From positions 1 to 27,745 of the IMG/VR virus record IMGVR_UViG_3300037558_002783: a DNA stretch of 27,745 nt; one strand, written 5' to 3'. The notes under the pieces were generated by a model, which worked only from the letters and a program-made list of their open reading frames with translations, ran no database searches and was not told where the DNA came from. This DNA is from a virus. Numbering within the stretch: the first letter of the stretch is position 1; every line of letters begins with the position of its first letter. Shown one piece after another: positions 1-27,745 of the stretch. Both the position numbers and the translations under genes were made by a program.

Positions 1-1334
1 CCAGGAAGCGGCGCATTGCCCGCCGCGGCAGCCTGCGCCGCCGGATCCGCCGGCCGCGCCTGGCCGACCATCCCGAACGCCAGGCCCGTGCCGGCCGACA
101 AAAGCTGCTGATAGTCAGCCTCGTTCTTCATGAACTCCTGGTAATCCTGGCGCGCCCTGGGGTCCGCACCTTCGGCCATGGCCGCGCGCTCCAGGTTCTG
201 GACCGCCACGGTCTTCGCCTTGTTCAGCGTCATCATCGCCAGGTTCTGATCCATGCCGGACACGTCCGGAAAATCGGCATACGCACGCAGGATGTCGTTC
301 TGCCGCGCGCGCAGGTTGTCGATTGCCGTATTCGTCACCGTGGATTGCTCCTTGGGCGAAACAACCCCAGACTGCTCGTCGCTGTACTTCCGCTCATTCA
401 AGGCCAGGTTACCCGCGGAAATCTCATGCCCCCTCGCCTGCATACCCAGCTTCTGGCGGTCAAGGCTGTACTCGGTTTCCTTGTTCAGTTGGGCCTGGCT
501 CGTCGGTCGCCAGCCATCATTCAGCAGCCCGGACAAATCGCGCATAGGCACCAGGCCACGTTGCGGATCCTGCAACAGGTAAACATACCCGTCAGCCGGG
601 TTTTCCGATATTTGAGGCACGGCCCTCAAGGTCTGATTGCCCTTGGTCAAGATCACATGTTTGGAATCGTCCATCAGGAAAGCCGAATTCTGCTGCTTGC
701 GGTCCACATCGAACATGATCTGCGCCTGCTGCCACTCCCTGTTCCAGAGCTTGCCGTCCTTGGACGAGATGGTCCCCGACTGAATCCGCCGCAACACTCC
801 GTCGACCTCGCCTGCAGGTATCCGTTCTCCGGACGGCACAAAGCCGGACACCGGATCTGCGTCCAGCAGTTCAAAAGAATCGGAGGCCTGATCGTATCCG
901 CCGAGCTTGAACGGGAACGGGCCGGCGGCCGCAGCGTTCTGCACGTTCGCGACCCAATCCTGCGAGCCCTTGGGGCTTTCCAGCGCCTTCTGGATATACC
1001 CGGACCCGACCTGGAACATCTTTGACGTCCGCTCCATGGTCGCATCCATGGCCTTTTTGCGACCCTCTTCGGTCTGCGTATAATCCGTCACGAACGAAGC
1101 GAACGCCTTCATGCTCGCCTGATCCCGCACCATGGGCGCCAGGGCGTCGATATTCCCGCCATTGTCCCGGAACGCCTGAACCATGGCCGTGTATTGCTGC
1201 CCAACGGCCGCATGTTCCGCATTGGCCACCTCGATGCCGCGCAACTGCTCGTCGTGCACAGCCTTCTGGGACCGACGCACATCCTGGACCTGCAGGCCAT
1301 TAATGAGCTGACTGATTTCACCGACACTTGCCAT
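1..1334 (-). CDS. Probable internal virion / DNA ejection protein, C-terminus beyond window
   Basis: The frame is open from an ATG at 1334 to the left window edge (444 codons), so the C-terminus is missing. A run of G residues (GGGGG) lies just upstream of the ATG as ribosome binding site. The protein is hydrophilic and mostly helical, rich in Gln, Ala and Asp, with no signal peptide, membrane segment or recognisable catalytic motif in the visible part. The middle (about residues 150-290) looks more globular and the last visible 25 residues are an Ala/Pro-rich linker, so another domain may follow. It is the last of a cluster made of a GNAT-like protein, a helical protein and an Ala/Gly-rich protein, an order that resembles P22 gp14, gp7, gp20 and gp16. 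By position it would be the gp16-like ejection protein. That role is inference from context; a lytic domain could lie in the unseen part. Confidence 0.6.
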   Translation of the reverse strand, partial: MASVGEISQLINGLQVQDVRRSQKAVHDEQLRGIEVANAEHAAVGQQYTAMVQAFRDNGGNIDALAPMVRDQASMKAFASFVTDYTQTEEGRKKAMDATMERTSKMFQVGSGYIQKALESPKGSQDWVANVQNAAAAGPFPFKLGGYDQASDSFELLDADPVSGFVPSGERIPAGEVDGVLRRIQSGTISSKDGKLWNREWQQAQIMFDVDRKQQNSAFLMDDSKHVILTKGNQTLRAVPQISENPADGYVYLLQDPQRGLVPMRDLSGLLNDGWRPTSQAQLNKETEYSLDRQKLGMQARGHEISAGNLALNERKYSDEQSGVVSPKEQSTVTNTAIDNLRARQNDILRAYADFPDVSGMDQNLAMMTLNKAKTVAVQNLERAAMAEGADPRARQDYQEFMKNEADYQQLLSAGTGLAFGMVGQARPADPAAQAAAAGNAPLP

Positions 1335-1343
1335 GACCACCCC

Positions 1344-1826
1344 CTAGAAATACATCGAAGCCAAACCAATCAGAGCGCCAACACCCATCCCAATCGGACC
1401 AAGCACGGAACCAGCCGTAGCGCCAGCGGCCGCACCACCGGCGGCACCACCCGCAGCTCCAGCAGCAGCGCCCGCAGCTCCAGCAGCTCCAGCCGCACCC
1501 GCAGCGCCTGCCGTTCCGGCCGCAAGGCCGGCACCGGTAGCCGCCAAACCTTCAGATGCCGTCAAGGCGCCAGCCGCGCCGGCGGCGCCGGATTCGGCAA
1601 CACCCATGCCCAGAGCCTCAAGCCCTGCCCCGATCACTCCGGCGCCGGCCTCCGTTCCGGCGAACGTCGCCCCGAGAAGACCCCCCGTCACCGCACTGCC
1701 GATCGGATCCTTTTCCGCTTTCGTCGTGGTCTTCGTCCCGGGCCGCATGGCCGCAGCTGTTTGCGCTGCAGAACCCTGGGCGTTCATCCCGAGCTGGGCA
1801 TAGTTCTGGGTCTGATACAACGGCAT
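1344..1826 (-). CDS. Ala/Gly-rich membrane-prone protein, likely DNA ejection/pore component
   Basis: 160 residues from an ATG preceded by a GGGGGTG site that overlaps the end of the upstream gene. The first 40 residues are polar (Gln, Asn, Lys-Thr repeats). From about residue 42 onward nearly everything is Ala, Gly, Thr or Val, with many GxxxG and AxxxA spacings and a core of repeated GAAGAA units near residues 105-135, ending in a hydrophobic GALIGLASMYF tail. Such a composition suits helices that pack tightly in a membrane and is typical of small phage ejection proteins that help form a DNA channel through the envelope. The Ala/Gly core is encoded by a near-repetitive GCAGCTCCA pattern at about 1430-1520, which could vary in length by slippage. 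Function is inferred from composition and from neighbours; no family name is certain. Confidence 0.65.
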   Translation of the reverse strand: MPLYQTQNYAQLGMNAQGSAAQTAAAMRPGTKTTTKAEKDPIGSAVTGGLLGATFAGTEAGAGVIGAGLEALGMGVAESGAAGAAGALTASEGLAATGAGLAAGTAGAAGAAGAAGAAGAAAGAAGGAAGGAAAGATAGSVLGPIGMGVGALIGLASMYF

Positions 1827-1827
1827 G

Positions 1828-2526
1828 TCACACCCCCTGCATGCCGAACTGCATGCCCGTGGCTAGTCGCCTGAAATTTTCGTCCTCGGAATTGAGTCGC
1901 GACGTTGTCCGCGCACCGGCCACGGCAGCGGCCTTGGCGCGGTCCGTCGCAGACGCGGCCGCGGCGAACCGGCCGGAATTCGGATTGACCCCCATACGAC
2001 TCATGAACATCCGAGTCCCGGTTTCCGCATCGGCAAAACCCTTGGCCACGTCGGCCTGGGCCATCCCCATGCGGCCCTGAACATCCACGCCTTCGGCCGC
2101 CTGCTGGAAAAAATTGGTTTTGACCGGCTTCATCATGCCAATCGTTTCGATCTGGTCTTCCAGCTTCGCCTTGGCCGCGTCGGTCTGCAACGGCAGGAGC
2201 TCCTGCCCGGCCTGGGCCTGCTGCCCAGCAAGAAGCTGCTGCTGCTTTGCCGTTTCGGTTTCCAGCGGCAAAAGCTCAGTATTGGACTGAGTCTGCAGTA
2301 TCTCATAAGGTTTCTGGTACTCATCCCAATACCGGAAGTATTCGTCGGCAATATCCTGCTGCCGCTCCTGTATAGCAGCAAGACGTCTGTTATATGCCTT
2401 GTCGACGGTCGTCGTCGAGGAGCTTCCACCCTTGCACAACGCAACTTCTCCGGAATATTCGAAACTATCTTTCTCGACAACCTCAAGAGTCTCAATATCC
2501 AGAACAATTTTCGTGTAAATCTCCAT
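1828..2526 (-). CDS. Helical internal virion protein, probable ejection protein
   Basis: 232 residues if translation starts at the ATG at 2526, which overlaps the stop of the GNAT-like gene (TGATG) and has GGGAGGTG upstream; the open frame extends 21 codons further but that part lies inside the upstream gene. The N-terminus (residues 1-36) is a short beta-like segment ending in EVALCKGG, a motif I recall from other podophage structural genes. The rest is a long Gln/Ala/Glu-rich helical region (about 45-150), with the near-duplicate segments ELLPLETETAKQQ and ELLPLQTDAAKAK, followed by an Ala-rich tail. No catalytic motif or signal peptide is visible. Position between the GNAT-like protein and the Ala/Gly-rich protein suggests an ejection (gp7-like) role; this is contextual. 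Confidence 0.6.
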   Translation of the reverse strand: MEIYTKIVLDIETLEVVEKDSFEYSGEVALCKGGSSSTTTVDKAYNRRLAAIQERQQDIADEYFRYWDEYQKPYEILQTQSNTELLPLETETAKQQQLLAGQQAQAGQELLPLQTDAAKAKLEDQIETIGMMKPVKTNFFQQAAEGVDVQGRMGMAQADVAKGFADAETGTRMFMSRMGVNPNSGRFAAAASATDRAKAAAVAGARTTSRLNSEDENFRRLATGMQFGMQGV

Positions 2527-3038
2527 CACACCTCCCTGGTCGCAGAAAGCACAACCATGTCGACAGACATACCTCTTTCTTTTATCCATGCACCAGATGG
2601 AATTACGCCACTATACACAAAGCCCGACTTCTTTGCAACATTTATAGCCCTGATATTTATTTTTGGTATCATTCCGACTATAACGTCAAAGCAATATGTT
2701 CCGTTTTCATATTTCTGCGAAAGGAGCGTCGTCAAAACATGCTCGCCAAAATATCGTGATACGCCCCAATACTTTTTCATAACACAAAAATGGCCGCGAC
2801 ACATCCGGCCCTCAAGGTTTGTCAGCCACACAATCGCGCCCAAATCGCCACCACAGAACACGACAAACGGGTGCACATGCCCGGCAGACATCATCTCCAC
2901 GAAATCCGCTCCGGACTCGACGGATCCGTCACAAAAAACAGCCCCCGCCGTGGACTCGGCAAGCAGGCGCTCCCACACATCCAGCCAGAACCCTGCTGGC
3001 CGATCATGTGCGGCGACCATGACAAGTTCACCAATCAT
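2526..3038 (-). CDS. GNAT-fold (DUF2824-like) phage protein
   Basis: 170 residues from the ATG at 3038, which overlaps the upstream stop as ATGA; upstream in-frame codons lie inside the previous gene. The C-terminal two thirds reads as a GNAT acetyltransferase fold: a beta strand with LGAIVWLTN, a GHFCV strand, a helix after YWG, then VGMIPKINIRAINVAKKSGFVYSGV, matching the usual P..N..A...a.k.GF strand-helix end of GNAT domains. A canonical acetyl-CoA loop (Q/RxxGxG/A) is not obvious, so catalysis is uncertain. Phage proteins of this type (DUF2824) sit beside ejection genes in P22-like phages, as I recall, and this gene immediately precedes such a cluster. Its 3' half (about 2560-2790) is clearly richer in A+T than its neighbours, which suggests separate origin. 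Confidence 0.65.
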   Translation of the reverse strand: MIGELVMVAAHDRPAGFWLDVWERLLAESTAGAVFCDGSVESGADFVEMMSAGHVHPFVVFCGGDLGAIVWLTNLEGRMCRGHFCVMKKYWGVSRYFGEHVLTTLLSQKYENGTYCFDVIVGMIPKINIRAINVAKKSGFVYSGVIPSGAWIKERGMSVDMVVLSATREV

Positions 3039-3649
3039 GATGGCCAGACCATGGGAGGGAGCATGGCCACAAACTCGTCGATCGTGGGAATCGACATCCT
3101 GCCGGCCACCACCTCCGTGTAGATCTCCTCGCACCGCTGCCAGACATCGTCACGCCACTGTACCGCGGCCCGGCCGTCCGGACCGTACATGGGATGCGAG
3201 CTCGTGGCGTAGGTGCAGCACGACAACAACGCGAGTTTGCCGTCCGGATCACCAAACACCCGTCGGGCAGACACCACGCTGTCCATGTGCGCCTGTGCGG
3301 CATTGACGAACACCCCGCGCAGATCCTGAACCGGAAAGTCACCCAGGCTGTCTTCGTGCGGTTTCGGGAAACGACGCTTCACCGCCAGGCACGCCTGGTA
3401 ATACGCACCCAATTCGGTCCACCCCCTGCCCGCCAGGATCTGGTCCCCGGAATTGATCTTGGCCACGGCGTCCAGGTAGTCCTCCTTCGGAGGGTAGGCC
3501 CAGCCGCGCAGCAGGGCATAATTCTCCAGGCGCCAATCCTCCACGGTCACGTCGCCGCCACGTCCAGCCAGATACGCGGAGATAACCGCATCCAGCCCGG
3601 CATCGTCCGCACAAACAGCCTCGGCCACATCTGTAATGTATAATATCAT
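3035..3649 (-). CDS. Tail-fibre-associated protein, unknown function
   Basis: 204 residues; the start overlaps the stop of the 1024-residue fibre gene by ATGA and its own stop overlaps the next gene in the same way. Residues 45-95 contain YALLRGWAYPPKEDYLDAV and ...YYQACLAVKRRFPKP, which resemble the YPP..D.LDA ... AVKARYPKP pattern common in small proteins encoded next to phage tail fibres. The C-terminal half contains a Cys pair and a W...V..G..P.P..DE stretch with similar spacing to the N-terminal motif. No signal peptide or membrane segment. It may help fibre assembly or cap the fibre; the family name is not certain. Confidence 0.55.
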   Translation of the reverse strand: MILYITDVAEAVCADDAGLDAVISAYLAGRGGDVTVEDWRLENYALLRGWAYPPKEDYLDAVAKINSGDQILAGRGWTELGAYYQACLAVKRRFPKPHEDSLGDFPVQDLRGVFVNAAQAHMDSVVSARRVFGDPDGKLALLSCCTYATSSHPMYGPDGRAAVQWRDDVWQRCEEIYTEVVAGRMSIPTIDEFVAMLPPMVWPS

Positions 3650-6600
3650 TCACCCACCGCCATGTAGTTCAACGTCCCGCCGGCCAGCTCCGTAAACGTC
3701 GTTTGATTCGTGGACACGGACTCTCCATGCACGTACGCATTACTGATCACAGAATCCCCACTGAGGGGAGAAACCGACACGTCGCCTGGATGACTGTACC
3801 CAATCTTGAGCGAATACGTGTGCACACCAGGAGTCAGGCCAGACACTGTCTTTGTGAACGCGCTGTCAACCGGCGCGTCGTCACCCCACGAACCGGCATA
3901 ATACTCGACTCCGTCGATCACGAGCCACAAATCAACATAAAAATCTTCGTACAAATACACATAGTAGTACTCTTCTGTGTCTCCGTACTCGCGCCTGTCC
4001 TTTAATCCGAACGCGCCGCCAATGGTACCTGAAACCGTTATAGACTCCGTGTTGTCAACAGTTTGCAGAGACGACGTTGTCCCATACGTCCACCCGTTAT
4101 ATGTCCCACTGTTCGTCACACTGACGTCGAGAGTGATCGGGCTCCCAACGACACCGTCCGTCAATCGCAGAAAGGCCTTCGGCGTAAACTGATACGTCAA
4201 GCCAGACGCAACGATATTTTCCGCCTGGCAAACAAGACTCTGATTCGCCGTCGGATAGTCCTTGCTGTACGCCATAATGTCCGCCGGGGAGACAATGATC
4301 TTCGGAGGCTGCTTCCACACGCCAGGCAGAGTCACAACCTGGTTGTTTGCCACGCCAAGACCAAATTCGACACGCTTCACACTGTTGTATAGAACATGAT
4401 CCTCCTGCACGCTGTCCCAATACATAAAGCGCAGATCCCCATCCTTCAACTCGGCATAGTCGACACCACTGTAATTCGGCTGCCCGAGCACGGTCCCGTT
4501 ATCCGGCGCAACCAGCATCCGGTCGCCAACGGAATCCAGCACCAGATTGTTCATGCCCACCGTCAGCCGCCCTCCCTCGTTCAGGATGATGTCCGACGTG
4601 GCCGCGATATGCTGGCCGGACACCTGGTCGGCGCCGATCTTATCCGCCGTGACAGAACCGGCGTTCAGGTGCCGCGTCAGAATCGTGCCGTTGACCACCA
4701 GGTCGCCGTCAATGCCCACGCCGTTCGCACCCGTCTCGCCCAGGGGCCCGACCACGAAGGGCACCTGCGGATTCTCGCCGGGCGTCACAACCATGAACTT
4801 GTCCGACAGGACGATAAACTCCGACGTCGCCCCGGTGCCATGCAGCCCGACCCCGGACACGCGGCCGTTCACGTCCAGCTTGACGAACCATTCGGCCTCC
4901 AGGCCGTCAAGCGTCGACGCGTGCGTCTGGATCGAGGCGGTATGTCCGTCAACAGTCGTCTGCATCGTGGAAATGTCGCTCGCCAGGGCAGAATCTGCGT
5001 TTGTCCGCGCCGTCTGCTCCGTCACGATCGCCGCCGCGTTGTCTCCAACAGAAGACTGCAGCGCCGAAATATCGGCAGCCAGGGCCGAATCGGCACTGGC
5101 CCTGGCCGCCTGCTCAGTAACGATCGCAGACTCGTTACCGGACACGCCCGCCTGCAATACGAGAATATCGCTCGCCAGGGCAGAATCTGCGTTGGTCCGC
5201 GCCGTCTGCTCCGTCACGATCGCCGCCGCGTTGCCTCCAACGGACGACTGCAGTGCGGTAATATCTAAAGCCAATGCGGCATCAGCGTCTGCCCGCGCCG
5301 TCTGCTCCGCCACGATCGCAGCATCAAGGGTGCTGTAATGCCCGGATACCGTCGCGGACAGCGCGCTGATCGACGATGACAACGCGGAGTCACCGCTGAC
5401 TTGCGCCTGCTTGTTGTCGACCAGGGTTGATTCGATGGACTTGTCGGTCGGATTACCCTGGGCATCTTTGACATTATCAAGCCTTGCAGTAAGGCCCGAC
5501 ACGTCCGTCGCCAGCGCAGAATCCGCGTTGACCCGGGCAGTTTCCTCGGCCGTAATAGCCGCGTACAGATCAGAAAAATCGCCGCTGCCGGCGGCAACAA
5601 TCAGGTCGATCCTGTTCGACAACACCTGGTCAGCCGTCGCCCTCGTGTTCCGTTCCGAATAGATGAGCCCACTCGAAACTTGAGAAATATCCGAGCCGGT
5701 ATAGTTCCCCCGAATCTGAACAGCCAGGGCGTTCCTGGAATTCGCCTCCGCCGAATCCGCGTCGGCCCGCGCCGTCGCCTCCGACGACACCGCCGCTATC
5801 CGAGCAGCCTCTTCGTCCTCGAGCGCCGCGCTCACTAGGGAGATCTGCGACGCCAGAGATTCATCTGAACCCTGCCTGGTTGACGCTTCGCTTGTAATCG
5901 CGGCCTGACGCGCCGCAGCCTCTGCCAGAAGCGCGTCGGCCCGCGCAGACGCCTCTGCAGCAATATCCGCGGCCCGGGCAGACGCCTCGGCGGCCAACGC
6001 GGCAATTCGCGCTGCCGTCTCGACCGCCAGACGCTCCGCAACGCTGCCCGGCATCGTACCCGGCCCGTCGATCAGATCTATCCGGGAAACCAAATCCTGA
6101 TACAGATGGGACTCCGTCACGCGACCGGCCAGCAACTCCAGAACCTCGTCCACGGTCGTGTCGATCTCTGCCGGCACGATCAGGCCACCCTGGCCTTGCG
6201 GAGGACACCACGGAGAAACGCCACCACTCCAGTCAACGGCACGGATCCAGAACGTATAGTTGATGCGCATGGATATGCCGTGCATGGTCCACTCGGCCAT
6301 TGGCTTGGTCGCGATACCCACGCGCCACGCGTCATCCAGCAACGTGGACTCCTCGGAACACCAAACCTCCACCGCCGAATACTGCGTCTCGACATTCTCC
6401 CAGGTCAGCTTGATCCCGAATATCTGATGCTCGTACTGCAGACCGCGCGGCGCCTTGAGGATACGCGTTCCACCGGATCCAGGGACAACATCACGCGTCT
6501 GGTCGACAGTTGTCGGCATATAAGCGGACAGGAGCCCGCGCTCCACTTCGAACAGCCGGACAGCCCTGTCCGACGCGTCGCCCGTCTTGCCGGACAGGCG

Positions 6601-6720
6601 TTCGACCTGCTCGCGCATGGCCCCCAGCGACGACAACGCTTCGACTCCCAGCGACGCCGGTATCGGCGGCAAACTCTTCTCACGCGCCAGGCGCTTACGA
6701 ACGGCCAGATCAGACGCCAC
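3646..6720 (-). CDS. Long tail fibre / host-specificity protein with FN3-like domain and coiled-coil repeats
   Basis: 1024 residues from a GTG at 6720 with GAGGAGCTGG upstream; the open frame extends 53 codons further, but that part overlaps the preceding gene and reads Arg-rich and non-native. Residues 92-183 look like a fibronectin type III domain (TWENVETQYSAVEVW ... YTFWIRAVDWSGGVSPW). Residues 225-605 are a heptad-rich coiled coil built of Ala/Arg/Asp/Ser repeats (TARADADSA-type), including four 32-residue units. Residues 606-700 (WFVKLDVNGRVSGVGLHG, then GDLVVNGTILTRHLNAGS) resemble the C-terminal region of lambda J-like host-specificity proteins. The last 320 residues are beta-rich with many aromatic residues and probably contact the receptor. 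A trimeric fibre is likely. The FN3 plus J-like C-terminal arrangement in a podovirus-like module is notable. Confidence 0.75.
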   Translation of the reverse strand: MASDLAVRKRLAREKSLPPIPASLGVEALSSLGAMREQVERLSGKTGDASDRAVRLFEVERGLLSAYMPTTVDQTRDVVPGSGGTRILKAPRGLQYEHQIFGIKLTWENVETQYSAVEVWCSEESTLLDDAWRVGIATKPMAEWTMHGISMRINYTFWIRAVDWSGGVSPWCPPQGQGGLIVPAEIDTTVDEVLELLAGRVTESHLYQDLVSRIDLIDGPGTMPGSVAERLAVETAARIAALAAEASARAADIAAEASARADALLAEAAARQAAITSEASTRQGSDESLASQISLVSAALEDEEAARIAAVSSEATARADADSAEANSRNALAVQIRGNYTGSDISQVSSGLIYSERNTRATADQVLSNRIDLIVAAGSGDFSDLYAAITAEETARVNADSALATDVSGLTARLDNVKDAQGNPTDKSIESTLVDNKQAQVSGDSALSSSISALSATVSGHYSTLDAAIVAEQTARADADAALALDITALQSSVGGNAAAIVTEQTARTNADSALASDILVLQAGVSGNESAIVTEQAARASADSALAADISALQSSVGDNAAAIVTEQTARTNADSALASDISTMQTTVDGHTASIQTHASTLDGLEAEWFVKLDVNGRVSGVGLHGTGATSEFIVLSDKFMVVTPGENPQVPFVVGPLGETGANGVGIDGDLVVNGTILTRHLNAGSVTADKIGADQVSGQHIAATSDIILNEGGRLTVGMNNLVLDSVGDRMLVAPDNGTVLGQPNYSGVDYAELKDGDLRFMYWDSVQEDHVLYNSVKRVEFGLGVANNQVVTLPGVWKQPPKIIVSPADIMAYSKDYPTANQSLVCQAENIVASGLTYQFTPKAFLRLTDGVVGSPITLDVSVTNSGTYNGWTYGTTSSLQTVDNTESITVSGTIGGAFGLKDRREYGDTEEYYYVYLYEDFYVDLWLVIDGVEYYAGSWGDDAPVDSAFTKTVSGLTPGVHTYSLKIGYSHPGDVSVSPLSGDSVISNAYVHGESVSTNQTTFTELAGGTLNYMAVGE
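4951..5343 (-). repeat. Tandem 96-bp (32-residue) coiled-coil repeats inside the fibre gene
   Basis: Four consecutive units of 32 residues cover about residues 460-590 of the fibre. Each follows the scheme SVxGNAAAIVTEQTAR, then xxADSALASDI, then xxLQ. Two copies are almost identical as DNA: 4976-5049 and 5168-5241 are 74 bp each, differ at two positions by eye, and lie exactly 192 bp (two units) apart. This points to recent unit duplication or gene conversion and to possible length variation of the fibre shaft. Confidence 0.85.
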
Positions 6721-8296
6721 TTTCCAGCTCCTCGATGGATGTTGATACACGCACCTCAAACACGTCAGCAGACCCCTCAAGCTCAAGCGTCCAGGCGTTC
6801 TCCGCCTTGCAGTCCATCTCCAGTCGCGCCGGGTCCGTGCTCGAAACAGACCTGGTGCACTTGAGAACGTCGTGCGCATAGAGGCGAAGCGTCACCGCCG
6901 ACGGAAAGTCGGACTCGATGCGCACAACGGCCGGCAGGACCAGGCGCGACATGAAAAACTCACTACTGCGCCACCTGTACGTCAACCGCCCAGCACCCCC
7001 CTCAAATGCCAGCACCTCGCCGTCGACATTGAGGAACATGGCATCCAGCTCCGCATCCACAACCACGGCATGCACAGGCCCTGGAATTTCGATTTCCCGA
7101 ATGTCGCCCGCCGAAAAATCATAAACCACGCCCCGGGACGTGCCCTTGAAAAACGCAAAATACTGATCTTCGAAACACGCGCCCAGGACGAGGCTCGGTC
7201 CCAGATCCCTCCATTGCTGCGTCGTATAGAGCCCCCTCGTCACCACCCTGGGCCCGTCCGACGCGACGAGGCACAGCCCGTCTGGGCTCGCGTACATCAC
7301 ACCGTATGGCGTCGACACGATGGAGGCCTTGCCCACACATCCCTGGTAAAACTCCAGGGGCGTCTGCGAAAGGGACTCCGGCGTCGAACCGACAAGCAGC
7401 ACGGGACGAACCGTGGTCAACACCACGACGCCACCGTCCAGCACCCCCAGGCCGACAATTTGATCCTGCACAGACAGGCGGTAATCCGCCGGGTACGCAT
7501 ACGGAACAAACAACTCCGACGGCAACACCTCGTTGTCGCGATGCAGCACGTACATGCCGTTCTTCGTCAAAACCATGCCTCGCGCGTCGTCTTCCGGCAT
7601 GGTCCAACCCTCCGTGGCCAGCGTCACCGTGGACAGGTCAGCGTCGCCCACCTCATCCAGGAACGAGGACACGCCGGCCGCGAGCTCGTGCAGGAAAAAC
7701 CATTCTCCGCCGGACGACCGGTAGATTCGCACCGCGTCAACCTGCAGGCCATCCAGCACGGGCGCCTCGAACCCCGTCAGGGTCACGCCCTGACCATCCA
7801 TGACGTCAACCACACCAGTCGTTACGGACGGCGCACTTTCCTGCTCGCCGCCCATACCCAGGTTGCACACGTAGGTGAAGCAATACGCCGACGACCTGGC
7901 AATATCTGCCCCGTCCTCCGGGACGCCCGTCAGCTCGATGGACAGAGGAAGCGCCGGCGCGGGAACCCCGAGACGTTGCAAACTCCCGCCCATAGCCGCC
8001 GTGCCCTGCTTGGGATACCCGTGACCAGTCACCAGATAATGCCCGCCGCTATCCACGATCGTCGACTTGAGCACGTCAACGAGCGCGGACCACGACATCC
8101 AGCCCAGATCCCCATGGCGATAGATGGTCCGAGAAAGGCCTACGGACGCCTGCGACTCGCCAAAACCGCGCAACGACTCCAGGATCCCGGACTCCAGCCG
8201 GCAGTTCAGCGCGACTTGCGCGTCCTGCGGAGAGAGCAACCTCCGAAACGTCCTCGGAGTCATGCCCTTGAATGTAGGAATGGTTACAGTCGACAT
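6710..8296 (-). CDS. Beta-rich virion structural protein, possible tail nozzle/tube protein
   Basis: 528 residues starting MSTVTIPTFKGMTPR from an ATG with AGGTAGGA upstream; the stop overlaps the start of the fibre gene by about 11 bases. The N-terminal part (FKGMTPRTFRRLLSPQDAQVALNCRLESGILESLRG) resembles the start of podophage nozzle or tail proteins, in which a genome-length set of beta strands then forms a propeller. Repeated short strands (VDGLQVDAVRIYRSSGGEW, GMVLTKNGMYVLHR, VVVLTTVRPVLLVG, YGVMYASPDGLCLV, DQYFAFFKGT) are spaced as in a beta-propeller. There is no catalytic motif, signal peptide or membrane segment. It lies between the small Ig-like protein and the fibre, consistent with a distal tail part. 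The role is inferred from fold-like pattern and position. Confidence 0.6.
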   Translation of the reverse strand: MSTVTIPTFKGMTPRTFRRLLSPQDAQVALNCRLESGILESLRGFGESQASVGLSRTIYRHGDLGWMSWSALVDVLKSTIVDSGGHYLVTGHGYPKQGTAAMGGSLQRLGVPAPALPLSIELTGVPEDGADIARSSAYCFTYVCNLGMGGEQESAPSVTTGVVDVMDGQGVTLTGFEAPVLDGLQVDAVRIYRSSGGEWFFLHELAAGVSSFLDEVGDADLSTVTLATEGWTMPEDDARGMVLTKNGMYVLHRDNEVLPSELFVPYAYPADYRLSVQDQIVGLGVLDGGVVVLTTVRPVLLVGSTPESLSQTPLEFYQGCVGKASIVSTPYGVMYASPDGLCLVASDGPRVVTRGLYTTQQWRDLGPSLVLGACFEDQYFAFFKGTSRGVVYDFSAGDIREIEIPGPVHAVVVDAELDAMFLNVDGEVLAFEGGAGRLTYRWRSSEFFMSRLVLPAVVRIESDFPSAVTLRLYAHDVLKCTRSVSSTDPARLEMDCKAENAWTLELEGSADVFEVRVSTSIEELESGV

Positions 8297-8307
8297 AGAT
8301 CTAGATC

Positions 8308-8622
8308 CTACCTGAAGTGGTCGAATATTTCGAAGTCGAAAACCGTCTCGCCACGCCCTTTGTAGCCATCAACTGTCTCGATGTAGGGCTGTATCTTGTA
8401 TTTACCGGGCTGCAACGAGGAGCCAGGAGGAACTATATGCCTGATGATGTTCGGCGGAACCGGGGACGCTTCCCATTCTTCTTCGGCCGATGCTCCTGGG
8501 CGCATTACAAACATTTTCTGACCGGACAGAACGCCAACAGGAACATCTTCATCCTCGATGTCCACCAAAGATATGTCAATACGAAGACCTTCGACGCCCT
8601 TGTATACCTTGACCTGGTCCAT
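8308..8622 (-). CDS. Small Ig-like tail/baseplate protein
   Basis: 104 residues from the ATG at 8622 with GAGGGGTG upstream; an in-frame GTG two codons earlier is possible. The sequence is all-beta: an N-terminal strand pair (YKGVEGLRIDISLVDIED), VGVLSGQKMFVMRPGAS in the middle, then IIRHIVPPGSSLQPGKYKIQ and a final TVDGYKGRGETVFDFEIF strand. Such small Ig-like proteins, with a Q/PGxYxxQPYVE-like strand near the end, are frequent between tail genes of many phages. It sits between the M14 tail protein and the nozzle-like protein and may decorate or join them. No family could be named with certainty. Confidence 0.6.
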   Translation of the reverse strand: MDQVKVYKGVEGLRIDISLVDIEDEDVPVGVLSGQKMFVMRPGASAEEEWEASPVPPNIIRHIVPPGSSLQPGKYKIQPYIETVDGYKGRGETVFDFEIFDHFR

Positions 8623-8634
8623 GAACACCCCTCG

Positions 8635-11097
8635 TTACTGCGTATCAACGTCCACACCGATTGACGACCGAACAATGACTGACCGTGCAATTCTTGCTCG
8701 AAATTCAATCGCCTCAACCATGCGACTCGGAAACACAACCCTCGGGCTCGGCGCAAAATCACCGTTGAACAACGCCGGTGTCCCTACTTCCCATCCCCCC
8801 ATGGAGACATGATGAGCGACAAGGGCGTGCACCTGGCCCAACTCCGGAACAGAAACCTGAAACGGAGCCATCTGAACATCCAATCCCGACAAAACGTCCA
8901 CGCCTTCCGACGTTACGAGATACGGCATGGAAACATCCGGCGCGCCAAGCGACACATCTGCGCCGCCCAGAACGTGGATCTGCCCCAGGGCCGGCACGGT
9001 GACATCAGGAACCCCCATGACCACATCCAGCCCCACCAAGGCCGCGGCCTCGGACGGAAGCCTGAGTTCGGCCAAGGGAGTGTCCGCCAGCGCCCTGGCA
9101 TAGACCTCGCCAACCCCCGAAACGTCGGCTACGCCACCGGGAAACGCGCTCGACTCGTAAGTTTCCGGGATGTAGCAGTGGTGGGGCCCATAGGTGCGGG
9201 CAAATCCGGCGGCGATGGTCGTCGCCGTGATGTTGTTCATGTCGTCGAATGAGGAATACGTCTTGACCCGTGCGTCCCACTCGGCCAGATAATCGGCGTT
9301 CGGATCGTTGGAATTGTAATAGTAAAAGGCGGTCGCGGTCCCCCACGTCCCATGAAAATCGGCAAAGAAAGCCGCATTGTTGTCACCAACATCCGCCGCA
9401 ATCATTGCCCGTAGAAACTGGGTAGACTGGAAAATCGAGGCCGAATTGTCCTCGGGCCAGTCCCGGTTCGGGTCGAGCGTGTAGTTTCCGGGTTGCCGCT
9501 GGCCCCGATAGTGTCCCATGACCCGACCCATCGGGTTGACACAGGGATAAATCAGAAAGCGGAAGTTCCGCAGGAGGGCGGTCGCCTGTGCCGAGCCGCC
9601 GAAGAGGAACCGTGTGAACCCCTCCATGGCCCAGGAGCCCACATGCTCGCCCGCGTGCGTGCCGCTGACGATGACCGCGATGCGTTTGGCCGAGCCGTCA
9701 AGGGGCTGGAGCGCGTCATCCCAGACTCCGAATGCATGCATCTTCTGCCCGGGCACCGTCTGGCCCAGCTCGTCAACCTGGGGCGAAAGCAAGGTCGGGA
9801 ATTCAAAGCCAGGAGCAGACGGCAGGGCGTGCACGAGATCCGCGTCCAGAGCCTGGAGCTCCCCGATCAGCCACGGCGCGCGGGAGACGGGCCAAGCGGG
9901 CTGGTAGGCCACATAGACCGTATCGCCCGTGAATGGCGCGGAGTGCTGGAAATCCCAAGAGCTCCCATTGTTCGTCGGCGCCTGGTCGAACCGCAGCCAC
10001 GTCACGCCGTCGTAGCTGTACCAGGGCCGCCAGGAAGTCCGGAACGTGTCCACGCAGTCGACAGGATTCGTGATCCGGAACAAAGGGCGCTTGCCGGCCG
10101 CGGAGGTCAGACGGAAAAGGAACTGCCGCCAGCCGGTATAGACGACCCGGACCTCGACGTTGACGGTCGGGCTCGTCGTTCCGGGGTCCGTGACGCTCGA
10201 GTGCGTCGGATGTGCGTTATGGGAATCCCCGGCGGCGACAAGAACGAGATTTTGGGCCGCAACCTCGACCAGGGCCGGCGTCGATACTTCAGGCGCCCCC
10301 ATGGTCACATCCTGGGCCGTCAGCTCGTCCGTGCCCCCCGTAACGATCAGTGCGGGGGACGACACTTCCGGGGCCCCCATGGTCACGTCCTGGGCCGTCA
10401 GATCATGCGTGGCAGATGTCGACTCACCAAGGGCTGTATTCGGCGGGAGCTCGCCGGCCACAAACGCACTCCGGGCAATCGGGACGATATTGTGCGGGCT
10501 GTAGTCCTGGCCGTTGGCCCAGCACAGGACCAGGCCGTCCGGAACGCTCAATGGGCCGTCTGCCACCGCCGTGGCAACTTCGGCATCGGAAAGGACCCTG
10601 CTCCAGATTGCGAGATATGCGTGGCTCCCAAGGAGGGCGCGAGCTGCCCCGGGGCGGTTGAACAGCCAGAGATCGAAGCCGGTGCCGTCCAGGTACGGGC
10701 TACTGCCCGCAGATGCCTCCGGGGAGGCCTCGCGCACCCCGTCCTTATAGATCTTCCCGGATTCGTTGACCGCCGTCACGCCGTCCCAGGAGACAGCCAG
10801 GTTGACCCACTCGCCGAGCGCCACACTTCCGGACGCCCCTCGAAAGCTCGGAACCAACACGCTTGCGGCCGTAGGGGTCACGAACTGCGCGTTGCTATTT
10901 GATGAGGAAATCTGAAACCGGGGGCCGCCACTTGATGCGGAGTCCCCTTTAATACAGATTTGCCCGGGATTTTCGACGCCAGTCGGTTTTCCGTAGTACA
11001 TGTACGTGCGGGCAACCAGGCCGTTGATCGCGGCCGGCTGCCCGAGGTTCACGTATCCAGCGCCATCAATGCTCTCGGATTGGACGATGGTCGCCAC
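8635..11097 (-). CDS. Tail protein with LamG-like domain, short repeats and M14 zinc carboxypeptidase
   Basis: 820 residues from a GTG at 11097 with AAGGGAG upstream. Residues 1-195 form a LamG/concanavalin-like domain (GEWVNLAVSWDG, IYKDGV, then a GxAYLAIWSRVLSDAEV end motif). Repeats follow at 231-276. Residues 310-405 (WRPWYSYDGVTWLRF, DTVYVAYQPAWPV) resemble the N-terminal beta domain that precedes the catalytic domain of cytosolic (CCP/AGBL-type) M14 carboxypeptidases. Residues 450-680 hold the catalytic domain: zinc ligands H481xxE484 (GTHAGEH) and H582 (ADFHGTWG), substrate-binding N521/R525 and N544-R545 (DPNRDW), and a candidate catalytic Glu at 645 or 648. More repeats cover 687-776. 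All metal ligands are present, so it is probably active on a peptide or poly-amino-acid at the host surface. Confidence 0.8.
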   Translation of the reverse strand: MATIVQSESIDGAGYVNLGQPAAINGLVARTYMYYGKPTGVENPGQICIKGDSASSGGPRFQISSSNSNAQFVTPTAASVLVPSFRGASGSVALGEWVNLAVSWDGVTAVNESGKIYKDGVREASPEASAGSSPYLDGTGFDLWLFNRPGAARALLGSHAYLAIWSRVLSDAEVATAVADGPLSVPDGLVLCWANGQDYSPHNIVPIARSAFVAGELPPNTALGESTSATHDLTAQDVTMGAPEVSSPALIVTGGTDELTAQDVTMGAPEVSTPALVEVAAQNLVLVAAGDSHNAHPTHSSVTDPGTTSPTVNVEVRVVYTGWRQFLFRLTSAAGKRPLFRITNPVDCVDTFRTSWRPWYSYDGVTWLRFDQAPTNNGSSWDFQHSAPFTGDTVYVAYQPAWPVSRAPWLIGELQALDADLVHALPSAPGFEFPTLLSPQVDELGQTVPGQKMHAFGVWDDALQPLDGSAKRIAVIVSGTHAGEHVGSWAMEGFTRFLFGGSAQATALLRNFRFLIYPCVNPMGRVMGHYRGQRQPGNYTLDPNRDWPEDNSASIFQSTQFLRAMIAADVGDNNAAFFADFHGTWGTATAFYYYNSNDPNADYLAEWDARVKTYSSFDDMNNITATTIAAGFARTYGPHHCYIPETYESSAFPGGVADVSGVGEVYARALADTPLAELRLPSEAAALVGLDVVMGVPDVTVPALGQIHVLGGADVSLGAPDVSMPYLVTSEGVDVLSGLDVQMAPFQVSVPELGQVHALVAHHVSMGGWEVGTPALFNGDFAPSPRVVFPSRMVEAIEFRARIARSVIVRSSIGVDVDTQ
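8770..9039 (-). repeat. C-terminal set of about 22-residue repeats in the M14 tail protein
   Basis: Residues 687-776 of the protein contain four units of a pattern L-x-x-x-D-V-x-M-G-x-P-x-V-x-x-P-x-L, for example LVGLDVVMGVPDVTVPAL and LGGADVSLGAPDVSMPYL. The DNA copies have diverged. The same motif occurs twice before the catalytic domain, so the enzyme is bracketed by the same type of repeat. Confidence 0.75.
10270..10407 (-). repeat. N-terminal pair of LTAQDVTMGAPEV repeats in the M14 tail protein
   Basis: Residues 231-276 hold two near-identical units, LTAQDVTMGAPEVSSPAL and LTAQDVTMGAPEVSTPAL. The DNA shows a 29-bp direct repeat at 10295-10323 and 10373-10401 with one difference, 78 bp apart. 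The closeness of the copies implies a recent duplication. Confidence 0.8.
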
Positions 11098-11109
11098 AGA
11101 CTACTCCCT

Positions 11110-11484
11110 TTACACCGCGTCAGGCAGGCGGACGTTGATGGCCGCAAGAGTAAACGCATTGCCGGTTGTCACAACCTGCGGACTTGCCATTTCCTGAACC
11201 ACCGCAAGTCGGGAGTTCGCAACATCCAGCAGGGCGAAGTGGGTGGCGGAGCCGTCAGCGGAAACAGAGCCGTCAGAGATCGCCTCCACGACAACCTTGC
11301 GGCCACTCGGAGACGCATCCTGGGGGGCAGACACGGTCGGGCTGGATTTTGTCCCGAGCTTGTATGTCGAATTCGCCTCCGCAAATGTCGCAGGCTTCTG
11401 GGAGCAGATCACCAGCGTGTCTACTCCGGACTGAATTCCGGCCAGGGCAAGATCAACGTAGTAGTCATTTACAAAAGCAGACAT
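11110..11484 (-). CDS. Small virion-associated protein, unknown function
   Basis: 124 residues starting MSAFVNDYYVDLALAGIQSG from the ATG at 11484, with GGAGGTTG eight bases upstream; an in-frame TTG two codons earlier is less likely. The N-terminus is helical, followed by a Ser/Thr-rich, strand-rich region and the end motif NAFTLAAINVRLPDAV. Small proteins with a similar DxxLDxALxxI start are common in phage tail regions, where they precede a lectin-like or fibre protein, as here. No catalytic, membrane or signal features. Function unknown. Confidence 0.55.
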   Translation of the reverse strand: MSAFVNDYYVDLALAGIQSGVDTLVICSQKPATFAEANSTYKLGTKSSPTVSAPQDASPSGRKVVVEAISDGSVSADGSATHFALLDVANSRLAVVQEMASPQVVTTGNAFTLAAINVRLPDAV

Positions 11485-11501
11485 TTTCAACCTCCATCAC
11501 G

Positions 11502-11753
11502 TTATTTCAAGGATCTCTTGTATCGCACCATCTTCCCACCCTTTGAGCGCTCAAAAACAATAACGGCAAACCCCATCTCCCGCAGGCGCCGCGACAACTC
11601 CACCTGGTCGCCCAGCGGTATACGACACCCAGCACTCACATGCGCCTCATTCCCACAGCCTTGGACCGTGGCGACCCCATCATAGGGGTCGCCATACTTC
11701 GCGTGCTCAGAGCCCACACGGACGGTCCAGACGATTGGCGTCAACGTGATCAT
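11502..11753 (-). CDS. Small protein of unknown function in the tail cluster
   Basis: 83 residues from the ATG at 11753, which overlaps the upstream stop as ATGA and has CTGGAG upstream; the longer frame start lies inside the previous gene. The sequence alternates strands and one helix: YDGVATVQGCGNEAHVSAGC, then a helix DQVELSRRLREMGFAVIVFERS and a basic tail. A helix followed by LxxxGFxxVxFER is seen at the end of some GNAT-like folds, but the protein is too short to be a full acetyltransferase and no CoA loop is visible. Coupled to the 167-residue gene before it. Function unknown. Confidence 0.55.
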   Translation of the reverse strand: MITLTPIVWTVRVGSEHAKYGDPYDGVATVQGCGNEAHVSAGCRIPLGDQVELSRRLREMGFAVIVFERSKGGKMVRYKRSLK

Positions 11754-12253
11754 TCCGTCTCCAGCGAGCACCGCCACACGTTCGGAATTTCGTTCCCTTC
11801 CTCGTCCTGCGTCGGCTGATAGATGTCAGGACGCCAAGCCAAGACCTGGGCCAAGGTAAAGCCCAGAAACTCCGGAACGAGCACGCCAGCCCTGCGGTCA
11901 GCGATCTCAAACGGCGTCAGGCCCTCGGCAAAGTCGGCCATGAGCAGGGCCTGCACGCACGGCGGTACAAGGGCCAGTGCCGCTTGCGGGTCGGTCATCA
12001 GCGCGGCCATCAGGGGCTGGCGGTCAAGGTCGGCGTCGAGCAGGCTGAAATCACACATTTCCACATTCCTGCCCTGTGTGTCGGGCAGATCGTCCTTGCA
12101 CAGCGTGTAGTGCATCAGGGCACGTTCAACGCCGTTGTCATCAAAGCGTCCGCAGGCTACGGCATGATACACTTCGATGCCGCGAAAGATGCGGGGGCTG
12201 GCAGGATCTGCGCTGTAGTAGCCGCCGAAGAAGTTGCGTTTGAGTTCTGGCAT
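11750..12253 (-). CDS. Tail-region protein of unknown function
   Basis: 167 residues; the ATG at 12253 overlaps the stop of the carbohydrate-binding tail protein (TAATG), with CGGGGGTGC upstream. It is acidic and helical, beginning MPELKRNFFGGYYS, with Cys residues at about positions 34, 52, 67 and 99. A central segment PQAALALVPPCVQALLMADFAEGLTP is hydrophobic but not long or uninterrupted enough to be a membrane span. Small proteins directly behind receptor-binding proteins often act as assembly chaperones or capsid-side partners; that role is only a positional guess here. Confidence 0.5.
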   Translation of the reverse strand: MPELKRNFFGGYYSADPASPRIFRGIEVYHAVACGRFDDNGVERALMHYTLCKDDLPDTQGRNVEMCDFSLLDADLDRQPLMAALMTDPQAALALVPPCVQALLMADFAEGLTPFEIADRRAGVLVPEFLGFTLAQVLAWRPDIYQPTQDEEGNEIPNVWRCSLETE

Positions 12254-14379
12254 TACAGCACCCCCGCCTGTTTGAAGTAGCGTTCGATGGTAGCCTCATC
12301 CACTTCGGGTTCATCCCAGACTTGGATGCCTGCGATGTGGAGGGGGATATGATGATTGTCATAGGCCAAACGTAAATAAGTTAACGGATTAAATGATCTA
12401 TCAAATGCGGTCCAATCGCTCCACGTAAACTCAGAGGACACTCCAACACGCTTATAACCAACACGAAAACTCGTCCCAGCAGTATTAACCTGTACCGCCT
12501 TAATGTGCCTTTCCCCACGATCCCAAGAAGACACGCTGACTACAGAAACATTTGTCCCGTCGTATGACCTGGAACAAGAAAAGGTAGGCGTAGTTGTTTC
12601 AACTCGCCAATGTAGCACCCCAGTGGTGGTGTTAGTATGCGACAGGATATTATAAGGGTTCACAAACACAGGCAAATCCCCACTCCCCACGCCCATCGTC
12701 ACCAGCGCGGCGACGGTGCATTTGGCGGGGAGGAGCTTTTGGATAGAGACGTTGTCTAAGGTAATGTCTGTGACGCCTACGCGCTTAAATGAAAGCGTCG
12801 TCGAATCAGTTGTATATTCAACAACATGCCGCCCAACCGAAGACGGCCATGTAAAAGCCCCGGAGGCACTGGATATGCCGCCAGAGGAGTTTGCAACAAC
12901 ATCATATGCCACTAAATAGCGGCCCCCATTTATCAACGTTGTCACGGACGAACGCAACGTCACCGCCGACAAGGCCCCTGATGGGCTATATATGCGGATA
13001 GCACCATCACCAGCTGTCGACGCACCCTCTGCGTTCCAGACAGCGGGGTCGTTACACGGCACATCTGGATTTAACTCCACCCCATCCGTCTTCCCGCGCA
13101 GGCACTCGATGATCTTCTGCTTCTCGGTGTTGATGCGGGGGACGAGGCGCTGGATGGAGATGTTGTCTACCTTTATCTTACTTCCTGCGGTTATCCCGCC
13201 TATTTGGATGGTAAAAAACAAATCAACACTTGTCAGTGATACATCAACCGTTTTTCTTGACAGTACTATATCGGTGTATCCAGTATTATGATATTCGCCA
13301 CCGACAACACTGGTGCCAATTTTTATAGATGCGTTAAAGGCGTCTATATTTGCGACATCAAATGATACACGAACCCTATCACCTACAGAAACACCAGCTA
13401 TTTTCTGCCTTGTATATGTCGTATCGGAGGCCCTTGTTACAACGAGCGCACCATCAATAACCTCTTGTGTGCCCGTGTTAAGCTCCCATCCCGTCATATC
13501 GCTATCAAACCCCCCATTCGTCACCAGCTCCACCCCATCCGTCACATACTCCACAGGATCAAACGAGAACGCCATCCCATTGCCCCCGCTCGTGCCAGCG
13601 GCAGAGGCGACGGTTGTGCCGGGAGGGACGTAGGGCATGGGGACGGAAGTGGCGGTGAGAATAGTCGAATTCTTTTTAACACGCAAACTACCTGCACCTA
13701 ACGTCCAAGTAGTCGCTGGATACGCATACAGATAGCATGTCGTTGTTATTGGTACAGCGGAAGTCATCTTAATAACGGTGTCTTCAGTCGTAGTGAGGCC
13801 AAAAAGCCTTCCAATATTTGAATTATATCCAGTCACCTCTCCAGGGCCGCTAATAATAGATAGAACAACCTCAACAAAAGAAGTGCCATCAAAGATACCA
13901 AAGTCATGAAAGTTCACGTTGCCTGTGTCGCCCCTACGGAGCGTCATGATAGCTGTAACTATTGAATTCGGGGCACTAAAAGTCTGATAGCAACCAGCAG
14001 TTCCCGTTTCGTCGGGCTTTGAAAATTGCTTATAGTTTAATTCGTCGATAACAGTAACATTAGAATGTATGATTGATGGAAAGTCTAAACCGAGCAGCAA
14101 ATTCGTATACCCAGGCCCACACCACAAACCCTTGCCGTCATGCCACGCAGGCACAGTGCCCACGCTATTTCCTTCGGAATCGTACTGGTCACCCACGTAG
14201 GACCATTCCGGGTCGGGGCCGACTGCGGATTTACGAGCGCCAACGAGCGACGGACGGACGGGCCAGAGCAGGGCGAGGGCTTTGGGAAAAGATTTTCCAG
14301 AACGCCAACCAACAAGATCCTGGACGTCGACAACCGGGTTCAGAACCGGGCTACACACGACCGGATGCACGACGCTCAT
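12253..14379 (-). CDS. Modular tail/receptor-binding protein with carbohydrate-binding-like domains
   Basis: 708 residues from an ATG overlapping the upstream stop (ATGA). After a 100-residue head, three jelly-roll-like blocks can be read: about 105-255, ending in TSVPMPYVPPG, a typical end of phage carbohydrate-binding-like modules; 282-412, starting ELVTNGGFDSDMTGWEL and ending KVDNISIQRL (CBM_4_9-like); and 436-550, ending TLDNVSIQKL. Residues 553-708 look like a LamG-type lectin (VGYKRVGVSSEFTWSDW, HIAGIQVWDEPEVDEATIERYF). It probably binds host surface glycans; no hydrolase residues stand out. The DNA is patchy: domain cores are much richer in A+T than the neighbouring genes, while linkers between domains are G+C-rich, pointing to module exchange. 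Confidence 0.7.
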   Translation of the reverse strand: MSVVHPVVCSPVLNPVVDVQDLVGWRSGKSFPKALALLWPVRPSLVGARKSAVGPDPEWSYVGDQYDSEGNSVGTVPAWHDGKGLWCGPGYTNLLLGLDFPSIIHSNVTVIDELNYKQFSKPDETGTAGCYQTFSAPNSIVTAIMTLRRGDTGNVNFHDFGIFDGTSFVEVVLSIISGPGEVTGYNSNIGRLFGLTTTEDTVIKMTSAVPITTTCYLYAYPATTWTLGAGSLRVKKNSTILTATSVPMPYVPPGTTVASAAGTSGGNGMAFSFDPVEYVTDGVELVTNGGFDSDMTGWELNTGTQEVIDGALVVTRASDTTYTRQKIAGVSVGDRVRVSFDVANIDAFNASIKIGTSVVGGEYHNTGYTDIVLSRKTVDVSLTSVDLFFTIQIGGITAGSKIKVDNISIQRLVPRINTEKQKIIECLRGKTDGVELNPDVPCNDPAVWNAEGASTAGDGAIRIYSPSGALSAVTLRSSVTTLINGGRYLVAYDVVANSSGGISSASGAFTWPSSVGRHVVEYTTDSTTLSFKRVGVTDITLDNVSIQKLLPAKCTVAALVTMGVGSGDLPVFVNPYNILSHTNTTTGVLHWRVETTTPTFSCSRSYDGTNVSVVSVSSWDRGERHIKAVQVNTAGTSFRVGYKRVGVSSEFTWSDWTAFDRSFNPLTYLRLAYDNHHIPLHIAGIQVWDEPEVDEATIERYFKQAGVL

Positions 14380-14645
14380 ACTTTCTCCGCACGATAGCAG
14401 ACCAACATGCTACCAGCCGGGACAAATTCGATCTCGTCGACTTCGGCTTCAAGGCAATACGGCGCCCGTTCGGACTCAGTCGCGTTGATCTCCGTCATAC
14501 GCGTGAGGCCAGCGCCAAAATTGACACGAACCTCAAGCGTTCCCGCGCCGTCCTGCACGGCGATCTGGTGACGCGCACGCCCATCCGGGACAGTGCCGGC
14601 CCCAATTATTTTTGATTCGGAAATGCTACCGCTAAATCGGATCAT
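14376..14645 (-). CDS. Small beta-rich virion protein, unknown function
   Basis: 89 residues beginning MIRFSGSISESKIIGAGT, with GAGAGGT upstream of the ATG; the stop overlaps the next start as ATGA. It is strand-rich without signal, membrane segment or catalytic motif (HQIAVQDGAGTLEVRVNFGAG, EAEVDEIEFVPAGSMLV). It lies between the second adaptor candidate and the modular tail protein, which fits a small connector or tail-joining part. Function unknown. Confidence 0.5.
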   Translation of the reverse strand: MIRFSGSISESKIIGAGTVPDGRARHQIAVQDGAGTLEVRVNFGAGLTRMTEINATESERAPYCLEAEVDEIEFVPAGSMLVCYRAEKV

Positions 14646-14664
14646 GGTTCAGTACCTCTCTGGA

Positions 14665-15237
14665 TTAAAAAAACGAAACCGGCTGCACTCGCATGCTCCG
14701 GTTTGCCTTTCCCTGGATTCTGCGCCGCTTTGCGGCCGCCATCTCCCGCTTGAATTGATCGAGGCTGATCGCCGCGCCCTCCGGATCATACCACTCCGTC
14801 CCGCGCATGGCCTTCAAGGCCGCCACGGCTCCTTCGGCAATCGCCCGGCCATACTCCGCTTCAAGCGCTCGAGGCAAACCCTCGCTGGCGTACGACGGCT
14901 TGAGCACAGCCTCCACAACGACCGTGCAGGACGTGGGCGGGACAAACCCCAGCACCAGCGATTCCGGCGGAATTTGACTGACGCCGTATCCGGCGATAGC
15001 CAGATCCTCGCCGTCGACAGCACCTCCTGAAATCGACACAAGCGCCGATCCGGACGGCAGATCCAGCTCCATCGCTGTTTGTCCCGCTGCAAACTGCATT
15101 GCATCAAGCGTCTCTCGCCAGACTTCCGTACGTTGGAAAAACCGGATCGCAGCCTCGCGCAGCTCATCAACGACAAGCGGGAACGGCACACCCCGAACAC
15201 GAGCCACCACCCGCCTGGTCAAATCATAGAAACTCAT
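14665..15237 (-). CDS. Head-tail adaptor/connector candidate
   Basis: 190 residues; the ATG at 15237 overlaps the stop of the preceding adaptor-like gene (ATGA). The pattern VVDELREAAIRFFQRTEVWRETLDAM at residues 23-48 (helix with ...A..FF..T..W), followed by strands SALVSISGG and a CTVVVEAVLKP strand, and a last helix EYGRAIAEGAVAALKAMRG, matches the general layout of podophage adaptor proteins that sit under the portal. The C-terminus is basic (AKRRRIQGKANRSMR). Position directly after another adaptor-like gene agrees. The exact family is not certain. Confidence 0.6.
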   Translation of the reverse strand: MSFYDLTRRVVARVRGVPFPLVVDELREAAIRFFQRTEVWRETLDAMQFAAGQTAMELDLPSGSALVSISGGAVDGEDLAIAGYGVSQIPPESLVLGFVPPTSCTVVVEAVLKPSYASEGLPRALEAEYGRAIAEGAVAALKAMRGTEWYDPEGAAISLDQFKREMAAAKRRRIQGKANRSMRVQPVSFF

Positions 15238-15929
15238 TCAGCCTCCTGCTTACGCTGGAAATAGCGCTCCGACTGCAACTTGATTCCAAGCGCGTCAAAA
15301 AATGCTCGGAAATGAAACTGTGCCTTGGCCTGGTTCGACGTCGAACTGTCACCGGAAAAAATCTCATACAAAACCCAATTCTCCAGAGGGCCGGCAAAGG
15401 AATCCGAAACAGGGACCTCGTCCGTCGAAACGGAAACAGTACCAGGCGCCGTGCCGAACACGGCCTCGGCCCACACAGTCCGACCAGCAGCAACGCCTGG
15501 GAAGACGTAAAAAACGTCCGGATCAGCCGTGGAATCATAGAAAAAATTATACACGACACGACCAGTCTTCGACCAATCAAGGGCAGACAGCGCGTCCCGT
15601 GTGGACCGCACGATGGGCCAGCCAGGGCTCACCCCGTCGCCCCCCATGTTGCGCACCAGGTCAAGCAGGACCGTCGCCTCGGACTGGCACTCATGCATGG
15701 CAGGATCCGGAATCCGCTGGCGCACACCGGCTTCCAGCTTGACGCTCTCCGTCACGGAAAACGCATCCGGCCGGACCAGGGCGAGCTGACGCAATCCAGC
15801 GTTCAAAAAATCCGTCAGGGACGCTTTGGTCCCGGACGGATCTTTTTCCCACGGCCACCGACGCTCGTCCTGCGGCCCCATATCCTGGAGCTTCATGGAC
15901 ACCAGCAGGAACAGATCTTTGGCCAACAT
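15234..15929 (-). CDS. Head-tail adaptor protein (DUF6682-like)
   Basis: 231 residues starting MLAKDLFLLVSMKLQDM; the ATG directly follows the upstream stop (TAAATG). The N-terminal pattern of an early helix, RRWPWEKDPSGTKASLTDFLNAGLRQLALVRPDAF, is the RW....L..fLN.g...l...RPDA signature of phage adaptor proteins (DUF6682 as I recall it). A beta region (FYDSTADPDVFYVFPGV, RTVWAEAVFGTAPG) and a last helix (AQFHFRAFFDALGIKLQSERYF) complete the usual layout. It sits downstream of the capsid genes and upstream of a second adaptor, and would join portal to tail. Confidence 0.7.
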   Translation of the reverse strand: MLAKDLFLLVSMKLQDMGPQDERRWPWEKDPSGTKASLTDFLNAGLRQLALVRPDAFSVTESVKLEAGVRQRIPDPAMHECQSEATVLLDLVRNMGGDGVSPGWPIVRSTRDALSALDWSKTGRVVYNFFYDSTADPDVFYVFPGVAAGRTVWAEAVFGTAPGTVSVSTDEVPVSDSFAGPLENWVLYEIFSGDSSTSNQAKAQFHFRAFFDALGIKLQSERYFQRKQEAE

Positions 15930-16238
15930 TTACAGCACCTGGTAGGGGAACCTGGGGATCAGACGCTCTTTGATGATCCTGCCGTCCTTGTCAGTCACGT
16001 AATCCGTAATCACGGCGTTCGAAAGCGCGCTCAGAACCGCGGCCGGAACCTCGACCTCGACATCGCGCTGGATCAGATAATCGCGACCGTTCACCGACAC
16101 GAAGACATCGTCGGAACCAGACGGCCCCTCGTGAGACGGAATCCTGATCTTGGTCTTGGTCGCCGAGGACGCTTCGGCCTTGACATCGGGTTCCACAGAC
16201 GATTCAACCTTGGCTTTGACATTTTCTTTTTCAGGCAT
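15930..16238 (-). CDS. Small head-associated protein, unknown function
   Basis: 102 residues from an ATG with GAGGAG seven bases upstream, placed just after the capsid terminator. Residues 1-30 are charged and Lys/Glu-rich, probably disordered. Residues 31-80 read KIRIPSHEGPSGSDDVFVSV, then NGRDYLIQRDVEVEVPAAVL, a small fold found downstream of N4-gp56-type capsid genes in other phages (VNG..Y.I.RG..V.VP pattern, from memory). It may be a head decoration or vertex protein; no function is proven. No signal or membrane segment. Confidence 0.6.
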   Translation of the reverse strand: MPEKENVKAKVESSVEPDVKAEASSATKTKIRIPSHEGPSGSDDVFVSVNGRDYLIQRDVEVEVPAAVLSALSNAVITDYVTDKDGRIIKERLIPRFPYQVL

Positions 16239-16252
16239 GTTCGACTCCTCAT

Positions 16253-16278
16253 AAAAGCCTGGGCCCGAAGGCCCAGGC
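16253..16278 (-). terminator. Intrinsic terminator behind the major capsid gene
   Basis: A perfect 9-bp stem (GCCTGGGCC with GGCCCAGGC) closes a TTCG loop as read on the minus strand, followed by TTTTA. It lies 12 bases after the capsid stop and before the next ribosome binding site. It would reduce, but probably not abolish, expression of the tail genes relative to capsid. Confidence 0.85.
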
Positions 16279-16289
16279 CTGGTATCAGA

Positions 16290-17285
16290 CTACAGCTTCA
16301 CGGCCACTTCGAGACGGTGCATCCAGGCATCCTGCAGAATGACCGCGGCATGGCTTGCCTTCCAACCTGCGGATCCACGCTGACCGAGCGGGTCACCGCC
16401 GCGCGGCACATTCGGGTTCAGCACCATGGGGGCAACAGCGTTCTTGCCCTTGAACGGCACCACGGCGAACGCGTCACGCGCCAGATAGATGATCGGGTAG
16501 ACGTCGGCCTTGGTGCCGGTCGTACTGATCATCAGACCCTTGTCGCCACCGGCGTCGGCCCAGGGTGTGAAGACGGTCGACGCGACGTACCGCACATCTT
16601 CGACCTTGCCGATCTCGCCCTCGTAGACCGTTCCCATGGAGCCATAGTCCTCGACGGGCTTGAATCCGGTCATGGCGCGGATGTCGGATTCGCAGTCGGT
16701 GTGACACAGGGCCACAAAGCTCGGGGCCACGTTCACGGTCCCGTAGCTCGGCGTCGACCGGATCACGCTCGTGAACTGCCTGGCGTTCTGGCGCTTCAGG
16801 GCGCGGGTCACGCGACGCTGCAGATCCGTGGTGACAACCGTATTGACCGCGTTGCGCGCCGAGCCGTTGGCATAGCTCACGCCGGTGCCGGCCTTGATTA
16901 CGCCATAGCGCACGGTTTCCAGCATCTGCGCGGCCTGCTCGCCCAGGATCCCCATGGTTTCCATGAGCACGGGATCTTCATGATGATCCTGAATGATGTC
17001 CGTCAGCTCGACATAGTCGCCGTACTGCACCAGATTGACCGATACGTCAGTCTTGGTCAGCTTCTTTCCAGACGGCGTAACACCTTCCGTCAGCGCGTTC
17101 GGCGCAGCGTCCAGAGCGTTATAGCGCCGGAAGATCTGCGTCTTGCTGCTTTTCGACGGCAGCGGCTTGGCCTGGGCGAACTTCTCGATCGTGATGAGCG
17201 GCACGGAGCGCTTCAGCAATTCTTTGGCGGCGTAGCCGCCGGTACGGGGAGAAATATCCCCGTATGCGGTTCCATCGTAAGGCAT
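16290..17285 (-). CDS. Major capsid protein, N4-gp56 family
   Basis: 331 residues from an ATG with AAGGAG eight bases upstream. The start MPYDGTAYGDISPRTGGYAA, the helix and strand run FRRYNALDAAPNALTEGVTPSG, the VQYGDYVELTDIIQDHHEDP segment and EQAAQMLETVRYGVIKAGT are the hallmark N4-gp56 capsid pattern (HK97 fold, N-arm with G-x-x-x-P-SG...K, then VxQYGDYVExTD). Middle residues contain IRSTPSYGTVNVAPSFVALCH and the SDIRAMTGFKPVEDYGSM loop. Length is usual for the family. It follows the scaffold by 12 bases and precedes a strong terminator, as expected for the most abundant product of the operon. Confidence 0.92.
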   Translation of the reverse strand: MPYDGTAYGDISPRTGGYAAKELLKRSVPLITIEKFAQAKPLPSKSSKTQIFRRYNALDAAPNALTEGVTPSGKKLTKTDVSVNLVQYGDYVELTDIIQDHHEDPVLMETMGILGEQAAQMLETVRYGVIKAGTGVSYANGSARNAVNTVVTTDLQRRVTRALKRQNARQFTSVIRSTPSYGTVNVAPSFVALCHTDCESDIRAMTGFKPVEDYGSMGTVYEGEIGKVEDVRYVASTVFTPWADAGGDKGLMISTTGTKADVYPIIYLARDAFAVVPFKGKNAVAPMVLNPNVPRGGDPLGQRGSAGWKASHAAVILQDAWMHRLEVAVKL

Positions 17286-17297
17286 GGTGACAACTCC

Positions 17298-18236
17298 TTA
17301 TTCAGGCGCCTCGTCAAAGGCCGCGTCGAAGTCGTCCTTCGACGCCACTTTCCTCGATGGAGGCGGCCCTGATTTGCTCGGGACGGCAAGCGCATCGTCT
17401 GCGCTCGGGCCGGGCTTGCCGGAACCGCCCCCGTGTTTTGCAGCTTTGTACCGGTCCAGCAGGTCCACGACCTCGGCCGGCGTACCCTTTTCCATAACCC
17501 GGAAGGCTTTGGCGCCATCGGCGTAGGGCAGGCTCTCCGCCCAGGTCCGCACATCCTTCATGTATGCGTCGTACTCCTGACGACGCGCCGGGTCCGTGGT
17601 GATGTCCACCCAGTCCTGGTGCTTCACCGCGACGGCCGAATAGAACGCGTTGACTTGTGCATCACGTGCCGCTGACTGCGTGGTGGCCTCCACGCTGGCA
17701 ACCTTCTGGTGCACTTCGCGGCGCAGTCGGATCGTGTCCGCACGCTCCTCGGCATAATCAACACCGTACTCTTCCAGACCCTTGCGCAGCTTTTCGCCGT
17801 CCCTGGAGTCCTCCAGCACGATAGCCGCAAGCTGCGGGTCGCGCTTTTTCAGCTCGTCGATTTCGGTTTTCAGATCATCAGGCACATCGACAGGCTGATT
17901 CTCGACCTGCTTGTTGCCCTCTTCGAGCTTGGCCAGACGGCCTTCCAGTTCCTGATTTCTGCGCTGTTCAGCCTGGAGACGGCCAAACATGGAATCGTAA
18001 TGCGCCTTCGGCACGACATCCTCATGCTTGGCGGCGGGATCTCCCGCGGGATCTTCAACAACTGCGCCCCCGCCCTCCTGCGAGCCGGACTCATCCGGGG
18101 CACTGGGCTCGTCGCCGTCGTCATCACCGGAGGCGGACTCGGCCGGGGCTCCGGACGGCTGATCGTCATCTTCCGCAAATGCTACGGAAAACTCTTCGTC
18201 AGCCTGTTCTTCGTTCAATAAATTCTCGTCTGCCAT
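17298..18236 (-). CDS. Capsid scaffolding protein
   Basis: 312 residues starting MADENLLNEEQADEE from the ATG at 18236, chosen because GAGGAG lies six bases upstream; an ATG two codons earlier directly abuts that site and a more distant one has poor spacing. Residues 1-80 are strongly acidic and disordered (many Asp, Glu, Ser, Gly). Residues 90-135 and 150-190 form coiled coils (EQRRNQELEGRLAKLEEGNK). The Pro/Gly/Lys-rich end (PSKSGPPPSRKVASKDDF) closes in a short acidic helix, possibly the capsid-binding end. Position directly upstream of the capsid gene is standard for scaffolds. No protease motif was seen. Confidence 0.85.
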   Translation of the reverse strand: MADENLLNEEQADEEFSVAFAEDDDQPSGAPAESASGDDDGDEPSAPDESGSQEGGGAVVEDPAGDPAAKHEDVVPKAHYDSMFGRLQAEQRRNQELEGRLAKLEEGNKQVENQPVDVPDDLKTEIDELKKRDPQLAAIVLEDSRDGEKLRKGLEEYGVDYAEERADTIRLRREVHQKVASVEATTQSAARDAQVNAFYSAVAVKHQDWVDITTDPARRQEYDAYMKDVRTWAESLPYADGAKAFRVMEKGTPAEVVDLLDRYKAAKHGGGSGKPGPSADDALAVPSKSGPPPSRKVASKDDFDAAFDEAPE

Positions 18237-18277
18237 GATCATCTCCTCGCGGGCGGGCATTGCCGGGGCCGCTTGGT

Positions 18278-18472
18278 TTAGCGTTTTTGTCCGGTCAGAT
18301 CCTGCCGCAAGTTGCGAAGCGCCCGCACCCTGCCCTGAACGGACTGAAATTTGTCGCTGCCGACCGTTTCAAGCTCCTCCCTCGCCTCCGCCAAGCGAAG
18401 ATCCAGCACTGCAACGCAGGCTCTCCAGCCTGGGTCACCACAAAACGAACGGGCGTCGTCTACGACGCTCAC
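18278..18472 (-). CDS. Small helical protein coupled to portal, unknown function
   Basis: 64 residues from a GTG at 18472 that overlaps the portal stop (GTGA) and has AGGAGGTG seven bases upstream. The start MSVVDDARSFCGDPGWRACV holds two Cys residues, and the rest is one long amphipathic helix with basic end (LDLRLAEAREELETV, RVRALRNLRQDLTGQKR). The longer open frame of 124 codons lies mostly inside portal and is not native. Small genes at this position between portal and scaffold occur in related phages; the role is unknown, perhaps portal or scaffold assembly. Confidence 0.7.
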   Translation of the reverse strand: MSVVDDARSFCGDPGWRACVAVLDLRLAEAREELETVGSDKFQSVQGRVRALRNLRQDLTGQKR

Positions 18473-20436
18473 TGGGCCACCTCCTGCGGAGCAACAGCAC
18501 CACCCTGCGCAATCATCGGCGACACAGACTTGAGCACCTGCATGAACGCCTCCTGCGGCCCAATCCCCGCCTTTTCCGCATGCTCGATCAATGACTGGAG
18601 CAAGGCATCCGCCTGCGCCTTGGCCTGCATGGTTAACTGCTCCTGCTTCCAAGCCCGGAACGCCTCGTCAGAACGCACAATGTCCTCGGGCATCTCCGAG
18701 TCCCTGAACACATGCGACAACCACTTCTTGTCGTCTGTCATGCCTTCGAACCGCGGATTGCTCGTCACTCCCAGCAAAATTTGGTGCTGCTGGGCACGCA
18801 GCTCCTTGGCCACCAGGTTCGTCGACCCCATGGCGACCACGTTGTAATCGCCCTTAATGGTCACATCCGTGTTCCACTGCATATTCCAGTGATATAGCGC
18901 CGTGATGAACGGAATGGTCACGTCGTCATCAAAGGCCTTGACCAGGCTCTTGATCGCGATGTTCGCGGCGCCCATAAGCATGGACAAACCGCTCGCCGTC
19001 TTGCCAGCACCGCCGACGTTCTGATCACCGTACATGTACCGCGGCGTCGTCAGCTCGTCGGCAAACGCCTGGAACAGCTCCAGAATGGTAATCAGATCCT
19101 TCGAATTGCTATTCAGGTTCCAGCTTTTCATCAGCTGGTCCATGTCCGCGGCCTCGTCGAACAGAAAAACCTTCCAGGGATGCAGCTTCTCCGGATCCTG
19201 GCCCTCGGCCAGGGCGCGCACGTTGAGGCCAATTATCGGGCCGGAGGATAGGGCCGCATTGTCAACGAGCATACGCACGCTGGCGTTGATGCCAGCCTGG
19301 CAGTCGTCCATCAGCTTCGGCGCGCCCTCGCCGAAGAATGAGCTCTCGTCTTTGGAAAAATGGAAAAAATAGAAGGGAAAATCGACGCCTTGCATGGGGT
19401 TGAGCACGGCTTTGATAACCCGATTGCCAAGAATCCAGACGTTTGACGAAAAAACGTGGTCAGCCTGTTCTTCGTCAACCTCGATCCCGGAGGCAATCAA
19501 CTGCCGCCCAGTCAGGTATCCCCAGCGCTCCAGCACGCGGTATCTGCCCTTGAGGTCCGGCGCTGTCTGATCCTCGGACAACTGGCGCACGGCCAGCTCG
19601 TACTGCCGGCGCTCCGCATCGCCCTCGGGCTTTTCGCGCATATACGCGCGAATGACCTCGCCCCGAAACTTCGGAAACCGCACGAGATCCTGCAGATCCT
19701 TGTCGGTCATCAGGTGCTCTTGCCAGACATAGCGGACTTCCTGCTTGTTCGTCGCCGCCAGGTCAGGAAAAATACTCCAGATCGGAACGAACTCGAAAAA
19801 CGGCCAGACCCCGTCATCAATCTGCTGCAGGGCCCATTCACCATTTTTAGCCGCGTATCCCATCCTGGTACGCTTTTCGAGCAGCGGCCCCTTCAAGACG
19901 CCCGTCCCGTAGCGCACGGCATGAGAAATCACCGCGTCACAGACCTTGCGATACGACTGCCGCTTCGGCGTCTCAGCCAACTGATCGCGCATGGTTCTGG
20001 CCATACCCCGGCACGTTTCCTCCGCGATGTCGCGACGGAACGCCTCCTCGTCGAGCTCATCGGGATTGCCACCGTTCTGGACATAGACCGCCAGCCCGGC
20101 CTTGACGGCCTCTTCGCGCACATTGGGCACCGGCGTCGGGTCAATCCCCCAGTTTGACGACCCGTTTGCCGGGAACAGCAGGTCCATGAGCCTGGCCTGA
20201 ATTGCGTCGCACTTGACCTTGGTCATGCGCAGAAAAATCTTGGACCGCTGCCCGTCCTTGGTGTCATGCGCGGCCATCTTGGCCATAACGTCCGGAGGGT
20301 AGACACCTTTGTACTGCCGCAGCGCGTCGACCCATGCGTCCTCGTACTGCCTGCGCAGCGCGACAACCTCATCGAATTCGATGCGCAGCGCCCTTCCCAG
20401 GTCGTCAATCCGTGTCGTTCCGCTCTCGTCAGTCAT
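18469..20436 (-). CDS. Portal protein (head-to-tail connector)
   Basis: 655 residues from the ATG at 20436 with GGAGGAA seven bases upstream. The N-terminal helix (FDEVVALRRQYEDAWVDAL, then KGVYPPDVMAKM) and the segment RSKIFLRMTKVKCDAIQARL, then MDLLFPANGSSNWGIDPTPV, are typical for the long podophage portal family. The core contains YGTGVLKGPLLEKRTRMGYA, AATNKQEVRYVWQEHLMT, and FPFYFFHFSKDESSFFGEGAP, and the C-terminal third (crown/barrel) is helical and Gln-rich. It would form the dodecameric ring at the packaging vertex. Its start overlaps the stop of a hidden 38-codon ORF (ATGA), and it is coupled to the small gene behind it. Confidence 0.9.
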   Translation of the reverse strand: MTDESGTTRIDDLGRALRIEFDEVVALRRQYEDAWVDALRQYKGVYPPDVMAKMAAHDTKDGQRSKIFLRMTKVKCDAIQARLMDLLFPANGSSNWGIDPTPVPNVREEAVKAGLAVYVQNGGNPDELDEEAFRRDIAEETCRGMARTMRDQLAETPKRQSYRKVCDAVISHAVRYGTGVLKGPLLEKRTRMGYAAKNGEWALQQIDDGVWPFFEFVPIWSIFPDLAATNKQEVRYVWQEHLMTDKDLQDLVRFPKFRGEVIRAYMREKPEGDAERRQYELAVRQLSEDQTAPDLKGRYRVLERWGYLTGRQLIASGIEVDEEQADHVFSSNVWILGNRVIKAVLNPMQGVDFPFYFFHFSKDESSFFGEGAPKLMDDCQAGINASVRMLVDNAALSSGPIIGLNVRALAEGQDPEKLHPWKVFLFDEAADMDQLMKSWNLNSNSKDLITILELFQAFADELTTPRYMYGDQNVGGAGKTASGLSMLMGAANIAIKSLVKAFDDDVTIPFITALYHWNMQWNTDVTIKGDYNVVAMGSTNLVAKELRAQQHQILLGVTSNPRFEGMTDDKKWLSHVFRDSEMPEDIVRSDEAFRAWKQEQLTMQAKAQADALLQSLIEHAEKAGIGPQEAFMQVLKSVSPMIAQGGAVAPQEVAQ

Positions 20437-20549
20437 CGCCTATTCCTCCGCCCGCAGGTGCGCTTCTCTTTGATTGCCATGGCCTGCCGCCGCTGCGGGC
20501 TATACTGTCGCCACTTCGCCGCCATTCGTTTATGCCGCCTGTGATTCAT
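20433..20549 (-). CDS. Hidden small basic ORF just upstream of portal
   Basis: 38 residues starting MNHRRHKRMAAKWRQYS from an ATG with a run of seven G residues immediately upstream, ending in a TGA that overlaps the portal start (ATGA). The product is strongly basic, with about a third Arg, Lys and His, and ends RTCGRRNRR; a single Cys argues against a zinc finger. The ATGA junction with the portal gene is the same coupling used across the operon and is the main support. The Shine-Dalgarno spacing is short, which lowers confidence. It may be a leader peptide for portal translation or a small nucleic-acid-binding protein. Confidence 0.5.
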   Translation of the reverse strand: MNHRRHKRMAAKWRQYSPQRRQAMAIKEKRTCGRRNRR

Positions 20550-20564
20550 CCCCCCCCTGAAATC

Positions 20565-20588
20565 GCCGGGGCGTTACCCCGCCCCGGC
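20565..20588 (-). other. Perfect GC hairpin upstream of portal
   Basis: A 9-bp inverted repeat (GCCGGGGCG with CGCCCCGGC) with a six-base loop lies 16 bases before the hidden 38-codon ORF. It has no T tract, so it is not a classic terminator; it may protect the processed 5' end of the head mRNA or slow ribosome access. Confidence 0.5.
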
Positions 20589-20620
20589 TTGTCGGGTATG
20601 TCCCGCCGCACGCCCGGCGG

Positions 20621-20677
20621 TAAAAATTTGCCCTGCGCCCGGTTCTATTTCTGGACCACCCCCGCTCGGGCGCAGGG
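20621..20677 (-). terminator. Candidate terminator behind the lysis cassette
   Basis: An 11-bp perfect inverted repeat (CCCTGCGCCCG at one side, CGGGCGCAGGG at the other) encloses 25 bases, and the minus strand continues CAAATTTTTACC. The loop is long and the T run is only five, starting four bases after the stem, so efficiency is doubtful. It lies in the only gap of the region, between the 50-residue lysis peptide and the head genes. The 264-base gap holds no gene other than the 38-codon ORF. Confidence 0.55.
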
Positions 20678-20700
20678 GATCGGGTTCAAAACACCAAAAT

Positions 20701-20853
20701 TCAGCTACCCAGAAGCAGCAACCGGCCAACGTGCGGGCCAATGCAATCCAGCACCTCGGCCAGAGGCGTACCCGTCGCCATGGCAACGCACAGCAAGAGC
20801 GTGATGCAGCCTGCGACAACACACAGTAGAATCAGTCTCGACCTGGTCAGCAC
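20701..20853 (-). CDS. 50-residue single-span membrane peptide in the lysis cassette
   Basis: Starts at a GTG at 20853 that overlaps the upstream stop by seven bases, with GGAGGTG five bases before it, an unusually good site. The product begins MLTRSRLILLCVVAGC, then ITLLLCVAMATG, giving a basic N-terminus and one hydrophobic span at residues 7-27, followed by a short tail ending HVGRLLLLGS. VAGC at residues 13-16 also fits a lipobox, so it could be a short lipoprotein instead of a membrane peptide, but the hydrophobic run continues past the Cys. It is a candidate small holin, antiholin or outer-spanin-like component; the role is inferred from its place behind the endolysin. Confidence 0.6.
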   Translation of the reverse strand: MLTRSRLILLCVVAGCITLLLCVAMATGTPLAEVLDCIGPHVGRLLLLGS

Positions 20854-21335
20854 GTCGCCACCTCCTCGCCGCCGACAAGCGGCAGGGCCTCGATCGCCGC
20901 CGCAACCTGGCACACATCGACCCACTTGACGACCTTCGCATACAGGTCGGCAATCGCATGCCTGGTTTCGCGCAGGATGATAGACCACCCCGACAAAGCG
21001 TCGATCGCACGGTGCAGGTTCTGGTCAAAATTGATGTCGACCTCGTACTCGGCCGCGTCCAGCCACACATCGGCCTCCTCCGGAGTCATCTGCCCCGACT
21101 CGACCTTGCGCATCGCGGCCAGCCAGATCAGATTCGTCTCGACGTCGTGCACGTGGCAGACCATGCCGATCCAGACGCCCAGGATGCTGTCCGGAACCAT
21201 GATCCGCTCCCACCCGGCACGACCACACCCATTCCCAGCGGCCTCGATTGCCGCCTCCGTCATGGCCGCAACCTGCAGGGACACGACGAGCGTCACGCCC
21301 CAGCCTGGGAAGTGTTTGCGGCACATGGCGCTCAC
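20847..21335 (-). CDS. Lysis-cassette protein with phospholipase-A2-like CG...C..HD signature
   Basis: 162 residues from a GTG at 21335 that overlaps the lipoprotein stop (GTGA); an ATG three codons in is an alternative. Residues 34-42 (GNGCGRAGW) and 57-65 (GMVCHVHDV) carry C37-G38-x-x-G and C60-x-x-H63-D64. Phospholipase A2 enzymes have a calcium loop with CGxG followed by CCxxHD holding the catalytic His and calcium-binding Asp. The spacing here is longer, the second Cys of CCxxHD is absent, and VPDSILGVWI between them resembles the IPDxxxG.xI..AC.xHD motif I recall in uncharacterised phage proteins. Helices follow (EEADVWLDAAEYEVD, LHRAIDALSGW). No signal peptide. Enzyme activity is a hypothesis; unknown function is the safe label. 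Confidence 0.6.
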   Translation of the reverse strand: MSAMCRKHFPGWGVTLVVSLQVAAMTEAAIEAAGNGCGRAGWERIMVPDSILGVWIGMVCHVHDVETNLIWLAAMRKVESGQMTPEEADVWLDAAEYEVDINFDQNLHRAIDALSGWSIILRETRHAIADLYAKVVKWVDVCQVAAAIEALPLVGGEEVATC

Positions 21336-21676
21336 GGCGCTACCATCCCCGCGGCCGCGGCCGCGCCGGCTGGATTTGCCGTCAAGAATGGAACCAACGC
21401 TTTGAACACGGTTTCCGTCAGCGCCATAGCCCGGGCCGCATCAGTCTGCTCCGATCCGATCGTGACCGTACGATTCCCGTCGGTCGCCTGAACATCCTGC
21501 AGCGTAGGCCCGTACACGAATGTCGTCGTGGAAAATTCAACGGACGAGGCCATGGTCCCGTCGCTCCTGTATTCTGCCGCCTGGTATGTCTTACCGGCAC
21601 AACCCTGCAGAAGCAGCGTCGACACAACGAGCAGAACCAGAAGAGCGCCAGACACGACCGCAAGACACTTGAGCAT
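21332..21676 (-). CDS. Lysis-cassette lipoprotein, possible outer-membrane component
   Basis: 114 residues from the ATG at 21676, overlapping the endolysin stop (TGATG), with GGAGG seven bases upstream; an adjacent GTG one codon earlier is possible. MLKCLAVVSGALLVLLVVST is a signal sequence, followed by LLLQGC with C26 as the lipidation site (LxGC; Gln at -2 is slightly unusual). The mature part is short: a Tyr/Ala-rich start, strands (MASSVEFSTTTFVYG, NRTVTIGSEQ), then a helix AARAMALTETVFKALVPFL and an Ala-rich end. It is not proline-rich, so it is not a classical Rz1, but a lipoprotein directly after the endolysin may help disrupt the outer membrane. No Rz partner was found in another frame. 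Confidence 0.7.
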   Translation of the reverse strand: MLKCLAVVSGALLVLLVVSTLLLQGCAGKTYQAAEYRSDGTMASSVEFSTTTFVYGPTLQDVQATDGNRTVTIGSEQTDAARAMALTETVFKALVPFLTANPAGAAAAAGMVAP

Positions 21677-22224
21677 CACAATGCCTCCATGAGCAGAAAC
21701 ACCCGGTTAATCCAGCCATCGAGCGCCCAGCGCATCTCTGACCCGGAGCGCGCCCGGAGTCCGTATTCCACAAGCCGGTAGGCGCACAGGCAGTACGCCA
21801 GCGCGGACGGATCCACCGTCTTGAGCGCCGCCCGCGTCTGCGGACCGAACACGCCGTCAACGACGACATACCCGGAGCCGGCAAGGCGGTTCATGGCGTG
21901 CTGCAGCAGCTCCACAGCGCCCATGACCGCATCACCCTTGCGTCCGGCGCCCATGTTCACGAGCGCGTCGCAGAACGCTTCCCGCAAGCGCGGGGGCATG
22001 ATATTCCAGTAAAATTTCAGGAGACGCCGATAAAAATCGCGCACAGCGGCGTCATACTCCGGGCCGGACACAACGCCTCGGTCCACGAGCGCCCAGCCAT
22101 GCCAACCGGGATTCCAGCGCCTGGAAATCCCGGACGCCGTCTGCAGACCAGGATCCCGCGGATCCTGATGCACGACATGACGCTCACGCGCCAATTCGAA
22201 ATCTATGAATTCTTCGAAGTTCAT
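21676..22224 (-). CDS. Endolysin, GH108-type N-acetylmuramidase with C-terminal peptidoglycan-binding region
   Basis: 182 residues from the ATG at 22224, overlapping the upstream stop (ATGA), with CTGGAG before it. Residues 14-34 (ERHVVHQDPRDPG, then QTASGIS) align with the GH108 active-site pattern EGG....P.D.GG.T..GIS: the catalytic Glu would be E14, but the GG pair is RH and one residue is inserted. FYRRLLKFYWNIM and LREAFCDALVNMGAGRK follow the usual ..yr..yw......l.....d..vN.G order. Residues 105-180 hold DGVFGPQTRAAL and a final DGWINRV, matching the PG_binding_3 end of the family. There is no signal peptide, so export needs a holin. The changed active-site pair makes activity worth testing. 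Confidence 0.85.
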   Translation of the reverse strand: MNFEEFIDFELARERHVVHQDPRDPGLQTASGISRRWNPGWHGWALVDRGVVSGPEYDAAVRDFYRRLLKFYWNIMPPRLREAFCDALVNMGAGRKGDAVMGAVELLQHAMNRLAGSGYVVVDGVFGPQTRAALKTVDPSALAYCLCAYRLVEYGLRARSGSEMRWALDGWINRVFLLMEAL

Positions 22225-22913
22225 ACGCGCTCCAGGCGCGCGTCGTCGCCAACGCACGCCACGTGCCCAGCCAGACAGAACAGCGCCGCAACCCGCTCGG
22301 TCGCCACCCGCAAACGCTCCAGCTCCGCATCAGTCAGCGCCCTGGCCTCGCGCACATAATCGACACCGAGATAGCCGATCGGCAGACCGCCATCGCTCAT
22401 CAGACCGAAGCAGTAGCAACTCTTGATGCATTGAGCCCTGAGCGTCTCGTATGTGCTGGAATCATGTTCCTTGAAGCAGGCGGCAACGTCCGGACAGACA
22501 ACGCCGGCGCCAGTCAGGATCAGGCGGGAAAAGGCATGAAATAGGGTCACGGGCATATTCTGCAGCCAACGCTGATTTGGCTGAACACCACGCCCCACGA
22601 CCTCGTGTGTGCATGATACCTTGGCGAAGTCGAGTCCGATCAGGTTCTTTCCGCCGTTGTGATAGGAGAACACGTACACGCGGCATGCCTCGAAATCCTC
22701 GCGAACCTGATGCAGTACCGACATGATTTTGGCGTCGAGCTCCATTGTGGAGATGACACTCTCCGGGAACTGCGGCACCTTGGCGTTATCCTTGGCGAGC
22801 CCCAGAACAACGCCGAAAACCTCATTCAAAAGGCGCTTCAACCAGATTGCGAGGCAGATCAGCCCAATAACCGCAATCCCATTGTTCATCACCAGCTTCA
22901 CCAGTTCGCCCAT
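22221..22913 (-). CDS. Membrane-anchored GAF-like protein, candidate holin or lysis regulator
   Basis: 230 residues starting MGELVKLVMNNG from the ATG at 22913, with AGGGA upstream; the open frame extends further but that part is Pro/Arg-rich leader. Residues 11-28 form one membrane helix (GIAVIGLICLAIWL), residues 30-65 a short linker with helix, and residues 65-215 a GAF-like domain: ACRVYVFSYHNGGKN, IGLDFAKVSCTHEV, a middle helix, CYCFGLMSDGGLPIGYLGVD and a last helix. The SYHNGG...G..F...S..HE core is a phage-type GAF signature as I recall it. It is first in the lysis cassette, where a holin is expected. A sensory domain on a membrane anchor could set lysis timing; that is inference. Confidence 0.65.
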   Translation of the reverse strand: MGELVKLVMNNGIAVIGLICLAIWLKRLLNEVFGVVLGLAKDNAKVPQFPESVISTMELDAKIMSVLHQVREDFEACRVYVFSYHNGGKNLIGLDFAKVSCTHEVVGRGVQPNQRWLQNMPVTLFHAFSRLILTGAGVVCPDVAACFKEHDSSTYETLRAQCIKSCYCFGLMSDGGLPIGYLGVDYVREARALTDAELERLRVATERVAALFCLAGHVACVGDDARLERV

Positions 22914-23096
22914 ATCCGTCCCTGAAGTGTGGAGGAATGGCCGGGGCGGGGAGAGAGAGCCACCCCGGCCAGTCTCCGGTTCTCGAATCGCGCCGCTCCT
23001 GTAAGCAGCCACAGCCATAACACATTTTCCGGTCGAGATTACGGAAGGACAAACGCATACCTCTTTCCGGGACACACAGGGAGGCGCAGGGACGGC
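22914..23096 (-). promoter_or_regulatory. Leader region of the lysis cassette
   Basis: About 180 bases between a strong terminator and the first lysis gene hold no supported gene. A perfect 9-bp inverted repeat at 22938-22946 and 22963-22971 (TGGCCGGGG with CCCCGGCCA) lies 25 bases upstream of the ATG at 22913 and 14 bases upstream of its binding site; it has no T tract. A transcription start is expected here, because the terminator lies just upstream, but no convincing -35/-10 pair was found. Confidence 0.45.
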
Positions 23097-23133
23097 AAAA
23101 AAAAAACGCCGGGACATTTGCAGTCACCGGCGT
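23097..23133 (-). terminator. Strong intrinsic terminator before the lysis cassette
   Basis: On the minus strand a 7-bp stem ACGCCGG and CCGGCGT encloses a 14-base loop and runs into about ten consecutive T residues. It lies 22 bases after the stop of the 138-residue gene and ahead of the lysis leader. It would separate expression of packaging genes from lysis and head genes. Confidence 0.9.
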
Positions 23134-23154
23134 CGTACTTGACACACTGAAAAA

Positions 23155-23571
23155 TCAGCTGGCCATGTGCACCTCGTCGCACAACACGTCCACAACTCCA
23201 CGCTGAAACGTCAGGACAAAAACTCTCCAGCGCCCGTCGTGACCAATAAACGGCGGCGTCGTGACAAAGCACTTCTCACATACCAGGCCGCCATCACCAT
23301 CCGGCACGCGCACCCGCACCCTGTCGCCCTTTTCAACCCCAGGCCGCGGGCCTATCTCCGGGGCAAACCCAACACTCCGTGCAGCAAACTCCAGCGCACC
23401 GGCCGGCGAAAAAAACACGTACTTTTCGTCCGCACGAACCCACTCCCTCCCGATCTTCATGCGATACACGCCGTCAGGCCCGCCAAAATGCCTGGCGTCA
23501 TACAGCCTGATTTTCACCACGCCATTTGCGGAATTTTTGACGCTTATCCGAATATCAGGACTCGGCTTCAT
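23155..23571 (-). CDS. Beta-rich protein of unknown function
   Basis: 138 residues from an ATG with GGAGGGG upstream that overlaps the end of the preceding gene by 17 bases. The protein is strand-rich: IRISVKNSANGVVKIRLYDA, VEKGDRVRVRVPDGDGGLVC, HDGRWRVFVLTFQRGVVDVL. GDRVRVRVPDGDGG reads like an SH3/KOW-like barrel strand pair. Two Cys residues (VCEKCF) form a single CxxC. No membrane or signal sequence. It ends the block of three unrecognised genes and is followed by the strong terminator. Function unknown. Confidence 0.6.
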   Translation of the reverse strand: MKPSPDIRISVKNSANGVVKIRLYDARHFGGPDGVYRMKIGREWVRADEKYVFFSPAGALEFAARSVGFAPEIGPRPGVEKGDRVRVRVPDGDGGLVCEKCFVTTPPFIGHDGRWRVFVLTFQRGVVDVLCDEVHMAS

Positions 23572-23836
23572 CAGGATCCCCTCCGGTCAGCAGCGAATAC
23601 AAAACCCGCACCCCATGCACACCGACCGTCACACGAAGGATAGGCACCCCGTCGATAGAAAACGAAGCTACATCACCCCGTAACACGCGCCGGCAACGTC
23701 CGCCCAAAGAAGCCAACGGCGGTGTGCCTGGAGCGCCGGAGATTTCAAAATACGCCTGCAGATTCTTCTCCAGCAAGCCATCAAGCTCGCGGGCATTGCT
23801 TTGGATGATCTCATGCGCTTCGCGACCATATTCCAT
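23555..23836 (-). CDS. Small protein of unknown function
   Basis: 93 residues starting MEYGREAHEIIQSNARELDG from the ATG at 23836, with AAGGGGGG a few bases upstream; a start 14-17 codons earlier is possible but lacks a site. The first 35 residues form a Glu/Gln-rich helix. The rest is a small beta part: RVLRGDVASFSIDGVPIL, then RVTVGVHGVRVLYSLLTGG. No Cys pair, membrane or signal segment. It is coupled to the 138-residue gene that follows. Function unknown. Confidence 0.55.
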   Translation of the reverse strand: MEYGREAHEIIQSNARELDGLLEKNLQAYFEISGAPGTPPLASLGGRCRRVLRGDVASFSIDGVPILRVTVGVHGVRVLYSLLTGGDPDEAES

Positions 23837-23887
23837 TTTCCCCCCTTGTTTTGCGCATTTTTTAACACGCTCCGGCATGTCAGGCAA

Positions 23888-24538
23888 TCAATATCCGGCA
23901 CGCGGATCCGCGGGAGTCCATGCGTCACCACCGGCAGATGACTTGAACGGGTAGCCGTCAATGGCAGACAGCGCCATGAGCAGGGCAGTCACCTCCGGCG
24001 CCGTTGCCCAATCGAGTTCGGACAGGTCGCGCCCCAGGGAGGACAGCGCCGCCCTGGTCCGTTCCGCCCCACCGAAAAACATCGTCTTTTGCCCGCTGGT
24101 GCGCAGATGCACGCGCATGGCCAACCATTCCGGCGTATAAAGATCTCGTAACTCGCGGATCTTCACACGCGCCAACCGGCTCGCATAACGCCTCCGATTG
24201 AATTCGCGCAGGTCGTTACCGAACTCTGGCCTGGGCTGCGCAACCCACTCACGGATCATGCACCGGCCCTGCACCGCGGCCATGGCCTCGAACATGGAAT
24301 TCACGGACAGAAAATTTTCACCCTGCCACGAAGCCCATTCGTGCAGCACATGCAGATCATGCACGTCCCGAAATTCCTCGTTCGGCCTGGCTGCCTCGGC
24401 CAGGGCCAGCATGAATCCAGGACGCCCCTTTGACGGCCATCCTATCCCGCCGGAAAATCGCCTGACCTGGACACGCGGCCGGCCAGGCAGCTCCAGGTAA
24501 TACGCCTCAACCATCCCGCTCCTGTCATGCACAATCAT
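23888..24538 (-). CDS. Protein of unknown function behind the large terminase
   Basis: 216 residues starting MIVHDRSGMVEAYYLELPGR from the ATG at 24538, with GAGGGAG upstream, 11 bases after the terminase stop. The longer frame of 239 codons starts inside the terminase gene and is unlikely. It is Arg-rich in the middle (REFNRRRYASRLARVKIREL) and Ala/Leu-rich near the end (APEVTALLMALSAIDG), with Trp and Phe residues scattered but no catalytic or metal site visible. It could be a head-assembly or packaging accessory factor by position only. Confidence 0.55.
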   Translation of the reverse strand: MIVHDRSGMVEAYYLELPGRPRVQVRRFSGGIGWPSKGRPGFMLALAEAARPNEEFRDVHDLHVLHEWASWQGENFLSVNSMFEAMAAVQGRCMIREWVAQPRPEFGNDLREFNRRRYASRLARVKIRELRDLYTPEWLAMRVHLRTSGQKTMFFGGAERTRAALSSLGRDLSELDWATAPEVTALLMALSAIDGYPFKSSAGGDAWTPADPRAGY

Positions 24539-24549
24539 TTGCCACTCCC

Positions 24550-26154
24550 TCAGCTCAAGTCGCAATCGCCGAAACCACTGCCCATCAAACGATTTCGGGC
24601 CATCCACGCATAGTTGAACGCATGCCTGAAATGATCAGCCCCAAGACGCTTCCAGACTTTTGTCCGGTTCCCCTCGTCGTCCTCTTCCCAGGTGCTGGCC
24701 ACATTGTGGCATTGGTCCGCAAATTCCCGCACGACCTCGCAGTCAGCAGGCAGCGCCACAGCCCCGTCCTTGAGCGCGTCGTGGGAGTCATCCATGGTTT
24801 CCGTCCGCGGACTCCCCACTTTCATGTGCTTCTCATCCCAGGACGTCACCTTACCGGTATTGTACCAATTCAAAAACGCCTTGCCTGCCAGCTCCTCGCT
24901 CTCGGCCACGCGCTTCGCGGCTCGCGTCTCGGGCATACCGTCGATGACCCCGCAATGCACGCCAAGCGCCCGTGCCAGCTTCGGCAGCTCTTCCCACTCG
25001 CGCAGTACGCCCAGGTACACAATCCGGTCCGGCCAACTCTTGCCCACGACCACATGCAGATACCGGGCACCCTGGTCCACACCCATCCAGCATGGCCCAC
25101 GGTCCTGCAGCACAAGCCTGTGCCCTGCACACAGTGCCAGCACCTGCTCTTTCGACAGCCTGGCGTCGGACTCGATGTATGCCGACCCGATCACGTAATT
25201 CCAAAACGGTGGCGCCGTGCGCGTCGTCAACTTATGCAGAGAGTCCAGGATACTTGCCGGCGTCCTAAACAGGCTCCACAGATTCGAGTAGGCGTAACCA
25301 CGCATCTCCGTCACGCCCGGGTATTTCGCCACCCACTGCCCAACTGCCGGATCCAGCGCTGCGTCACGGCAGTGCTGACACAGCCGCACGACCTCGCCGC
25401 GCAGATCGACGATGATTTCCTGATCCAGCCCAATCGACGGGTTGAAGAAATCTTCCATGCACGTCCATCCCCCGCACTTCTTGCACTTGAGCATCCAGAA
25501 CCGCTGGTCCGTCTGCTGGAACTTTCGATCAATGCCGTAATCCGGGATCGTCGGATTCGAAAGATAATGCTCCCACTTGAAGTCGGAATGTTCCATGCGG
25601 CCCCGGGCCGCCCCTTCGACGGCCTCTGCCATCAGGTCAAACTCGTCGTAGATCACGAAGTCCGCCGGGTCCGAACGCAGGCCCTCCTCCGATTTCGTAC
25701 CGCGGAACAACAGGTTCACCCCATTGAAACGCTTCAGGCCGACACTGTCCGTGTCCTGCAGGTATCGACCGATAATCTCCGGATTACGCTCCACCAGAGG
25801 TGCGATACGTGACCGCGAGAAGTCGCCGATACCGGTCTTTGACGGGAACAGGTACAAAATACCGACCATGGCCAGATACCTGGCAGCATGAAACATGCGC
25901 AGCATCGCCCGCGTCGAGTTACCGCGCTGCGTCGATTTGCGCTCCACCTGACACGGATGATCGTCGGCATACGGCTCGACCAGATACTCATGCCGGTCAA
26001 ATGTGAACGGGCCGCGGTCCAGCACAATTGCCTGCCCACCAGGATACGTCCCGGCCGCCCACTCCCCTACATTCCCAGGCGGTACCTCCGGCACCTTCAC
26101 CGCCGTCGACAACTGATCCACAAAAGACCCAAACAGATCACCCTTTGGCTTCAC
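24550..26154 (-). CDS. terL: Terminase large subunit (packaging ATPase-nuclease) with zinc ribbon
   Basis: 534 residues from a GTG at 26154 with GGGAGG six bases upstream; the TTG nine codons earlier would lie in the preceding gene, which it already overlaps by 17 bases. The ATPase part has a Walker A variant RKSTQRGNST (72-81, K73) and Walker B FVIYDE (D170, E171). A zinc-ribbon insert follows (C224-x2-C227 and C259-x2-C262), resembling the GpA-type terminases of lambda-like phages. The RuvC-like nuclease part shows D360 (MGVDQG), D405 (VIDG) and D507 (ADHFRHAF), the three usual acidic residues. It packages the phage genome into the procapsid together with the small subunit and portal. All key residues are present, so it should be functional. 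Confidence 0.9.
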   Translation of the reverse strand: MKPKGDLFGSFVDQLSTAVKVPEVPPGNVGEWAAGTYPGGQAIVLDRGPFTFDRHEYLVEPYADDHPCQVERKSTQRGNSTRAMLRMFHAARYLAMVGILYLFPSKTGIGDFSRSRIAPLVERNPEIIGRYLQDTDSVGLKRFNGVNLLFRGTKSEEGLRSDPADFVIYDEFDLMAEAVEGAARGRMEHSDFKWEHYLSNPTIPDYGIDRKFQQTDQRFWMLKCKKCGGWTCMEDFFNPSIGLDQEIIVDLRGEVVRLCQHCRDAALDPAVGQWVAKYPGVTEMRGYAYSNLWSLFRTPASILDSLHKLTTRTAPPFWNYVIGSAYIESDARLSKEQVLALCAGHRLVLQDRGPCWMGVDQGARYLHVVVGKSWPDRIVYLGVLREWEELPKLARALGVHCGVIDGMPETRAAKRVAESEELAGKAFLNWYNTGKVTSWDEKHMKVGSPRTETMDDSHDALKDGAVALPADCEVVREFADQCHNVASTWEEDDEGNRTKVWKRLGADHFRHAFNYAWMARNRLMGSGFGDCDLS

Positions 26155-26398
26155 CAAAAACCTCCCTTGCCCGTACAACAATGCGCGGAGTCAAACCCCT
26201 ATTTTCATTACATGCGGCAAAATCCATCGCCAACTCCATCGCTGCGGCGTACTGGTTCCAAAGCTCAATACCTACCGCCTCCATGCCGCAGCACTTTACG
26301 GTGACTACTACACTGCCAGCGCACCCTTCGTATTCGGGACGCCAAATGGACTTTTTGACATCTTTCCCGCACAACGGGCACTTTGCAATCTTGTTCAT
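26138..26398 (-). CDS. Lar-like zinc-ribbon protein, second copy
   Basis: 86 residues, ATG overlapping the upstream stop (ATGA) and GGAGGAG before it. MNKIAKCPLCGKDV, then VVVTVKCCGMEAV, GIELWNQYAAAM forms the CPxCG ... C.CG....... WN pattern of Lar-type (restriction alleviation) proteins; the first knuckle is CPLC and the second is reduced to a CC pair, so metal binding may differ. The YAAAMELA helix is shared with the first copy at 26688-26966. Lar proteins of the Rac prophage modulate type I restriction in E. coli; for phage-borne relatives the true role is mostly untested. Its 3' end overlaps the terminase start. Confidence 0.65.
   Translation of the reverse strand: MNKIAKCPLCGKDVKKSIWRPEYEGCAGSVVVTVKCCGMEAVGIELWNQYAAAMELAMDFAACNENRGLTPRIVVRAREVFGEAKG
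26228..26251. repeat. 24-bp near-identical repeat shared with 26814-26837 in the paired Lar-like genes
   Basis: Both Lar-like genes carry the plus-strand pattern CGCCAACTCCATCGC, one variable base, then GCGGCGTA, at 26228-26251 and 26814-26837. The shared DNA encodes the YAAAMELA helix and supports descent of the two genes from one duplicated ancestor. Confidence 0.75.
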
Positions 26399-26691
26399 TT
26401 CTCCTCCAGTGCGCGACGGAAAACTTGCAACACGCAGTCCGGCTTACATTCCTCTGAATAATTACCTTGGCCACTGGCCCACTTCACGACCCCACAGCCG
26501 AAACAATATCCGACGCCGCTGTAGTCGTTTTTCGTTTTCGGTATTTTTCGAAGGATGTTCTTTCCAGCCCCCTCCAGCCTCTCCACACGGTCGAGAAGGG
26601 CGGCGTAGTCGGCTTCGAGTTTGAAAAAATCTTTATACGACACAAACGGCCCAAACACCGATTCTTGCATCTGGTATCTCTTCACGCTCAT
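26395..26691 (-). CDS. Coiled-coil plus Cys-rich small protein between the Lar-like genes
   Basis: 98 residues; ATG overlaps the upstream stop (ATGA) with GGAGGTG before it. Residues 20-45 form a heptad helix (FFKLEADYAALLDRVERLEG). Residues 58-85 contain GVGYCFGCGVVKW and EECKPDC, four Cys residues arranged as C-x2-C ... C-x3-C, suitable for one zinc. The end is a helix LQVFRRALEEK. Joined by ATGA junctions to both Lar-like genes, it probably works with them or with packaging; no family recognised. Confidence 0.6.
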   Translation of the reverse strand: MSVKRYQMQESVFGPFVSYKDFFKLEADYAALLDRVERLEGAGKNILRKIPKTKNDYSGVGYCFGCGVVKWASGQGNYSEECKPDCVLQVFRRALEEK

Positions 26692-26966
26692 TTGAACACC
26701 TCCAAGACGCGCATTTTAGCATCAAAAAGCATACTCTCGCTTGCCTCAAGTGCGGCTTCAAGTCTGTCCAATGGCACGCTCCAGACCGCGTTGGACGCTG
26801 CCACTTCAGCCTTCGCCAACTCCATCGCGGCGGCGTATTTTTTCCAGATCTCCGGCGGCATTTCCGTCACGCACTGGACACATCGAACAACTTTTGTCCC
26901 ACACACTATGAGCCTTCGCACTTCCGGTTCACTCCCACACATAGGACACTTTGCAATATCGCTCAT
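26688..26966 (-). CDS. Lar-like zinc-ribbon protein, first copy
   Basis: 92 residues from the ATG at 26966, overlapping the small-terminase stop (TGATG), with GGAGGGA upstream; the 147-codon frame starts inside the previous gene. MSDIAKCPMCGSEPEVRR, then VVRCVQCVTEMPPEIWKKYAAAM carries CPxCG ... CxxC and the W..Y helix of the Lar pattern, here with both knuckles intact. A longer helical tail (EVAASNAVWSVPLDRLEAALEA) has no counterpart in the second copy. Likely function: DNA- or protein-binding zinc-ribbon factor, perhaps restriction evasion; unproven. Confidence 0.65.
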   Translation of the reverse strand: MSDIAKCPMCGSEPEVRRLIVCGTKVVRCVQCVTEMPPEIWKKYAAAMELAKAEVAASNAVWSVPLDRLEAALEASESMLFDAKMRVLEVFK

Positions 26967-27535
26967 CACTTCCCTCCAGCCGCCACCTGCGGCATGCCAA
27001 GATCTATCGAGTCTCGCAGTGTCCGCGTCTGCACCAGGCGCGCGACGATCCGCTGTGCCGTCTCCGGGTTCTCGCGCTGGATCTCTTCCATGACAACGCG
27101 CTGAAACTCGGCAACCCTCTCCATGTTGCAATACTTCTCGCGCATGGTGAAGTGCAGCTCCACCTGCTTGCGCGTCTCAGCCATGAGCGACACCAGGAAC
27201 TTGTCCGGACTGCCGCTGCAGACTCGACGCAACTTGCTCTTGAGCTCGTAGTGCTCATTCCCGTCGGTCTGAAGAACAGACTTGATCAGGTCGATCAGGC
27301 CCTGCGCGTCCTCGGCCAGCTGGACAACCACGCCGGCTTCATCGAGCTGCTTACGGATCATCTCGCCAACCGGCGCCGACAAGGCCATAGCTTTGGCTGT
27401 GCGCGTCCGAAACCGCTTCAGACACTTGGACGTACTGGATTCGCTCAAGCCAAACCGGCCGCCCGCCTCTCGCTGCGACAATCCTTCCTCCGACATCAAG
27501 CGCAGGATCTCTGCAGCTTTCTGATTCGGCCCCAT
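26966..27535 (-). CDS. terS: HTH protein, probable terminase small subunit
   Basis: 189 residues starting MGPNQKAAEILRLM from the ATG at 27535, with AGGAGGT seven bases upstream; the 210-codon frame would start before this strong site. Residues 5-40 form a helix-turn-helix (LRLMSEEGLSQREAGGRFGL, then SESSTSKCLKRF), suited to recognising the packaging site. Residues 60-150 are long helices (ELKSKLRRVC, AETRKQVELHFTMREKY, ERVAEFQRVVMEE) that could form the oligomerisation core, followed by a short tail. As the first gene of the packaging block, three small genes ahead of the large subunit, it is best read as the small terminase. A transcription regulator with HTH is the alternative. Confidence 0.65.
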   Translation of the reverse strand: MGPNQKAAEILRLMSEEGLSQREAGGRFGLSESSTSKCLKRFRTRTAKAMALSAPVGEMIRKQLDEAGVVVQLAEDAQGLIDLIKSVLQTDGNEHYELKSKLRRVCSGSPDKFLVSLMAETRKQVELHFTMREKYCNMERVAEFQRVVMEEIQRENPETAQRIVARLVQTRTLRDSIDLGMPQVAAGGK

Positions 27536-27624
27536 GACTCTACCTCCTGCTTTTCTTCGCGGCGCTCTACCCAGCCAAAACCCGACCGCATAACACACAA
27601 TGAACCTGACGAACAGCCCACACC

Positions 27625-27713
27625 CGAGAAAACCCGGAATGTTTTCGAGAAAATTTACCGGCGTTTTCGAGAGTCACCTGATTAGACTTCGCTTCGCGCA
27701 CGACCTTCCGAGA
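27625..27713. repeat. Spaced CGAGA repeats upstream of the small terminase
   Basis: CGAGA occurs at 27625, 27646, 27668 and 27709 (spacing 21, 22 and 41 bp, close to whole helical turns). The first two extend to CGAGAAAA, and GTTTTCGAGA occurs twice at 27641-27650 and 27663-27672, each preceded by CCGG. The block is A+T-richer than its surroundings and lies 90-180 bases ahead of the small-terminase start, in a 210-base end region without a gene. It may be a binding site for that HTH protein (packaging start) or an operator. Confidence 0.5.
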
Positions 27714-27745
27714 CGACAGGGGTACCCCCCCGCCCCCTCCATCAT

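Follow-up and report, generated by a model that had tools for sequence, protein, structure and literature searches.

Known CCP-type and phage carboxypeptidases

Carboxypeptidases of the CCP type take single residues off free C-termini, and, to our knowledge, the characterised enzymes of phage tails nearly all cut sugars, with the few peptide cutters among them acting on peptidoglycan or peptide capsules. The bacterial M14 CCPs compared here (4b6z from B. cenocepacia, 3k2k from B. mallei, 3l2n from Shewanella, 4a37 from P. aeruginosa, and WP_114889470 from Sulfitobacter) are stand-alone proteins of ~370-400 aa, in which an N-terminal beta domain is combined with the M14 domain. Three N-terminal motifs and an HPGE motif define this CCP subfamily, which is termed M14D (PMC3940198). 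Lys330 in the S1' pocket of the B. cenocepacia enzyme (BcCCP) suggests acidic substrates, and the substrates tried on the Burkholderia and Pseudomonas CCPs were hardly cleaved or not cleaved at all (PMC3940198).

Several phage-related zinc peptidases have also been described. Bacillus phage Moonbeam encodes gp85 (AIW03483, annotated as "carboxypeptidase M14 domain"; M14 Pfam match, E=1.7e-19) in its tail module, directly behind the tail spike gene. The zinc carboxypeptidase of Clostridium phage phi24R (phiCP24R, G9J3I7) was reported as previously unseen in viruses (PMC9234517), and a "zinc carboxypeptidase" in the tape measure of T5 is mentioned in PMC11445458. The phage-derived poly-gamma-glutamate hydrolases PghP and PghL are zinc peptidases with a carboxypeptidase-like zinc site (ligands His40/Glu45) but form a separate family (MEROPS M86) of soluble proteins of ~23 kDa with HxxxxE spacing and no CCP beta domain.

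Domain organization of the window protein

The window, i.e., the whole stretch of 27,745 nucleotides that was analysed (a 27.7-kb viral contig), contains an 820-aa open reading frame with a GTG start and an AGGGAG ribosome-binding-like sequence ahead of it (Table 1). From the N- to the C-terminus, the encoded protein consists of a LamG domain, short repeats, a CCP-type beta domain, an M14 zinc-carboxypeptidase domain, and further repeats, so that repeats of the LxxxDVxMGxPxVSxPAL type flank the enzyme part on both sides. The match to Peptidase_M14_N (PF18027, the CCP N-terminal domain; E=1.8e-5) exceeds the gathering cut-off, and the corresponding region, which is nine-stranded in CCPs, is strand-rich in the fold model. 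Conserved alignment of the M14 domain continues beyond E645 to about residue 672. At the level of sequence, the Pfam matches for M14, the CCP N-terminal domain, and Laminin_G_3 are far beyond chance.

Table 1. Features of the window related to the M14 gene and its neighbourhood
Feature	Position	Strand	Basis or remark
LamG / M14 carboxypeptidase virion-module protein, 820 aa	8635..11097	(-)	ORF, Pfam, ribosome-binding-like sequence
Laminin_G_3 / ConA-like domain, residues 13-175	10573..11061	(-)	Pfam PF13385, E=1.1e-11
Two short repeats TAQDVTMGAPEVSxPAL, residues 231-278, linker ahead of enzyme	10264..10407	(-)	sequence
CCP-type N-terminal beta domain, residues 326-398 (whole ~284-420)	9904..10122	(-)	Pfam PF18027 and fold model
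Peptidase_M14 profile match, residues 441-636	9190..9777	(-)	Pfam PF00246, E=1.2e-14; PDB profile matches
H481, predicted zinc ligand	9655..9657	(-)	invariant; aligns with His of the HPGE motif in bacterial CCPs
E484, predicted zinc ligand	9646..9648	(-)	in all relatives; one residue later in the HAAGE clade
R531, equivalent of CPA Arg127 / BcCCP Arg226	9505..9507	(-)	invariant; alignment; role from PMC3940198
N544-R545, equivalent of CPA Asn144-Arg145 / BcCCP Asn235-Arg236	9463..9468	(-)	invariant; PMC3940198
H582, predicted zinc ligand	9352..9354	(-)	invariant
E645, predicted catalytic Glu, equivalent of CPA Glu270 / BcCCP Glu344	9163..9165	(-)	invariant; aligns with TIE of bacterial CCPs
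C-terminal repeats, same type as linker repeats, residues 684-776	8770..9048	(-)	sequence
Small conserved protein (124 aa) encoded immediately upstream of the M14 gene	11110..11484	(-)	homologues precede annotated tailspike/tail-fibre genes
Virion structural protein ("internal virion protein"), downstream neighbour	6710..8296	(-)	phrog_511, E=2.5e-101
Tail fibre / J-like protein, downstream neighbour	3646..6879	(-)	phrog_2589 / phrog_31

Homologues were found only in uncultured viral contigs. Together with the window protein they make up a family of eight diverged members, three of which are related to it at 74% (L002), 61% (L004), and 39% (L003), while a second group (L006, L009, L014, and L015) falls to 21-27%. 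The same N-terminal LamG domain is also present in L003 and in all four members of the second group. A profile built from the eight domains ranked CCPs first in a search of the PDB (4b6z, 2.9e-19; 3k2k, 1.6e-18; CCP5, 1.6e-14; 3l2n, 8.9e-12; 4a37, 4.9e-11), and hhalign to the Sulfitobacter CCP gave E=1.3e-12; by sequence and by fold, CCPs of bacteria and CCP5 of mammals are the best matches. Although AlphaFold2 gave a domain model of middling quality (pLDDT 62, pTM 0.63), these CCPs were again its neighbours in Foldseek (E=1e-16 to 4b6z, TM ~0.5); the zinc geometry is not readable from this model because the active-site loops have pLDDT <50. Agreement with the three N-terminal CCP motifs is partial, with DSHN in the window versus DAGN in the HAAGE clade (see below) for motif I, F(D,E)xGx(L,I); WRQFLF for motif II, W(F,Y)(Y,N)(F,Y); and PAWPVSR, which resembles PPYPLAR of the Sulfitobacter CCP, for motif III, P(F,Y)(S,T). 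Phylogenetically, the phage proteins group together, with support, apart from the sampled bacterial CCPs, and the branch of the Persicobacter protein described below is long.

A sequence-only reading of this DNA had proposed a complete M14 carboxypeptidase preceded by a CCP-like beta domain and a LamG-like domain, and Pfam, the profile search, and the fold comparison all agree with it. We therefore regard a complete CCP-like M14 enzyme domain as well supported by sequence and model comparison. The window protein shares with the bacterial CCPs the arrangement of beta domain and M14 domain as well as the zinc ligands, the Arg, the Asn-Arg pair, and the Glu, whereas those enzymes lack LamG and repeats, lie outside phage virion modules, and have HPGE in place of HAGE. 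In Moonbeam gp85, no CCP N-terminal or LamG domain was detected, and its profile match to the window family is weak; the phi24R enzyme, compared by fold match alone, is the best viral fold match (E=1.4e-4), but the match is poor (TM 0.2-0.3, 12% identity). Another comparable protein is WP_338398832 of Persicobacter, which likewise carries a CCP-type M14 domain with HAGE inside a large multidomain protein but is bacterial, has DUF4955 as its partner domain, and has no phage context. A tail-carried M14 enzyme, which had been presented as a departure from the usual tail enzymes, is less novel than was supposed given Moonbeam gp85 beside the tail spike and the phi24R enzyme. Phage carboxypeptidases are already known; what is new is a CCP-type enzyme that is fused to a LamG/fibre-like protein and mobile between phages, and none of the annotated phages searched has it.

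Conservation of the catalytic residues

Residue roles were assigned by alignment with the Burkholderia and other CCPs, the roles themselves being those given in PMC3940198. The alignment contains an HxxE plus His zinc site, the equivalents of Arg127 and Asn144-Arg145, and the catalytic Glu, as in M14 enzymes. H481, R531, N544, R545, H582, and E645 are invariant columns in all eight family members (window included), and all seven catalytic positions are kept though overall identity drops to 21-27%. The predicted zinc ligands H481, E484, and H582 had been correctly named from the sequence, since they align with the CCP ligands and are conserved, and the "late Glu" mentioned there corresponds to E645. 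The assignment of N521 and R525 as substrate residues was wrong: the position of R525 varies in relatives (R/S/Y/W/L), N521 is merely part of an NP motif preceding it, and the substrate-binding set is R531, in a GHYR motif aligned with GNLR of the Burkholderia CCP, and N544-R545. The DPNRDW landmark is indeed present, and N544-R545 is the Asn-Arg pair within it.

The motif around the first two zinc ligands reads HAGE in the window, L002, and L004, HPGE in L003, and HAAGE in the sister clade of L006, L009, L014, and L015 (e.g., the M14 domain at L014:6001-7230), which thus has HxxxE instead of HxxE with the other catalytic positions kept. Considering that the spacing of these two ligands is variable within the fold, as in PghP/PghL, M14 domains of the HAAGE group may still bind metal. 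Membership of the family in M86 was considered and rejected, as the HxxxxE plus His site is found neither in the window nor in the sister clade. L014 and L015 are under purifying selection (dN 0.095, dS 0.48), and dS is saturated for the window protein and its relatives.

It is possible that the M14 fold has been kept as a receptor-binding module without catalysis, since pseudopeptidases are known and the sister clade has altered its zinc-ligand spacing. However, the preservation of the seven catalytic positions in every relative despite such low identity, as well as the purifying selection in L014/L015, speaks against a non-catalytic role, which we consider quite unlikely.

Distribution and genomic context

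When the whole protein, the M14 domain, and the LamG domain were used as tblastn queries against annotated phages (50,697 records), no homologue was found, and the HAAGE-clade domain and two bacterial CCPs had no match in the same set. Two pattern-based scans of GTDB genome contigs revealed no homologue, no additional members came from viral contigs when these were scanned with L004, with L003, and with the catalytic core, and an NCBIfam search gave no match. The head protein of the window is closest to those of Pseudomonas phage Rollin (45%) and Pseudoalteromonas phage vB_Pun_Y3 (42%), and a local search of the fetched stretches of these two phages detected no copy of the M14 gene.

Besides the M14 gene, the window holds genes for terminase, portal, major head protein, and further structural proteins, an internal virion protein, a J-like fibre, and a fibre-like protein of 708 aa. 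As listed from its ATG, the J-like fibre gene has a 170-base overlap with the previous gene, and its initial ~60 residues look misplaced; the true start is probably near 6710. The 708-aa protein (12253-14379 (-)) has no Pfam or PHROG match, and G+C of 0.51 in its gene versus ~0.60 in the surroundings suggests that this gene was recently acquired.

The small gene directly upstream of the M14 gene has homologues in L002, Roseobacter phage CRP-6, and Octadecabacter virus DB2, and the gene that follows the homologue is annotated as tail fibre in CRP-6 and as tailspike in DB2 (the DB2 protein in this slot has a weak beta-helix match). Since it precedes fibre or tailspike genes in unrelated phages, this small gene may be a possible marker of an adsorption slot, which favours an adsorption protein in the window. 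By its neighbours and the small upstream gene, the window M14 gene lies in a tail-fibre slot, but its position is not uniform across relatives: it is flanked by tape measure and minor tail protein in L004 and by head genes and tape measure in L009, and it adjoins portal or head genes in L006, L014, and L002, lying between head genes in L006 and between portal and head maturation protease in L014. In L009, LamG and M14 are on two adjoining reading frames (8001-9176 and 9176-11308), so that the M14 portion might act as a polypeptide of its own. In L014, a gene located upstream of the M14 gene at ~2990-3530 (+) encodes a protein with a signal-peptide-like start, KCSKFLAGLTLAIVALATPFMPQVRAQ, which is odd for a head-gene module.

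In the window and in its relatives, the M14 gene is always located within virion-structure modules of otherwise unrelated phages, and therefore the protein is likely to be virion-associated. Portal families differ among the contigs that carry it, showing that the cassette is exchanged between unrelated phages, and its spread over several unrelated phage backbones suggests that the gene is useful to phages. The description "phage tail protein" of the sequence-only reading thus holds insofar as the gene belongs to a virion module and, in the window, to a fibre-type slot; "tail" is derived from gene position, and in some relatives the gene stands among head genes. For the window, the tail is a better guess than the head.

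Possible function and substrate

Our best explanation, which we regard as about evenly balanced, is that the protein is a virion adsorption protein from the fibre/spike slot with a working CCP-type M14 carboxypeptidase that trims peptide ends on the host surface. The domains, the complete set of conserved active-site residues, the position in virion modules, and the exchange between unrelated phages were observed directly, and we infer that the enzyme is active, that it is part of the virion, that it sits on the tail and not on the head, and that its substrate is on the host surface. The LamG domain would be a binding or attachment module and the repeats would be spacers. Water would be activated by zinc bound to H481, E484, and H582, E645 serving as the general base, and a peptide would be gripped at its free C-terminus by R531 and N544-R545. 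During adsorption, single residues would in this way be removed from the C-terminal end of peptides or proteins that are accessible on the surface of the host or in its matrix. If true, the presence of such an enzyme in a fibre-type protein would suggest that the end of a surface protein or peptide of the cell is targeted at entry, and it would offer a possible function for bacterial CCP-type enzymes. A more specific version, in which the mobile cassette supplies unrelated phages with a CCP-type enzyme for editing one particular surface protein of the host at its C-terminus during adsorption, with a sister clade that uses HxxxE, is unlikely; if true, it would be the peptide-cleaving counterpart of glycan-cleaving tailspikes.

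The sequence-only reading had pointed out that known CCP-type enzymes trim glutamates from protein tails, and it had named peptidoglycan stem peptides, a poly-gamma-glutamate capsule, or a surface protein as likely substrates; unlike the enzyme assignment, these substrate proposals are not supported. Counted back from the catalytic Glu, the position of Lys330 is occupied in the window protein by A630 or, if one gap is placed differently, by G631, so that glutamate trimming is not supported; the basic S1' residue expected of a deglutamylase is absent. Some bacterial CCPs also have no lysine at this position, where they have N or T. The proposed term "depolymerase" is a poor fit for an exopeptidase of this kind, and the removal of single residues from free C-termini by CCP-type enzymes argues for peptide-end editing rather than polymer depolymerisation as the probable mode of action.

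Among other explanations, the protein might be a peptidoglycan enzyme of the virion whose M14 domain trims the stem peptide, like cellular M14-type D,L-carboxypeptidases, and aids DNA entry. Peptidoglycan-acting M14 members do exist (H. pylori Csd4), and the place of the L004 gene between tape measure and minor tail protein would be a possible site for a tail-tip enzyme. However, the nearest proteins are CCPs, with no proximity to peptidoglycan M14 enzymes in any search, and the LamG domain and repeats resemble surface fibres. Moreover, trimming of a single stem-peptide residue does not by itself open the wall, and peptidoglycan would not be the first structure that a fibre meets on the outside of a Gram-negative cell. 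We consider this role unlikely. Less probable still than the non-catalytic binding module discussed above is a head fibre, neck, or morphogenesis protein, in which the enzyme would decorate the capsid or trim virion proteins at assembly: the positions of the L014 and L006 genes agree with it, but fibre or tail genes adjoin the M14 gene in the window and in L004, and surface fibres are where LamG domains and repeats are more usual. Depolymerisation of poly-gamma-glutamate or a similar peptide capsule, which had been listed among the likely substrates and for which the phage enzymes PghP/PghL, zinc peptidases of related fold, give a precedent, is very improbable, as these hydrolases differ in family and ligand spacing, the window protein has CCP-type exopeptidase features and no basic residue at the S1' position tied to Glu preference, and the closest backbone relatives are phages of Gram-negatives. 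A Persicobacter plasmid protein (L041:1-2220) in which DUF4955 is joined to a CCP-type M14 domain is possibly useful for substrate guesses.
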